Shown: in pieces, positions 1 through 64,000 of the stretch | How the letters are laid out: the number at the start of each line of letters is the position of its first letter | Numbering within the stretch: position 1 is the first letter of the stretch | NCBI GenBank assembly: GCA_002938315.1 | Contig: PTLL01000001.1 | Coordinates: 1-64,000 of the forward strand | Direction of reading: 5' to 3' | DNA length: 64,000 bases | Origin: Alphaproteobacteria bacterium MarineAlpha3_Bin2 | GTDB taxonomy: Bacteria > Pseudomonadota > Alphaproteobacteria > Rhodospirillales > Casp-alpha2 | Made by a program: the position numbers and the translations under genes | Notes under the pieces: model-generated | The model's database searches: none | What the model was told of the DNA's origin: nothing | What the model saw: the letters and a program-made list of their open reading frames with translations, nothing else

Positions 1-1085
1 CCGATGCCGACGATGCTCAGGCGGCCCCGCGCTTGGCCGGTCATTGCGATGGTTTCGGGATCCATGGGGCCGGGGGCGCGGGCCAGCGCACAGGTCGCCC
101 GGCGGGATAATTTCTTATCGACAATCAGCGCCCCGTCTTTGCCCGCCACCGCCAGGGCGGCGCCCTCTGCAACCCCATGGCAACCGACCTCGGCAAAAAC
201 GATATCGGACGGATTGGCCAACCGTGGCGCCTCGGCTTCCAATGCTGCTGCGGTGAAAAATCGTGCAGGCACACTTAAATGTACCGCCAGGGCGTGCACC
301 GCCGCTTCGTCGGCCTTGAGGTCCAGCGAGGCCACGCAGGCGATGGCGCCCGAGGCCAGTCCCGCGTCCTGCAGCGTTTGTTCGGCGAGACCGATCAACT
401 CGTCGGCGTCCGTTCCGCGTTCACAGCCGACGCCCAAGACAAGCACCGGCGGATGCAGGATCAGATCGTCACTAGGCTCTGCGACTGCCTGGTCGGTGAC
501 GCGAATCGCCATCGTCGCCGCGTCTGCGAACACCGCGCCGGACCCCGTGATCCAATCTGCGTCGCCGGCTTCAAGGGAAAGCCTAACCGGGTCCCCGGCC
601 AGCAGCGCCTGCGTGATGGGCTTCGCCGCCTCTGGGTTAGGCAGCCGCCAACCGGGCGGCGGATCATCCAGGGCCAAGCCCAAGGCGACATCACCGGCGG
701 TGGTGATGGCGGCAACGCCCCCGGTGGCCTCGGCGATGGCTTGCGCCAGATGGTTGGCGCCATGGTGCCCGCCCAACAACGGCACCACCGCGCTGCCGTC
801 AGACGCCACCGCGACGACGGCGGACTCACCTCGTTTGTCATCCAAAACGCCGGATAATGCGCGGATGAGTATCCCGGCGGCGCACACCCCGACGATGGGC
901 CGGAATTGTTGAAACAGGTCCCGCATATGTGCAGTCACATCAAAAAATGTCACTTCAGCGGCGACGCGGCCTTCAAGTCCGTGAATTTCCGATCCCGGCA
1001 ACAACGGCTTCAGGGTTTCGGCCAACGCCAAACCGCTTGGCCCCAGCACCACCAGGGCGACGCCTTCCGGCACGTTGGCGGTCAT
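1..1085 (-). CDS. cbiG: CbiG-CobJ fusion protein, C-terminal part beyond window edge
   Basis: The visible 361 codons form a complete CbiG (cobalt-precorrin-5A hydrolase) region, which opens the delta-lactone ring and releases the C20 fragment as acetaldehyde. Recognisable stretches are VGVCAAGILIRAL and LLGGHHGANHLA near residues 55-100, LVLGVGCERGT near 215, and the C-terminal SDIVFAEVGCHGVAEGAA. No stop follows: the frame runs on into GRLSIVGIG at the left edge, the typical start of a CobJ/CbiH precorrin-3B C17-methyltransferase, so this is most likely a CbiG-CobJ fusion (inference, only about nine CobJ residues are visible). The ATG overlaps the cobI stop as ATGA, so translation is probably coupled. 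CbiG belongs to the early-cobalt route. Confidence 0.88.
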   Translation of the reverse strand, partial: MTANVPEGVALVVLGPSGLALAETLKPLLPGSEIHGLEGRVAAEVTFFDVTAHMRDLFQQFRPIVGVCAAGILIRALSGVLDDKRGESAVVAVASDGSAVVPLLGGHHGANHLAQAIAEATGGVAAITTAGDVALGLALDDPPPGWRLPNPEAAKPITQALLAGDPVRLSLEAGDADWITGSGAVFADAATMAIRVTDQAVAEPSDDLILHPPVLVLGVGCERGTDADELIGLAEQTLQDAGLASGAIACVASLDLKADEAAVHALAVHLSVPARFFTAAALEAEAPRLANPSDIVFAEVGCHGVAEGAALAVAGKDGALIVDKKLSRRATCALARAPGPMDPETIAMTGQARGRLSIVGI

Positions 1086-1837
1086 GGCGCAGCCTCCTCG
1101 CCCCGGCGGACCAGGACCATGGAAAAATAAGGCGCGGCGTCCTCATCCACGTCTTCCAGGGCACAAATTTTTTCATCGCCCATGGAGGCACGCTCGACGT
1201 AACAGGCGCCGGCATCCAATCCCAATCGCGCCAGCACCTTTTTGACCTTCCCTAGGTGCCGGCCGACTTTCATGATCGCGGCGGCATCGGCTTCCTTCAG
1301 GCGCTTTTCCAGTTCCTCTTCATCCAACGGCGCCGGCAGGATGCTCAAAACCTGATTACGCGACACCAACGGCCGCCCGGCCGCCGCCGCGCAGGCACCC
1401 AAAGACGACACCCCCGGTACCACCCGAACGGTGTGGTCGCGGCTGAGCCGTTCAAAAATGTACATGAAGGAGCCGTACAGGAACGGGTCACCCTCACATA
1501 GCACCGCGACGTCCCGGCCCGCCGTCAAATGGGTGCTGATTTCGTTGGCGTAATGGTCATAAACATCGTTGGCGGGAAAGTTTCCCGGCGTCATCGGCGT
1601 GCGGATGCAGATTTCGGTCTGGCCGCCGGGTAAATGCGCCGCCGCGATGGAGCGCGCCAGACTATCGCCTTCTTCCGGCGCTGGATAGGCGACAACGCCG
1701 ACCGATTGAATGATCTTCAACGCTTTCAAGGTGATCAGCTCCGGGTCGCCGGGGCCGATGCCGAGGCCGTACAGGATGCCGGCTCCCTTGTCCTCTTTGC
1801 TCTCCACTTCCTTTGCTATTTCCTTTTTAGTGTTCAT
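1082..1837 (-). CDS. cobI: Precorrin-2 C20-methyltransferase CobI
   Basis: SAM-dependent methyltransferase of 251 aa that methylates C20 of precorrin-2 (or cobalt-factor II) in corrin ring synthesis. The tetrapyrrole-methylase fold is clear: GLGIGPGDPELITLKALK at residues 25-42, the CEGDPFLYGSFMYIFERL stretch near 113-130, and VPGVSSLGACAAAAGRPL near 139-156. The first 20 residues are Lys/Glu-rich and look like a non-conserved extension. It overlaps cobL upstream and cbiG-cobJ downstream by 4 bp each (ATGA), so the three are one translationally coupled unit. Length is normal for CobI/CbiL. Confidence 0.95.
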   Translation of the reverse strand: MNTKKEIAKEVESKEDKGAGILYGLGIGPGDPELITLKALKIIQSVGVVAYPAPEEGDSLARSIAAAHLPGGQTEICIRTPMTPGNFPANDVYDHYANEISTHLTAGRDVAVLCEGDPFLYGSFMYIFERLSRDHTVRVVPGVSSLGACAAAAGRPLVSRNQVLSILPAPLDEEELEKRLKEADAAAIMKVGRHLGKVKKVLARLGLDAGACYVERASMGDEKICALEDVDEDAAPYFSMVLVRRGEEAAP

Positions 1838-3036
1838 TTTTTAAACACTGCTAACTGGGTGACTTGTTTAAGCGGCCGGAAGGTAGTGCCGGTCCCGATC
1901 GGGGCGGCGCGGCTTATCGCAAGGCGCGTCAGATCGCCGCCAAATTCGTTTTGGAACGCTAATACCCTTTGCTCGGCCTCGATGGTGACCGCGTTGGCGA
2001 CCAGCCTGCCGCCCCGATTGAGATGTTGCCAGCAAACCTCCAGCAGCCCCGGCACCGACACGCCGCCGCCCAGGAACACGGCGTCCGGTTTGATGTCAAT
2101 TTCGGAAAGAATGCCGGGGGCCTCGCCTTCGATGATGGTCAACCCCGGCACCCCCAATTTGTCGGCATTGGCGGCAATATTGGCGACGCGCTCAGGCTTG
2201 CGCTCGAAGGCAAAGGCCTTCGATTGGGGCGCGGCCCGAAGCCATTCGATGCCGATGGCGCCGGACCCGGCGCCGACATCCCAAAGCACTTGGCCCGGCA
2301 ACGGCATCAATCGCGCCAGCGTCACCGCACGGACCTCGCGCTTGGTGATTTGGCCGTCGTGCCGATAGGCGTCTTCCGCCAACCCCGGCACCCGGGGCCA
2401 GGTTTGCGCATCGGCATTGACTCCGGCGACGCATTCGACGGCAATGGTGTTGAGGTCATCGACCGTGTCCTGATCCCAAGTTTCGGCGGTCGCCTGCACC
2501 CGGGTTTCGTCGCCGCCCATGTTCGCCAGTACCGTTATATTGCTCTCACCGAAGCCCCTCTCAACTAGCAACGCGGCCAGTTTGGCCGGGGTTCCGCCAT
2601 CCCAGCTCAACACCAACAACCGCTTTCCGGGCACCAAATGCCGGTTGACCGCCGTCAGCGCCCGGCCATGGACGGTCAGGCAGTCGACCGCCGCCAACGG
2701 CCAGCCCATGCGGGCGGCGGCGAGGCTGAAGGCGCCGGGGCTTGGAAGTACCGTCACCGCATCGGCACCGAAACGCCGGACCACGTTGGCGCCGACGCCG
2801 AAATACAGGGGATCGCCCGAGGCCAAAATGACCACCCGTTTGTCGGTCATTTTCTCGATGGCATCAAAGGCGGCCTCGAAACCATCCGTCCAGTCGAGGC
2901 GCTCCTGCCCTTCGTCCGGAATTTTCGAAATATGCCGATCGCCCCCGACCAAAACGTCGGCGTCTTCGACCACCTTGCGGGCGGCGGGTGCTAGCCCTTC
3001 CAGGCCGTCTTCGCCGATACCGACGACGGTGATCAT
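1834..3036 (-). CDS. cobL: Precorrin-6Y C5,15-methyltransferase (decarboxylating) CobL
   Basis: Two-domain 400-aa enzyme that methylates C5 and C15 of the ring and decarboxylates the acetate side chain at C12. The N-terminal CbiE-like half starts VVGIGEDGLEGLAPAA and has ASGDPLYFGVGANVV near residues 72-86. The C-terminal CbiT-like half has a classical SAM-binding motif, LWDVGAGSGAIGIEWLR, near residues 255-272, followed by FLGGGVSVPGLLE. The fused CbiE-CbiT arrangement is the form usual in aerobic-pathway organisms. It overlaps cobH and cobI by 4 bp on either side. Confidence 0.96.
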   Translation of the reverse strand: MITVVGIGEDGLEGLAPAARKVVEDADVLVGGDRHISKIPDEGQERLDWTDGFEAAFDAIEKMTDKRVVILASGDPLYFGVGANVVRRFGADAVTVLPSPGAFSLAAARMGWPLAAVDCLTVHGRALTAVNRHLVPGKRLLVLSWDGGTPAKLAALLVERGFGESNITVLANMGGDETRVQATAETWDQDTVDDLNTIAVECVAGVNADAQTWPRVPGLAEDAYRHDGQITKREVRAVTLARLMPLPGQVLWDVGAGSGAIGIEWLRAAPQSKAFAFERKPERVANIAANADKLGVPGLTIIEGEAPGILSEIDIKPDAVFLGGGVSVPGLLEVCWQHLNRGGRLVANAVTIEAEQRVLAFQNEFGGDLTRLAISRAAPIGTGTTFRPLKQVTQLAVFKK

Positions 3037-3662
3037 GGTTGCCCCACCAGCCCATTGATGCAGGCCGCCGCCAGGGCGCTGCCGCCGCGCCGTCCTTTCA
3101 GGGTAATATAGGGAACCCCCAACCGGGGCGCGTGGGCGATCAAGGCATCCTTTGATTCAGCCGCCCCGACGAAACCGACGGGAAAGGCGGCGATCATTGC
3201 CGGTGGCGCAGCGCCGCCTTCGATCAATTCCAACACCCGGTAGAGCGCCGTCGGCGCGTTGCCGATAGCGACCACGGCGCCGGTCAGGGCGTCTCCCCAT
3301 AAATCCACCGCCGCGGCCGAACGGGTGGTGGAATTATCAGATGCCGCCTCCCGCACCCCGTCATTATGCAGGGTGCAACGCACCGGGTTTTCAGCCGGCA
3401 GGCGGGCACGAATGATGCCATGGCGGACCATTTCCACATCGGCCAGGATCGTCGCACCGGATTGGAGCGCGGCTTTGCCCGCCGCCACCGCGCCTTGGGA
3501 AAACTCCAGGCCGCCAGCAATCTCGGGCATGCCGCAAGAATGGATCAAGCGCACCGCCAGATCGGCTTCTTCCGCCGAAAGCCCGGAAAGTTCGGCCTCG
3601 TCGCGGACGGTGGCGAAGGATTTTCGATAAATCTCCGCCGGGTCGCGGATGTAATCAAACAT
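3033..3662 (-). CDS. cobH: Precorrin-8X methylmutase CobH
   Basis: CobH/CbiC enzyme (209 aa) that moves the methyl group from C11 to C12, giving hydrogenobyrinic or cobyrinic acid. Family features are LIHSCGMPEIAGGLEFS near residues 40-57, with the His and Cys usual at this site, the Asp-containing TILADVEMVRHGI, and AAFPVGFVGAAESKDAL near residues 160-177. The gene follows cbiX after a 12-bp gap and its stop overlaps the cobL start, so it belongs to the same minus-strand operon. Confidence 0.96.
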   Translation of the reverse strand: MFDYIRDPAEIYRKSFATVRDEAELSGLSAEEADLAVRLIHSCGMPEIAGGLEFSQGAVAAGKAALQSGATILADVEMVRHGIIRARLPAENPVRCTLHNDGVREAASDNSTTRSAAAVDLWGDALTGAVVAIGNAPTALYRVLELIEGGAAPPAMIAAFPVGFVGAAESKDALIAHAPRLGVPYITLKGRRGGSALAAACINGLVGQP

Positions 3663-3674
3663 CGCCGAACCCCT

Positions 3675-4610
3675 TTAATCTTCGTGGTGGTGATGGTGGC
3701 CGTGAACGCCGTGATCGTGCGCGTCGTGTCCGTCGGTGCCGACGCCCCGGACATGATGGTGGTGGCCGACCTGTGCGGCGCCGACGTCACCTTCGTAGCC
3801 GATGATCTGTTCGCGGTATTTGCACAATTGGCAATTCATGGCGTTGTCCCCCGTGAGCGCCTCCTCGACACGCTCGACGAAGGTATCGATCAACAACTCA
3901 TGATCGTTGAGATAGGACGCCTTGAGGATTTCGACTTCCGGGTGATTGGTGGCGGCTTCATCAACCCAGTCGTAAATGCGGCGCACCAGGATTCCGGTGA
4001 ACAGAAAATACGGGAATACGATGATCCGCCGGTAACCTAATTTTACGGCATTTTTCAGCCCGGTATCGACCAAAGGATACGCAACGCCGGAATAGCTGAC
4101 CTCGGCCCAGCCGAAGCCCATGCCCTCCCACAGCATCCGGGCCACTTTCGACACGTTTGAATTGGCGTCCGGGTCGTTGGTGCCGCGCCCGACCACCATC
4201 AACAGAGTATCTTTGCGATCGACATCAGTGGCCGCCTCGTTCTCGGCCTCCTCGATGCGTTGGCGGGCGGCCTCCAGCAGTTTTTGATCGACCGCCAGTT
4301 CGCGCCCGAAAATCATCTCGATCCCGGGGTTTTCGGCGCCGAAATTGTTGACCTCCGACGGCAGGTCGTTCTTGACGTGACCGGCGGCGAACAGCATCCC
4401 CGGCACGCAGACGATCTTGTTGGCGCCGCGTTCTTTGAGCTTGTCCAGGCCGGTACGAATAATGGGTGTGGCGAATTCCAGGAAGCCGCTTTCGACGTCG
4501 AATTGGGGCAACCGCCGGGATAGGTGCCCGGCCAGTTTGTTGAATTCTTCGATGGCGTGGTCATCGCGGCTGCCGTGGCCGCAGATCATGACGGCGGTCT
4601 TGTCTGTCAT
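3675..4610 (-). CDS. cbiX: Sirohydrochlorin cobaltochelatase CbiX, long form with His-rich tail
   Basis: Chelatase of 311 aa that inserts Co2+ into sirohydrochlorin, the early-cobalt entry to B12. CGHGSRDDHAIEEF places the metal-binding His at residue 12, and AAGHVKND gives the second His of the CbiX/CbiK fold. The second half repeats the fold, as in long CbiX proteins. The tail carries MNCQLCKYRE at residues 258-267, which fits the MXCXXC motif associated with an Fe-S centre in long CbiX proteins, then a strongly His-rich stretch ending in HGHHHHHED that probably binds or stores cobalt. It is the first minus-strand gene after the divergent gap to cobD, so the promoter for cbiX-cobH-cobL-cobI-cbiG probably lies in 4611-4748. 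Confidence 0.95.
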   Translation of the reverse strand: MTDKTAVMICGHGSRDDHAIEEFNKLAGHLSRRLPQFDVESGFLEFATPIIRTGLDKLKERGANKIVCVPGMLFAAGHVKNDLPSEVNNFGAENPGIEMIFGRELAVDQKLLEAARQRIEEAENEAATDVDRKDTLLMVVGRGTNDPDANSNVSKVARMLWEGMGFGWAEVSYSGVAYPLVDTGLKNAVKLGYRRIIVFPYFLFTGILVRRIYDWVDEAATNHPEVEILKASYLNDHELLIDTFVERVEEALTGDNAMNCQLCKYREQIIGYEGDVGAAQVGHHHHVRGVGTDGHDAHDHGVHGHHHHHED

Positions 4611-4616
4611 TACGCT

Positions 4617-4681
4617 TGGTCCTTGCCTTCGAGCGTTATCGTTCAGATCTCTCAGCCGGGATCACCTGGTCCTTGCCTTCG
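4617..4681. repeat. 15-bp perfect direct repeat in the divergent cbiX/cobD gap
   Basis: TGGTCCTTGCCTTCG occurs at 4617-4631 and again at 4667-4681, a period of 50 bp or close to five helical turns. Both copies lie in the 138-bp gap between the divergent genes cbiX and cobD. This spacing is what paired operator sites on one DNA face would show, but a recent local duplication would look the same. I see no cobalamin riboswitch core in this gap. Confidence 0.8.
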
Positions 4682-4748
4682 GGTAACCTTCGTCCGGTGG
4701 CGACAGCATATAGATTTTACGCGCTGGGAAAAGCTTTCTTAAACTGGC

Positions 4749-5759
4749 ATGCTGCCGCGCATGTTGACCTTCGGCATGACCGGCGACGGCGGGTTCGACC
4801 CATTAGTGTTGTTGTTGATGGCGCTCCTGGTCGAGGCCTACATCGGCGAAGCCAGGCGCGTGTTCAAAATCGTCCGGCACCCGGTCAAAATCATCGGCGA
4901 CGTCATCGCTTTTTTCGAACGCAAGCTCAACCGCGAAAGCCGCAGTCAGGCCGACCGCGCCATCCGCGGCGCCCTGGTGGTGGTGTTCCTTTGTGGGGCG
5001 GCGTTTGCCATCGGCTGGGGGGTGTCCTGGTTGAGCCTCAATCATGCCTTCGGGTGGATTATCGAGTTCGCCGGCATCGTCATGTTGCTGTCGGCGCGCA
5101 GCCTGTATGACCACGTCAGCGACGTCGCCAAGGGGCTGCGCCAAAACGTCGCCGAAGGCCGCCGCGCCGTTGCCCATATCGTCGGCCGCGACCCAGACAG
5201 TTTGAACGGTGCCGGCGTCGCCCGGGCGGGCATCGAATCGCTGGCCGAAAACTTCGGCGACGGCCTGATCGCGCCGGTTTTCTGGTACGTACTGTTCGGG
5301 TTTCCGGGGCTGCTGGTCTACAAAACCGTCAACACCATGGACAGCATGATCGGCTACCGCTCGCCGCGCTACCGGGCCTTCGGGATGACGGCGGCGCGCC
5401 TGGACGATGCCCTTAACTTTATCCCGGCGCGGCTGGCGGGGTTGTTTTTTGTCTTCGCCGCCGCCTTCGTGCCGACGGCGAAACCCTGGGGCGCGCTTCG
5501 GATCATGCTTCGCGATTCGAAATATCACCGTTCCTTCAACGCCGGCTGGCCGGAAGGCGCCATGGCCGGGGCCTTGGGCCTGAAACTGTCGGGACCGCGC
5601 CAATACCCCGGCACCACGGTCAACGATCCCTGGATAGGCGACGGCGTTGCTGACGCCACCGCGAAAGACATCAGCCGGGCGCTGTACCTGTATTTCGTTG
5701 CGTGCCTGATCAACGGCGTCTGGGTGGCCGCCATCGCCATGGTCCGGTTCAGCCTGTAG
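4749..5759 (+). CDS. cobD: Adenosylcobinamide-phosphate synthase CobD/CbiB
   Basis: Integral membrane enzyme (336 aa) that attaches (R)-1-amino-2-propanol O-phosphate (or the free amino alcohol) to adenosylcobyric acid. Diagnostic stretches are the internal [20 protein letters not shown] near residues 158-177, [15 protein letters not shown] near 195-209, and [11 protein letters not shown] near 217-227, followed by [18 protein letters not shown]. Several hydrophobic segments span the protein. Two starts are possible: the given ATG, and an in-frame ATG four codons later. It is transcribed away from cbiX and its last 11 bp overlap the 3' end of cobQ on the other strand. Confidence 0.96.
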
Positions 5760-7275
5760 CGCTTAATTCAGCTGCTTTCACCGGTTCTGCCGACGTCAGC
5801 AAACCATCCAGGTCGAGGTGCGTTTCCAGATGATCGGCGAGGGCGTCGAGGATTTTTTCGATGAGGGCGTTATAGGCGATGCCTCCCTGATGGCCGAGTC
5901 GTTTAAGGAACGCGTGGCGGAAGCCGTCGGCGGCGAACAGGCCGTGCAGGTAGGTCCCGATGACGCGGCCGTCTTTGGAGCGTGCCCCTTCACCTTGCCC
6001 GTCAATCTCCAACAGCGGAACCCCAAGGCCGGGACCGGTGGTGTTGCCGATGTGCATCTCGTAGCCTTCGACCGCTTCGCCGGTGGCGATGTCGATGCCG
6101 GTAGCCTGGGTGAGAGTCTTTTCGCCTTCCAGCACCGTTTCGATATCGAGCAGGCCCAAGCCTTCGGTCTCGCCCCCTGAAACGATAGGCCGGCCCTCAA
6201 TCCCTTCCGGGTCGGTGATGCGGGTTCCTAATATCTGATAGCCGGCGCACAAGCCGACCACCAAGCCGCCACGGCGATGATGGGCGGCAATATCCACGTC
6301 CCAGCCTTCGGCCCGGATTTGCGCCAGGTCGGCCAGGGTCGATTTCGATCCCGGAATAATGACCACGTCGGCATCGCCGGGGATGGGGCGGCCCGGTTGG
6401 ATGATGTCCACGGAAACGCCGGGTTCCGCCGCCAGCGGGTCGAGATCGTCGAAATTGGCGATGCGTGACAGCCGTGGGACCGCTATTTTAATGATCGTCT
6501 CGGCGTCGGCGGCCTCATAGCCAATGGAGACCGCGTCTTCCTTGGGCAGCAGGCGGGCATCGTCGAAAAAGGGGATAACGCCGAAACAATCGAGGCCGGT
6601 GTTGTCCTTGATGATCTCCAGGGCATCGTCGAACAAGGCCGGGTCGCCGCGGAATTTATTGACGATATAGCCCTTGGTGCGGGCCCGCTCTGATTCCGAC
6701 AACAGCGCATGGGTGCCGACAAGGCTGGCCAGCACCCCGCCGCGTTCGATATCGGCGCACAGCACCACCGGCACATTCGCGGCCTCGGCAAAACCCATAT
6801 TGGCGATATCGCCTTCGCGCAGGTTGGCCTCGGCGGGGCTGCCGGCGCCTTCGATCAAAACCAGATCGGCGTCCCCGGCGACGATATGGAAGCTTTCCAG
6901 CACCCGGGGCAATAGCTTCGGTTTCAGGGCGTGGTAGTCCTTGGCCTGGGCCGTGCCTTCCATGTGGCCCTGGACGATGACCTGGGCGCCGGTTTCCGAT
7001 TGCGGTTTCAACAGCACCGGGTTCATGTGGACGCTGAGTTCGGCCCCCATTGCCTTTGCCTGCAGGGCCTGAGCGCGGCCGATCTCGCCGCCGCCCGGTG
7101 TCACGGCGGCGTTGTTGGACATGTTCTGCGGTTTAAACGGCCGGACCCGAAGGCCGCGTGCGCGATAAGCCCTGCCCAGGCCCGCCACCAGCAGCGATTT
7201 GCCGACGTCGGACCCGGTGCCCTGGATCATCAGGGCGCGGGTGGGGGCTGAAACTGGCTTATCTAAATCTTGCAA
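5749..7275 (-). CDS. cobQ: Cobyric acid synthase CobQ
   Basis: Glutamine-dependent amidotransferase (508 aa) that amidates positions b, d, e and g of the adenosylated corrin. The N-terminal synthetase domain has the P-loop-like [20 protein letters not shown] at residues 16-35 and [12 protein letters not shown] near 45-56. The C-terminal class I glutaminase domain has [15 protein letters not shown] with the nucleophile Cys near residue 344, and IGTYLHGLF with the catalytic His near 442. The annotated start overlaps the preceding SYLF gene by 17 bp; ATG16 (MIQGTG) is an alternative but would cut close to the P-loop. Confidence 0.96.
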
Positions 7276-7948
7276 GGGCGGACCTCAACGGATCGGCCTT
7301 GGGGTTTTTGTACCGGCCCTGGAAGATTATCGCTTCCGGCGTTGCGCCCTGGCCATAGAAGGCTTCGTTCATATCGCGGCGACGGGCGAGCACGGCGCCC
7401 TCGAGCGAGGCGCCGGCGAAGGCGCCGACCTTGGCGTTGGTAAAGGCCAAAATGTCGGCGCGCAGGTTGGTCGTCGTCGACGCCTCCATCCCGGCCCCGA
7501 CGACGCCGAATGTAACCCCTAAATCTGCGCCGAATTTTCCCTGGTCTTTGATGATCGATTTAAGCGCGCCTTCATTGCGAATGACCAGGATGGTTTCCGT
7601 GTCCTGAATACCGAACTGCAAGCCGATGCTGGCGGCGCCCAGGGTATAGAACGCCGGATAGCCCCAGGTGCCGTCGGCGTTGCGCGCCATCAAGACGCCG
7701 CTGCCGCCCTCGGCACCGAAGAAAAACCCGGCCTTGACGATGGCCGGCAGGATCATCACCGCCCGCGCCGTCGGCACGTGTTTGACGAAGGATTTCAGCT
7801 GCGGCTGGCGGGCGATGTTATTGAGCGTATCGACGGACCAATCGAGAAGCCGGTGTGCGCCCTGGCCGGGCGTTTCGCGCATTTCCTGGCACGCCGAAAG
7901 CCCGAAGCCGCCAACCAGGAAAACCACCAAAACCGCGAAACGCTTCAT
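7259..7948 (-). CDS. SYLF-domain (Ysc84/DUF500) lipoprotein
   Basis: A 229-aa exported protein with a signal peptide [16 protein letters not shown] followed by a lipobox LSAC, so Cys20 is probably lipidated. The mature part matches the SYLF (Ysc84) domain: [36 protein letters not shown] and [15 protein letters not shown] near residues 70-130, then [18 protein letters not shown] and the terminal [19 protein letters not shown] domains bind phospholipids in eukaryotes; the bacterial role is unknown. It lies between cobO and cobQ in the same direction and overlaps cobQ by 17 bp, yet no link to B12 synthesis is known to me. Confidence 0.9.
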
Positions 7949-7980
7949 ATGGAAAACTCCCTCTCAGAACTCGATGCCGA

Positions 7981-8601
7981 TTAGAACTCTATGCCGACTT
8001 GCGCCTTAACGCCGCCCCGGAACGGATGCTTGATCAAGGTCATCTCGGTGACCAGATCGGCGACCTCGATCAGGTCGTCCTTGGCGTTGCGCCCGGTGAT
8101 GACGACGTGCAGGTCTTTCGGTTTGGATTTCAATGTTTCGATGACGTCGTCGAGCGGAATGTAATCGTAGCGCAGGACGATGTTAAGTTCATCCAGGATC
8201 ACCATTTTATAATCGCCGCTGGCGATCATTTCCTTGGACGCCGCCCAGGCGGTTTCCGCCGCCTTGATGTCACGTTCCCGGTCCTGGGTCTCCCAGGTGA
8301 AGCCGTCGCCCATGGCCTTGATGGAGACCAGGTCGGGAAACTTATCCAGCACACCACGTTCGCCGGTTTCCCAGACCCCCTTGACGAACTGCACGATGCC
8401 CACCTTCATGCCGTTGCCGATGGCGCGGATGGCCAAACCCATGGCCGCCGTCGACTTGCCCTTGCCCTTGCCGGTATGGACGATGACCAGGCCTTTTTCG
8501 ATGGTCTTGGTGGCGAGGATCTTGTCCCGGGCCGCCTTCTTCTTGGCCATCTTGTAGGCGTGGCGGTCATTCAGTTCCTGTTCGCTGTCGCCGTCGTTCA
8601 T
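7981..8601 (-). CDS. cobO: Corrinoid adenosyltransferase CobO (CobA type)
   Basis: ATP:co(I)rrinoid adenosyltransferase (206 aa) that puts the upper 5'-deoxyadenosyl ligand on cobalt. The P-loop VHTGKGKGKSTAAMGLAIRA lies near residues 41-60, the conserved VQFVKGVWETGER near 69-81, and the Walker B-like MVILDELNIVLRYDYI near 132-147. The C-terminus ITGRNAKDDLIEVADLVTEM and HPFRGGVKAQVGIEF is typical of the family. The N-terminal 35 residues are charged (Lys/Asp/Glu), as in other proteobacterial CobO proteins. It lies 14 bp after cobN, so the two are probably co-transcribed. Confidence 0.97.
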   Translation of the reverse strand: MNDGDSEQELNDRHAYKMAKKKAARDKILATKTIEKGLVIVHTGKGKGKSTAAMGLAIRAIGNGMKVGIVQFVKGVWETGERGVLDKFPDLVSIKAMGDGFTWETQDRERDIKAAETAWAASKEMIASGDYKMVILDELNIVLRYDYIPLDDVIETLKSKPKDLHVVITGRNAKDDLIEVADLVTEMTLIKHPFRGGVKAQVGIEF

Positions 8602-8615
8602 TTCGCTGATCCGTT

Positions 8616-11600
8616 TTACAATACCGGTTCCTGTTGTAGCGCGTTTGGCGCAACGCCGCCATTAAGGGACGCCAGAAACTTATAGGTGCTGTTGAGGCGC
8701 GGCCGCCACAGGCCGCGGTCCTGCGCTTCCATCAGCCTTTCGCTCATTTCCTTCAAGGCCGCCGGATTGTGCTCTTCCAGGAAGGCGCGCACGTCCTCGT
8801 CGCCCAGATAGGCATCGAAGACGGCGTCAAAATGATGGTCCTTGACGCACCTAGCCGTCGCCGCGAAGGCGAACATGTAATCCACCGTCGCCGCCATCTC
8901 AAACGCCCCCTTGTAGCCGTGGCGCATGACGCCGGCGATCCATTTCGGATTAACCACCCGGGCGCGGACGACGCGGGCGATTTCTTCTTCCAGCGTTTGC
9001 ACCCGGGGGCGTTCCGGGCGCGAATGGTCGTTGTGATAGACGGCGGGCTGGACGCCGGAAAGGGAGCGGACGGCGGCGGTGATGCCGCCTTCGAATTGGT
9101 AATAGTCATCCGAATCCAACAAATCATGTTCGCGGTTATCCTGGTTGTGGACGACGGCCTCGACCTTTCTGAGCCGGGTTTCGAACAAGCCGTGCTGGGC
9201 CTGGCCTTCGACGCCTGAGCCATAGGCATAGCCGCCCCAGGCGACATAGGCGCGGGCCAGGTCTTCGTCGGTCTGCCAGCCCTTCTCGTCAATTAAGGCC
9301 TGCAGCCCGGCGCCGTAGGCACCGGGTTTTGATCCGAACACCCGGAACCCGGCGCGAAGCGCGGCGTCCTCTTCGCTGGCGCCGTCGGCAACCAGGCGCT
9401 GGGCCTCGGTTCGGGTTCTTTCCGCCAGCGGATTGTCTTCATCGCTTTCGTCCAGCGATGCCACTTTGCGGGCCGCCGAATCAAACAGATCAATCAGGTT
9501 GGGGAAGGCGTCGCGGAAAAACCCCGATACCCGGAGCGTCACATCGACCCGTGGCCGGCCCAGCACCGAGACCGGCATGACCTCGAACCCGGTTACCCGC
9601 CGGGACGCCGTGTCCCATTGCGGTTGCACCCCCATCAGCGCCATGCCCTGGGCGATGTCGTCACCGCCGGTGCGCATATTGCTGGTGCCCCAGGCGCTCA
9701 GGGCCATGGTCCGGGGCCAAACGCCATGATCGTGATGATGGCGTTCCATCAACAGGGACGCCGATTTCCAGCCCAGCGTCCAGGCCGCCGGTGTGGGCAC
9801 GGTGCGGGTATCGACGGAATAGAAATTTTTCCCCGTCGGCAGCACCTCGGGTCGGCCACGGGTCGGCGCACCCGACGGGCCGGGCTCGACGAAGCTGCCG
9901 GAAAGCCCGGTCATAAACCCTTCGATCTCGGCAGCCCCCGAAGCCTCCACCGCCGGGCGGAGCGTGGTTTCGATGTATTCCAGCACCGCCAAGGTTTCAT
10001 TCCAGGCGGGATCGGCAGACTGCCGGCCGGACACCAGCCGCGACGCCAATGCCTCCAGCCGCTCGACGGTATCGCCGGTCGTCCGCCACGGATCGTCTTC
10101 TTCAAGAACAGTCTGCAAGGTAACGGGTTTCGGCCCGGTCCAGGGAGCGCCCATCTCACAATCGAGAGGATCGAAATCTAGTTCTAAATCCGCGCACAGC
10201 GCCCGGTGCAGCGACCGGCCCTCGGCCTCATTATCAGCACCGACGCGCGGAATCCGAACCAACGCCACCAACAAATCCGTCAACAGGCCGCCATCGGGCG
10301 AGACGCCGAAAACATGGAGGCCGTCGCGGATCTGCATTTCCTTCAACTCACAGAGATAATTATCAAGCTTGGTGATCGATTGGGTTTCAGCCTCGCCGTC
10401 GGTAATGCCGCAGTCCTGATCGAGGCCGGTCTGCTGGCACAACTCCATAATCTGATGGTTTAGGACATGCAGACGGCGGGGATCGAGGTCCTGGGCTTCA
10501 TAATATTCATCGACAAGTTGTTCCAGGTTGCGAAGCGGCCCATAGCTCTCGGCCCGGCTTAGCGGCGGCGTCAGGTGGTCGATAATGACGGAGCCCAACC
10601 GCCTTTTCGCCTGGGTGCCTTCGCCGGGATCGTTGACGATAAACGGATAGATATTGGGCAGTGCGCCTAAGGCGGCTTCCGGGTAACAAGCACTGGACAA
10701 CGCCAACGCCTTGCCCGGCAACCATTCCAGATTACCGTGTTTGCCGAAATGAACGGCGGCGTCGGCTTTGAACTCGCGGCGCATCCAGGCATAGAAGGCG
10801 AGATAGTTGTGCGGCGGCACCAGGTCCGGGTCGTGGTAGCTTTCTTTTGCGTCGATGTTGTAGCCCCTGGCCGGTTGCAGGGCGACGCAGACATTGCCCA
10901 ACCGGAACGCGGCGATGGCGAAATTGCCGCAATCGACGTCGCCGGGCTGATAAAAAGGATCTTCCTCAGGCGCACCCCAGCGTTCATGAACGGCGTCCTG
11001 CACGGCCTTCGGCAGGGAGCCCAAGAATTGCTGATAATCGGCCATGGAAAGCGTTTCGGATACGGTGCGGCTTGAAAGCGCCCCAAAATCATTGGTTGGC
11101 CCGGCCATTATGCGCTCGATCAAGGCGGCGCCATCGGCCGGAATATCGCTGACGGCATAGCCCTCTTTTTCCAATGCCCGCAATACATAGACGGCGCCGG
11201 CGGGGGTATCCAGGCCGACGCCATTGCCGAGGCGCCCGTCACGGTTGGGATAGTTGGCCAAGACCAGGGCGACACGCCGTTCCGCTACCGGTTTCAGCCG
11301 TAGCGCCGCCCAGTTGGCGGCCATTTCGGAAACGAATTGAATGCGGTCGGCAACCGGTTCGTATTCGACGATATCGGTTTCCGTCAATTCATCGCGGCGT
11401 TTCAAGCCTTTGAACGACACCGCCCGGCTCATTACCCTGCCATCGACTTCGGGCAGCGCCACGTTCATGGCGATATCGCGGGGGCCGAGGCCGCGTTTGG
11501 CGTGGTGCCAGTCGTGCTCATTGCCGCCGGAAAACACCACTTGTAAGACCACGGGGCCAGGTTGTTCCGGTTTCGAAATAGCATCGAAGGGGGTCGATGT

Positions 11601-12434
11601 CCGTGGGACACCGGGCACCGAGACGGCGAATCCGGTGGCGTTGAGAATGACATCGGGGCTGCCCCCGACGAGCAATTCTTCCAACGTCGCTGCGGCCACC
11701 GGGTCCTTAAGACTGGCGACAAAAACCGGAAGCGCGTTCAGCCCGGCCGCGGCCAGGCCTTCGATGAGGGCGTCGATGACCTTGAGGTTTCCGGATTGAA
11801 CCAAGGCTCGGTAAAACACCAAGGCGGCGGTTGGCGCATCCTTTTTCCAGGCCGTCTTGACCGCGTTCAAGTCCGGAAATTCAAGCCCCGGCCAGTAAAG
11901 CCCGGCCCTAACCAGGGGCCGGGGTTCGCGCCAATCCGTCTCGACGCCGATGAGGCTGGCAGCGAAATTCAAAAAATCCAGGGCATTGTCAGGGCCGCCG
12001 TGAACGCCGTACTGCCAAAGGCGATGCTGGGCCTCTGCGGATATCGTGGACAATGCCGCCAGTTCGGGGTCGGGTTGATCGTCGCCGGGCAGAAAGGCGA
12101 CGGGAATGTTTTGCTCCCGGCAGATACGGGTAATGGTGTCGGTGCCATGGGGCCAATAGCCACGCCCCCCCAATAACCGGACGATGACAAGTTTGGCATG
12201 GGCGATGATATCCTCACCGTAATGATCAACGGAATGATCATTGCCCAGGTGCAACAGACTGGCCAGACGGAGGCTGGGAAAGTCCTCGCCGTTAAGCTTG
12301 GCGCGTGCTTGCGCTATTGCCGACAATTCTGTATCGGCCGCCGACAGCACGATGATATCACCCGGCGTTTGACCCAAATCGACGGCGTGGGATCCGTCAT
12401 TGATGGCGCCGGGTTCGGCAGCGAGAAGATGCAT
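8616..12434 (-). CDS. cobN: Cobaltochelatase subunit CobN
   Basis: Large subunit (1272 aa, normal family length) of the ATP-dependent cobaltochelatase that inserts Co2+ into hydrogenobyrinic acid a,c-diamide in the aerobic route. Recognisable blocks are NYPNRDGRLGNGVGLDTP near residue 393, AVHFGKHGNLEWLPGKALAL near 553, and the C-terminal GYKGAFEMAATVDYMFAFA. The AAA+ partners CobS and CobT (chelatase subunits) are not in the window. CobN is related to magnesium chelatase BchH/ChlH, but the cob neighbourhood decides for CobN. It is followed by cobO after 14 bp and preceded by cobP after 14 bp. Confidence 0.96.
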   Translation of the reverse strand: MHLLAAEPGAINDGSHAVDLGQTPGDIIVLSAADTELSAIAQARAKLNGEDFPSLRLASLLHLGNDHSVDHYGEDIIAHAKLVIVRLLGGRGYWPHGTDTITRICREQNIPVAFLPGDDQPDPELAALSTISAEAQHRLWQYGVHGGPDNALDFLNFAASLIGVETDWREPRPLVRAGLYWPGLEFPDLNAVKTAWKKDAPTAALVFYRALVQSGNLKVIDALIEGLAAAGLNALPVFVASLKDPVAAATLEELLVGGSPDVILNATGFAVSVPGVPRTSTPFDAISKPEQPGPVVLQVVFSGGNEHDWHHAKRGLGPRDIAMNVALPEVDGRVMSRAVSFKGLKRRDELTETDIVEYEPVADRIQFVSEMAANWAALRLKPVAERRVALVLANYPNRDGRLGNGVGLDTPAGAVYVLRALEKEGYAVSDIPADGAALIERIMAGPTNDFGALSSRTVSETLSMADYQQFLGSLPKAVQDAVHERWGAPEEDPFYQPGDVDCGNFAIAAFRLGNVCVALQPARGYNIDAKESYHDPDLVPPHNYLAFYAWMRREFKADAAVHFGKHGNLEWLPGKALALSSACYPEAALGALPNIYPFIVNDPGEGTQAKRRLGSVIIDHLTPPLSRAESYGPLRNLEQLVDEYYEAQDLDPRRLHVLNHQIMELCQQTGLDQDCGITDGEAETQSITKLDNYLCELKEMQIRDGLHVFGVSPDGGLLTDLLVALVRIPRVGADNEAEGRSLHRALCADLELDFDPLDCEMGAPWTGPKPVTLQTVLEEDDPWRTTGDTVERLEALASRLVSGRQSADPAWNETLAVLEYIETTLRPAVEASGAAEIEGFMTGLSGSFVEPGPSGAPTRGRPEVLPTGKNFYSVDTRTVPTPAAWTLGWKSASLLMERHHHDHGVWPRTMALSAWGTSNMRTGGDDIAQGMALMGVQPQWDTASRRVTGFEVMPVSVLGRPRVDVTLRVSGFFRDAFPNLIDLFDSAARKVASLDESDEDNPLAERTRTEAQRLVADGASEEDAALRAGFRVFGSKPGAYGAGLQALIDEKGWQTDEDLARAYVAWGGYAYGSGVEGQAQHGLFETRLRKVEAVVHNQDNREHDLLDSDDYYQFEGGITAAVRSLSGVQPAVYHNDHSRPERPRVQTLEEEIARVVRARVVNPKWIAGVMRHGYKGAFEMAATVDYMFAFAATARCVKDHHFDAVFDAYLGDEDVRAFLEEHNPAALKEMSERLMEAQDRGLWRPRLNSTYKFLASLNGGVAPNALQQEPVL

Positions 12435-12448
12435 AAGCGTGAGGCCCT

Positions 12449-12970
12449 TTAATCCTTCAATACGTGCGCAAGGCCCGCATGCATCACCACCACCCGGTCG
12501 GCGGCGGCGGCGACAGCCTGATTCAAGCGCCCGGCATTGTCCATATAGGCCCGCGCCAAGGCATTGTCAGGCACTATTCCCAATCCAACCTCATTAGAGA
12601 CTAATACCACCGGCGCGGCACACAATCCCAAGCCATCTATCAAAGCATCAATATCCGTTTTCACCTCACGGCCCGCCGCCATGATATTTGAAAGCCACAG
12701 CGTCAGACAATCCACCAGCACCGGCGTTTCCCCCTTGGAATGACCGGCAAGCCAAGCGGCAAGGTCCAATGGCTCTTCAACGGTTTCCCAATCGGGGCCG
12801 CGTCTTAATCGGTGTTCCTCGATCCGTGCCGCCATTTCCGTATCCCCGGCTGCCGCGGTGGCCAGGTAGATTTTGTTGGCATGAGTGTTGAGAAGGTTTT
12901 CCGCGTACAGGCTTTTGCCCGATCGCGCCCCGCCCAGAACCATGGTCACTGGGGGTAATAGGGGGTTCAT
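12449..12970 (-). CDS. cobP: Bifunctional adenosylcobinamide kinase / guanylyltransferase CobP (CobU)
   Basis: Enzyme (173 aa) that phosphorylates adenosylcobinamide and transfers GMP to give adenosylcobinamide-GDP. The P-loop VLGGARSGKSLYAENLL lies near residues 11-27, with the downstream VLVDCLTLWLSNIM near 84-97 and VSNEVGLGIVPDNALARAYMD written here in two parts: VSNEVGLGIVP and NALARAYMD near 124-143. I place the start at the ATG at 12970 because it overlaps the cobC stop as ATGA; a longer frame reaching 13006 adds 12 non-conserved residues. Confidence 0.95.
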   Translation of the reverse strand: MNPLLPPVTMVLGGARSGKSLYAENLLNTHANKIYLATAAAGDTEMAARIEEHRLRRGPDWETVEEPLDLAAWLAGHSKGETPVLVDCLTLWLSNIMAAGREVKTDIDALIDGLGLCAAPVVLVSNEVGLGIVPDNALARAYMDNAGRLNQAVAAAADRVVVMHAGLAHVLKD

Positions 12971-13599
12971 TCCTGAACCACCCGGTTGACACCGACCACC
13001 CGCCACACCCCGCCTTTCCCCCTGAGCAATCCGTCTTCGACGTTCTCAAAAATGCTGACGGACAAGGTATCGACCCGGATCGCCATGCCTTGTTCCGGTT
13101 CCAGCTTCAGGGCCACGGCCATGGCGGCACGGATGGTGCCGCCATGGGCGACGGCGACGATATTGCGGCCTTTGTGCTGTTCGCCTAAACGGTCAATGAC
13201 GACACCGGTGCGGGCGATCTGATCGGCGAAGCTTTCGCCGCCGGGGGGCCGGTTGCGAGTCGGGTCGGACCAATAAATATTGTAGGTTTCAGGATCAGCT
13301 TTCATCATCTGGTTCCAGGACAACCCCTGCCAGTCGCCGAAATTCTGTTCACCAAGGTCCTCCTCGACGATCGGTTCGGGAAAGTCGAGCCCGGCCTCGG
13401 CAATAGCTTGGGCGGTTTTCTTGGTGCGCGTCAAATGGCTGGTGAACCAAACCGCATCTTTGGGAAGAACCTGGGCCAGGGTCTTGAAATGGGCGGTATC
13501 GGAAACATCGCAATCGATGTCGCTGGACCCGTAAATCATGCCCTCACCGTTCACGACCGGTGCGTGGCGTACCCACCACCACCGGGTCACGTCGCTCAT
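12967..13599 (-). CDS. cobC: Histidine phosphatase family protein, probable alpha-ribazole phosphatase CobC
   Basis: A 210-aa phosphoglycerate-mutase-like phosphatase. The phosphohistidine motif is WVRHAPV near residues 9-15 (RHA instead of the usual RHG), with the second catalytic His in NIVAVAHGGTIRAAMA near residues 145-160. Between cobP and cobS, with 4-bp overlaps on both sides, it most likely removes the 5' phosphate from alpha-ribazole phosphate or from the final cobalamin phosphate. Family membership is certain; the substrate is inferred from context. Confidence 0.88.
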   Translation of the reverse strand: MSDVTRWWWVRHAPVVNGEGMIYGSSDIDCDVSDTAHFKTLAQVLPKDAVWFTSHLTRTKKTAQAIAEAGLDFPEPIVEEDLGEQNFGDWQGLSWNQMMKADPETYNIYWSDPTRNRPPGGESFADQIARTGVVIDRLGEQHKGRNIVAVAHGGTIRAAMAVALKLEPEQGMAIRVDTLSVSIFENVEDGLLRGKGGVWRVVGVNRVVQE

Positions 13600-14426
13600 A
13601 GCGCTGCCGCCGCGGCAATCAGGATGGCGGTTTCCGCCGCCTGTTGCTGGGCGCCCAACACGTCGCCTGTAATGCCGCCGATCTGGCGATTAGCCAACCA
13701 AGCGACAAACGTCGCCGCCAGTGCGCCGCCGGCTAGCGCCACCACGCCGCCCCAGGGTCCAAGGAACAGAAACGACAGCAACGCCCCCAACGCTAATCCC
13801 TTCATCCAGCCTTCCCGGTCGGGGGTCCCGGCCTTGGCGGCTAAACCGGATTTTCGGGCCGGTTCCATAAAATGCATGGCCGCCGGTAACAATCCACGCG
13901 ACAGGGCGGCGGCGGCGATCAAGGCGGCCGCCCCTAGGCCAGGCCCGGGAAGGCCGGCCAATATCCCGGCACGGATTCCGACGGAAAAAATCACCGCCAG
14001 CACGCCGAAGGTGCCAATTCGCGAATCGTGCATTATTTTCAGTTTTGCCGCCTTCGTGCTGCCGCCACCGAAACCGTCGGCGACGTCGGCTAGCCCATCT
14101 TCGTGCAGGGCGCCGGTGACCAAGGCGGCCACCGCCAAGGCGATCAAGGCACAGGCCAGGGGGTGCAGATTTAGGCTTGCACCGGCCATCAGCGACAGGC
14201 CGGCGATCACGCCAATGACGGCACCGACCAGGGGAAAGGCGCGAGACGCCGCGCCCAGGCTACCTTTCTTGCCCGCGCCCTTGACCGAAGGAAATGGAAG
14301 ACGAGTCAAAAAGGAGCCGGACACGCAGCAATCGCGTCCCAAAGCGGTAAGCTCGGTTGCGAGAAAATCCCTGATTTCGTTCCACTTATCCAAATTACAG
14401 ATCCTTGCCAAGCGGGGGCCGATCAA
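13596..14426 (-). CDS. cobS: Adenosylcobinamide-GDP ribazoletransferase CobS (CobV)
   Basis: Membrane-bound cobalamin synthase (276 aa) that joins adenosylcobinamide-GDP to alpha-ribazole (phosphate). The family signature ALHEDGLADVADGFGGGSTK lies near residues 106-125, followed by KIMHDSRIGTFGVLAV, and FLTRLPFP near residues 43-50. Multiple hydrophobic Ala/Gly/Leu-rich segments agree with an inner-membrane location. It is the first gene of the minus-strand run leading down to cobO/cobQ and is divergent from cobT, with 92 bp between. Confidence 0.95.
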   Translation of the reverse strand: MIGPRLARICNLDKWNEIRDFLATELTALGRDCCVSGSFLTRLPFPSVKGAGKKGSLGAASRAFPLVGAVIGVIAGLSLMAGASLNLHPLACALIALAVAALVTGALHEDGLADVADGFGGGSTKAAKLKIMHDSRIGTFGVLAVIFSVGIRAGILAGLPGPGLGAAALIAAAALSRGLLPAAMHFMEPARKSGLAAKAGTPDREGWMKGLALGALLSFLFLGPWGGVVALAGGALAATFVAWLANRQIGGITGDVLGAQQQAAETAILIAAAAAL

Positions 14427-14518
14427 TATTAATTTCTCAGGCGCACCAACGCCTGTTTTCGGTTATAGGTTAAGGCGGACACAAATAAAATTACTGGATT
14501 TAGGAATCATTATTATTC

Positions 14519-15544
14519 ATGATACCCCTTCCCGCCCTTCAAAGCCTCGATGACATTCAAAAAGCCCTGGCCACCCTGCCCGAACCGGATCAGGATGCCG
14601 CCGACGCGGCGCACAAACGCGAACCACAATTGACCAAGCCGCCTGGAGCGCTCGGCCGATTGGAGGATTTGGTTGTCTGGCTCAGCCAATGGCAGGGCCG
14701 CCATCCCCCGGCCATGGGGACGCCCAAGGCTCAGGTATTCGCTGGAAATCACGGTGTCACCGGTAAGGGTGTTTCCGCCTACCCCGCCGACGTCACCGCC
14801 CAGATGGTCGCCAACTTCGAGGCCGGGGGCGCCGCCATTAATCAGCTTTGCCAGGCGTTCGGCGTTGGCTTCGCCATTGATGCGTTGGCCCTGGACCGGC
14901 CGACGAAAGACTTCACCGAGGGCGCCGCCATGACGGAAGCCGAATTTCTCGATGCTTTCGTCTTCGGCATGGGCGCCGTCAACGACGGCACCGATGTATT
15001 GTGCCTAGGCGAAATGGGGATTGGTAATACAACGGCGGCGGCGGCCATTTCCCTAGGCCTGTTTGGCGGCGATCCAAAAGACTGGACCGGCATGGGCACC
15101 GGCGTTAGCGGCGAGGCGTTGACCAAAAAAACCGAAATCGTCGGCACCGCCGTCGCTGCGCAAGCGAAGGCTGCATCTAACCCGTTGCAGGTTCTCCGCT
15201 GTCTCGGCGGGCGGGAAATGGTGGCTATCGCCGGGGCGGTGCTCGCAGCCCGGTACCGAAACGTGCCGGTGCTGCTCGACGGCTATGTCGCCACCGCCTC
15301 CGCGGCCCCGCTGGAAGCCGCCCAGCCCGGAGCGTTGGATCATTGTCAGGTCGGACACGTCTCGGCCGAGCCGGGGCACACTCTGCTGCTTGAAAAACTG
15401 GGGAAAACGCCACTGTTGAATTTGGAAATGCGGTTGGGCGAAGCCACCGGGGCGGTCATGGCGGTCCAGGTTCTACGCGCTGCAGTGGCCTGCCACAACG
15501 GCATGGCAACCTTCGAAGACGCCGCAATCAGCGGCAAAAATTAG
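14519..15544 (+). CDS. cobT: Nicotinate-nucleotide--dimethylbenzimidazole phosphoribosyltransferase CobT
   Basis: Makes alpha-ribazole 5'-phosphate from nicotinate mononucleotide and dimethylbenzimidazole, the lower-ligand branch of B12 synthesis. Hallmarks in the 341 aa are TKPPGALGRLEDLVVWLSQ near residues 40-58, FAGNHGVTGKGVSAYP near 75-90, LCLGEMGIGNTTAAAAI near 162-178, and the catalytic Glu in LNLEMRLGEATGAVMA near 302-317. It is divergent from cobS, so the 92-bp gap 14427-14518 should hold both promoters. It ends 8 bp before the convergent EAL-like gene. It is not the chelatase subunit also called CobT. Confidence 0.96.
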   Translation: MIPLPALQSLDDIQKALATLPEPDQDAADAAHKREPQLTKPPGALGRLEDLVVWLSQWQGRHPPAMGTPKAQVFAGNHGVTGKGVSAYPADVTAQMVANFEAGGAAINQLCQAFGVGFAIDALALDRPTKDFTEGAAMTEAEFLDAFVFGMGAVNDGTDVLCLGEMGIGNTTAAAAISLGLFGGDPKDWTGMGTGVSGEALTKKTEIVGTAVAAQAKAASNPLQVLRCLGGREMVAIAGAVLAARYRNVPVLLDGYVATASAAPLEAAQPGALDHCQVGHVSAEPGHTLLLEKLGKTPLLNLEMRLGEATGAVMAVQVLRAAVACHNGMATFEDAAISGKN

Positions 15545-15552
15545 GTAATCGC

Positions 15553-16848
15553 TTATTCTTCTTCGAGGAACATGTCGGCCTCGCTACGCTCAATCCGGCG
15601 TTTGAGTTTGAGCATTTCGAGACGGCGACCGTCCTCGGTTATCAAATTTTCAATGTAGCGCCCCTGGAACAGGTTGATGCCCATGGAGCGTCCGAAATCG
15701 ACGGATTCGCGATTGTCGCAACGGCACATAATCACCCGGTCCGGGCCTCCGGTTTTGACAATATTTTTTAATTTTGAATGCAATTCATCGCCACCGTCTG
15801 CCAAATCGGGGTGCCAAATCAACTTCGACAAATCGGCCCCCAGACGTTCGCGGTCAATGAAACCGATGGTTTCCATGGTCAATCCGTCGAGGCAAACCTT
15901 GTATCCCTTTTCCTGGACGAATTCGCGGGCGAACACATAGGCGCTGAGGTCACAGAAGATATCTTCCTTTTGCAACTCGATGATCATGGTACCCCGTCGC
16001 CCAGCGGCGATGTTGTCGTCGAAAGCCTGAAAATCCGGCGACAACACTGTGGCGATGTTGATGTTGAAACTGATGTCACCTGAAAAGGAGATACTGTCGG
16101 TCTTGGTCAGCATCGACAGCATGCGCCGGTCCAGCGTCATGGTCAGGTGTTGGAACAGCCACCGGTTGGCAACCAGATTAACGTCCGGCAGCATGGTTTC
16201 GCGCAAATCCTTAATCGAAATGAACAGTTCCGAGAACAACTGCTCTGGCACCATTTGCGCATCCAACCGGCAAATGAACTGACGGCGCACCAAATTCGAC
16301 AGATCAGCCCGGCTGAGCGCGGTTTCAACCCTGGCCAAAACCTTGGGCGTCAAGGGTTCGCCCTTTTCCTGTTTCGCCTTCAGGGCGGCGCGGGCATCCA
16401 TCCGGCCACGAACCTCGGTTTGGCGTTTTTTCTCCGCTTGCGCCAGACTTTGGACGCTTTGAAGTACGGCATCGAAATCCTGTTCGGCGTCGTACCAGGT
16501 GGTGAATTTTTGATCGGATGACTGTTCCTCGGAGACTAGGGGGTCGTCATCAAATAAATAACGGATCTGTTGGACCGCGGTTTCGACCTGCGGATGGGCC
16601 GTATCCTTATATATAACGAAGATGTCCGAATTTTTGACCGTAAAGACTTGAGCGTCCATAGAGGTGAGCAGCGACTCGAAATTACCGGCAGCGGTACGGA
16701 TATGCTGATCGCGACGGTTTATGGGCCTAAGCAGGGAAAGGTGCAGATGGGCGACCTTGCGTCCATCTTTATGTTTTTCCAGCCGATGCATGTAATCCAG
16801 CAGCAGACTTTCCTGATACGGGAGTTGTTTTTCCGGGGCTGTTGCCAT
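15553..16848 (-). CDS. Degenerate EAL-domain protein (paralogue A of a tandem pair)
   Basis: A 431-aa soluble protein without signal peptide. The N-terminal half (about residues 1-130) shows alpha/beta spacing like a degenerate GGDEF domain, with VFTVKNSDIFVIYKD but no GGDEF motif. The C-terminal half resembles an EAL domain stripped of catalysis: ISFNINIATVLSPDF matches the Asn strand, MIIELQKEDIF the Glu strand, VCLDGLTMETIGFID the DDFG site with the second Asp lost, and MGINLFQGRYIE the terminal QG motif. No EAL motif is seen. It is clearly homologous to the next gene upstream over its whole length. A catalytically dead c-di-GMP sensor or a protein-interaction module is possible; function unknown. 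Confidence 0.75.
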   Translation of the reverse strand: MATAPEKQLPYQESLLLDYMHRLEKHKDGRKVAHLHLSLLRPINRRDQHIRTAAGNFESLLTSMDAQVFTVKNSDIFVIYKDTAHPQVETAVQQIRYLFDDDPLVSEEQSSDQKFTTWYDAEQDFDAVLQSVQSLAQAEKKRQTEVRGRMDARAALKAKQEKGEPLTPKVLARVETALSRADLSNLVRRQFICRLDAQMVPEQLFSELFISIKDLRETMLPDVNLVANRWLFQHLTMTLDRRMLSMLTKTDSISFSGDISFNINIATVLSPDFQAFDDNIAAGRRGTMIIELQKEDIFCDLSAYVFAREFVQEKGYKVCLDGLTMETIGFIDRERLGADLSKLIWHPDLADGGDELHSKLKNIVKTGGPDRVIMCRCDNRESVDFGRSMGINLFQGRYIENLITEDGRRLEMLKLKRRIERSEADMFLEEE

Positions 16849-16862
16849 GCTTCAGACCCTTT

Positions 16863-18338
16863 TTAAGGTTGCGCCTTGGGCGGCAGGGGTTGGGCCGGCG
16901 CTACGGCTGGTTGAGCGGATGCCGGTGCGGCAACAGGTCGCGCCGGTGCTGGGGCTGGTTGCGCAGGGGCCGGCGCGGGAGTGGCAACCGGGGCAGGTGC
17001 GGCAGCCGCTGCCTGCAACGCCGCGGCTTGAGCGGCGGCTTGGGCCTTGGCCTTAGCGGCGGCTTGAGCTTTCTCCTTGGCTTTTTCCTGCTGCTCTTGA
17101 ACATCGGCAATCTTCTCCAAAAGATCATCGACTAAATAGCCCTGAAAATGGCTGATGCCGAGAGCCAAGCCCCACTTAACCGCTTCTTCCGTATCAACAC
17201 GGGCAAGGATCACACTATCCTTGCCAGTTGATGTCACCACGTCGCGCATATCATTCTGGCGGGCCGGGTCCACTTCTCCCTCGTAATCCTTATCCCAGTT
17301 AATTTTCACGAAATCGGACCGCAGCAATCCCGGTTCGATAAAATGCAGAGCCAGGGGATTTAGGCCGTCCACGACCACCCGATAGCCGCGTTCCTGTAGC
17401 GAGTCCCGGGCATAACCATAGGCGCTCATGTCCGCGAAAATGTCCAGCACCTGCATTTCCACCACCACTTTTGCGGTGTTTTTCCCGACGGACTGGTTAA
17501 ATTTATGAAAATCTCTGGAGAGAATGGTGCTGACGTTCAGGTTTAGGCTGATGGTATGGGGAAGGCCATCGAAATTTCGATTACCCAGCACCGCTAACAT
17601 GCGCCTGTCCAGGGTTTCGGTCAGGTACTGAAAAAGCCATGGCGATGCGAACAAATTGACTTCGGGGGCAATTCGTTTTTTCAGTTCGGCCATGGAAATG
17701 AAATGCTCGCGAAAAACAATTTTTCCGGGACCGCCCGGTCCCAATTGCAAGCAGGTTTGATCCCTGATCAGATCCGCAACCCGAGTGCCTTGGAGTTTTT
17801 GGTTGATAGCCGAAAGGTTCAAGGCCCCCAAGGGTTCGCCTTTTTCCTTATCCTCCCTGACTTTGGCTTCGGTTTGCTGCTGATTGAACCGTTGGGCTTC
17901 GACCGCAAGGTCGTTGGCGATGGCAATGAAGGTCGAATAATCCTCCGGCTGGCTGAGGTCGTACCAAGTGGAAAAGGCGTCCTCGAAGGCGCCATCCTCA
18001 ATCTTCATCAAGGGGTCTTCGTTAAACAGCACACGAACCTTATCGACATAGGCATCAGCGTCATCGACAGGGACGTTACGGCAGATCAGAGCGATATCTG
18101 CATTGTGGAGTGAAAAAACAGTGGCTTCGTGGCTTTCCATGAGGCCAACGAAGGTACGGACGGCGATTGTAATAAAATGGGGCTGGCGATTCGACGCCCG
18201 CAATTGTGACAAATGGATATGGATCGCAAAAACGCCGGCCGGATTCGCCTCGACACGCTTGAGGCGAGACAGCAATAGGCTTTCCTCGCTTGTTTCCGGT
18301 TCGCGGATACCGCCGCTCGCGTAGCCGGGATCGGCCAT
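16863..18338 (-). CDS. Degenerate EAL-domain protein with Ala/Pro-rich tail (paralogue B)
   Basis: A 491-aa protein aligned end to end with the gene 14 bp downstream: HIHLSQLRASNRQ matches HLHLSLLRPINRR, WLFQYLTETLDRRMLAVL matches WLFQHLTMTLDRRMLSML, and LGISHFQGYLVDD matches MGINLFQGRYIEN. EAL-like remnants include SLNLNVSTILSRDF, VVEMQVLDIF, VVVDGLNPLALHFI and a retained KINW where EAL proteins have KID. The EAL triplet and the second Asp of DDFG are missing. The last 80 residues are a Lys/Gln/Ala linker and then a low-complexity Ala-Pro repeat that A lacks. It is first in a two-gene operon and divergent from the phosphatase at 18473. Confidence 0.75.
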   Translation of the reverse strand: MADPGYASGGIREPETSEESLLLSRLKRVEANPAGVFAIHIHLSQLRASNRQPHFITIAVRTFVGLMESHEATVFSLHNADIALICRNVPVDDADAYVDKVRVLFNEDPLMKIEDGAFEDAFSTWYDLSQPEDYSTFIAIANDLAVEAQRFNQQQTEAKVREDKEKGEPLGALNLSAINQKLQGTRVADLIRDQTCLQLGPGGPGKIVFREHFISMAELKKRIAPEVNLFASPWLFQYLTETLDRRMLAVLGNRNFDGLPHTISLNLNVSTILSRDFHKFNQSVGKNTAKVVVEMQVLDIFADMSAYGYARDSLQERGYRVVVDGLNPLALHFIEPGLLRSDFVKINWDKDYEGEVDPARQNDMRDVVTSTGKDSVILARVDTEEAVKWGLALGISHFQGYLVDDLLEKIADVQEQQEKAKEKAQAAAKAKAQAAAQAAALQAAAAAPAPVATPAPAPAQPAPAPARPVAAPASAQPAVAPAQPLPPKAQP

Positions 18339-18472
18339 GATTATACCCTAATATCCATTGTTCCTGGATTCGATTCAGACCGTAAAATCAAACCCTTAAT
18401 ATCAGATTACCGCTAAAACGAAACGATTTACCCGGAAACCCACTCCAACACCGCTCAGAGACTTAACCCACC

Positions 18473-19264
18473 TTGCAGAGAGAAGGGCTCTGGGCCATCA
18501 TATTGGCAGAGATGACCCCTATACACCAGAGTCCGGACCCCGCCTCTAGGACCGCCCACGTCCCGGATGGATGCCGCGTATACGCCATCGGCGATATCCA
18601 TGGGCGGGCCGACCTTTTGAGACGGCTGCACCTACAAATCATGGAAGATGCCGCCAATGCTGCAAGCCTGCGAAAAGTGGTGGTTTATGTTGGCGATTAC
18701 GTGGATCGAGGCCCCGAAAGCGCCACTGTTATCAACATGCTGATCAACGAGCCCCTCGAAGGGTTCGAGGTCCACCACCTCAAAGGCAATCATGAGGGCA
18801 TGATGATAGATTTCCTTGAGACCGGCGAAGGCGATATGTGGATGATGAACGGCGCCAAGGATACCTTGGCAAGTTACGGCCTTGATGTATTAGACCTCCG
18901 TCCATTCCAGAGTGACTTTAACGGCCTTAGCGGTGTCCTCGAGAAAGCCCTACCGGATAACCACCGTGCGTTCCTGGACGGCTTGGAGCTATTTTACCTG
19001 GAAGGCGATTACATCTTCGCCCATGCCGGACTCAAACCCGGCGTGGCGCTGGAAGACCAAAGCGAAAGAGATATTACCTGGATCAGGGACGAATTCACCG
19101 AAACGGACGCCGATTTCGGCGCCATCGTCGTCCACGGCCATACCATCCGGGACCAACCCCAAATTCGACCCAACCGCATCGGCATTGATACCGGCGCCTG
19201 GCACTCCAACCACTTGACGGCGCTGGTGTTGGAAACAGACACGCGGCGTTTTTTGCAAACGTAA
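18473..19264 (+). CDS. PPP-family metallophosphatase (serine/threonine phosphatase-like)
   Basis: All metal-binding motifs of the PPP phosphatase fold are in the 263 aa: AIGDIHGRADLLRRL, VGDYVDRGPES, LKGNHEGMM, IFAHAGLKPG and VVHGHTIRD. Bacterial members act as protein Ser/Thr phosphatases or as dinucleoside polyphosphate hydrolases, and the substrate cannot be read from the sequence. Two starts are plausible: the given one, and ATG at 18512 (MTPIHQS), which fits better with the conserved core starting soon after. It is divergent from the EAL-like pair and precedes the sugar genes by 70 bp. Confidence 0.92.
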   Translation: MQREGLWAIILAEMTPIHQSPDPASRTAHVPDGCRVYAIGDIHGRADLLRRLHLQIMEDAANAASLRKVVVYVGDYVDRGPESATVINMLINEPLEGFEVHHLKGNHEGMMIDFLETGEGDMWMMNGAKDTLASYGLDVLDLRPFQSDFNGLSGVLEKALPDNHRAFLDGLELFYLEGDYIFAHAGLKPGVALEDQSERDITWIRDEFTETDADFGAIVVHGHTIRDQPQIRPNRIGIDTGAWHSNHLTALVLETDTRRFLQT

Positions 19265-19334
19265 AGTCCCTTTCGGCTTTGTCACCACCGTCCCCAAGTG
19301 TTAGTTTCAGCGCGGTTTTCCAGAGGGATCAACT

Positions 19335-20276
19335 ATGTCGCCCAGAAAAAAAGTGCTCATTACCGGCGGTGCCGGGTTTGTCGGATCGCACCTATGCGAC
19401 CGCTTGGTCGAAGACGGCCATGAGGTGCTTTGCGTCGATAATTTCTTTACCGGTAGCCGCGATAATATCCTGGAACTCATCGATCAGCCGCATTTCGAAC
19501 TGTTGCGTCATGACGTCACCTTTCCGCTCTATGTCGAAGTCGATGAGATTTACAATTTGGCCTGCCCGGCATCGCCCATCCATTATCAAATGGATCCGGT
19601 GCAGACGACCAAGACCTCGGTCCACGGCGCCATCAACATGTTGGGCCTAGCAAAAAGAACGAAGGCAAAGATTTTGCAAGCCTCGACCAGTGAAGTCTAC
19701 GGCGACCCGGAAGTACATCCTCAAGGAGAAGACTACCTGGGAAACGTCAATACGATCGGCCCCAGAGGCTGCTACGATGAAGGCAAACGTTGCGCCGAAA
19801 CGCTTTTTTTCGATTACCACCGCCAATACAACGTCAAAATTCGTGTCGCCCGGATTTTCAACACCTACGGTCCTCGCATGCACCCCGATGACGGCCGCGT
19901 TGTTTCCAACTTCATCGTCCAGGCGCTTAAGGGCGAGCCGATTACTATTTACGGCGACGGTAGCCAGACCCGATCTTTTTGTTTTGTCGATGATTTGGTG
20001 AACGGCTTAGTGCACTTGATGGAAGCAGATAATACCATCACCGGGCCGGTGAACCTGGGAAACCCTGTGGAAATGACTATCCGCGAACTGGCCGAACAAG
20101 TGATTGAGATGACCGGCGCCAAATCCGAACTGATTGAAAAGCCCCTTCCCAGTGACGATCCCACGCAACGCTGCCCCGATATTAATCGGGCAAAAACACA
20201 ATTAGGGTGGGTGCCGAGCGTTGCGCTTGAAGATGGCCTAAAAAGAACCATCCAATACTTCAAGGAAACCCTTTGA
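19335..20276 (+). CDS. UDP-glucuronate decarboxylase-like NAD-dependent epimerase (UXS type)
   Basis: Extended short-chain dehydrogenase (313 aa) with the NAD-binding [17 protein letters not shown] at residues 8-24, the [10 protein letters not shown] segment that carries the catalytic Tyr and Lys (YxxxK) near residues 143-152, and [20 protein letters not shown] near 175-194. The [10 protein letters not shown] and [12 protein letters not shown] motifs are typical of UDP-xylose synthases, which turn UDP-glucuronate into UDP-xylose. A GAGGGA-like ribosome site sits before the ATG. It stands in front of gmhA-hldE, so its product probably feeds lipopolysaccharide or another surface glycan. Confidence 0.9.
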
Positions 20277-20332
20277 GCAGCCTCTTTGCATTGGGGTGGC
20301 AAAACAGGGTACATAAAGGCTCTTGGTAAGGT

Positions 20333-20917
20333 ATGCCCGTGAATTTAAACGCCTTTTACGACACCGAATTTGACCAGCACGAAGCCGCCTTGGACGCCAC
20401 CCGGAAGGAATTGGCGGAACCGTTTGCCCGGCTTGTCGGCGTATGCACCGCTTCCATCCGCAGCGGCAATAAACTGGTGCTGTTTGGCAACGGTGGCAGC
20501 GCCGCGGACTGCCAGCACCTGGCCACGGAATTGGCGGTCCGCTACATCACCGACCGACCCCCCATCGCCGCCATCGCGCTGACCACGGACACATCAATGC
20601 TGACCGCCATCGGCAACGATTGGTCCTTCGATGATTTGTTTTCGCGTCAGGTCGAGGCAATCGGCAATCACGGCGACGTCGCCATTGCCATCTCAACCTC
20701 GGGTAAGAGCGAAAATGTCCTCCGCGGCTTGGCCATGGCCAAGGAAAAGGGGCTTGTCCCCACCGGGCTCAGTGGCAAAGGTGGCGGGGGCATGAGCGAT
20801 CTTTGCGATCCGTTTTTGTTAGTGCCCTCTGACATCACGTCCCGTATTCAGGAAATGCACATCACCTTAGGCCATATGCTGTGCGGGGCGTTGGAGCAGG
20901 AGTTGGGCTTGATATGA
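20333..20917 (+). CDS. gmhA: Sedoheptulose-7-phosphate isomerase GmhA
   Basis: SIS-domain isomerase of 194 aa that turns sedoheptulose 7-phosphate into D-glycero-D-manno-heptose 7-phosphate, the first step to ADP-heptose for lipopolysaccharide cores. FGNGGSAADCQHLATEL near residues 51-67 is the phosphosugar-binding loop, followed by the TTDTSMLTAIGNDWSFD segment, AIAISTSGKSENV near 115-127, and SRIQEMHITLGHMLC near the C-terminus with the family Glu and His. Its TGA overlaps the ATG of hldE, which carries out the next steps. Confidence 0.95.
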   Translation: MPVNLNAFYDTEFDQHEAALDATRKELAEPFARLVGVCTASIRSGNKLVLFGNGGSAADCQHLATELAVRYITDRPPIAAIALTTDTSMLTAIGNDWSFDDLFSRQVEAIGNHGDVAIAISTSGKSENVLRGLAMAKEKGLVPTGLSGKGGGGMSDLCDPFLLVPSDITSRIQEMHITLGHMLCGALEQELGLI

Positions 20918-22395
20918 TTGAAAGAGCCAACCTTGTGCCGATGGTCGGAAGTCTGAAAAAAGCCCGGGTGCTTTGCGTAGGCGATGTCATGCTGGATCAT
21001 TTCCTTTATGGAACGGTCGACAGAATCTCTCCGGAAGCCCCGATCCCGGTGCTCAATGTCGTGCGTCAGGACACCATGCTGGGCGGCGCCGGTAACGTGG
21101 TGCGCAACCTGGTTACGTTGGGCGCCCAGGCCCGTTTTGTCACTATTATCGGCAAGGATGGTGACGGCAAGGATATTGCCCGGCAGATCAAGGGGCACGG
21201 CATTAAGGAAACCCCAATCATCGATGACGGTCGCAGAACATCGACCAAGACGCGCTATATCGCCGGCGTTCAACAGGTTTTGCGCGCCGACCGGGAAACC
21301 GCCCTTCCCTTAAGTGCCAAGACCGAGGCGAAACTGATACAGGGGGCCAAGACAGGCATGCGAACCTGCCACGCCGTTGTCTTGTCCGATTACGGCAAGG
21401 GCGTGCTGTCCGGCGGAATTGCCGCCAAGATCATCAAAATCGCCCGAAACGCCAAAAAGGCCATTATCGTCGATCCCAAGGGCACGGATTTCGGCCGCTA
21501 CCGCGGCGCCGACTTGATTACGCCGAACCAGGGCGAATTGGCGGCCGCCACCGGGCTAAAGACGGAAACCGACGCCGAGGTCATCAAGGCCGCCCGCCGC
21601 CTCATCAAGGACCACCGTTTCGGCGCCGTACTGGTTACCCGAAGCGCCAAGGGCATGACCATTGTCCCGGCACCAGGAAAAGACGGGGGCGGCGTCATTC
21701 ATTTGGCCGCCGAAACCCAGGAAGTATTCGATGTTTCCGGCGCCGGCGACACCGTAACCGCCACCATTGCCGCCGCCTTAGGCGCAGGGGCCGACCTGTC
21801 AGACGCCGCCGCCCTGGCCAATGTCGCCGCCGGCATTGTCGTCGGCAAGGTCGGCACCGCCGCCGTTTTCAATGCCGACTTGGTTGCCGCCCTCCACCAT
21901 CAGGACTTATCCAGCGCCGAGGCCAAGGTTTTGAGCCAAGACCAAGCCAAGGACATGATCAGCCTATGGCGGCATCAGGGTCACAAGATTGGTTTCACCA
22001 ATGGATGTTTTGACTTATTGCATCCGGGCCACGTGTCACTGCTGAAACAGTCCCGTAAAGCCTGTGGGCGGTTGGTGGTGGGGCTGAATTCAGATGCTTC
22101 GGTAACCAAAATCAAAGGCGCCGGACGCCCGGTGCAATCGGAAGCCGCCCGCGCCGCAGTGCTGGCGTCGTTGGAATCCGTGGATGCGGTGGTGATATTT
22201 GTAGAAAAGACGCCGTTGCAGCTGATCAAGACTTTTAAACCGGATGTGTTGGTCAAGGGCGCGGATTATAACATCGACACCGTGGTCGGCGCCGATGTGG
22301 TGAAAAAATACGGCGGCCGGGTAAAGCTGGCGAAATTGGAACCCGGCCACAGCACATCGGCCACCATCGCACGGATGGCCAAAAAACCCGGTTAA
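20914..22395 (+). CDS. hldE: Bifunctional heptose kinase / heptose-1-phosphate adenylyltransferase HldE
   Basis: A 493-aa two-domain enzyme of ADP-heptose synthesis. The N-terminal PfkB/ribokinase domain has VGDVMLDHFLYG, GGAGNVVRNL and the C-terminal anion-hole motif FDVSGAGDTVTATIAAALG near residue 270. The C-terminal cytidylyltransferase-like domain has IGFTNGCFDLLHPGHVSLL with the HxGH nucleotide motif near residues 350-368, and VKGADYNIDTVVGADVV. I choose ATG 20914 because it overlaps the gmhA stop as ATGA; a GTG at 20881 would add 11 residues inside gmhA. The intermediate phosphatase GmhB is not in this cluster. Confidence 0.95.
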   Translation: MIERANLVPMVGSLKKARVLCVGDVMLDHFLYGTVDRISPEAPIPVLNVVRQDTMLGGAGNVVRNLVTLGAQARFVTIIGKDGDGKDIARQIKGHGIKETPIIDDGRRTSTKTRYIAGVQQVLRADRETALPLSAKTEAKLIQGAKTGMRTCHAVVLSDYGKGVLSGGIAAKIIKIARNAKKAIIVDPKGTDFGRYRGADLITPNQGELAAATGLKTETDAEVIKAARRLIKDHRFGAVLVTRSAKGMTIVPAPGKDGGGVIHLAAETQEVFDVSGAGDTVTATIAAALGAGADLSDAAALANVAAGIVVGKVGTAAVFNADLVAALHHQDLSSAEAKVLSQDQAKDMISLWRHQGHKIGFTNGCFDLLHPGHVSLLKQSRKACGRLVVGLNSDASVTKIKGAGRPVQSEAARAAVLASLESVDAVVIFVEKTPLQLIKTFKPDVLVKGADYNIDTVVGADVVKKYGGRVKLAKLEPGHSTSATIARMAKKPG

Positions 22396-22400
22396 GCACC

Positions 22401-23012
22401 GTGGACACTCCCTTACAGGCACACATAATCTACGCGCTGGCGTGGTTGAGCTTCGGTGCCGTCCATTCCGTGTTGGCCGGGGGGGCCTCCAAACATCGAC
22501 TTGAGCCCATGTTGGGCGTTTATTACCGGCTTTCCTATAACCTTTTTGCGACGATCCACATCGGTCTGGTGATGGTCCTCGGCGGCGCCGTGATGAGTAC
22601 CCAGCCTTACGCCCTGGAACCCGGCGTCGGCGCCGGTTTGAACGGGGTCAGGGTGTTGGGGGTGGGGGTTCTGTTGATGGCGCTCAGGGAATACGATCTC
22701 GGGCGGTTTTCAGGCCTCAGCCAAATCAGGGCACATCGGCGGGGAGCGCCCGAACCCGGAGACGAACCGTTGATTATTCACGGCATGCACCAGTTCGTTC
22801 GCCATCCTCTTTACCTCGGCGCTTATCTGATTTTCTGGGGCGGCGCAGGCGATGACTTTGGGTTGGCGACGGCGATCTGGGGTTCGCTATACCTGTGGAT
22901 CGGGGCCCGGCATGAGGAACGCAGCCTGCTAGCGCTTTATGGCCAGGCGTACGCGGCGTATCAAACCCAGGTGCCGGCGATTGTTCCGTGGAAAAGGCGC
23001 GCGCCGAATTAG
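22401..23012 (+). CDS. Isoprenylcysteine carboxyl methyltransferase-like membrane protein
   Basis: A 203-aa protein starting with GTG, with about four to five hydrophobic segments. The C-terminal half carries the ICMT/PEMT-type methyltransferase pattern: HQFVRHPLYLGAYLIFWG near residues 130-147, and ARHEERSLLALYGQAYAAYQ near 170-189, with the RHP and E-E residues used for SAM binding. The N-terminal LSFGAVHSVLA also resembles NnrU-type proteins. The substrate is unknown. It starts 5 bp after hldE, so it may be co-transcribed, and ends overlapping the convergent PBP1A gene by 4 bp. Confidence 0.8.
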   Translation: MDTPLQAHIIYALAWLSFGAVHSVLAGGASKHRLEPMLGVYYRLSYNLFATIHIGLVMVLGGAVMSTQPYALEPGVGAGLNGVRVLGVGVLLMALREYDLGRFSGLSQIRAHRRGAPEPGDEPLIIHGMHQFVRHPLYLGAYLIFWGGAGDDFGLATAIWGSLYLWIGARHEERSLLALYGQAYAAYQTQVPAIVPWKRRAPN

Positions 23013-25000
23013 AGCTTCGCGAAAATGCTTTTCCAGAAACCGGGATTGTCCTTTTCCGGGGACTGATCCGGGACCGGCGCAAAATTCAAACCCGGCAAGG
23101 GGCGGGCGGCGAGGCCTGAGTGTGCAGCGGCCATGAAATCCCGCCACAATTTCGCCGGCGCCCCTCCGCCGGTAACGTTTTTCATCGCCGCCCCATTATC
23201 GTTACCCATCCACACCCCGGTTACCAATTCGGCCGTATAGCCGACAAACCAGGCATCGCGGAAATTCTGGCTGGTTCCGGTTTTGCCGGCCTGGGGACGG
23301 CCGATCCTGGCATTTCGCCCGGTGCCCTCGGCCACCGCAGCCGAAAGCATATTGTTCATGGAAATGACATCGCGCGCAGACACAACCCGACCGGGGCCGG
23401 AGCCGCCGCGTTGATACAACAGGGTGCCGGCGGCGTCTCGAATTTCCTTGATTCCATAGGCCCAAACTCCGGCGCCGCCATTGGCAAAGGGACCGTACGC
23501 GGCCGTCAATCCCAACAACGTGACCTCACCGACGCCGAGCGCAAGACTGGGCGTGGCCTTAAATTTTCCTGACAGGCCCAGGCGTCTGGCGGTTTCAATC
23601 ACTCGAACCCGGCCGGCCTTTTCGGCGATCTTGACCGCCACCGTGTTGATGGACCGAGCCAACGCCGCCAATACCGTCACCGGGCCTTGATAGCGGCGGT
23701 CGAAATTACTGGGGCGCCAATCGCCAATCGCCACGCTTTCGTCAAACAGAATATCGCCGGGCGCTAAGCCCGATTCCAATCCGGCTAAATAAACGAAGGG
23801 CTTGAAGGCGGAACCCGGCTGACGCCTGGCCTGGGTAACGCGATTGAACTGACTTTTAGCATACGACCGGCCGCCAACCATGGCGCGGACGGCGCCATCG
23901 GGCGTCATGGCAACCAGTGCCGCTTGACCAATGCCGGCCTTGGCGCCCCCCTTGGCAAGGGCCTTTTCGACCCCGGCCTCGGCCAGTCGCTGTACGTCCG
24001 GTGAAAGGGTCGTTCGCACGATCAGATCCCTGTCACCTGGATTGATGTAGTCAGAGACTTGCTCCAATACCCAATCGATGAAATACCGGTTGCCCCGGGA
24101 CGCCGCTTCCTTAGTTGTCCGGCCAGTCCTTACGTTCGCCCGCCCAGCGTCCGCTTTAGTCAAATATCCGGCGGCAACCATGTTTTTTAATACCTGGGCC
24201 GTTCGTGCCTTAGCCCGGGCCGGGTGAGCGATCGGGTTATAGCGGCTGGGCGCTTTCAAAAGCCCCGCCAACATCGCCGCTTGATAGACCGACAACTGCC
24301 CGGCCGGACGGCCGAAATATTTTTGCGACGCCGCATCGACACCGTAGGTACCGGCGCCCAGATACACCCGGTTAAGATAGATGGTCAGGATTTGGTCTTT
24401 CGAGAATTTTTGCTCCAGCCACAAGGCCAACATCAGTTCCTGAATTTTCCGCTTGATCGTCCTTTCCGGTGTCAAAAATAAATTTTTGGCCACTTGCTGG
24501 GTGATGGTGGAGCCGCCTTGCACAATGCGCCCGGCCCTCACGTTGGCAATCATTGCCCGGCTCAAGCCGATTATATCGACCCCGAAATGACTGTAGAACC
24601 GGCGGTCCTCTGTCGCCATTACCGCCTGTGGCAGTGCCTGGGGCAAATCCTCCAGCTGGCTTAGGCGTCCGTAAAGGTCGCCGGTCCTGACCAGGGTGGC
24701 ACCATCGGCGGCCAACACCGTAATAATCGGGCGCCTGGTCGCATTGAAGGCTTTGTCCACATCGGGAAGATCGGTTGCATACCACGCGGCGGCGAGTGAA
24801 AAAACGATCACCGCCCAAACAGCCCCCACGGTGCTCCATTTCAAAGATTTTCGCGTGATCCAGGCGATAATTCGCCAAATCCCACCGCCGACGTTCCGAG
24901 AACGTGGGGCACGCCCCTTGCTGGAGGGTTTGCGGGGGTTTTTGGTCGAGGACTTTCCGGCCTTGCCCTTGATTTTACGGGGTTTTGGCATAACCAGCAT
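23009..25000 (-). CDS. Penicillin-binding protein 1A family (bifunctional transglycosylase/transpeptidase)
   Basis: Class A penicillin-binding protein (663 aa) that polymerises and cross-links peptidoglycan in the periplasm. A Lys/Arg-rich cytoplasmic tail of about 45 residues precedes one membrane anchor (VGAVWAVIVFSLAAAWYA). The glycosyltransferase-51 domain has ATEDRRFYSHFGVD with the catalytic Glu, and GGSTITQQVAKNLFLT. The transpeptidase domain has RQPGSAFKPFVYLAGLE with SAFK as the active-site serine motif, SIN in ARSINTVAVKIAEK, and AGKTGTSQNFRDAWFVGYT as the KTG box. It overlaps the methyltransferase gene by 4 bp in convergent direction. Confidence 0.96.
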   Translation of the reverse strand: MLVMPKPRKIKGKAGKSSTKNPRKPSSKGRAPRSRNVGGGIWRIIAWITRKSLKWSTVGAVWAVIVFSLAAAWYATDLPDVDKAFNATRRPIITVLAADGATLVRTGDLYGRLSQLEDLPQALPQAVMATEDRRFYSHFGVDIIGLSRAMIANVRAGRIVQGGSTITQQVAKNLFLTPERTIKRKIQELMLALWLEQKFSKDQILTIYLNRVYLGAGTYGVDAASQKYFGRPAGQLSVYQAAMLAGLLKAPSRYNPIAHPARAKARTAQVLKNMVAAGYLTKADAGRANVRTGRTTKEAASRGNRYFIDWVLEQVSDYINPGDRDLIVRTTLSPDVQRLAEAGVEKALAKGGAKAGIGQAALVAMTPDGAVRAMVGGRSYAKSQFNRVTQARRQPGSAFKPFVYLAGLESGLAPGDILFDESVAIGDWRPSNFDRRYQGPVTVLAALARSINTVAVKIAEKAGRVRVIETARRLGLSGKFKATPSLALGVGEVTLLGLTAAYGPFANGGAGVWAYGIKEIRDAAGTLLYQRGGSGPGRVVSARDVISMNNMLSAAVAEGTGRNARIGRPQAGKTGTSQNFRDAWFVGYTAELVTGVWMGNDNGAAMKNVTGGGAPAKLWRDFMAAAHSGLAARPLPGLNFAPVPDQSPEKDNPGFWKSIFAKL

Positions 25001-25040
25001 GATCGCGCGCGCCGGTTATCATAGTATTAACAGAGGGGGG

Positions 25041-25463
25041 TCAATTTTTTTTACGCCGGCGTTTCGGCTTTTCGCAACTGAGCGCCGCATGCAAGGCATC
25101 TACATCAATGGTGCAGCCTTTTAAATTGCACCGCCACAGATCGATGCCCTGAAGATCAGTGTTGGTCAAGTTGGCGCCACGCAAATCTGCTTCGCTGAGG
25201 TCCGCATATCCCATCAACGCGCTTTCAAGATTGGCATTCAACAGCAGCGCCTGTTCAAGGTTGGCGCCGCGAAGATCGGCCCCGGACAGGTTGGCACCGG
25301 TTAAATCCGCACTGCGAAGGTCTGCATTGCGTAAATCGACGCCTTGAGGATCAGCGTCGCGAAGGTCAATTCCTTTCAGTTCGGCGCGGTGACCGCCAAC
25401 TGAACCTTTTTCGGTCCAGGCGGCGTGATCATCAAGGATTTTTTCGATTTCCTGCTCAGCCAT
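25041..25463 (-). CDS. Pentapeptide-repeat protein
   Basis: A 140-aa protein with an N-terminal helix (AEQEIEKILDDHAAW) followed by about ten pentapeptide repeats of type A(D/N)Lxx, such as NADLRSADLTGANLSG and LSEADLRGANLTNTD, that should fold as a right-handed quadrilateral beta-helix. It ends in a basic tail. The start is set at the ATG after AAGGGTGCAG; a longer frame to 25523 has no good ribosome site. Some pentapeptide proteins mimic DNA and bind gyrase, and this gene lies next to gyrB, 78 bp downstream of it, but that role is only a guess. Confidence 0.85.
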   Translation of the reverse strand: MAEQEIEKILDDHAAWTEKGSVGGHRAELKGIDLRDADPQGVDLRNADLRSADLTGANLSGADLRGANLEQALLLNANLESALMGYADLSEADLRGANLTNTDLQGIDLWRCNLKGCTIDVDALHAALSCEKPKRRRKKN

Positions 25464-25541
25464 CATCTGCACCCTTAAAAGGATATGCATACCAGCATAA
25501 CCGGCCCGGGCGAGAGAGTCCAAAAGGCGGCAAAAAAACGC

Positions 25542-28130
<2,589 letters not shown>

Positions 28131-28150
28131 CTAGTTGTTGGTTTCAAAGC

Positions 28151-29359
28151 TCAAAGCACCGCTGTCACAGTGGCCTCGGCGACGCTGAAAAACTGCGCCC
28201 TCCCGGCCAAGGGCTCAAAAAGCCCGGAATCGGTGCCGGTCATCCACACCTGGGCCCCTAGGCCCAATATTTCATCAAACAGTGCGCCCAGGCGGCGGCT
28301 ATCCAAATGCGCTGCAATCTCGTCCAGGAGCAACATCGGCGCCGTTCCCTGCTCCTGCGCCCGCATTCTTGCCGACCCCAGCACCAGGGCGATGAGAAGC
28401 GCCTTTTGCTCGCCGGTGGAACAAAGCGCGGCGGCTTGCCCGTTACCGAGATGACGAACCTTCAATTCGCTTTTATGCGGCCCAATGGAGGTCCGGCCCT
28501 CGGCCGCATCGCCGCCCCGCGACTTTGCCAGGGCGACCCGAAACTGGTCTTCTGCTGCCAACGCGGGGCCATCGCCAAGCCAGGATTCAACAGGTCCGTC
28601 GACCTCAAGGGCGGCGCCGGGAAATACGCCAGTATCGGCAGCCAGGTGCAAGCCAAGACGGCGTGTCACATCAAGCCGGGCGGCGGCTACAGCGACACCG
28701 CGTGTCGCCATAGTGTCTTCCAGGCTGGCCAGCCAGTCCTCGTCTTTGGAGCCATCACGGAGCAGGCGCATTCTTTCGCGGAGCGCATGATCGTACGCCT
28801 TCACCCGACCGGCATGGGCAGAGTCAGAACCGAACACAAGCCTGTCTAGGAACCGCCTACGTGGACCGGGGCCTTCGACAAATAGCCGGTCCATTTGTGG
28901 TGTCAGCCAAAGGACACTGACATAGTCAGCCAGAACGGCTTGGCTTTTCACCACTTCGCCGTCCACCTTGACAATCCGTTTATCGCGCTTACCATCGGGT
29001 CCCTTTTCGAAGCCGGTGCCGATTTCAACCTCTCCGTCAGGGGTTGCAAGGGTCGCCGCGACGCCCCATGGGCGAGCCGGTGGCTGCAGCGCATCGATGT
29101 CTTCACCTTGTTCACGCCGCACAATTTCGGCCAGCTTGGCGCGGCGAAGCCCACGTCCAGGAACCAGGAAGGACAGCCCTTCCAGAAGGTTGGTCTTTCC
29201 GGCACCATTGGCTCCCGTCAGCACCACCGGGCGGGCGTCAAGGGCCATTCGCTGATGGTTGTAACAGCGAAAATCGGTCAGCGTCAGCCTTCGGACAGAA
29301 AGCCCTTCGCCATTGGCGTCCGGAGAGGTGTACTGTGTCGATAAACCTTGCAATCCCAA
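28151..29359 (-). CDS. recF: DNA replication and repair protein RecF, TTG start
   Basis: SMC-like ATPase (402 aa from the chosen start) that helps load RecA at gaps. LTLTDFRCYNHQRM and the Walker A GANGAGKTNLLEGLSFL lie near residues 25-65; the signature motif is seen as LCSTGEQKALLIALVLG and Walker B as MLLLDEIAAHLD near the C-terminus. The open frame reaches 29419, inside dnaN, but the TTG at 29359 has AAGGAG 9 nt upstream (29369-29374) overlapping the dnaN stop, so I take TTG as start. A second TTG lies two codons later. Confidence 0.93.
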   Translation of the reverse strand: MGLQGLSTQYTSPDANGEGLSVRRLTLTDFRCYNHQRMALDARPVVLTGANGAGKTNLLEGLSFLVPGRGLRRAKLAEIVRREQGEDIDALQPPARPWGVAATLATPDGEVEIGTGFEKGPDGKRDKRIVKVDGEVVKSQAVLADYVSVLWLTPQMDRLFVEGPGPRRRFLDRLVFGSDSAHAGRVKAYDHALRERMRLLRDGSKDEDWLASLEDTMATRGVAVAAARLDVTRRLGLHLAADTGVFPGAALEVDGPVESWLGDGPALAAEDQFRVALAKSRGGDAAEGRTSIGPHKSELKVRHLGNGQAAALCSTGEQKALLIALVLGSARMRAQEQGTAPMLLLDEIAAHLDSRRLGALFDEILGLGAQVWMTGTDSGLFEPLAGRAQFFSVAEATVTAVL

Positions 29360-29375
29360 AGTGGTGATCTCCTTA
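29360..29375 (-). promoter_or_regulatory. Ribosome binding site that sets the recF TTG start
   Basis: On the minus strand the dnaN stop codon TAA (29373-29375) runs directly into AAGGAGAT, a near-perfect Shine-Dalgarno sequence, with a 9-nt spacer to TTG at 29359. No ATG or GTG lies at a suitable distance. This makes re-initiation after dnaN likely. Confidence 0.85.
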
Positions 29376-30488
29376 CACGCGCATGGGCATAAGAACGTAA
29401 AGGACGCCGGGATCATCAACCTCGCTGAAAATGGTCGGCGAAGCCGCGTCGGCCATCAGCATGCGTGCGTTTGAGCCCTCGATCTGACGAACGATATCGA
29501 GCAAATAACCAGCGTTGAAACCGACCTCGAGGACATCACCTTGATAGTCCACTTCAATTTCTTCGGTGGCGCTGCCGTCTTCGGGGCTGGAAGCCGACAG
29601 GGTTAGAATCCCACTGGCGATATTTAGCTTTACGGCCCGCGATTTTTCGCTGGATATGGCGGATACCCGGTCCACGGCAGCGGCGAATCCCTTTGTTTCC
29701 ACATCTAATTTCTTGTCGTTGCCCTCGGGAATGACCCGCTGGTAATCGGGGAAGGTGCCGTCGATCAATTTCGACGTCAGCACTGTGTCCTCGAAAGAGA
29801 AACGGATTTTGGTTTCCGACAGGCCGACGGCGATATCGGCCGTTGTCTCTTCAACCAGTTTGCGCAGTTCGCTTACCGTTTTGCGCGGCACAATCACCCC
29901 CGGTATTCCGGATGCACCATCGGGAAGCGGAATTTCGACACTGGCCAGCCGATGCCCATCGGTGGCGACGGCCCGAAGGACCTGGGCCCCATTACGCTCG
30001 GCGGCATGGACATATATGCCGTTTAGGTAATAACGGGTTTCCTCGGTAGAAATGGCAAACTTCGTCTTATCGACCAGTGCCTTAACCTCCGCCACCGTGA
30101 GGGTGAATTCGTGCGCCAATTCACCACCCGATAGAACTGGAAAATCGTCGATCGGCAAGCAGGACAAGGTGAACCGGGAACGCCCCGACGACAACTGAAG
30201 CCGCCCTTCACCATCGGCATTCATTTCCACCTGGGCCCCTTCGGGGAGTTTACGAACGATGTCATAAAGGGTATGAGCCGGCGCCGTGGTCGCACCCGGA
30301 GTGGAGATTTCCGCGCCAACGGAATCAATGATATCCAGGTCCATATCGGTCGCATTAAGCGATAATTTCCCGTCGCCTGCGTCAAGTTTCAAATTTGACA
30401 GAATCGGGATCGTGTTGCGGCGTTCAACGACGCTTTGAACATGACCCAAGCACTTCAACAAATCTGCTCGTTCGATGGTTAAATTCAT
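29373..30488 (-). CDS. dnaN: DNA polymerase III beta subunit (sliding clamp)
   Basis: Sliding clamp of 371 aa, the usual length, ending in the conserved LYVLMPMRV. Three clamp domains follow each other, starting with MNLTIERADLLKCLGHVQSVVERRNTIPIL, written here as MNLTIERADLLKCL and VVERRNTIPILSNL. Further blocks are RSRFTLSCLPIDDFP and YLLDIVRQIEGSNARMLMAD. It encircles DNA and tethers polymerase and repair enzymes. It lies between dnaA (277-bp gap) and recF (overlapping regulatory region). Confidence 0.98.
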   Translation of the reverse strand: MNLTIERADLLKCLGHVQSVVERRNTIPILSNLKLDAGDGKLSLNATDMDLDIIDSVGAEISTPGATTAPAHTLYDIVRKLPEGAQVEMNADGEGRLQLSSGRSRFTLSCLPIDDFPVLSGGELAHEFTLTVAEVKALVDKTKFAISTEETRYYLNGIYVHAAERNGAQVLRAVATDGHRLASVEIPLPDGASGIPGVIVPRKTVSELRKLVEETTADIAVGLSETKIRFSFEDTVLTSKLIDGTFPDYQRVIPEGNDKKLDVETKGFAAAVDRVSAISSEKSRAVKLNIASGILTLSASSPEDGSATEEIEVDYQGDVLEVGFNAGYLLDIVRQIEGSNARMLMADAASPTIFSEVDDPGVLYVLMPMRV

Positions 30489-30765
30489 TGTTTAATTTCA
30501 AACCTTTAGTGTAATTTTCCCGCATTGCCTCAAGGCGTAAAAGGGGTGGCAAGAAGACGCCGGCCGAGGCTGGGTGAAGACCCCCCTTTGGAGCCAATTA
30601 TTATACCAGAAGACCCTGGAATCGTAACCATTTTCGACCCCGAAAATGGGCCAAAATTCGCCCAGTAAAAAAGCCCTGAATCGGGCCTCAAGTAGCGATT
30701 GAGAAGGAACGTCATTTTCGGCCCGAAAGGGACCCGATAGAGCCCAGGCGGCAGGGCTAAAATAG
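30489..30765. other. Intergenic region between dnaA and dnaN
   Basis: This 277-bp stretch has no convincing gene. A 113-codon minus-strand frame from 30839 runs through it, but it begins inside dnaA and has no family resemblance. It probably holds the dnaN promoter. I found no DnaA box matching TTATCCACA in it by eye. Confidence 0.6.
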
Positions 30766-32169
30766 CTAACCTTCAAGCATTCGACGTAGCAATTCGACGT
30801 CTTCGGCAAAAGACATGTCCAACTCACGTAGTTCATCAACCCTCTTGACCGCGTGCATCACGGTAGTGTGGTCACGACCGCCAAATTTTCGACCGATTTC
30901 AGGCAATGAGCGTGCCGTCAGCTGTTTGGCCAGATACATGGCGACTTGGCGCGGCCGTGCGACGGAACGGGCACGTCGGGCGGAATGCATGTCAGATGTG
31001 CGGATATTGAAATGAGCGGCCACCCGTTTTTGAATTTCCTCAATGGTAACGCGACGATCGTTGGCGCGAAGCAGGTCATGCAGCACATCTTGAGTCGCTT
31101 CCAAGGAAATTTCACGTCCAACAAGTTGGGCATGGGCAACCACTCGATTTAGGCCGCCTTCCAATTCGCGAACATTGGCGGTAATTTTATGGGCCAGAAA
31201 TTCCAGAACCTTGGGCGGAATTTTCACCCCTAGATTCTCCGCCTTAGATTGCAAGATGCCGAGACGCAATTCATAAGTGGTGGCATGAATGTCTGCCACC
31301 AGGCCGCAATTGAGGCGGGAAATCAACCGCTCCTCCATCCCTTCCAAGTCGGACGGTGATTTATCCGAAGAAATCACGATCTGGCGGCCTTGATCAACAA
31401 GAGAGTTGAAAGTGTGGAAGAATTCTTCCTGGGTTGAATCCTTGCCGCTGATGAATTGCACGTCATCGATCATTAAGACATCAACGGAACGAAACTGGTC
31501 CTTGAAATCCACCGTATTCTTTTCCCGCAATGCCCGAATAAACCGATACATGAACTTTTCTGCAGAAAGGTAGATAACGGATCGGTCCGGGGTGCTTTTC
31601 TGTACGTGCCAGGCGATAGCATGCATCAAATGGGTCTTGCCGAGGCCGACACCCCCATACAGGAATAGCGGGTTGAATTGTGCCGTCGAGGCTTCTGCAA
31701 CGCGCCTGGCGGCGGCATAGGCGAACTCGTTGGGTTTGCCGACGACGAAATTTTCGAACGTAAAGCGTTGATCCAATGGCCCGCTGATATCGTTACGTGC
31801 TTTGTTTACAGTGACGCCGTTGCTGACATGGCCGCCTGCGGAGGAAGCCTCGGGACCGGCGGTTTTTCTCGACACTGTCTGCGGTGCTTCCCGATCCGAT
31901 TGGATATAGACGTCAACACTCTTGATGCCGGGATTCTCCTTCGCCCAAAGCTGACATAGCCGGTCAACATAGTGGGCGACGATCCAATCACGCATGAACC
32001 GGGTAGGAACGGAAATTTTAACTTGGCCGTCGTTGATGGCGCGAAGGGTCATCGGTTTCAGCCAGCTTTGATAGGCGGCCTCTCCAATTTCGGCCCGGAG
32101 AAGGCCGCTCACGACTTCCCACTGGGCGCCCTTATCATTGTCGAAGGTATTGGTCCCGTCCGTATTCAT
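30766..32169 (-). CDS. dnaA: Chromosomal replication initiator protein DnaA
   Basis: Initiator ATPase of 467 aa. The N-terminal domain I ([20 protein letters not shown]) is followed by a Ser/Gly-rich linker, then the AAA+ domain with Walker [17 protein letters not shown] near residues 172-187, Walker [21 protein letters not shown], and a C-terminal helix-turn-helix with [20 protein letters not shown] near residues 420-440, which reads DnaA boxes. Length and order of domains are normal. It is the first gene of the dnaA-dnaN-recF-gyrB group. Confidence 0.98.
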
Positions 32170-32858
32170 TTTTCCCCTACTGGCCCCTTAGGCCCCCTGG
32201 ACAAAGGCCCCCGTATCGCGATGCTCCTAAACTTAGATTGCCCTTCCAGCTTTCCAAAATCCCTTCTGGGATGGCAAAAACCACCTCGAAGGTTTTGTTC
32301 AAAGGGAATGTTGATCTAGCGCCAACATTTTCAAAAGCCACCCCGGTCGAATTCATCCTGCTGGGTTGATCGGATAAATCTGGGAAAGTCGTTCAGCGAT
32401 TTGCCGGTCAACCCCCGCCCGTGCCTGTAGTCATCCAACAAAATGGGATTTCCAAGACAATGTAGCTGTTGAATACCCCCGCTTTAAGAACAGATTTAGG
32501 TTTTTGCAACCGGTTTCAGTTTCTTAAAAAAAATCTCGTTAATGTCGTTTAAAAATGCCGATGAAGTTTTCGATTCAGTGTTAAGTGTAAAAAATTATTA
32601 CTTAAAATAAATCCCACAAACGAAAAGTTTTACTTAGTTTTACTTATTAGCATAAAATGTTAATAAAATTTATTCAAATATCGGGTCAGTCAATTCACGT
32701 TAACTATATTAATGGGACACAAAATTGACCCGTTGTTGACGATTGAATATTAGGGCGAGTGAATGCCCCTGGCAACGTGATCGAAAAGAGAACGCGCGAA
32801 AAAATCTAAAATAATTTTCTTGACAAAATTCGGGCGGAGGAATTTACCATTTGCGTGC
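32170..32858. other. AT-rich non-coding region upstream of dnaA, candidate dnaA control region or origin
   Basis: About 690 bp without a gene. The part at 32520-32720 is strongly AT-rich against a GC-rich genome. It holds a perfect tandem decamer GTTTTACTTA at 32627-32646 with a third TTACTTA at 32598-32604, a wide inverted repeat CGGGTCA (32682-32688) / TGACCCG (32726-32732) flanking AT-rich DNA, and several TTAA pairs including TTAA-N6-TTAA at 32539-32552 that recall CtrA sites. No perfect DnaA box was found by eye. The dnaA promoter must lie here; replication-origin function is possible but unproven. Confidence 0.55.
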
Positions 32859-32892
32859 AAAAAAAAGCCGCGGACCCTTGGGCGCGCGGCTT
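32859..32892 (-). terminator. Intrinsic terminator of rpsT
   Basis: On the minus strand an 8-bp perfect stem AAGCCGCG / CGCGGCTT (32885-32892 with 32865-32872) with a 12-nt loop is followed by a run of T residues (complement of the A run at 32859-32866). It begins about 30 bp after the rpsT stop codon and separates rpsT from the dnaA region. Confidence 0.9.
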
Positions 32893-32922
32893 GTCTGTAG
32901 CAGCAAGGATTGAAGATGGCGT

Positions 32923-33189
32923 TTACGCGGCCATGCCCTTGATTCTTTTGGAAAGCCTGGAAATCTTACGGGACGTGGTGTTGCGCCGGGCGATGCCTTT
33001 TTGGGCGCCGCGCACTATTTGCGGTTCGGCGGCACGAAGGGCGGCTTCTGCTTCGGCTTTGTTGCCCGCCGTAATCGCTTCTTCCACCTTGCGGGTATAG
33101 GTGCGCACGGCGCTGAGACGTCGCGTGTTGACCTCGGTCTGGCGAGCGGTTCGACGAATCCGCTTCTTTGCTGAAAGGCTATGCGCCAT
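32923..33189 (-). CDS. rpsT: 30S ribosomal protein S20
   Basis: Small basic ribosomal protein of 88 aa starting MAHSLSAKKRIRRTARQTEV and containing RTYTRKVEEAI, AEAALRAAEPQI and RGIARRN-like basic helices (QKGIARRNTTSRKISRLSKRI, given here as GIARRNTTSRKISRL). S20 binds 16S rRNA as a primary binder. Position between dnaA and mutM is common in Alphaproteobacteria. A terminator follows immediately. Confidence 0.97.
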   Translation of the reverse strand: MAHSLSAKKRIRRTARQTEVNTRRLSAVRTYTRKVEEAITAGNKAEAEAALRAAEPQIVRGAQKGIARRNTTSRKISRLSKRIKGMAA

Positions 33190-33333
33190 ATCTAAAAAAC
33201 CTTTTGTTTACTTGGCCCTCTAAAACAGAAGACCGGCTTATAAAGGGGTCCGCCGGGGCCGTCAAGACCCCGTTTGCATACATTGATACCCCGAAGGGCA
33301 AAAGGCGGGTTGGGCAAAATTATTTGTCGCCCG

Positions 33334-33732
33334 TTATGGGCCGACCGGCATCAGCCGGAAGCCGACCGTTAACGGGGGGGCGGCGCCGGGACCGCCAGGA
33401 AATTCCAGTTTCAAGACTTCATTTTCCCGCTGAAAAACACCAATGTCCAATCGTCGCCAACCCAATTGCGGCAGGGTCTTTTCATAAAAAGCCATGACCC
33501 CGCCTTCGCTGACCGGCCCGGTGGCATAGGCCTCGACAATGCGGCCCTGGGCGGTATCGAAGGCCGTCCCGGACCCGAGTTCCTCCACCAGCCCCGGCAT
33601 CAACGGCAGATCCTCGATATCCTTGATGAACAGGCCCGCTTCCTGGGCCAGGGAAGAACCGGCGAAAATTACATTCGCGCCGCCCAATAGGGCGATGACA
33701 ACGATGGCGGCAAAAAACGTCCTTGGTTTCAT
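33334..33732 (-). CDS. Conserved exported hypothetical protein
   Basis: A 132-aa protein with a clear signal peptide (MKPRTFFAAIVVIALLGGAN through about residue 30, AxA-like site before QEAGLF). The mature part includes IKDIEDLPLMPGLVEE, an alpha/beta stretch AQGRIVEAYATG, MAFYEKTLPQLGWR and a C-terminal TVGFRLMPVG. I do not recognise a named family; the FYEKTLPQLGW pattern recalls other small periplasmic proteins of Alphaproteobacteria. It lies 15 bp after mutM on the same strand, so it is probably co-transcribed with it. Confidence 0.75.
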   Translation of the reverse strand: MKPRTFFAAIVVIALLGGANVIFAGSSLAQEAGLFIKDIEDLPLMPGLVEELGSGTAFDTAQGRIVEAYATGPVSEGGVMAFYEKTLPQLGWRRLDIGVFQRENEVLKLEFPGGPGAAPPLTVGFRLMPVGP

Positions 33733-33747
33733 AAACCTGCTTATATA

Positions 33748-34590
33748 TCAGCGCTGCTTGGCTGCACAATAAAATGTCGACCGTCCCGATTGCGTTATCC
33801 GCCGTATCCCCCCGGTTCGGGTTGGATCGCAGGTGCAACCGGGACACGGTTGGCCTGTGCAGCCGTAGACGGCGAATGAATGTTGAAAGTAGCCCAGTTC
33901 ACCCGATGGCTGGCGATGGTCTCTGAGTGACGAACCACCGGCGGCAATCGCCTCATTCAAGACATCCCTGATGGCGCGGGCTAGGTTTTCGGCGCGGCCG
34001 CCCTGCACGGTCCCGGATTTACGCTTCGGCGATAACCCGGCCCGAAAAAGGGCCTCCGAGACATAAATATTGCCCATTCCGGCAATCACCGATTGGTCCA
34101 GTAACGCCGCCTTAATTGGCGACTTACGGCCCTTCAACGCGGCCGCCAACACCGGCCCGTTGAAGTCATTGGCCAAGGGTTCGGGTCCCATATTTTTCAG
34201 CATTTTATGACCGGCCAAGGTATCGGTGTCGGCCAAATCCATGAATCCGAAACGCCTTGGGTCATTGAAACGCACACTAATCCCACCCTCGGCCTCAAAG
34301 ACCACGTGATCGTGGCGTTCCAGTGGCGGTGGAGACGTATTGAATATCCTGAATCGCCCTGACATGCCCAGGTGGGCAATCAACGTCAGCCGTTCCTGCA
34401 GATGAATCAGCAGATACTTCCCGCGCCGTGCCAGCTTTTCCACCTGCCGCCCGGAAAGCCGGCCTTCAAAATTCTCCGGCAACGGAAAGCGCAGATCCGG
34501 CCTCATCGCCTGCACCCGGTGCAAGCGGCGGCCTTCGAGAACATCGGCCAAGCCCTGGCGCACGGTTTCGACTTCGGGAAGTTCGGGCAT
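33748..34590 (-). CDS. mutM: Formamidopyrimidine-DNA glycosylase MutM (Fpg)
   Basis: DNA repair enzyme (280 aa) that removes 8-oxoguanine and cuts the abasic site. The N-terminus MPELPEVETVRQGL has the catalytic Pro2 and Glu3; the loop KRGKYLLIHL-type sequence appears as ARRGKYLLIHLQ with the conserved Lys near residue 58; MGNIYVSEALFRAGL lies near 172-186; and the C-terminal zinc finger is complete, CTGQPCPGCTCDPTRTGG to TFYCAAKQR, although its first pair is CTGQPC. Divergent from ubiE. Confidence 0.97.
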   Translation of the reverse strand: MPELPEVETVRQGLADVLEGRRLHRVQAMRPDLRFPLPENFEGRLSGRQVEKLARRGKYLLIHLQERLTLIAHLGMSGRFRIFNTSPPPLERHDHVVFEAEGGISVRFNDPRRFGFMDLADTDTLAGHKMLKNMGPEPLANDFNGPVLAAALKGRKSPIKAALLDQSVIAGMGNIYVSEALFRAGLSPKRKSGTVQGGRAENLARAIRDVLNEAIAAGGSSLRDHRQPSGELGYFQHSFAVYGCTGQPCPGCTCDPTRTGGIRRITQSGRSTFYCAAKQR

Positions 34591-34695
34591 ATGGCAGGAC
34601 CCTAAAGTAAAGGATTGAAAGAGACCGTTACAGGATTGATAGGTATGAAGGCTTTAACCAGTTCGGGACAGTGGCATCCGGTTGAAGCTTAGGGT

Positions 34696-35478
34696 ATGTT
34701 GCCGCCCATGTCCAAAAACCAAAACCACCGCCCCGAAGATAAACCGGGAATGACCCATTTCGGATATCAGAGCGTCCCCGATGACGAAAAATCGTCCCTG
34801 GTGCGTGATGTCTTTGATTCCGTCGCGCCCAAATACGACCTGATGAACGACTTGATGAGCCTCGGCGTTCACCGAATTTGGAAAAGAGCGATGATGGACT
34901 GGCTGGCGCCTAGGCCAGGCATGCGGCTACTGGACGTGGGCGGCGGCACCGGCGATATCGCTTTGCGTTTTATCGAGCGTGGTGGGACACGCGTTACCGT
35001 CATAGACGTCAATGATGAAATGCTTAGTCAAGGCCGCGACCGGGCCACGGACAGAGGCATTCTCGATGGCATCGAGTGGACCCAGGGCGACGCCGAAAAC
35101 TTACCGGTGGCAGACGCCTCCCAGGATGCCTACACCACCGCCTTTTGTATCCGCAACGTTACCCATATCGACCGAGCACTCCGTGAAGCCCGGCGCGTCC
35201 TCAAACCCGGCGGCCGCTTTCTGTGCTTGGAATTCAGCCAAGTGGTGTTGCCGGTTCTGGACCAACTTTACAAAACCTATTCCTTCAAGGTGCTGCCGGC
35301 ACTGGGTGAGCAGGTTGCCGGCGACCGCCAGGCCTACCAATACCTGGCCGAAAGCATCCGCCGGTTCCCGGCACAAGGCCCCTTCGCCGAGATGATCACC
35401 GAGGCCGGACTAGAACAAGTCAAGGTGCGCAACCTTTCCGGCGGCATCGCCGCCATCCATTCAGCTTGGCGGGTTTAA
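34696..35478 (+). CDS. ubiE: Ubiquinone/menaquinone biosynthesis C-methyltransferase UbiE
   Basis: SAM-dependent methyltransferase (260 aa) that methylates the quinone ring. Signature blocks are [20 protein letters not shown] near residues 41-60, the SAM site [19 protein letters not shown] near 80-98, and [20 protein letters not shown] near 150-169, then the C-terminal [14 protein letters not shown]. The start is either ATG 34696 or ATG 34708; the ribosome site does not decide clearly. It stops 3 bp before the ubiB start codon. Confidence 0.96.
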
Positions 35479-35481
35479 GCC

Positions 35482-37032
35482 TTGAGCAGCCCGCTTAGCA
35501 ATTTCACCCAGCTTCTCAAGGTGGCCCACACTTTGGCCCGACATGACGCGCTGTTTCCGCTTGAGGAACTTGAGGTGGCGCCGATGGTGGTCACCTTGTC
35601 GCGGCTATTGGCGGTGTTTTCAAAGGCCGAAACATCCGGGCGGCCCGGTCAGCGCCTGGCCAGGGCCTTGAACGAGGCCGGGCCCAGCTTCATCAAGCTG
35701 GGCCAAGCCATGGCCACCCGTTCGGACCTGTTAGGCGAAGAAATGTCAGCGGATTTGTCTGACCTTCAGGATAAACTTCCATCGTTTCCTACAGGAGAGG
35801 CGCGCGCCATCATCGAGCAAGAGTTTGGCCGGCCCCTAGACTCTCTTTTTTCGTCCTTCGAGGACTCCGCAGTGGCAGCGGCGTCCATTGCCCAGGTCCA
35901 TTTCGCCGTCACTACGGAAGGTCAGGAAGTAGCGGTAAAAATTTTGCGGCCCGGCATCGAAGAAGCCTTCCAACGCGATCTAGAGCTGATGCGTTGGGTC
36001 GCCGGGCTGATCGTCAAGGCGAAACCGGAAATACAGCGCCTGAAGCCCCTCGAATGTATCGATGCGCTCGCTGAAACGGTAAAACTGGAAATGGATTTGC
36101 GTCTCGAAGCCGCCGCCGCGGTGGAAATTGCCGAAAACTTTGCCGGTGATGAGGATTTCCGGGTGCCCCAAGTGGACTGGACCCGGACCGGGCGCCGGGT
36201 GATGACCACCGAACGGCTCTCCGGCATTCCGCTGGATGAACGCGACGCGCTTATTGCCGCCGGGCACGACCCCCACATGGTTCTGCAAAAGTCCTCCAAC
36301 GCTTCATTTAGACAGGTCTTTCGCGACGGTTTCTTCCATGCCGATGCCCACCCCGGCAATCTGTTCGTTTTGGAGTCAGGCGCCATCGGCGCCGTCGATT
36401 TCGGAATCATGGGCCGGCTTGACCTGAAATCTAGGCGTTGGCTGGGTGAATTGTTGGTGGCGTTCCTCAACCGGGATTACCGCCGCGCCGCCGAAATTCA
36501 TTTTGAGGCCGGATGGGTGCCATCGCACCGATCCGTTGACGCTTTTACCCAAGCCTGCCGGTCCATCGCCGAGCCGATCTTAGACCGGCCCCAAAACGAA
36601 ATCTCCATCGCCCGCTTATTGGGACAGCTATTCCAGATTACCGAAACCTTCCAGATGGAAGCCCAGCCGCAGCTTCTATTACTACAGAAAACCATGCTCG
36701 TCGCCGAGGGCACGGGGCGCCGTCTGGTACCGGAAGCCAATATGTGGATCATGGCCCGGCCCTTGATTGAAGAATGGATGATCGAAAACCTGGGACCCGA
36801 GGCCCAAATTCGCGACACCATTGGCAATATTGCCAATGTAGTGGATCGAATTCCCCGGGTTTTCAACGATATCGAGAAAGGCGCCACCATTTTATCGGAA
36901 GGCCGAGTCAAACTTCATCCGGAAACGGTCGCGGCACTGAAGCAAGGTAACGGTACCGGGGGCGGACGTCCGGTTCTTTGGCTAACCGTGGCAGCAGTGG
37001 CTGTGTTGGCCGCTATTTTCAAGTTCATTTGA
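35482..37032 (+). CDS. ubiB: Ubiquinone biosynthesis regulatory kinase-like protein UbiB
   Basis: ABC1/ADCK-type atypical kinase of 516 aa needed for ubiquinone synthesis. The KxGQ motif is in FIKLGQAMATRSDL near residues 70-85, the Ala-rich nucleotide loop in SVAAASIAQVH-like AVAAASIAQVHFAV near 130-143, the Lys in VAVKILRPGIEE, the catalytic stretch in FFHADAHPGNLFVL near 284-297, and the DFG in GAVDFGIMGRL. The C-terminus VLWLTVAAVAVLAAIFKFI is a membrane anchor. The start is TTG, 3 bp after the ubiE stop with GGCGGG upstream. Confidence 0.95.
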   Translation: MSSPLSNFTQLLKVAHTLARHDALFPLEELEVAPMVVTLSRLLAVFSKAETSGRPGQRLARALNEAGPSFIKLGQAMATRSDLLGEEMSADLSDLQDKLPSFPTGEARAIIEQEFGRPLDSLFSSFEDSAVAAASIAQVHFAVTTEGQEVAVKILRPGIEEAFQRDLELMRWVAGLIVKAKPEIQRLKPLECIDALAETVKLEMDLRLEAAAAVEIAENFAGDEDFRVPQVDWTRTGRRVMTTERLSGIPLDERDALIAAGHDPHMVLQKSSNASFRQVFRDGFFHADAHPGNLFVLESGAIGAVDFGIMGRLDLKSRRWLGELLVAFLNRDYRRAAEIHFEAGWVPSHRSVDAFTQACRSIAEPILDRPQNEISIARLLGQLFQITETFQMEAQPQLLLLQKTMLVAEGTGRRLVPEANMWIMARPLIEEWMIENLGPEAQIRDTIGNIANVVDRIPRVFNDIEKGATILSEGRVKLHPETVAALKQGNGTGGGRPVLWLTVAAVAVLAAIFKFI

Positions 37033-37144
37033 ACAAACAACCCCCGGAAAACGGTAGGGTTGCGTCAACCGAATACCCGGACTATCTTAACCACATCATT
37101 TTATCGTTAAATTTGAACAAACCCCATAACACTTGCGGGGAAAG

Positions 37145-38353
37145 ATGCTTGATAACAAAAAAATTCTATTGATCGTGTCCGGTGGGATCGCCGCATATAA
37201 GTGCCCTGATCTCGTCCGGCGGCTGCGTCAGCGTGCCGCCAGGGTCCGGTGCGTCCTGACTAACGGCGGCGCCGAATTCGTTACCCCCTTAGCGCTAGGC
37301 GCTGTCAGCGAAGACAAAGTCTATCAGGATTTGTTCTCCCTCACCGATGAAGACGAAATGGGGCATATTCGGTTGTCGCGCGAGGCCGACCTGGTGTTGG
37401 TGGCACCGGCAACGGCCAACATCCTAGCCAAAATGGCACATGGAATTGCCGACGATTTGGCAAGCACCGCGTTGATGGCGTCGGACAAGCCAATCTTGTG
37501 CGCCCCGGCAATGAATGTCCGCATGTGGGAAAACCCCGCGACCCTGGAAAACCTGGCAACCCTGGCCAAGCGCGGCGTCGGTTTCATCGGGCCTGAAGAA
37601 GGCGACATGGCCTGCGGCGAATGGGGGCTCGGACGGATGTCAGAACCGGACCAGATTGCCGACGCCGTCGAGGAATTTTTCCGCCAAGAGCTTCCCTTGA
37701 ACGGCATCCGGTCACTAGTCACCAGTGGGCCGACCCTGGAAGCCATTGACCCCGTCCGTTACCTGGCCAACCGGTCATCGGGCAAACAGGGTCACGCCAT
37801 TGCCACCGCTTTGTCTAGGCTGGGCGCCGCCACGACCCTGGTTTCCGGTCCCAGTCATCAACCCGATCCGGTAGGGGTCAAAATGGTGAAGGTCGAAACC
37901 GCCGTTCAAATGCTGGATGCCTGCGAAAGCACCCTGCCGGTAGATGTCGCCATCCTCGCCGCGGCGGTCTCAGATTGGCGGGTGGAAACGGCGGAAATAA
38001 GCAAAATCAAGAAAGGCAGTGACAAAAAGCCCCCGGCGCTGACCCTTGTTGAAAACCCCGATATCCTTGCCACCTTAAGCGCCGTTGGAAATGCACGACC
38101 GCGTTTGGTCATCGGTTTTGCCGCCGAAACCGATGATGTCATCGCCAACGCCACTCAAAAGCGTGCCAAAAAGGGCTGCGATTGGATCGTTGCCAACGAT
38201 GTCAAACCGGAAACCGGCACCTTTGGCGGCGATGCCAACACCGTCCACCTGATAACCGAAGACGGCGTCGAGGATTGGCCGACACAGTCCAAAGCCGCCG
38301 TCGCCGAACGTCTGGCCGAACGGGTTGTCGAAACCCTGACGGCGACGCAATAG
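37145..38353 (+). CDS. coaBC: Phosphopantothenoylcysteine decarboxylase / phosphopantothenate-cysteine ligase CoaBC
   Basis: Bifunctional coenzyme A enzyme (402 aa from ATG). The flavodoxin-like CoaC half begins [20 protein letters not shown] and has the catalytic His in [20 protein letters not shown] and the APAMNVRMW segment near residue 120; the CoaB ligase half has [20 protein letters not shown] near 197-216 and SDWRVE and KIKKG blocks. A TTG at 37133 would add four residues; ATG 37145 sits right after GGGGAAAG. It is followed by dut after 17 bp. Confidence 0.96.
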
Positions 38354-38370
38354 GCCACACCTTCAGGAAC

Positions 38371-38850
38371 ATGGCCGGAAACGCGAGCATGAGTACAAAC
38401 GGCGTCGATATCACCATTCAGCGATTGGCCCACGGTGCCAACCTGGACCTGCCGGCCCCGGCCACGGATTTGAGCGCCGGTGCCGATCTTTTGGCGGCGG
38501 TTACCGAGGCGTTAATCCTGCCCCCAGGCGGTCGCGCCATTATTCCTACCGGCATTGCCATTGGCATGCCCGGCGGTTTCGAGGCTCAGATCAGGCCGCG
38601 CTCAGGCCTTGCGGCAAAGCACGGCGTCACCGTCCTCAATGCCCCCGGTACCATCGACGCGGATTATCGCGGCGAAATCGGCGTGATCCTGATCAATCAT
38701 GGCGACGAGCCCTTTACCATCACGCGTGGCCAGCGGATCGCCCAATTGATAATCGCACCGGTCAGCCGGGCGCAATGGATTGAAGTGGACACCTTTGATG
38801 AAACCCCGCGTGGCGATGGCGGGTTCGGGTCTACGGGAACGGGGGGTTGA
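38371..38850 (+). CDS. dut: Deoxyuridine 5'-triphosphate nucleotidohydrolase Dut
   Basis: Trimeric dUTPase (159 aa) that hydrolyses dUTP to dUMP. Motifs in order: [10 protein letters not shown] (motif 1), [17 protein letters not shown] (motif 2, Ser and Arg for phosphates), [17 protein letters not shown] (motif 3, catalytic Asp), [10 protein letters not shown] (motif 4), and [10 protein letters not shown] (motif 5, ordered over the active site). The start is ATG 38371 after AGGA; ATG 38389 would shorten it by six residues. It lies between coaBC and the Rrf2 gene in one direction. Confidence 0.96.
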
Positions 38851-38862
38851 ACCATTTTACGG

Positions 38863-39309
38863 TTGTCTAAAAAAATGATGTTCGCGATCGAAGCCGTTCT
38901 CGATATTGCTTACCATTCCAGTTCCGAACCGGTGCCAAGCCGCGACATCACCCGGCGCCAGGGAATCCCGCGGCGGTATCTGGAACAGGCCCTTCAACAT
39001 TTGGTCAGAAACGGCCTTCTGATTGGGGTCCGCGGCCCGCAGGGCGGTTACCGCCTAGCCCGCGAACGCCGCCGCATCACTATTGGCGATATTGTCCGGG
39101 TCGTCAGCGAAATGGAATCCAACAATCAATTGATCGAGGATACGCCCGGCTCCGAACTCGGCCACAAAGTGGTTCGGCCGCTATGGCTGGATCTTAGAAA
39201 TGAGATGATGGCGCGTCTCGACAAACTGAGCGTTGACGACCTTTGCAGCCACGCCGATCAAGCCGGAATCATCAGCGAAGGCCGCCAAAACCTTGATTTT
39301 ACTATTTAA
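38863..39309 (+). CDS. Rrf2-family transcriptional regulator without the Fe-S cysteines
   Basis: Winged helix-turn-helix regulator of 148 aa. AIEAVLDIAYH, SRDITRRQGIPRRYLEQALQ and LIGVRGPQGGYRLARERRRI are the typical Rrf2 blocks. The three clustered cysteines that bind Fe-S in IscR/NsrR are missing (only one Cys, near residue 130), which points to a CymR-like regulator of cysteine metabolism. It directly precedes cysK (16 bp), so cysK is a likely target. The start is a TTG; ATG 38875 is possible but would cut the first helix. Confidence 0.87.
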   Translation: MSKKMMFAIEAVLDIAYHSSSEPVPSRDITRRQGIPRRYLEQALQHLVRNGLLIGVRGPQGGYRLARERRRITIGDIVRVVSEMESNNQLIEDTPGSELGHKVVRPLWLDLRNEMMARLDKLSVDDLCSHADQAGIISEGRQNLDFTI

Positions 39310-39325
39310 AACCCTCTAATCCGAC

Positions 39326-40306
39326 ATGAACGACATGCCTGATAGCACCCCTGCCAATGCCGGATTTCGCGGTCGGGTTTACGATGACATCGTCGATGCC
39401 ATCGGCGCTACGCCGTTGGTGCGGCTTAAAAATCTCGCCGCCTTGGAAGGGGTGAAGGCCGAGATTCTCGGCAAATGTGAATTTTTCAATCCCTTGGGCT
39501 CGGTCAAGGACCGTATCGGCATGGCCATGATTGATGCCGCCGAAAAGGATGGCCGCATTAAGCCGGGGGCGACCCTTGTCGAGCCGACCTCGGGCAACAC
39601 CGGAATCGCCTTAGCCTTCGTCGCCGCCGCTAAGGGGTATCGGCTGATCCTGACGATGCCGGAAAGCATGTCCTTGGAACGCCGTAAAATGCTTTTATTA
39701 TTGGGCGCGGAACTGGAATTGACTCCTGCCGAGAAAGGCATGAAGGGCGCCATCACCAAAGCCGAGGAATTGGTCAAAAAGACCAAGGGCGCGATCATGC
39801 TGCAACAGTTCGAGAACCCCGCCAACCCGGACATTCACCGCCATACCACCGCCGAAGAGATCTGGGCAGATACCGGCGGCAACATCGATATTCTGGTTTC
39901 CGGCATCGGCACCGGCGGCACCCTGACCGGTTGTGCACAGGTCCTGAAACACCGCAAGGACGACCTAAAAATCGTCGCCGTCGAGCCCGAAGACAGCCCA
40001 ATTCTTTCCGGCGGCACCCCGGGGCCGCACAAAATACAAGGGATCGGCGCTGGCTTCGTTCCCAGCATTCTTGATGTTGGCGCCATTGATGAAATTCTCA
40101 AAATCGGTAATGAAACAGCCTTCGCCATGGTCCGCAAGGTGGCGAAGACGGAAGGCCTTGCCGTCGGCATTTCATCGGGCGCGGCGCTGGCCGCCGCCGT
40201 CGAATTGGCCGACCGCGACAACATGGAAGGCAAGGTGATCGTGGTCATTCTACCCGATTTCGCCGACCGTTATCTTTCGACCGCCTTGTTCGACGGCTTG
40301 GTTTAA
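39326..40306 (+). CDS. cysK: Cysteine synthase A (O-acetylserine sulfhydrylase)
   Basis: PLP enzyme (326 aa) that makes cysteine from O-acetylserine and sulfide. [20 protein letters not shown] carries the Schiff-base Lys near residue 60, [20 protein letters not shown] is the substrate loop, [17 protein letters not shown] the phosphate site, and [16 protein letters not shown] the C-terminal PLP contact. A longer N-terminus (about 15 residues) precedes the core. It sits between an Rrf2 regulator and a MoeB-like gene. Confidence 0.96.
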
Positions 40307-40316
40307 CGGGCTGGCC

Positions 40317-41135
40317 ATGGGGTTCAGCGAAGACCAGATAAATCGATACGCCCGCCATATCCTGCTGGACGGGGTCGGCGGCGTTGGCCAACAGAAATTG
40401 TTGGATTCCAGCGTTCTGGTCGTTGGCGCCGGTGGACTGGGGTCGCCGGTGTTAATGTATCTGGCCGCCGCCGGGGTCGGAACGCTAGGCGTCGTCGATG
40501 ACGATGTCGTCGACCTGTCCAATCTTCAGCGCCAAATCGTTCATTCTACGGCTGCTGTGGGAACCCCGAAGGTGGAAAGCGCCAAAAAGACCCTCGCCGC
40601 CATCAACCCCGATGTCACCGTGATCCCCCACCAGGAAAGGATCACGGCTGAAAACGCGCTCGATTTGATTTCCGGGTACGACATCGTCGCCGACGGCTCG
40701 GATAACTTCGCCACCCGGTTCCTGATCAACGACGCCTGTTATTTGGCCAAAAAAACCCTGGTATCGGCGGCGATCCTCAAATTCGACGTACAACTCTACA
40801 CCTTCAAGGCGCATCTGGTTGATGACGAAGGACATGGTCCTTGTTACCGTTGCATTTTCCTGGAGCCGCCGCCGGAAGGACAGATTCCGACCTGCGCCGA
40901 GGCCGGCGTGTTGGGCGCCCTTTGCGGCATGGCAGGCTCACTGCAGGCGACAGAGGTGCTCAAGGAACTAATCGGAATTGGTGAAAGCCTTTCTGGCGCG
41001 TTGATGATCTATGATGGGCTGGCGACGACATTCCGCAAAATCTCGGTCAAACCCGATCCTGGTTGCCGTCTTTGTGGCGACAGTCCAGTTATTACCGACC
41101 TCACCATCCACCAAGCTGAGAGCCAAAGTCCATGA
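40317..41135 (+). CDS. HesA/MoeB/ThiF-family adenylyltransferase
   Basis: E1-like enzyme (272 aa) that adenylates the C-terminal glycine of a small sulfur-carrier protein. VLVVGAGGLGSPVLMYLAAA is the nucleotide loop near residues 34-53, with DLSNLQRQIVH and ADGSDNFATRFLINDACYL further on. CYRCIFLEPPP and CRLCGDS are the zinc-binding Cys pairs, and PTCAEAGVLGALCGMAGSLQ carries the catalytic-loop Cys. There is no C-terminal rhodanese domain. MoeB (molybdopterin) and ThiF (thiamine) cannot be told apart from sequence alone; the cysK/dsrE neighbours suggest sulfur transfer. Its stop overlaps the next gene as ATGA. Confidence 0.9.
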   Translation: MGFSEDQINRYARHILLDGVGGVGQQKLLDSSVLVVGAGGLGSPVLMYLAAAGVGTLGVVDDDVVDLSNLQRQIVHSTAAVGTPKVESAKKTLAAINPDVTVIPHQERITAENALDLISGYDIVADGSDNFATRFLINDACYLAKKTLVSAAILKFDVQLYTFKAHLVDDEGHGPCYRCIFLEPPPEGQIPTCAEAGVLGALCGMAGSLQATEVLKELIGIGESLSGALMIYDGLATTFRKISVKPDPGCRLCGDSPVITDLTIHQAESQSP

Positions 41136-41578
41136 CCACCGACAGTCCGTCCCCGGAAAAACTTTCCATCGTCGTTTACGCCGGCCACTACGACAAGGTT
41201 CACTATGCGTTGGTCATGGCGGCCGCGGCCGCGGCCATCGGCAGGCCGGTGACGTTGTTTTTCACCATGGGCGCGTGTCATGCCCTGAAGAAATCAGATG
41301 ATACCGGTGGCCATGCCTGGCGTTCCATGCCGCTAAGCGAGGAAGAGGGAACCGGCGGCGACAAGGACGATTCGTATGCCGCCATGAGTGTCGCCACCTT
41401 CGAGGAGCTTCTTCAGTCCTGCATTCAATTAAAGGTTACGTTTATGGTTTGCGAGATGGGCTTGAGAGCCGTGGGCCTAGAAGGTCAACCGCTTCGCGAC
41501 GACATTCCTCTCGAGGAAGGCGGGGTCGTTACCTTCCTCAACGACGCGTCGAAGGACGGCGCGATGATTTTTATCTAA
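41132..41578 (+). CDS. DsrE/DsrF-like family protein
   Basis: A 148-aa protein with the DsrE fold: KLSIVVYAGHYDKVHYALVM at the N-terminus, AAAIGRPVTLFFTMGACHAL near residues 32-52, TFEELLQSCIQLKVTFMVCEMGL near 88-110, written as ELLQSCIQLKVTFMVCEMGL, and VVTFLNDASKDGAMIFI at the end. DsrE-like proteins take part in sulfur relay or persulfide transfer, with Cys residues such as those in QSCIQ and MVCEMG. It overlaps the MoeB-like gene by 4 bp, which supports a shared sulfur-transfer task. Confidence 0.88.
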   Translation: MTTDSPSPEKLSIVVYAGHYDKVHYALVMAAAAAAIGRPVTLFFTMGACHALKKSDDTGGHAWRSMPLSEEEGTGGDKDDSYAAMSVATFEELLQSCIQLKVTFMVCEMGLRAVGLEGQPLRDDIPLEEGGVVTFLNDASKDGAMIFI

Positions 41579-41632
41579 GGTATTTACCGCAAATTCGTCG
41601 TCGCAAATGAGTCCATTCGCTCGGGATTTGCT

Positions 41633-42436
41633 CTAGACAATTTTTTGCGCTTTTGCCGTTACCGGCCCCGATTTGCCATCCCCGATTGGCGCCCCATCCA
41701 CCATAATCAAGGGCTTGATCCCGAGGCTGTTGGTGAGGAAGGCTTCCGAGGCAATGGCCAGATCAGCGGGCTTAAGCGTACGCTCCGCCGCCGCCAGGAC
41801 CTTGATGACCTCTGCCCGCATGACGCCGGGAAGGGCGCCATCGATAACAGGCGGCGTCACCGTCCCGCCATCGATCACCAGGAAAAGATTAGCGACGGTT
41901 GCTTCGGCAAGATTGCCCGAGGAATTCAGCAACAACGCTTCATCTGCGCCCCGCAAGGCTGCCTCCCTGGCCGCCAAAATTTCGTCCAAAAAGCCGATGG
42001 TTTTGATGCCGGAAAGTGGCGAATGCTCGTTGCGCCGTGTCACCGTGGCAATCACTGCGTTTACACCCTTGGCCATCGTTTCGTCCTGGGCGGCGCCGGT
42101 GATCAGCAGGCTTGGCTGCGCCGGCACCGGCGGCAACAGCCCCCTAGGCGCCGGTCCCCGAGTCAGGGTAAGCCTAAGGATGCCTTCGCTGATGCCATTG
42201 GCATCAATGACATCCTGTAAAGCGGCGGAAAGTTCCTGGTCGCCCAAGGGGACATTTAGGCCGATGATGTCTGCGCCATCGCGGAGACGGATCAGGTGGG
42301 CATTTAAACGCGCCGCCCGGCCGTCCCTAACGGCAATGGTCTCGAACAATCCGTCCCCTAGGGTTAGTCCCCGGTCCACAAAGTCCACACGGGCTTTAGA
42401 TGCCGCTACCAGTTGACCGCCCCAAAAGACCTTCAC
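41633..42436 (-). CDS. pabC: Aminotransferase class IV, probable aminodeoxychorismate lyase PabC
   Basis: PLP enzyme of fold type IV (267 aa). FVDRGLTLGDGLFETIAVRDG near residues 20-40 (given as DRGLTLGDGLFETIAV), LSGIKTIGFLDEILAAREA with the PLP Lys near 145, and SSGNLAEATVANLFLV near 168-183 are conserved. It overlaps the end of pabB by 4 bp, so cleavage of 4-amino-4-deoxychorismate to 4-aminobenzoate for folate is the natural reading. D-alanine or branched-chain aminotransferase functions exist in this family but fit the context less well. Confidence 0.88.
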   Translation of the reverse strand: MKVFWGGQLVAASKARVDFVDRGLTLGDGLFETIAVRDGRAARLNAHLIRLRDGADIIGLNVPLGDQELSAALQDVIDANGISEGILRLTLTRGPAPRGLLPPVPAQPSLLITGAAQDETMAKGVNAVIATVTRRNEHSPLSGIKTIGFLDEILAAREAALRGADEALLLNSSGNLAEATVANLFLVIDGGTVTPPVIDGALPGVMRAEVIKVLAAAERTLKPADLAIASEAFLTNSLGIKPLIMVDGAPIGDGKSGPVTAKAQKIV

Positions 42437-43812
42437 CGCACCTGTTCCCTTATCTGTTCGCCGGGATCCAGGCTTTGCAGCAGCGCCCAGACCTTGTCCA
42501 TGGATTCATCATATTCCGCCGCCGGATCGGAATCGGCGACAATGCCGCCGCCGGCCTGGGCAGCCACCTGGCCGTCTTTAATGACCAGGGTGCGGATCAC
42601 AATGGAAGAATCCATGGCGCCGTCAAAACCGATCCAGGCAATGGCGCCGCAATAAGGCCCGCGCCGCGCTGGTTCCAGTTCGTTGATAATTTCCATGGCC
42701 CTGATTTTAGGCGCACCGGTGATCGATCCGCCGGGGAACGTCGCCCGCAGCAAGTCCACCGGGCCGAGATTGGAAAACAGGATGCCCCGCACTTCGGAGA
42801 CCAGATGATGGACGTTGGCAAAAGTCTCCAGGGTGGCCAGTTCGCTGACCTCAACACTGCCCAGCCGGCAAACCCGGCTCAAGTCATTGCGCATAAGATC
42901 AACGATCATCAGGTTTTCAGCCTGATCCTTTTCGCTTAGGCTTAATTCATCCGCCAGGGCCTTGTCTTCGCCGGGGGTTCTGCCACGGGGCCGTGTTCCC
43001 TTAATCGGCCGGGTGACGACAAGGCCTTCCGTGTTGAGACTGAGGAAACGTTCCGGGGATGCAGACAGAATGGTGGTGCCGTCAGGCGCGGAAATAAAGG
43101 CGGAAAAGGGCGCTGGGGATAACGACCGCAACCGCCGGTACAACATGAATGGACCCAGCCCCTGGGGCATGACGCTCAACAGCCGTTGCGTCAAGTTGGC
43201 CTGAAAAATGTCACCGGCATGGATGTAGTCGATCACCCTGGACACCATGTCCTCGTATTCCCCCCGTGACAGTTCCGGCGTCCAGGTTGCCGCCAGTTCC
43301 CAATCGATGGGGCCGGGCGCCGGCACATTTTGGATTCGCGCCGCCATGGCCCGCGCCCGGTGTTCCGGCGGAAGCCGGTTCGGAGTCTCAGTTTCGCGGG
43401 CGATGATCCAGGCTTGGCGGGTCTGGCTGTCGAAGGCGGCCAAGGTGTCAAATAGCCCTAGGCCTACGTCGGATACGTCCAGACCGGGATCCACAAGGGG
43501 CGGTAACCGTTCAAGGTGGCGGCCCAACTCATAGCTCAAGTAGCCGACGGCGCCGCCTTGGAAGGGCGGCAAATCGGGATCAATTCGCATCGGAAACCGT
43601 TTTAATTTGGCCTCCAGGCTATCGAAAGGATTGGTTTTTTCACCTCCGCTCAGAACCCAAAAAGGATTGGCGGCGATATAGGCATAACGGCCCCGGCCGC
43701 CGTTTTCCGCGGCGCTATCCAGAAACGCGACATTTGATTCGCCTGCAAAGGCAGCGAACGCGCCTAGGGGGTCGCGGTAGGGAATGGGCAGTGCATAGGG
43801 CATATCATTCAT
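42433..43812 (-). CDS. pabB: Aminodeoxychorismate synthase component I PabB
   Basis: Chorismate-binding enzyme (459 aa from the chosen start) that aminates chorismate. RPIKGTRPRGRTPGEDK carries the Lys typical of PabB (PIKGT), NLMIVDLMRNDLSRVCRLGS the next block, and FPGGSITGAPKIRAMEIIN plus GPYCGAIAWIGFDGAMDSS the C-terminal binding site. The glutaminase PabA is not adjacent. An in-frame ATG at 43848 would add 12 poorly conserved residues; ATG 43812 has AGGT 8 nt upstream. It is coupled to pabC by a 4-bp overlap. Confidence 0.94.
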   Translation of the reverse strand: MNDMPYALPIPYRDPLGAFAAFAGESNVAFLDSAAENGGRGRYAYIAANPFWVLSGGEKTNPFDSLEAKLKRFPMRIDPDLPPFQGGAVGYLSYELGRHLERLPPLVDPGLDVSDVGLGLFDTLAAFDSQTRQAWIIARETETPNRLPPEHRARAMAARIQNVPAPGPIDWELAATWTPELSRGEYEDMVSRVIDYIHAGDIFQANLTQRLLSVMPQGLGPFMLYRRLRSLSPAPFSAFISAPDGTTILSASPERFLSLNTEGLVVTRPIKGTRPRGRTPGEDKALADELSLSEKDQAENLMIVDLMRNDLSRVCRLGSVEVSELATLETFANVHHLVSEVRGILFSNLGPVDLLRATFPGGSITGAPKIRAMEIINELEPARRGPYCGAIAWIGFDGAMDSSIVIRTLVIKDGQVAAQAGGGIVADSDPAAEYDESMDKVWALLQSLDPGEQIREQVR

Positions 43813-43850
43813 GCGGTATACCTGGGGTCCAACCGGTCGGGGAGCCAAGC

Positions 43851-44831
43851 CTAATCGCTGATAACCCGGTCCGGTGGCGTGTGGCCGTCGATAAAGCTTT
43901 GGATATTGAGCACCACTTTATCACCCATATCCACCCGACCCTCGAAGGTGGCGGAGCTCATATGCGGTAACAAGATGACATTATCCAGGGTCAACAACTT
44001 CGGATTGACGGCCGGTTCGTGTTCGAAGACGTCCAGCCCGGCGCCGGCGATCTCACCGGCCTCCAGTATCTTGGTCAGGGCGGCTTCATCGATGATCTCG
44101 CCCCTGGCCGTGTTAACGATGACGGCATGCGGCTGCAACAACTTCAACCGCCGGGCCGACAGAAGATGAAAGGTTGCTGGCGTGTGCGGACAATTGACGG
44201 AAATGATGTCCATGCGGGCTAGCATTTGATCCAGGCTTTCCCAATAGGTCGCCTCAAGTTCGGACTCGATCTCATCATGGACGGGGTTGCGGTTATGATA
44301 GTGGACCGACAGGCCAAACCCGCGGGCGCGTCTGGCCACCGCCTGGCCGATCCGGCCCATACCGATAATCCCCAAGCGCTTTCCGAAAATGCGGTGTCCC
44401 AGCATCCAGGTCGGCGACCAGCCGGACCAAGAACCTGCCCGCATGGTCATTTCGCCTTCGACCAAACGGCGCGGCACGGCCAAAATCAACGCCATGGTCA
44501 TATCGGCGGTGTCCTCGGTCAGCACATCGGGTGTATTGGAGACGGTGATCCCACCCTCCTTCGCCTTGTTCAAGTCGATGTGATCAACACCGGTGCCGTA
44601 ATTTGCGATTAATTTTAATTTTTTGCCGGCCTGACCAAGAAGGTCGGCATCGATGGAATCGGTAACGGTCGGCACCAAAACATCGGCGGTCTTGATAGCT
44701 TCTACCAACTGGTCATGGGACATCGGATTGTCGTTAACGTTCAGACTGACGTCAAACAGTTCCATCATTCGTGTTTCAGTGGCGTCCGGCAACTTGCGCG
44801 TGACCACCACCTTTGTTTTTTTCTTGGCCAT
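43851..44831 (-). CDS. D-2-hydroxyacid dehydrogenase, probable glyoxylate/hydroxypyruvate reductase
   Basis: NAD(P)-dependent dehydrogenase (326 aa from ATG 44831). The Rossmann motif is LGIIGMGRIGQAVARRARG near residue 150. Catalytic residues are visible: Arg in VIVNTARGEIIDE, Glu in ELEATY-to-GAGLDVFEHEP, and His in VILLPHMSSATFEGRVDMG. The sequence MSSATFE and GDKVVLNIQSFIDG resembles glyoxylate reductases. Start 44831 follows AAGGGAA; a frame to 44852 adds seven residues. Downstream of it lies pabB (convergent distance none, same strand, 38 bp). Confidence 0.92.
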   Translation of the reverse strand: MAKKKTKVVVTRKLPDATETRMMELFDVSLNVNDNPMSHDQLVEAIKTADVLVPTVTDSIDADLLGQAGKKLKLIANYGTGVDHIDLNKAKEGGITVSNTPDVLTEDTADMTMALILAVPRRLVEGEMTMRAGSWSGWSPTWMLGHRIFGKRLGIIGMGRIGQAVARRARGFGLSVHYHNRNPVHDEIESELEATYWESLDQMLARMDIISVNCPHTPATFHLLSARRLKLLQPHAVIVNTARGEIIDEAALTKILEAGEIAGAGLDVFEHEPAVNPKLLTLDNVILLPHMSSATFEGRVDMGDKVVLNIQSFIDGHTPPDRVISD

Positions 44832-45019
44832 TATGTTCCCTTGTGTTCCCACCCTCAGGCCCAGTGGATAGAATCTAACAGATGGTATCCACTTGCAACC
44901 CCGGAACCGGTTGTCCAGTGCCCAAGACCAAGCCCATACGGCACATCTATCCGAACCGTTCTGAAGGGTTTATAATAGCCCACTCTTCGGACTTTTGTTC
45001 CCCCTGAACTGGATAATTT

Positions 45020-45523
45020 ATGCCTCGATCTCGTTTCCCCCTCTTATTCTGCCTGCTTGTGCTGATCGGCGTAGCCCCCGCCCTTGAGGCCGCCATCAAG
45101 GGTACCGGGCTGCCGTTGCCCCGGTTTGTCAGCCTGCGCGCCGGTGAAGTTAACCTGCGCACCGGCCCAGGCATTCAATACCCTGTCGATTGGGTCTATT
45201 TGCGTCAAAATCTACCGATGGAAATCATCGCTGAATACGGGACCTGGCGAAAAGTACGTGATTGGCGCGGGACCCAGGGCTGGGTCCATCAAAGCATGGT
45301 CAGCGGGCTCAGGACTCTCATTATCACCGGAAATAAACGCACCGTACGTCGAAAGGCCGATTTCCAAAGCCCGCCGGTCGCCATCCTTGAGGCCGGGGTT
45401 ATCGGCAAGCTGCTATCGTGTCCCGATCTTAACGGATGGTGCCGGGTCGATGTCGCCGGTAACAAAGGATGGTTAAGACGCGTGGATTTTTGGGGCGTGC
45501 TTAAAAACGAAGTGACGGAATAA
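45020..45523 (+). CDS. Exported SH3-domain protein
   Basis: A 167-aa protein with signal peptide MPRSRFPLLFCLLVLIGVAP (cleavage near residue 25) and two bacterial SH3-like domains. The first is VSLRAGEVNLRTGPGIQYPV then VYLRQNLPMEIIAEYGTWRK and GTQGWVHQSMVSG; the second is KRTVRRKADFQSPPVAIL, CPDLNGWCRVDVAGNKGWLR. Such proteins usually bind cell-wall glycans or peptides in the periplasm. It stands alone, with about 170 bp on the 5' side, and is divergent from the dehydrogenase gene. Confidence 0.88.
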   Translation: MPRSRFPLLFCLLVLIGVAPALEAAIKGTGLPLPRFVSLRAGEVNLRTGPGIQYPVDWVYLRQNLPMEIIAEYGTWRKVRDWRGTQGWVHQSMVSGLRTLIITGNKRTVRRKADFQSPPVAILEAGVIGKLLSCPDLNGWCRVDVAGNKGWLRRVDFWGVLKNEVTE

Positions 45524-45579
45524 GGGCCTGCGGGCCTTTGCTAAACCCTCCCTTGGTCAATCGCTTCGCGCAATCCCCA

Positions 45580-46170
45580 TCAATCAAAATCATTGGCCAA
45601 TGCATCCTTTACCACGTCGGTCAGGTTCGCCATATGGCCATATTGCTTGTGACCAATGCCCAAAGTCACCGTCGATTCCGGATCACGGAACTTTTCCACC
45701 TGATCAAGCGTGAACGGAAAGTGCAGAAACTGGATTGACGACGCCTTGCCGTCGGCAGTGGTGCGATCAATATCGTCTTCGGGGAGGGCCGCGATGGTTT
45801 CATCGCCCAGCGTTAAGGTCACCGTTTCTTCGACGCCGCCTAGGCCGGCCAAAAACTTTTCCCGGCGCACCGGTTCATCGATTTCGAACATCAGCGTGGC
45901 AACCAGCTCTCGGCCATTTGGGATCAACGGGTTATAAGCGCTGAGCTCGTCCTCGATCTGGTCATCCCCACCTTTTTCGATATACAGCATCTCTTGGACC
46001 TGATGCAGCATGGTGTCATAGGATTCGAAATAGAACGTGGCGTCAGGGCCGACAGAAACACGGCGGTTTTTCTTTATTGCCGTGATTTCGCGTTTATGTG
46101 CCGGGCGGACGGCGATGTAGTCGTCCCTGGCCATAATATCGTCATTGGTAATTTCGTGTTTTGCTGGCAT
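45580..46170 (-). CDS. DUF3501 family protein
   Basis: A 196-aa soluble protein matching the DUF3501 pattern: ITNDDIMARDDYIAVRPAHK at the start, a Lys/Arg-rich KKNRRVSVGPDATFYFES, TMLHQVQEMLYIEKGG near residues 55-70, LIPNGRELVATLMFEI near 80-96 and FLHFPFTLDQVEKF near 148-161. The biochemical role is unknown. It follows the Fe-S protein gene by 29 bp in the same direction; linkage of this family to rubrerythrin and CCG-domain Fe-S proteins is common and suggests a shared redox task. Confidence 0.88.
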   Translation of the reverse strand: MPAKHEITNDDIMARDDYIAVRPAHKREITAIKKNRRVSVGPDATFYFESYDTMLHQVQEMLYIEKGGDDQIEDELSAYNPLIPNGRELVATLMFEIDEPVRREKFLAGLGGVEETVTLTLGDETIAALPEDDIDRTTADGKASSIQFLHFPFTLDQVEKFRDPESTVTLGIGHKQYGHMANLTDVVKDALANDFD

Positions 46171-46199
46171 TAGAATAATCCTTAGGCGCCCAAGGCGCT

Positions 46200-47537
46200 T
46201 TACATGCCGTAAGCGCGGGAGATGAGTTCAATAGGGTGCGTGGCGGCACTAAGTTCAGACGCATCGCCGTCAAGACGTTCGACCCCTTGCAGGATATGGT
46301 CCCGCGCCAACGGACATTCGGAGACCACGTGGCCGGGGTTTTGTTTTTTAACATCGCGGGCGACCGGCTTGCCGATTTTCAACGCGACGTCGAAGTTATC
46401 TTTCATCACCCCCCACGAGCCACCATGCCCGGAGCACCGTTCAATCACGGAGAGATCCGTGTCCGGAACCAGCCGCAGCATCTCGGCCGCCTTCTGGCCC
46501 ATGTTCTGGGCCCGGGCGTGGCACGCGATATGAACGCTGACGCCGCCATCCAGGGACGAAAGGCCATCGGCCAGCCCTTCGGTCTTGGCGATATTGACCA
46601 GGTATTCACTGATGTCTGACGTCGCCTCACTCAGGCGTTTGACGTTTTCATCATCGGGCACGATCAGTGGCCATTCAAACTTCAGCATCAAGGCGCACGA
46701 TGACACCAGCGCAATGACGTCATAGCCCTTGGCTATCCATTCACCCAAATCCTTAGCGGTGGCTTCGGCGCTTTTGGCGACGGCGGCAATATCCCCCTGT
46801 TCCAATTGCGGCATACCACAACATCGGGGATGGACGATCTCAGTCTCGACACCGTTTTTGGCCAACACTTTGACGGTGGCCTCGCCGATAGCGGTGGTGT
46901 TGTAATTACCAAAACAAGTGGCGTAGATCACTACCTTGCGACCGAAGGCCGGGGCATCCTTGTTGACGACCGGGGCCATGTCCTTGGCCTTTTCAACTAA
47001 GGGGGTATCACTGAATTTGGGAAGGGTGGCATCTGCGTGAATGCCGGCGACTGCCTGCATCACCGGTCGGGTCAATTTATTTGAGCAACTGCACGCCCAG
47101 TTCGCCAACCCAGACGCCCCGCAACCGAGCTTGCCGTTGCGGTCGGTCTTGGTCAGCTGTTTGGCGGCGAACGACACCTTGCCCTGCTTCGCTTCCAAGG
47201 CGCGGGCACGCAGCATCAGGTGCGGAAAATCAAGATTGAATTCATGCGGCGGCACATACGGGCACTTGGTCATGAAGCACATGTCGCAAAGGGTGCAAGC
47301 GTCGATGATCGGCTTGAAATCCTCGCTGTCGACGCTGTCCAACTCGCCCGTTTCCGAATCGTCAATCAGGTCGAAAAGACGCGGGAAGCTGTCACACAAG
47401 TTGAAGCACCGCCGGCAACCATGACAGATATCGAAAACCCGGCGCAGTTCCCCATCAAGCTTTTCCGGGTCGGTATAATCGGAATCCCGCCACGGAATGG
47501 GGTGGCGTTCCGGGGCTTCGAGACTGCCTTCGCTCAT
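46200..47537 (-). CDS. (Fe-S)-binding protein with two CCG domains (heterodisulfide reductase-like)
   Basis: A 445-aa oxidoreductase. Two ferredoxin-type cluster sites lie near residues 38-110: CHGCRRCFNLCDSFP and CTLCDMCFMTKCPYVPP. Two Cys-rich CCG domains follow, with VIYATCFGNYNT then VHPRCCGMPQLEQGDIA, and VHIACHARAQNMGQKAAEML then ERCSGHGGSWGVMKDN. The pattern resembles GlpC and HdrB. In this place it probably carries electrons to the rubrerythrin encoded upstream. It is preceded by a possible terminator hairpin 25 bp upstream and followed by DUF3501. Confidence 0.9.
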   Translation of the reverse strand: MSEGSLEAPERHPIPWRDSDYTDPEKLDGELRRVFDICHGCRRCFNLCDSFPRLFDLIDDSETGELDSVDSEDFKPIIDACTLCDMCFMTKCPYVPPHEFNLDFPHLMLRARALEAKQGKVSFAAKQLTKTDRNGKLGCGASGLANWACSCSNKLTRPVMQAVAGIHADATLPKFSDTPLVEKAKDMAPVVNKDAPAFGRKVVIYATCFGNYNTTAIGEATVKVLAKNGVETEIVHPRCCGMPQLEQGDIAAVAKSAEATAKDLGEWIAKGYDVIALVSSCALMLKFEWPLIVPDDENVKRLSEATSDISEYLVNIAKTEGLADGLSSLDGGVSVHIACHARAQNMGQKAAEMLRLVPDTDLSVIERCSGHGGSWGVMKDNFDVALKIGKPVARDVKKQNPGHVVSECPLARDHILQGVERLDGDASELSAATHPIELISRAYGM

Positions 47538-47561
47538 GATCCAATATTCATAATAATACTC

Positions 47562-47591
47562 AAAAAACAGGAGGGACCGTCACCGGCCCCC
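47562..47591 (-). terminator. Hairpin plus T run between rubrerythrin and the Fe-S gene
   Basis: On the minus strand GGGGCCG / CGGTCCC (one G-T pair) form a stem with a 4-nt loop, followed by TCC and TGTTTTTT. It lies after the rubrerythrin stop and just before the Fe-S start at 47537, so it could end most rubrerythrin transcripts while letting some continue into the Fe-S and DUF3501 genes. Confidence 0.55.
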
Positions 47592-47655
47592 CCATGGATT
47601 CTTAGTGTTTTAAATAACTTCCGGTTGGTCCGGGGCCTCTTGCCCACGATAACCG

Positions 47656-48075
47656 TTAGTCCAAGTTGTCGAGGGCTTTTTGGAAGCGCCCGGCGTGGGA
47701 TTTTTCAGCCTTGGCGAGGGTTTCGAACCAATCGGCGATTTCATCGAAGCCTTCTTCGCGCGCCGACTTCGCCATGCCTGGATACATGTCCGTGTATTCG
47801 TGGGTTTCCCCGGCGACGGCGGCCTTTAGGTTGTCGCCGGTGCCGCCGATGGGAAGGCCGGTGGCCGGATCGCCGGTTTCCGCGAGATATTCGAGGTGGC
47901 CGTGGGCATGGCCGGTTTCGCCTTCCGCGGTTGAGCGGAAAACGGCGGAAACGTCGTTGTAGCCTTCGACATCGGCCTTCTGGGCGAAATACAAATAACG
48001 GCGATTGGCCTGGCTTTCCCCGGCAAAGGCGTCTTTCAAATTCTGTTCGGTCTTGGATCCCTTTAGATCGGTCAT
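47656..48075 (-). CDS. Rubrerythrin family protein without rubredoxin domain
   Basis: A 139-aa ferritin-like diiron protein that reduces peroxide. [17 protein letters not shown] near residues 17-33, [17 protein letters not shown] near 49-65, [15 protein letters not shown] near 84-98, and [20 protein letters not shown] near the end give the Glu and His ligands of both iron sites. The C-terminal CxxC...CxxC rubredoxin of classical rubrerythrin is absent. The start is ATG 48075, six bases after GGAG; a longer frame to 48117 has no good ribosome site. Confidence 0.92.
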
Positions 48076-48157
48076 GGTCGTCTCCATCCTCTTCTTCAAC
48101 AATTGACAAACAATCAACCGCTCCGGAGGACGTTAATTCCTCCCGGTAACGGTCCTT

Positions 48158-48206
48158 AATATGATGCGGTGGTACGGCGGAGTCAAGTTTTTTTAATTAT
48201 TCTAAA
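48158..48206 (-). promoter_or_regulatory. Probable rubrerythrin promoter with an Irr (ICE)-like box
   Basis: On the minus strand TTGACT (48181-48186) and CATATT (48158-48163) form a sigma-70-like pair with a 17-bp spacer. Three bases upstream of the -35, at 48190-48206, the plus strand reads TTTTTAATTATTCTAAA, which differs at only two positions from the ICE-like pattern TTTAGAATNATTCTAAA recognised by Irr in Alphaproteobacteria. With irr directly upstream, iron-dependent control is likely; the sign of the effect is not known. Confidence 0.65.
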
Positions 48207-48234
48207 CAATAGTATAATTATTTGTTTTTAAAAA

Positions 48235-48663
48235 TTATTCTTCTAGCCGGATAACGATATCGACGCGTTTCACCTTCGCGCCGGCGGGCGGCGGTGGCAT
48301 GGAAGCGACGACGACCTGATCACCGGGAATGTCATCGAGCCGATTAGAGCCTTCGAAGAAAAAGTGATGGTGGTCGGAGGTATTGGTGTCGAAGTATGAG
48401 CGTTGTGAATCGACGACGATCTCCCTGAGCAGGCCGGCAGCCGTGAACTGATGTAGCGTATTATAGACCGTCGCCAATGACACCCTTATGGAGGCGGCCT
48501 GCGCCTCGGCATGGAGAATTTCAGCGGTAACGTGCCGGTCCGGGCCCTCGAGCAGCATTTTAGCCAACGCCAACCGCTGCCGGGTAGGACGAAGGCCGGC
48601 ACCGCGTAAACGGTCTAGTACCTGTTTATAGGGTCTTGGGGTATCGGTTTTTGACATTTCCAT
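48235..48663 (-). CDS. irr: Irr-type Fur family iron response regulator
   Basis: Fur-family regulator (142 aa) close to rhizobial Irr: LRGAGLRPTRQRLALAKMLL, HVTAEILHAEAQAASIRVSL, ATVYNTLHQFTAAGLLREIV, and SYFDTNTSDHHHFFFEGSNR in order. The three His at about residue 98 are the heme-linked HHH motif; C-terminal CxxC zinc pairs of Fur/PerR are absent. Irr responds to heme and controls iron and heme genes. Its neighbourhood with rubrerythrin suggests an iron and peroxide response. A TTCTAAA half-site of the same box type lies 50 bp upstream. Confidence 0.92.
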   Translation of the reverse strand: MEMSKTDTPRPYKQVLDRLRGAGLRPTRQRLALAKMLLEGPDRHVTAEILHAEAQAASIRVSLATVYNTLHQFTAAGLLREIVVDSQRSYFDTNTSDHHHFFFEGSNRLDDIPGDQVVVASMPPPPAGAKVKRVDIVIRLEE

Positions 48664-48703
48664 CCCACCTATATGGCTCCTAATTAGGGCCTTTCCAGCA
48701 ATA

Positions 48704-48735
48704 ATCTTAACCGTTCTAAACTAACCCGCGGGTTA
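48704..48735. promoter_or_regulatory. Possible irr operator: half ICE site plus 14-bp palindrome
   Basis: GTTCTAAA (48713-48720) ends in the 7-bp right half of an ICE-like box; its left half is not conserved. Directly next to it TAACCCGCGGGTTA (48722-48735) is a perfect palindrome. Both lie in the 128-bp gap upstream of irr and downstream of fabI, both on the minus strand. The palindrome could be an operator; it is not followed by a T run. Confidence 0.4.
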
Positions 48736-48791
48736 AGACTATATTTTATTTAAGGAAAAGGCGTCCCCGCCCATTGGCCTCGGGTTCAGAA

Positions 48792-49616
48792 CTATTTGGA
48801 AGAACCATTCGAGCCGTTACCCGGCTTCGGCATGCCGATGACGTTGCAACCGGAATCAACATGATGAATTTCACCGGTAACGCTATTGGATAAATCGGAA
48901 AGCAGGTAAAGCGCGGACCCGCCGATATCATCCAAATGGACGTTTCGATTCAAGGGGGCGTTATCTTCGCTCCATCGGTAAATATGCCTGGCGCCGGCGA
49001 TGGCGCTGCCGGCCAGGGTCCGCATGGGGCCAGCGGAAATGGCGTTAACGCGAATGTTTTGCGGTCCCAAATCAACGGCCATATATTTGATACTGGCTTC
49101 CAGCGCCGCCTTAGCGACGCCCATGACGTTATAGTTGGGCACCACCCGTTCCGCCCCGGAAAAAGTCAGCGTCACCATGGCGCCACCGTTCGTCATCAAG
49201 GAAGCGGCACGGCGCGCCAGGGCGGTAAACGAATAACAAGAAATGTCCATGGTCCGGGAAAAGTTAGCGCGGCTGGTATTCAGATATTTACCCTTCAGTT
49301 CATCCTTATCGGAATACGCGATTGCATGAACAAGAAAATCCATCTTGCCCCATTGACTTTCAATCTCGGCAAAGACTTGATCCATGCTCGCCTCATCCTC
49401 AACGTCACAGGGGAGTATGATCGAAGAGCCGATACTTTCTGCCAACGGTTTGACCCTTTTGGCCAAGGTTTCGCCCTGATAGGTGAAAGCCATTTCGGCA
49501 CCGTGCCGGCTCAAGACGTCGGCGATTCCCCAGGCAATGGAACGAGCATTGGCAACGCCCATGACCAAGCCCTTTTTTCCGGCCATCAGCGCAGTAGATT
49601 GGGATGTTGCAGTCAA
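48792..49616 (-). CDS. fabI: Enoyl-[acyl-carrier-protein] reductase FabI
   Basis: NADH-dependent reductase (274 aa) of fatty acid elongation. [20 protein letters not shown] near residues 16-35 is the nucleotide site, [17 protein letters not shown] near 93-109, and [19 protein letters not shown] contains the catalytic Tyr-x6-Lys near residues 158-165. The tail is [16 protein letters not shown]. Its start overlaps the fabB stop by 4 bp, forming a fabA-fabB-fabI operon. Confidence 0.97.
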
Positions 49617-50833
49617 CCCTCAGCCCTTTTGAAAACAAGGGACGCATTTGTGCCGCCGAACCCAAAGCTATTCGACAGCACGCAATTGAGGCCCGCATTA
49701 TCAATGCGCTCGGTAACGATTTCTGCCTCGCCCGCCTCCGGGTCGAGATCGTCGACATTGGCCGACGCGGAAATAAAATCATTGTTGAGCATAATCAGCG
49801 AATAAATCGCCTCATGGGCCCCGGTGGCGCCCTGGGAATGACCGGTTAAAGACTTTGTCGATGAAATTTTCGGATGGTGTGCGCCGAACACCTCCTGGAT
49901 TGCCTTAATTTCTGCCATATCGCCTGCCGGGGTCGAGGTGCCGTGGGCATTAATGTAATCAACCTTGGTGTTGCCGAGCCCTTGCGTGGCCATCCGCATG
50001 CAGCGCATCGCGCCCTCCCCCGATGGTGCCACCATATCAACCCCGTCAGAGGTGGCGCCGTAACCGATGATTTCACCGTAAATCCTAGCCCCCCGGGCTT
50101 GGGCGCGTTCCATTTCTTCGAGCACCACAACCCCGGCCCCGGCGGCGATCACGAAACCGTCCCGGTTGACATCGAACGGACGGGATGCCCGTTCCGGCGT
50201 GTCGTTGTATTTCGACGAAAGCGCGCCCATGGCATCAAACAGCACCGTTAACGTCCAATGCAGTTCCTCACCCCCGCCGGCAAACACGATGTCCTGTTTG
50301 CCCCATTGAATCATTTCGGCACCGTTGCCGATGCAATGGGCGCTGGTTGAACACGCCGACGAAATGGAATAGCTGAGCCCACGCATATGAAACGCCGTCG
50401 AGAGATTGGCGGAATTGGTCGAACACATGGATTTGGGCACGGCATAGGGGCCGACGCGCTTGGCGCTTTTGTCCCGCGCCGTATCCGCCGCGTTGACTAG
50501 CGCCGATGTTGACGGGCCACCGGACCCCATGACCAAGCCCGTCCGCTCGCTGGAAACCTCGGTATCGCTCAAACCCGCATCGGCAATGGCTTCCTGCATG
50601 GCGACATAATTGTAAGCGGACCCATCCCCCATGAAGCGCCGCAACTTGCGGTCAATCTTCTCATCCATGTCGATTTGGGGGGTGCCGGCGACATGCGAGC
50701 GAAACCCCCGTTCCGCATAATCCTCATTGAACACGATGCCAGAGCGCCCTTCGCGCAGACTGGCGGTGACCTCGGCAACGTTGTTACCGATGGGTGAAAC
50801 AATCCCCATTCCGGTTACCACGACACGTTTCAT
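49613..50833 (-). CDS. fabB: 3-oxoacyl-[acyl-carrier-protein] synthase I FabB
   Basis: Ketoacyl synthase (406 aa) that elongates unsaturated acyl chains. The nucleophile Cys is in [19 protein letters not shown] near residue 161, the first His in [18 protein letters not shown] near residue 295, and the second in [20 protein letters not shown] near 330. The N-terminus [19 protein letters not shown] is typical. It is linked with fabA, 21 bp upstream, the combination that makes cis-unsaturated fatty acids without oxygen. Confidence 0.97.
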
Positions 50834-50854
50834 AGAAGCCTCGCCTCGCTTACA

Positions 50855-51367
50855 TCAGGTCTCGGCGGGAAGCAGGACCACCTTCAGGCCTTCGGCGGCA
50901 TACCCTTCTTCCCCATCGACCTTCATGACGCCATCGGCGAAGCAAAGGGTGCTTCTCCGCTCCATCACCCGTTTGATATCAATATAGTATGAAACCAGCT
51001 TGACGCCAGGCGTTACCTGTCCGGAGAACTTAACCTTGTCCACGCCCAAGGCACGGCCGGCGCCGGGCAATCCCCGCCAGCCCAGGAAAAAGCCGGTTAA
51101 CTGCCACAGCGCGTCCAAGCCCAAACATCCGGGCATTACCGGGTCGCCTTCGAAATGGCATTTGAAAAACCAGAGATCCGGGTTGATGTCGAATTCGGCG
51201 ACGATGTGGCCCTTATCATAAGCACCGCCGTGGTCGGATATCTCGACGATGCGGTCGAACATCAACATCGGCGGCAACGGCAATTGGGCATTGCCGGGAC
51301 CGAACATGTCGCCGTGCCCGCAGGTCAGTAATTCTTCGTAGGAGTAACTGGATTTCTGATCAGTCAA
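50855..51367 (-). CDS. fabA: 3-hydroxydecanoyl-[acyl-carrier-protein] dehydratase/isomerase FabA
   Basis: Hot-dog fold enzyme (170 aa) that dehydrates 3-hydroxydecanoyl-ACP and isomerises the double bond to cis-3. [23 protein letters not shown] holds the catalytic His (CHFEGDP) and, on the partner strand, Asp in [10 protein letters not shown] near residues 75-95; [20 protein letters not shown] follows. The gene heads the fabA-fabB-fabI unit; its promoter should lie in 51368 and above. Confidence 0.97.
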
Positions 51368-51776
51368 CGGCTTACAACCCCTTGTTCGTGTTGCATTGTG
51401 CTTAATACCCAGCAGTAACCGAATACCAAGAAATGTCTAGGTTTTTTAAAAAAAGGCGATCCCCAAACGCCCCGTATTCCTAGTAAGGTATTGAAACAAT
51501 TTACAAATTACTTGTTGGGGCAAGGTATAATCGTCTACATCCATCTAGCTTTGTCTACATTCCACCAAATTCTGCTTTGTTTTCAGACTGTTAAAAAGCG
51601 ACACCCGGGGCCGCCACAAAGCAGATCGCGGGGAATTCCTCTCCGGCCCGGCCCAACCCCTATCGGATCGGCCCCGAACCCATTTCACAATGTCAAAGAG
51701 CGGCGGCGGTTGTCTAGAACATATATGGAACATTTATAGGGAGAGTCAAGGGGACCGGCCAAGCATCCCCGGAATT
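51368..51776. other. Intergenic region upstream of fabA
   Basis: 409 bp without a convincing gene; 60-80 codon frames here have no recognisable sequence. It should hold the fabA promoter. On the plus strand a perfect TATAAT at 51526-51531 has a TTACAA 19 bp upstream, pointing away from fabA with no gene close by. GTCTACAT is repeated at 51533-51540 and 51553-51560 (20-bp period), a possible binding-site pair. Confidence 0.5.
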
Positions 51777-52070
51777 TCACCGCAATTGGTCACCGGCATC
51801 CGGCCATTGTTGCCGTGTGTGGTGAACGTAAAGAATCTCGACCACATTCTTGGCAATTCGATAGGCGACGATATAGGGGTATTTAGCAACGACCAACTCG
51901 CGCGTATCGACCCACCTTCCGGGACGGCCGATGAACGGCGTTTCTTCCAGGCTGTCCACCGCCTCCATGATCGCTTCAACAATCTTCCGGGCCCCGGTTG
52001 GGCTTCGGGGCACTATATATTCGAGATGTCCGTTGAAACTGTCCCGTGCCGCTTCGGACCAGGTAATCAT
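51777..52070 (-). CDS. RelE/ParE superfamily toxin
   Basis: A 97-aa toxin of the RelE/ParE fold: ITWSEAARDSFNGHLEYIV at the start, GARKIVEAIMEAVDSLEETP near residues 26-45, FIGRPGRWVDTRELVVAKYPYIVAYRI in parts (GRPGRWVDTREL, YPYIVAYRI), and VEILYVHHTRQQWP near the end. The terminal His/Arg pair fits a ParE or RelE type; whether it targets gyrase or mRNA cannot be decided. Its ATG overlaps the antitoxin stop by 1 bp (TGATG), the normal operon order with antitoxin first. Confidence 0.9.
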   Translation of the reverse strand: MITWSEAARDSFNGHLEYIVPRSPTGARKIVEAIMEAVDSLEETPFIGRPGRWVDTRELVVAKYPYIVAYRIAKNVVEILYVHHTRQQWPDAGDQLR

Positions 52071-52315
52071 CAGATATCGTGCTTGCGCAGGATCACCTCA
52101 AACCCGGCCTTGGCCTCTTCATGGGGCACCACGCGCCCGGCGTCGGCGTCTTCGATCCCCCGCCGGACCCCCTCCAGAAATACAAACTCATCATCGACAA
52201 ACCGGGCTACCGCCTGCTGGCAAAGCCAGTGCACAGACCGGTCGGTCGCTTTCGCGATCAATTCCAGCTTTTCGGCATCGTCGTCGTCAACCCGGACGGT
52301 CAGCGGCTTTGTCAT
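52070..52315 (-). CDS. Ribbon-helix-helix antitoxin (CopG-like)
   Basis: An 81-aa protein whose N-terminus KPLTVRVDDDDAEKLELIAK followed by TDRSVHWLCQQAVARFVDDE forms the strand-helix-helix DNA-binding fold; the C-terminal acidic part DADAGRVVPHEEAKAGFEVI should wrap the toxin. The start is the ATG at 52315. It precedes the toxin gene and should repress its own promoter. A 10-bp palindrome CGAAATTTCG at 52360-52369, 45 bp upstream, is a candidate operator. Confidence 0.88.
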   Translation of the reverse strand: MTKPLTVRVDDDDAEKLELIAKATDRSVHWLCQQAVARFVDDEFVFLEGVRRGIEDADAGRVVPHEEAKAGFEVILRKHDI

Positions 52316-52672
52316 GACAACCCCCGTTGAGCAAATGTATTCACTTTTCATACAATATACGAAATTTCGGGGAATGGCTACCGCATCAACGTCCGGTGTC
52401 CCCGGAATTGCCCCCCCCTCATGCTGAGGAGGCCGCTTTGGCGACCGTCTCAAAGCATGGATACATGAAAACGTTCACCCGTTTTATCGTTGGTGCGGGG
52501 ACGTGGGAAAGCTAATTAGTTTGGCGTTCTCGGAATTCCCCCTTTCCCCGGAATTCCCTGTGGAATTTGTACTATATTTGCAAAAGGCAAAGATATTGAG
52601 CAAACTCAAAATATCATTTGTATAACTTTTCAGTTATTTATTGACTGGAAAATTTATAGGTTCGGAGTAAAA
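52316..52672. other. Intergenic region upstream of the toxin-antitoxin pair
   Basis: 357 bp without a gene. It contains the palindrome CGAAATTTCG (52360-52369) near the antitoxin start, an extragenic hairpin repeat at 52418-52460, and CGGAATTCCC twice (52531-52540, 52550-52559, 19-bp period). Base composition becomes AT-rich past 52560, marking the start of the foreign DUF262 remnant. Confidence 0.6.
52418..52460. repeat. Intergenic palindromic repeat (alphaproteobacterial REP-like type)
   Basis: The arms CATGCTGAGGAGGCCGC and GCGACCGTCTCAAAGCATG form an imperfect hairpin around TTTG. The pattern CTCATGCTGAGGAG...GTCTCAAAGCATG matches a palindromic intergenic element that I know as widespread in alphaproteobacterial genomes. 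I saw no second copy in the window. Confidence 0.6.
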
Positions 52673-53289
52673 ATGAGTGATCAAGAAAAGCAATTGTCTC
52701 TGGAAACAGAACTTGCAGATTCCGATGATGAATATGAAGAGCTTGATCCAAATCTTTCGATGCAGACCAAAGGTCTCACTGATCGGCAAATTTAACAGAT
52801 ATTTGACCGCGGCCGTTTTCGTCTTCATCAAGATCGAAATGATTTTACCCTTCCACAGGTTATGGATTTTGTTCAAGCGAATAGCTGGATAAATATCCGG
52901 CCAGAATTTCAGCGCAGGTTACGCTGGGATAAAAAAAGAAATCTCGATTAATCGAGTCATTTTTGATGAACGTACCCATCCCACCGATATTTCTTTATGA
53001 GTATGACATTGCTCGATATGAAGTCATGGATGGACAGCAACGACTAAACACTATCATTGAGTTCTATAACAACGAGTTCCCACTTTTCGGGCTCAATGTT
53101 TGGTCGTCTTTAAATGGCAAACGACACAAACAGCTCCCACCGCGAATACGGCGCGGTTTAGATAGGGGCAAAATTTCGTCAATAATTCTGGTTACTGATT
53201 TAAGTATCGAAACCGATGCTGCTATTGGTGATCTCAGAACGCAGGTTTTTGATCACCTCAACACTGGCGGTGTGAAATTGAATGCCCAG
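52673..53289 (+). pseudogene. Broken DUF262-domain (GmrS-like) gene
   Basis: Three reading pieces join into one DUF262 N-terminal domain. ATG 52673 starts SDQEKQLSLETELADSDDE and stops at a TAA at 52793-52795 (probably CAA to TAA). The same frame continues through SWINIRPEFQRRLRWDKK to a run of seven A at 52931-52937; adding one A restores KKSRLIESFLMNVPIPPIFL in the next frame. That frame carries the diagnostic YEVMDGQQRLNTIIEFY near 53020-53070 and DHLNTGGVKLNAQ, then similarity ends at about 53289. DUF262 proteins include the nuclease-like half of GmrSD, a modification-dependent restriction enzyme. The 3' part is gone. Confidence 0.82.
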
Positions 53290-53309
53290 AAAAGTTTAGG
53301 CTTCCCACG

Positions 53310-53347
53310 AAAAAAGGCGGCCCCCTCAAACCGAAGAGAGCCGCCTT
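53310..53347 (-). terminator. Intrinsic terminator of pnp
   Basis: On the minus strand AAGGCGGC / GCCGCCTT (53340-53347 with 53314-53321) pair perfectly around an 18-nt loop, followed by a T run. It begins 39 bp after the pnp stop. The DUF262 remnant breaks off about 20 bp before the end of this terminator. Confidence 0.88.
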
Positions 53348-53386
53348 CTTAAACCGTGCGCTTTTAGGCGCAAAGGATTGGGAAAG

Positions 53387-55510
53387 TTATTTCCCCGAGA
53401 TGTCCTCGCCGGTGGCTTGATCGACGGATTTCAGGGACAGCTTGACCTTGCCCCGGTCATCGATACCGATCAACTTGACCTTCACTTCGTCACCGACATT
53501 AACGACATCGGTGGTCTTGCCGACTCGTTCCGGCGCCAGTTCTGAAATATGAACAAGGCCGTCCTTAGCGCCCATGAAATTCACGAAGGCACCAAAGTCC
53601 ATCGTCTTCACCACCTTGCCATTATAAATGGTGCCGATTTCCGGCTCCGCGGTGATCGACTTAATCCATTCGATGGCGGCGTCCGCCGCTTTTTGATCAA
53701 CGGCGGCGACTTTCACGGTGCCGTCGTCTTCCAGGTCGATCTTGGCGCCCGTGGTTTCGCAAATTTCACGGATCATCTTGCCACCCGGTCCGATGACTTC
53801 GCGGATTTTATCCTTGTTGATCTTCAAGGTGGTAATGCGTGGCGCATTGTCACTGACCGAAGCGCGGGCGGTATCAAGGCCCTTGGACATTTCACCCAGG
53901 ATATGGATGCGGCCATCACGGGCCTGCGCCAAGGCGATTTTCATGATCTCTTCGGTGATCGATGTGATCTTGATATCCATCTGCAACGAGGTAATGCCGC
54001 CATCGGTGCCAGCAACCTTGAAGTCCATGTCGCCCAGATGATCCTCATCACCGAGGATATCGGACAATACGGCAAAATCATCGCCTTCCTTGATCAGGCC
54101 CATGGCGATACCGGCCACGGGTTTGGTCAACGGAACGCCGGCATCCATCAGGGCCAGCGAGGTGCCGCACACGGTCGCCATCGAAGATGATCCGTTGGAT
54201 TCCGTGATCTCGGAGACCACGCGGATGGTGTAGGGGAAATCCTCCTTGGACGGCAGCAACGGGTGAATGGCCCGCCAGGCTAGCTTTCCGTGACCGACTT
54301 CGCGCCTTCCGGTGAAGCCGAAACGGCCGGCCTCGCCCACCGAATAGGGCGGGAAGTTGTAATGCAGCAGGAAGTGTTCGCGGTAATCTTCGGCAAGGCC
54401 GTCGATAATCTGCTCATCCTGTCCGGTGCCCAAGGTCGTCGTCACCAACGCCTGGGTCTCACCGCGGGTAAACAGGGCCGAGCCGTGTGTGCGGGGAAGG
54501 ATGCCGGTTTCGACTTCGATTTGACGCACCGTCTTGGTGTCGCGGCCGTCGATTCGTTGTCCGGTTTTCAAGATATCCTGGCGGACAATGTCTTTTTCCA
54601 GCTTCTTGATGATGTCGCCCAAGGTGTCGGAAACCAGATCGGCGTCGAGCGAGTCATCGGCGGCGAGGGCTTCCTTAATTTTGGCTTTCGCCGCGCTTAA
54701 TTTTTCGACACGGGCGGTTTTCGCGGTTTCCTTGTAGGCCGCACGAAGGTCAGCTTCACCCGCAGCCTTTGCCTTATCGGCGACGGCGTCCTTGCCTTCC
54801 GGTTCACCCGGCACTTCGCGGGGGTCCTTGGCGCAGGCTTCGGCCAATTCGATAATGGCGTCAATCACCGGCTGCATATTTTGGTGACCGAACATGACGG
54901 CGCCCAGCATGACTTCTTCGGACAATTCGTGCGCTTCCGATTCGACCATCAGCACCCCTTCGCGGGTGCCGGCGACGACCAGATTAAGGGCCGTCGATGG
55001 CATATCATCCAGCGGCGGATTCAAAACATATTCGCCGTCGATGTAACCGACACGGGCGCCACCGATGGGGCCTGTGAAAGGCAGGCCGGAAATGGTCAGC
55101 GCCGCGGACGTGCCGATCATGGCAACGATATCCGGGTCATTTTCCAAATCGTGGGTCACCACCGTACAGATCACCTGGGTTTCGTTGCTGAACCCCTTGG
55201 CGAACAACGGCCGAATTGGGCGATCGATCAGGCGTGACGTTAAAACTTCTTTTTCAGCCGGACGGCCTTCGCGTTTGAAAAAACCGCCGGGGATTTTACC
55301 CGCGGCAAAGGCCTTTTCCTGATAATGAACAGCCAATGGGAAAAAATCGATTCCCTGGCGTGGTTCGGATTCACCGACCACGGTGCACAGAACCTTGGTG
55401 TCGCCGTATGTCGCCATAACGGCCCCATCGGCCTGGCGGGCGATTTTACCGGTCTCTAAGACCAAGGGGCGTCCGCCCCACTCAATTTCTTTCTTAAACT
55501 CCTTAAACAT
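53387..55510 (-). CDS. pnp: Polyribonucleotide nucleotidyltransferase (PNPase)
   Basis: 3'-5' phosphorolytic RNase of 707 aa and part of the RNA degradosome. Two RNase PH domains are seen: [20 protein letters not shown] in the first and [21 protein letters not shown] with [20 protein letters not shown] in the second (active-site Asp). A KH domain ([20 protein letters not shown]) and an S1 domain ([20 protein letters not shown]) close the protein. It is downstream of rpsO with a 143-bp leader, the order seen in most proteobacteria. Confidence 0.98.
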
Positions 55511-55653
55511 CCTCTTTCTTCCTTCCTACGGACATCACGTTCTTTTCATCCAACGTAACCATACGGCATGGACCCAATGCCCATGCTCAATTAAGGGTTC
55601 GCCCCCGTGGACGGAACCCGGTTTCATCATTTCTTTATCTGAGGGCACTGCCT
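55511..55653 (-). other. rpsO-pnp intercistronic leader with hairpin
   Basis: A hairpin GGGTTC / GAACCC (55595-55600 with 55614-55619, 13-nt loop) lies 85-109 bp before the pnp start. On the minus strand it is followed only by TTAATT, so it is a weak terminator at best. In enterobacteria this interval carries the RNase III site for pnp autoregulation; the same is possible here but not shown. Confidence 0.45.
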
Positions 55654-55923
55654 CTACCGGCGCAGGTTAAGGCGCTTGATCAAGTCCTCGTAACGCTGGA
55701 CCTGTTTTCTTTTTACATAGTCAAGCAACCTGCGGCGTTGGCCAACCATCATCAGCAAGCCACGGCGGGAATGAAAATCCTTTTTATGGGTTTTCAAGTG
55801 TTCGGTGAGGTTCGAAATGCGTTCCGATAGGATCGCAACCTGCACCTCCGGTGAACCTGTGTCGTCTTTCTTCGTCGCGAACTCTTTGATGAGTTCCTGC
55901 TTCCGCTCTGCGGTAATCGACAT
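55654..55923 (-). CDS. rpsO: 30S ribosomal protein S15
   Basis: Ribosomal protein of 89 aa: [20 protein letters not shown] at the start, [20 protein letters not shown], the loop [20 protein letters not shown] and the closing [20 protein letters not shown]. It binds the central 16S rRNA domain. It stands between truB (14 bp) and pnp. Confidence 0.98.
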
Positions 55924-55937
55924 CGTATACTCCGAAT

Positions 55938-56864
55938 TTAAAAGTTCATAACGCGGAAGGGACGAATTTCCCCTCCTTTTATTTTAGCCAACGCGACCAG
56001 TCTTCCTTCAGCCATGGCACAAACGACGTCGCCCTGGCTGATGTTTTTAAAAGGAGACCGATTGGCCACCGGAAGAACCGGAACGGCTTGTCCTCGGCGC
56101 AACTTTCGAGCCTCTATTTCCGTCAGGGCCAGTGCCGGGATGTCGTCCAGCACGGTCTCAACGGGAAGCAGTTGCTCCAAGAGCGGCGCACTATGCCCCA
56201 GTGATTCTAGTTTATCCAGTGAAATCGCATCATTTTCGTCAAATGGGCCCACCGCCACCCGCCGTAACGCCGAAACATAGCCCAGCGTTGCAAGTGAGAC
56301 GGCAATATCCCGGGCCAAAGAGCGCATATAAACGCCTTTGCCGGAGGTCACTTCAAACACCGCATGGTCCGCATTGGGCATGTCGAATAACCTCAAATTT
56401 TCAATATGGACAATCCGGGATTTCATTTCGGGCGCCTGATCGGCCCTAGCCAGTTCATAGGCCCGTTTGCCATCAACCTTGATCGCCGAAAATACCGGCG
56501 GCACCTGTTCGATGTCGCCAATGAACCGATCAAGAACGGCAACGATTTGTACTTTGGTCGGTCGGACATCGCTGGTTCCGGTGACCGTGCCCTCGGCGTC
56601 ATCGGTATTGCGGGCTTCACCCCATCGAATGGTAAACCGGTATTTCTTTGACCCTTCCATGACGTAGGAAACGGTTTTCGTGGCCTCTCCCAACGCTAAG
56701 GGAAGTAACCCCGTCGCCAGCGGATCCAGGGTTCCGCCATGGCCGACTTTGGCGGCCCCGGTAATCCGCCGCACACGGCCGACAATGCCGTTGGAGCTGA
56801 TTCCGGATGGTTTATCGATGACCAGCCAGCCGTGAATAGGTTTCCCGCGGCGCTTACGCCCCAT
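55938..56864 (-). CDS. truB: tRNA pseudouridine-55 synthase TruB
   Basis: Makes pseudouridine 55 in tRNA (308 aa from the chosen start). [20 protein letters not shown] and [20 protein letters not shown] carry the family core with the catalytic Asp in [43 protein letters not shown] and a C-terminal PUA-like part follow. The start at 56864 has AGGGGG upstream and overlaps rbfA by 11 bp; a frame to 56909 would add 15 residues. Confidence 0.95.
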
Positions 56865-57285
56865 CTTTTTTATCCCCCTGAATGTCCCCCCGGCACCCAT
56901 CTGGGCCAAGATCTCGAGAAACGCTGGGATCCCTCAACAAATCATCGATGCGCTCAGCTTCATCAAAGGTGGTATCGGCAACGAAATTAAGGTTGGGCAA
57001 GCGTCTTAACTTTACGGCCTTGCCCACTTGGCGACGAACAAATGGCGCTGCCCGGTTAAGGGCATCTATCACGTCTGTTCCCTGGTCACCGCCTAGCGGG
57101 ACCACGAAAGCCGTGGCATTGCGAAGATCGGGGCTGATGCGAACCTCGGTGACGGTGATCGCGGCCTTACCCAGGCCAGGATCACGGATTTCGCCGCGTT
57201 CCAGAATCCACGCCAAGGCATGGCGGACTTCCTCGCCCACACGAAGCTGGCGTTGGCTGGGGGCCTTGGCATCCCCTTTTATCAT
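56854..57285 (-). CDS. rbfA: 30S ribosome-binding factor RbfA
   Basis: Small KH-like assembly factor (143 aa) for 30S subunit maturation. SQRQLRVGEEVRHALAWILE at the start, ITVTEVRISPDLRNATAFVV near 43-62, and KAVKLRRLPNLNFVADTTFD near 92-112 are conserved. A C-terminal acidic tail extends beyond the core. Placed between infB (53 bp) and truB. Confidence 0.96.
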   Translation of the reverse strand: MIKGDAKAPSQRQLRVGEEVRHALAWILERGEIRDPGLGKAAITVTEVRISPDLRNATAFVVPLGGDQGTDVIDALNRAAPFVRRQVGKAVKLRRLPNLNFVADTTFDEAERIDDLLRDPSVSRDLGPDGCRGDIQGDKKDGA

Positions 57286-57338
57286 GGTGTCCTCAATTGG
57301 CTAGGTTACGGCGTCGTGATTTCAGCCGAAAGCCTGGG

Positions 57339-59843
57339 CTACAGTTCCCGCGAGATTTCTTCAGTTTCGAAACATTCGACCATGTCACCAACTTCAAGGT
57401 CATGGAAATTAGCAAACCCCATACCGCATTCGGTGCTGTCTTTGACTTCCTTGGCGTCGTCCTTGAACCGCTTTAATTGGCTAAGTTCGCCCTCATGAAT
57501 GACAATTTCATCACGCACCACCCGCACCTTGGCGCCGCGGCGGACCACGCCTTCGGTAACCATACAGCCGGCGATCTTGCCGACCTTGGAAATGTTGAAA
57601 ACCTCGCGGATTTCGGCATAGCCCAGGAGATTTTCCTTGATCGTCGGGGCCAACATTCCGGAAAGGGTTTTCTTCAAATCATCGAGAAGATCATAAATGA
57701 TAGAATAGTAACGGATTTCAACATTGTCTTGGCGCGCCAATTCGCGGGCCTGGAAATTTGCGCGGACGTTAAAGCCAATGACGACGCCGCCTGATGCATT
57801 GGCAAGGGTTATGTCGGATTCGTTAATGCCCCCGACACCAGAATGCAGAACATGGGCCTTAACCTCATCGGTGGCCATATTATTTAGGGCTCCGATAATT
57901 GCTTCCACCGATCCCTTCACGTCGGCCTTGATAACCACCGGCAGCATTTGAAGATCGCTGCCTTCTTTGATTTTTTCGAACATCTGTTCGAGGGTCCCGC
58001 GGGCGCCGGCAACGGCTTTTTCATCACGAATGCGGCGCTGACGGAAATCGACGACTTCCCGCGCTCGACCTTCGCTTTCGACAACCGCGACTTCTTCGCC
58101 GGCGTTGGGGGTGCCGTTAAGGCCCAGGACTTCCACCGGCATGGAAGGCCCGGCTTCATCCAGGTTTTCACCATGGACATCGATGAGGGCCCGGACGCGT
58201 CCCCATTCGTCGCCAGCGACGAAAATATCGCCGACCTTGAGGGTGCCGCGCTGAACCAGGACCGTCGCCACGGAACCACGGCCTTGTTCCATTTTAGCCT
58301 CGACCACAACCCCTTCCGCCGAACGGTCGGGGTTGGCCTTCAGGTCCATCAATTCCGCCTGCAACAGGATGGTTTCTTCCAGTTTATCCAGATTCGTTTT
58401 CTCGGTCGCTGAAACCTCGACGGCCAAAACATCACCGCCCATTTCCTCGAGCACCAGATCATGCTGCAAAAGATCGGTGCGGATCCGGGCAGGGTTGGCG
58501 CCTTCCTTGTCGATTTTATTAATGGCGACAATGATCGGCACTTTAGCCGCCTTGGCGTGATCAATGGCTTCTATGGTCTGCGGCATGACGCCGTCATCAG
58601 CGGCGACGCAAAGCACCACGAGATCGGTGACATTGGCGCCACGGGCACGCATCTCCGTAAAAGCGGCATGGCCCGGTGTATCAATAAACGAAATTTTTGC
58701 GCCGGACGACAAGGTGACTTGATAGGCACCGATATGCTGCGTGATGCCGCCCTTCTCATGCGCCGCGACATCGGTTTCACGGATGGCGTCCAGAAGCGAC
58801 GTTTTGCCGTGATCAACATGCCCCATCACCGTAACCACGGGCGGGCGCGAAACCAGGGACGCGGTATCGTCTTCCTCTCCCTTGAGACCCAATTCCACAT
58901 CGGATTCGGAAACGCGTTTCAAATTGTGCCCGAATTCCGCAACCACAAGTTCCGCCGTATCGGCATCAACGATTTGGGTAATCGTTGCCATCACGCCCAT
59001 ATTCATTAACGTCTTGATAACATCAACGGAACGTTCGGCCATGCGGTTGGCCAATTCCTGAACAGTGATCGTTTCCGGGATAATAACGTCGCGAATGATT
59101 TTCTTGCCTTCTGAAAGATGCTCCTGTTGTTGTTGCTTTTCCTTCTCTCGGGCGCGCTTGATGGAAGCCAGTGACCGGGTTCGTTCCTCGCTGTCCCCAA
59201 GGGCCTCGGCAATTGTCAATTTTCCAGAGCGGCGACGGGGTTCAGTCCTACGCACCGGCGGCGGACGCTGTCCATCCCGATTCGAGCCACGCTTTACACG
59301 CCCTTTTTTCTCTGCTTCGGCTTCACCACCGTCGATCGCTTCCAGTTTAGCGGCGGCGGCGGATGCCGCGGCTTTCGCCTGTTCCTCACGCTTAGCTTCC
59401 TCGGCCTCGGATTTCTTATCAGAACCGAGCTCCGATGGGACGGCTTGGTCAGGTTTGGCAGTCGGCGGTGCGGCCTTTTCTTTTTCGGTCAATTTTGCCC
59501 CTTCAAGGGCGCGGGCGCGGGATGCCTTTTCCTCCTCCGTTAATGTCGGGGCGCCGCTGGCCGGAGCCGCCGTCTCTACCTCTACATCAGGGGCGCGTTC
59601 ATCTTCTTCCGGAACCTGCTCTTCGGCGACGGGGTCTTTTTCGGCGGGAATTTCAGCCATATGGCCACCGGCATCGGGGGCGAAGGTCCGTTTTTTGCGC
59701 ACCTCAACAGTGACCATCCTGGAGCGGCCATGGGAAAAGTTCTGGCGGACCTGTCCGGTCTCAACCGTTTTTTTCAGCTCTAGTTTACCCGGCCTGGATA
59801 GGCCCAGCTTTTTGCCTTCTTTTTGCTTTTCGGTTTCGGCCAT
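57339..59843 (-). CDS. infB: Translation initiation factor IF-2
   Basis: GTPase of 834 aa that places fMet-tRNA on the ribosome. An N-terminal Ala/Glu/Lys-rich region of about 200 residues is followed by the IF2 N-domain, then the GTPase domain: G1 [17 protein letters not shown]3 [13 protein letters not shown]4 [12 protein letters not shown] near residues 340-460, and the C1/C2 domains ending in [18 protein letters not shown]. Length and order are normal for Alphaproteobacteria. Upstream lies ylxR (73 bp gap). Confidence 0.97.
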
Positions 59844-59916
59844 TTATTCAACGATCCTTTTTAGGGTGCATGAATACCCCGTTCTCATTTTTATCGTCTT
59901 AAATTTCGGACCAACC

Positions 59917-60561
59917 TTACCGGCTGAACCCACGAAATACCATCAATCGGCCCGTTTCCCGCAACAGGCGTTCAGCCAATCGGCCTTCATTCATCACCAC
60001 ATGGACGGCGTTATCCCGTCCCAAGGCCTTACCCAGTTCGGCAGCGGTGAAAACGTCCACCAATGCCATACCCGATGCTAACGCCTTGATCTTGTCTCGC
60101 CCATCATCGGCGCCGTCACCGGCTTGGAGCAAAACGCCGCCCTTATTCTTACGCAACCGGGTCTTTACCTTTTCAAATCCGGCGACCACCTCACCGGCCC
60201 GCCGGGCCAAGCCTAAATAATCCAGGCACCGGCGCACCATAATGCCATCCAAATGACCGGCCAAGTCGGCGGGAACCTTTACGCTCCGACGAGCGGCCCT
60301 GGCAAATAATCCTTTATCGCAGGCTGTATTTACCATATCGCGCTCGCCACTCAACCATAAACCCCGCCCCGGCAACCTTTCTTCCAGATCGGGCACCAAA
60401 TTGTCATCGGGTCCGATTACAAAGCGAAACATCTCATCCTTTGGCCTTTGGTCGCCTGAAACGATGCAGGTTCTAAACTGCGACGCACCTCCCGAAAGTT
60501 TTTCGGGTTCTATTTCGGACGATGGTTTGCGGCCAGGAGACTTTTTAGGGCGCCTACCTAT
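59917..60561 (-). CDS. ylxR: YlxR (DUF448) plus L7Ae-like RNA-binding protein, probable AUA start
   Basis: Two-part RNA-binding protein of about 214 aa. The YlxR/DUF448 part has [20 protein letters not shown] and [15 protein letters not shown]; the second part ([20 protein letters not shown] onward) looks like a ribosomal L7Ae-type domain. The first ATG (60432) lies inside the YlxR fold and would drop the conserved RTCIV strand, but the frame is open up to 60564. No ATG, GTG or TTG lies upstream; ATA at 60559-60561 overlaps the nusA stop as ATAG and has AGGAGG 7 nt before it. I therefore propose an AUA start. Confidence 0.75.
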
Positions 60562-62183
60562 TTTTTATCCTCCTCGCCAACTTCGACGTTTTCTGCTCCA
60601 TCGTCTTTGGAGACATCCTTAGCACCCTCTTCCGCATCGTCACCCTCCGCTGGCTCTTCATCCTCAAACCAATGGGCGCGCGCGGCCATGATGATTTCGT
60701 TGGCATTGGCTTCCTTCAAGGTTCCCACCGGTGCGAATTCCATCAATTCATCAGTCGCCAGGTCGGCTAGATTGTCGCGGGTTATGACGCCATTCTCACC
60801 AAGCGCGACCAACAATTCCGGCGTCAAGCCTTCGACTTCGGCCAGATCGTCGCTGACTTTCAGTTCCTTGCGCCGCTTGGCCAATTCTTCGTCCTTAGCC
60901 GCCAAGAAGGCGCGGGCGCGTTGCCGCAATTCTTCGGAAATTTCCTCATCAAAACCCTCAATGCCAACCATATCCTCGACGGGCACGAAGGCCACTTCCT
61001 CGACCGAGGAAAAACCCTCGGTGACCAGAAGATGGGCGATGACATCGTCTACATCCAGGGCATCCACAAACATCTGGGAACGGGTCTTGAATTCATCATT
61101 GCGGCGATCGGATTCTTCGGCTTCGGTCAGTATGTCGATATCCCAACCTGAAAGTTGCGAGGCCAGCCGCACATTTTGGCCGCGTCGGCCGATGGCAAGA
61201 GAAAGCTGTTCATCGGGAACTACCACCTCAATACGATTGGCCTCTTCATCCAGAACAACCTTGGCAACTTCCGCCGGCGCCAACGCATTAACGATAAAGG
61301 AGGCGTGGTCAGGCGACCATTGGATGATGTCGATCTTTTCCCCCTGAAGTTCGCCAACAACGGCCTGCACCCGGGATCCCCTCATGCCGATACACGGACC
61401 GACCGGATCGATGCTGGAATCGTGTGACAGTACCGCAATCTTGGCGCGGGAACCAGGATCCCTGGCCACCGCCTTAATTTCAATAATTCCGTCATAAATC
61501 TCCGGCACCTCTTGGGAAAATAATTTTGCCATGAACTGAGGATGGGCGCGGGACAGAAAAATCTGGGGGCCGCGGGTTTCTTCGCGGACATCGACGATGT
61601 ACGAACGCACCCTGTCACCGGTGTTGAAGTGTTCACGAGGAATCGATTCGTCCCGGCGCAGTATCGCTTCGGCGCGGTTCAAATCGACAATAACGTTTCC
61701 GTATTCGATCCGCTTGACCAAGCCGTTAACGACCTCGCCGATACGATCCTTGTATTCATCAAATTGGCGGCTGCGCTCAGCTTCACGAACCCTTTGCACA
61801 ATCACTTGCTTGGCCGTCTGGGCGGCGATGCGCCCAAAGTCGATCGGCGGCAGAGCATCGACCATGTAATCGCCAATTTCAGCATCCGACTTGACCTTCT
61901 TAGCCGCCTCAATATCCATCTGGGTGGCTTCGTTTTCGACCTCCTCGGGGGTATCCACGACTTCCACATACCGGGCGAGGTTTATTTCACCCGTTGAGCG
62001 GTCAATGTTGGCGCGAATGTCGTGTTCATGGCCGTATTTGGAGCGCCCGGCCTTCTGGATCGCCTGCTCCATAGCCTCAAGCACCTCATCGCGATCAATC
62101 CCCTTGTCGCGGGCAACGGTTTCGGCCACTTCAATTAACTCGGGCCGCGTCTGTGCGGCGCTTGTTTCCATGCTTTTGCTCAT
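60558..62183 (-). CDS. nusA: Transcription termination/antitermination factor NusA
   Basis: RNA polymerase-binding factor of 541 aa. The N-terminal domain includes [20 protein letters not shown], the S1 domain [20 protein letters not shown], then KH domains with [20 protein letters not shown] and [22 protein letters not shown]-terminal acidic tail with two helix-hairpin repeats ends in EEDKK. It is between rimP (6 bp) and ylxR (overlap); its last codons also hold the ribosome site of ylxR. Confidence 0.97.
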
Positions 62184-62189
62184 CGTCTC

Positions 62190-62666
62190 TTAACTCTCCT
62201 CCGCTGCCGAGATCAAATCGTCGGTCATCAGTAATTTCGCCTTGTGAATGTCGGGATGAAGCAAATTCACCTCTTCGCCATCCACCAATATTTTTACGAC
62301 ATCGTCCTTAACGCCCAGCAATTTCCCTTTGAAACGGCGCCGGCCATCTAGGGGCCGATTGATTTCAATCTTCGCCTGAAACCCTAGGAATCTTTCGAAA
62401 TCTTTTATCCTGACTAGGGGCCGGTCAATTCCCGGTGACGACACCTCCAGGGTGTAGGCCCCCTTGATCGGGTCATCGACCTCAAGAAGCGTCGAAATCG
62501 CCCGGCTGACGGAAGCACAATCATCAACCGTCATCCCTTGGCCATCTTTGCGTTCCACCATGACCTGCATCAACATCATTTCCTTACCGGACATTTGCAC
62601 CCGGACAATGTTGAAACCCAGTTCATCGACAATCGGTTCGATCAGGTCTTGGATGCGGTTGGACAT
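62190..62666 (-). CDS. rimP: Ribosome maturation factor RimP
   Basis: A 158-aa assembly factor for the 30S subunit. MSNRIQDLIEPIVDELGFNI opens the protein, followed by VDDCASVSRAISTLLEVDDP near residues 57-76, YTLEVSSPGIDRPLVRIKDF near 82-101 and a C-terminal SH3-like part (FKGKLLGVKDDVVKILVDGE). The start at 62666 fits the family; a frame to 62714 would read through the upstream hairpin. It heads the rimP-nusA-ylxR-infB unit. Confidence 0.95.
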   Translation of the reverse strand: MSNRIQDLIEPIVDELGFNIVRVQMSGKEMMLMQVMVERKDGQGMTVDDCASVSRAISTLLEVDDPIKGAYTLEVSSPGIDRPLVRIKDFERFLGFQAKIEINRPLDGRRRFKGKLLGVKDDVVKILVDGEEVNLLHPDIHKAKLLMTDDLISAAEES

Positions 62667-62686
62667 ATCCAAAAGGAGATTCCTCC

Positions 62687-62715
62687 AAAAACAAAAGGCG
62701 GGCCACCGGCCCACC
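62687..62715 (-). terminator. Intrinsic terminator hairpin in front of rimP
   Basis: On the minus strand GGGCC / GGCCC (62708-62712 with 62700-62704, loop of three, extended outward past one mismatch) is followed by TTTTGTTTTT. It lies about 100 bp after trmB and only 20 bp before the rimP start, behind the promoter-like pair at 62775-62803, so it may act as a leader attenuator as well as ending the metK-trmB transcript. Confidence 0.75.
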
Positions 62716-62774
62716 CATCAATCCCACCTAATTTTTCGGACTAAACGAGTACGTTCGCTACTGAACGTAAGGGG

Positions 62775-62803
62775 TATATATACCGATGGCCTCTTGAATT
62801 CAA
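62775..62803 (-). promoter_or_regulatory. Candidate promoter of the rimP-nusA operon
   Basis: On the minus strand TTGAAT (62798-62803) and TATATA (62775-62780) are separated by 17 bp, each matching the sigma-70 consensus at four of six positions. It sits in the gap between trmB and rimP, upstream of the terminator hairpin at 62687-62715. Confidence 0.5.
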
Positions 62804-62819
62804 TGGTTTTTGACGTTTC

Positions 62820-63533
62820 TCACGCGGACGACCGCGAAACCCTGGAAAAGCAGAGATAGGCCGGATGATTACCCTTTGCCTTGGCTTTTCTTTCGTAGCG
62901 TGTCTCCACCCAGTCTGATGGCGGTACGCCCCAATCCTGCTTCGATCGTGCATCCCAAATGAGTTCGTCTTTGGCGGTCAGATGATCCAACATCCAATTC
63001 ACATAACCCATATGGTCGCTAGCAAGCCGAAGAACGCCATCATCCTTCAAGAGGCGGATCAACTGCACCAAGGTATCGTCGCTGATAAAGCGTCGGCGGT
63101 GGTGACGTTTTTTCGGCCACGGGTCTGTAAACAACGCAACAATCCTTCCGAAAACCGCGTCAGTCAAAACCGGGAAAAGCTTTCTCACATCGTCGTTAAA
63201 AATGCGGATATTGGTGAGACCGCCACGATCAATCAAACTCAAAACATTGGCGACGCCATTAACGAAGGGCTCACACCCAATAAACCCGATATCCGGGTGA
63301 GCCGCGGCCTGGGCGGCAAGATGTTCGCCGCCACCGAATCCGACTTCGAGCCATAAATCGCTGACCGGGCTAGCGAATACGGCCTCTAGGTTCAGGGGGC
63401 CGCCGTCCGCAGGCAGCGCCAACCTAAGGTGTGGCAAAAGATCATCAATTAGGGCCTGACGGTTGGGGCGCAATTTATGGCCACGGCGGCGGCCGTAAAA
63501 CTGCGGCCCGTCTTGTTTTTTATTGCCGGTCAA
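62820..63533 (-). CDS. trmB: tRNA (guanine-N7-)-methyltransferase TrmB
   Basis: Methylates G46 of tRNA (237 aa). [20 protein letters not shown] near residues 55-74 is the SAM site, [20 protein letters not shown] near 79-98, and [20 protein letters not shown] near 130-150 carries the family DPWPKKRH motif. The start overlaps the metK stop as ATGA, so it is coupled to metK. Confidence 0.97.
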
Positions 63534-64000
63534 CTGGCCCCGAAGGCCGACTTCAAATCATCGACCAGATCCGTGCGTTCCCACGAAAATCCGCCGTCCT
63601 CATCTGGCGCCCGGCCGAAGTGGCCATAGGCGGCGGTGCGGGCATAAATGGGCCGGCTGAGTTTCAAGTGCTCGCGAATGCCGCGCGGCGAAAGATCGAC
63701 CATTTCTTGGAGGACCTTGGACAATTTTTCTTCGTCCACTTGCCCGGTTCCGTTGGTGTCTATGTATACCGACAGCGGTTTCGACACGCCGATGGCATAA
63801 GCAACCTGAATGGTGCAGGACTGTGCCAGCCCGGCGGCAACCACATTTTTGGCAACATAGCGCGCGGCGTATGCCGCCGACCGGTCGACCTTGGTCGGGT
63901 CCTTGCCGGAAAAAGCGCCGCCCCCGTGGGGCGCCGAACCGCCATAGGTATCAACGATGATCTTGCGGCCGGTCAGGCCGGCATCGCTGTCCGGACCGCC
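63530..64000 (-). CDS. metK: S-adenosylmethionine synthetase MetK, 5' part beyond window edge
   Basis: The visible 156 C-terminal codons read through [20 protein letters not shown] and [20 protein letters not shown], the signature of methionine adenosyltransferase with its nucleotide and metal residues, and [18 protein letters not shown] near the end. The enzyme makes S-adenosylmethionine from methionine and ATP. The start lies beyond 64000, so any leader (for example a SAM riboswitch) cannot be judged here. Its stop overlaps trmB. Confidence 0.97.

Follow-up and report, generated by a model that had tools for sequence, protein, structure and literature searches.

Analysis of the window, a 64,000-nt stretch of DNA from Alphaproteobacteria bacterium MarineAlpha3_Bin2, revealed two adjacent genes, A and B, that form one operon, are under constraint and encode proteins with degenerate GGDEF halves and an EAL pocket in which one set of residues has been kept almost without exception, and another lost, across a whole family; these four features emerge from computation. 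The explanation that we favour, with moderate and roughly balanced confidence, is that A and B are a non-hydrolysing GGDEF–EAL pair whose members act together and whose one-metal pocket senses a nucleotide or a metal. The genes are neighbouring open reading frames on the minus strand, with A upstream and 14 nt between them, and their parts are as follows.

16863–18338, minus strand: gene A (upstream), 491 residues, degenerate GGDEF–EAL protein.
17958–18233, minus strand: A residues 36–127, GGDEF-like half, with the order beta-alpha-alpha-beta-beta-alpha-beta in the model; dual-domain matches span residues 10–404.
Within 17958–18233, minus strand: HNADI at the expected GGDEF place of gene A, placed by eye.
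17124–17828, minus strand: A residues 171–405, EAL-like barrel, from structure match and alignment; residues kept are Q194, E211, N266, E294, D324, K345 and Q399; changed are the Arg (S215), the second Asp (G325), the Asp of KID (N347) and the Glu of EGVE (A379).
16866–17105, minus strand: A residues 412–491, end of the last helix and low-complexity Ala/Pro tail, with pLDDT below 50 over most of 452–490.
16849–16862, minus strand: 14-nt gap between the A stop and the B start, with a purine-rich AAAGGG as a possible ribosome-binding site (by eye).
15553–16848, minus strand: gene B (downstream), 431 residues, degenerate GGDEF–EAL protein.
16489–16761, minus strand: B residues 30–120, GGDEF-like half, from the model; dual-domain matches in some rows only.
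Within 16489–16761, minus strand: KNSDI at the expected GGDEF place of gene B, placed by eye.
15646–16350, minus strand: B residues 167–401, EAL-like barrel, from structure match and alignment; residues kept are Q190, E207, N262, E291, D321, K342 and Q395; changed are the Arg (S211), the second Asp (G322), the Asp of KID (I344) and the Glu of EGVE (C375).
18339–18472, no strand: 134-nt intergenic region between A and the metallophosphatase gene.
18473–19264, plus strand: PrpE/ApaH-like metallophosphatase gene, divergent from A; its NCBIfam matches all lie below the equivalog cut-offs.

The two proteins align end to end with 141 of 399 positions identical (35%, E 8e-80), and the original prediction of tandem EAL-like paralogues is borne out. 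It had also described the EAL triplet and the second Asp of DDFG as absent; A indeed has EHF and B has ELF in place of the triplet, and DDFG reads DGLN and DGLT, respectively, but the Glu of the triplet is itself retained. The Ala/Pro tail ascribed to one copy is real in A, where Ala and Pro make up 62% of the final 80 residues, yet a comparable tail is found in only 6 of 71 A sequences. No membrane-spanning stretch was found in A or B, the best 19-residue hydropathy values being 1.21 and 0.94, respectively.

AlphaFold models were computed with 71 A and 80 B sequences as input, giving a mean pLDDT of 87.6 and a pTM of 0.67 for A, and 85.2 and 0.58 for B. Both models match dual-domain GGDEF–EAL structures. 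The leading Foldseek match was RbdA for A and MorA for B, LapD following closely in both cases; in VIA-align, LapD and RbdA were tied in the top group for A and B alike (Z 17–19), with FimX, RocR and BlrP1 ranked below them. Against Vibrio cholerae LapD, Z is 18.4 over 329 residues for A and 18.9 over 334 residues for B, and against the LapD EAL domain alone (3pjt_A) the corresponding values are Z 17.4, rmsd 3.3 over 216 residues and Z 18.5, rmsd 3.5 over 221 residues. Structural matching to LapD thus assigns the EAL barrel fold to both modelled chains, and in each a GGDEF-like lobe lies ahead of the EAL lobe. The dual-domain matches cover residues 10–404 of A and 1–400 of B with an rmsd above 10, which we read as the lobes being placed differently; support for the GGDEF half is thinner in B, for which just some VIA-align rows extend before residue 154.

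Sequence searches see this fold faintly. The top Pfam family is still EAL (PF00563), at 27.2 bits for A and 17.9 bits for B, both below the curated cut-off of 31.3, and it is matched at E 0.01 by 70 of the 71 A and 67 of the 80 B sequences. Surveys that count Pfam-positive proteins would therefore miss proteins scoring like A and B, an example being the Pfam-based survey outlined in a passage of PMC9756655. Pfam GGDEF gave no match to either protein up to E 10, and the GG[D/E]EF motif is likewise absent from both. Searching NCBIfam returned nothing for B and, for A, matches chiefly over the tail, none of them significant; a single-protein sequence search of the PDB found none for B and only matches inside the low-complexity tail for A. 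With profiles, RbdA was the sole significant protein in the PDB for B (E 8.5e-4 and 3.8e-3), and the A profile reached BlrP1 only at E 0.75, ranked below unrelated matches. Profile–profile comparison with 30 canonical EAL domains, a biased sample in that they are the best-scoring loci, was weak (probability 14.5% for A and 12.8% for B). Computation, through the models above all, thus indicates an EAL fold with a degenerate GGDEF half in each chain, as had been proposed, rather than an unrelated fold.

The pocket was compared across an alignment of 199 distinct family rows that includes both window proteins and in which seven pairs of rows are at least 95% identical. Retained are the Gln of YQP (199 rows), the Glu of EAL (196), the Asn (199), the Glu of ExTE (197), the first Asp of DDFG (196), the Lys (199) and the Gln of QG (199), and the E, N, E and D metal-1 ligands occur together with the catalytic Lys and the two pocket Gln residues in 195 rows. 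As aligned, the family, both window proteins included, thus has the metal-1 ligands of an active EAL phosphodiesterase; four rows break the metal-1 set, L230 and L231 at three sites. The metal-2 Asp residues (the second Asp of DDFG and the Asp of KID) and the catalytic first Glu of EGVE are each kept in 0 of 199 rows, and the Arg of ExLxR is likewise found in none, its position being occupied by Ser in 160 and Ala in 34. In 30 strong EAL domains from related genomes, ExLxR and DDFG are present in all 30 and EGVE in 26. Conservation of at least 95% is found at 7 of 13 canonical pocket positions versus 13 of 207 other positions of the EAL half (p 2e-5); the labels of the 13 positions, including the RocR labels, are in part those we take to be standard. 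The earlier view that these proteins had lost their catalytic residues is right for metal 2, the EGVE Glu and the ExLxR Arg and wrong for the Glu of EAL, the other metal-1 ligands and the Lys; that both copies had changed the same sites holds, and extends to all 199 rows.

Alignment, spacing and the strands of the models indicate that E211 of A and E207 of B are probably the Glu of EAL. Counted from the first Asp, the Lys is 21 and the KID position 23 residues on, the same spacing as in BlrP1 and PA3825. A passage of PMC5301497 gives the metal-1 ligands of PA3825 as Glu39, Asn98, Asp130 (as printed) and Asp160, and its metal-2 ligands as Asp161 and Asp183. For BlrP1, an excerpt of PMC3989770 has Lys323 as the proposed water activator and Arg192 touching a phosphate of c-di-GMP. 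According to part of PMC6717892, an EAL domain without substrate binds a single metal, and with substrate it binds two, so that the A/B family looks as though it is frozen in the one-metal state. Since one and the same half of the cleavage apparatus is gone from both proteins and the other half has hardly changed, A and B appear to be a long-conserved regulatory pair and not worn-out enzymes. Which residues are kept and which are lost also allows one to test directly what an EAL pocket requires to bind a ligand, as distinct from cleaving it.

The family is present in 91 of 100 related genomes and 89 of 289 genomes of the class, the window's own genome being in each sample, and in 14 of 398 genomes of a phylum sample at E 1e-10 (window's genome included), all 14 of them from the window's class. 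Scanning named GTDB genomes turned up 439 related stretches, and the 80 best became the loci analysed; the titles are mostly Rhodospirillales or Rhodospirillaceae, in keeping with the distribution foreseen, and include Magnetovibrio, Magnetospira, Thalassospiraceae and Terasakiella pusilla. In 75 of the best 80 loci A directly precedes B in the same orientation, A being a contig-end fragment in five of the 75, and in the other five loci the B start is 3–174 nt from a contig end. At the 70 loci where both genes are full length, the distance from the A stop to the first ATG of B, a mechanical choice of start, ranges between −27 and +56 nt, with a median of 4. For the sequence sets, A rows shorter than 380 residues or cut were dropped, leaving 70 of 75 A-match loci (the five dropped are the contig-end pieces); of the B rows, L125 was dropped and 79 of 80 loci were kept. 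For some rows the start was placed from the homology offset, and the first residue of an open reading frame was written as M.

At class level, 40 loci were drawn from the 89 positive genomes; the pair occurs in 8 of them and a single gene in the other 32, and some genomes have additional copies elsewhere. An adjacent partner is thus not always needed. A tree of 101 sequences separates an A-like group (support 0.995) from a B-like group (0.988), these being local supports on a tree of uncertain root, and one lone-gene row sits in the B-like group. In genomes G075 and G092 there are two B-type genes each, on separate contigs with no adjoining A (L051, L060, L070 and L071), and one of the two in each genome (L070, L071) is in a cobalamin neighbourhood. 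Genome G074 has A and B each broken into several open reading frame pieces (L050, 8712–11384), through assembly errors or decay.

Both genes are under purifying selection, with dN/dS near 0.1: comparing A with its counterpart in L005 gives 0.085 and comparing B with that in L074 gives 0.11, more distant pairs approaching saturation of synonymous sites. The broken catalytic motifs could be ascribed to random decay of a duplicated former GGDEF–EAL enzyme; against the low dN/dS, the identical sites changed across 199 rows and the breadth of conservation in related genomes already given, the chance of this is practically nil, and we reject it. The idea of a settled family is sustained by the same purifying selection. 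A search of plasmids returned nine Azospirillum records at 24.7–28.2% identity, unannotated there or called 'hypothetical protein'. A phage or plasmid origin was rejected on the conserved chromosomal gene order.

A survey of gene neighbourhoods, suggested earlier as a check, found the A–B operon conserved, but the genes around it give no clear function. Of the 66 loci that have enough sequence upstream, 44 show a divergent metallophosphatase gene adjoining A and 22 lack it. Frequent neighbours of the pair are this gene, an epimerase, heptose genes and cobalamin genes, which look like stable gene order and point to no clear function; nine neighbours were looked for in the 40 class-level loci, 31 of which lack them all. 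Near some lone-gene loci (L198, L199, L200, L219, L223 and L226) we noted a short response regulator (five loci) and a membrane histidine-kinase-like protein (five loci), which we take to resemble RegA/RegB.

Every family-bearing genome of the class sample has GGDEF matches (89 of 89, checked as 67 plus 22, the 22 read from the match list) versus 118 of 200 others, with p 9e-17 in a Fisher test that ignores shared descent and genome size or reduction; by genus the counts are 72 of 72 and 90 of 152 (p 2e-13, also ignoring shared descent and genome size). As GGDEF domains occur in all 89 family-bearing genomes of the 289, c-di-GMP stays a possible ligand. Three small genomes rated 100% complete (G145, G269 and G364) have three or four GGDEF matches and one HD-GYP match each, PilZ matches and strong EAL matches being absent; each has two weak EAL matches, which we read as the A/B pair itself. 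They form a natural test bed for c-di-GMP receptors. In the window's genome the other EAL matches (L001 and L002) are C-terminal pieces only, owing to assembly limits or real truncation; the L001 piece (1429–1695, minus strand) carries KID, EGVE and GQG motifs.

On the favoured reading, A and B, old non-hydrolysing GGDEF–EAL proteins made from one operon, would most likely form a regulatory complex. One divalent metal, M1, would sit in the pocket and may in turn bind a small phosphate-bearing ligand, be it pGpG, another nucleotide or c-di-GMP in an altered pose; alternatively, the pocket may respond to the metal alone. Any ligand would stay uncut. As in LapD, occupancy would shift how the GGDEF-like lobe and the linker helix are seated against the EAL lobe, and this movement would alter contacts between A and B or with partners in the cytoplasm. 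The A–B heterodimer is putative, the bound metal presumed, and the ligands named are candidates. It is possible, if somewhat doubtful, that the family inverts the scheme of the known degenerate EAL receptors: in a broad alphaproteobacterial branch, its pocket would be locked in the M1-only state, read something other than ordinary c-di-GMP, such as the linear product pGpG or the metal itself, and report it through the A–B heterodimer. If the pocket does take one metal together with a nucleotide, c-di-GMP or pGpG signalling would have a widespread branch in the Alphaproteobacteria that is so far unmapped.

We consider it unlikely that A and B are pure docking scaffolds, with residues conserved for the fold only and neither metal nor nucleotide bound; YdiV is an EAL-only protein that acts through contacts. 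Hydrolysis is not expected of them, the DDFGTG loop is replaced, the GGDEF motif is gone and the window's A has a low-complexity tail; moreover, YdiV and similar EAL-only relatives act without catalysis, as stated in a passage of PMC10333796. Nevertheless, a metal-1 set, Lys and two Gln residues at 98–100% identity are hard to ascribe to folding. Those same metal-1 ligands and the water-activating Lys might instead serve an active one-metal phosphoesterase with a different substrate, which we judge quite improbable: the metal-2 ligands and the EGVE Glu are gone from all 199 rows, and a change of that Glu abolished the activity of TBD1265, as retold in part of PMC12943098. That A and B are an ordinary receptor pair of the LapD/FimX type, with c-di-GMP bound to the EAL lobes in its usual pose and the signal passed on to a partner, seems rather unlikely, although LapD is among the tied-top structural matches of both chains, the family in the class sample is limited to genomes with GGDEF matches and, as we read them, the three small genomes with GGDEF and HD-GYP and no PilZ have only the pair as EAL matches. 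Binding of c-di-GMP by degenerate EAL domains is said in a section of PMC10333796 to be determined by ExLxR, whose Arg is missing from 199 of 199 rows and whose loss argues against this reading; in addition, the metal Glu that A and B keep is lost in LapD, where an excerpt of PMC3032553 gives KVL. The suggestion of c-di-GMP sensing is accordingly weakened by the lost Arg and kept possible by the GGDEF domains.

Comparison with known systems sets the favoured pair beside several non-enzymatic EAL proteins. LapD, the c-di-GMP receptor of Pseudomonas fluorescens and V. cholerae, has its GGDEF and its EAL half both degenerate, as A and B do, is likewise not expected to be catalytic and gives the tied-top structural match, but it is transmembrane, has its metal Glu replaced by Lys and keeps R450, according to a passage of PMC3032553. 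A and B, with the metal-1 set kept, the ExLxR Arg lost and no membrane-spanning stretch, display the reverse pocket loss. This reversed pattern in non-catalytic GGDEF–EAL proteins appears to be new; our search of the published literature, in which most subscription papers were beyond reach, found no description of the family. The EAL domain of FimX is also a non-catalytic c-di-GMP receptor and a close structural match, but a passage of PMC5301497 has it without the DDFGTG motif needed for metal coordination, and it is listed with ExLxR in part of PMC10333796. RbdA (PA0861), the first Foldseek match of A and the significant PDB match of the B profile, differs in retaining LDDF where the profile alignment has LDGL in B. 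CsrD, YdiV and similar proteins, likened to A and B by description only (a passage of PMC10333796), resemble them in that an EAL fold regulates without cutting.
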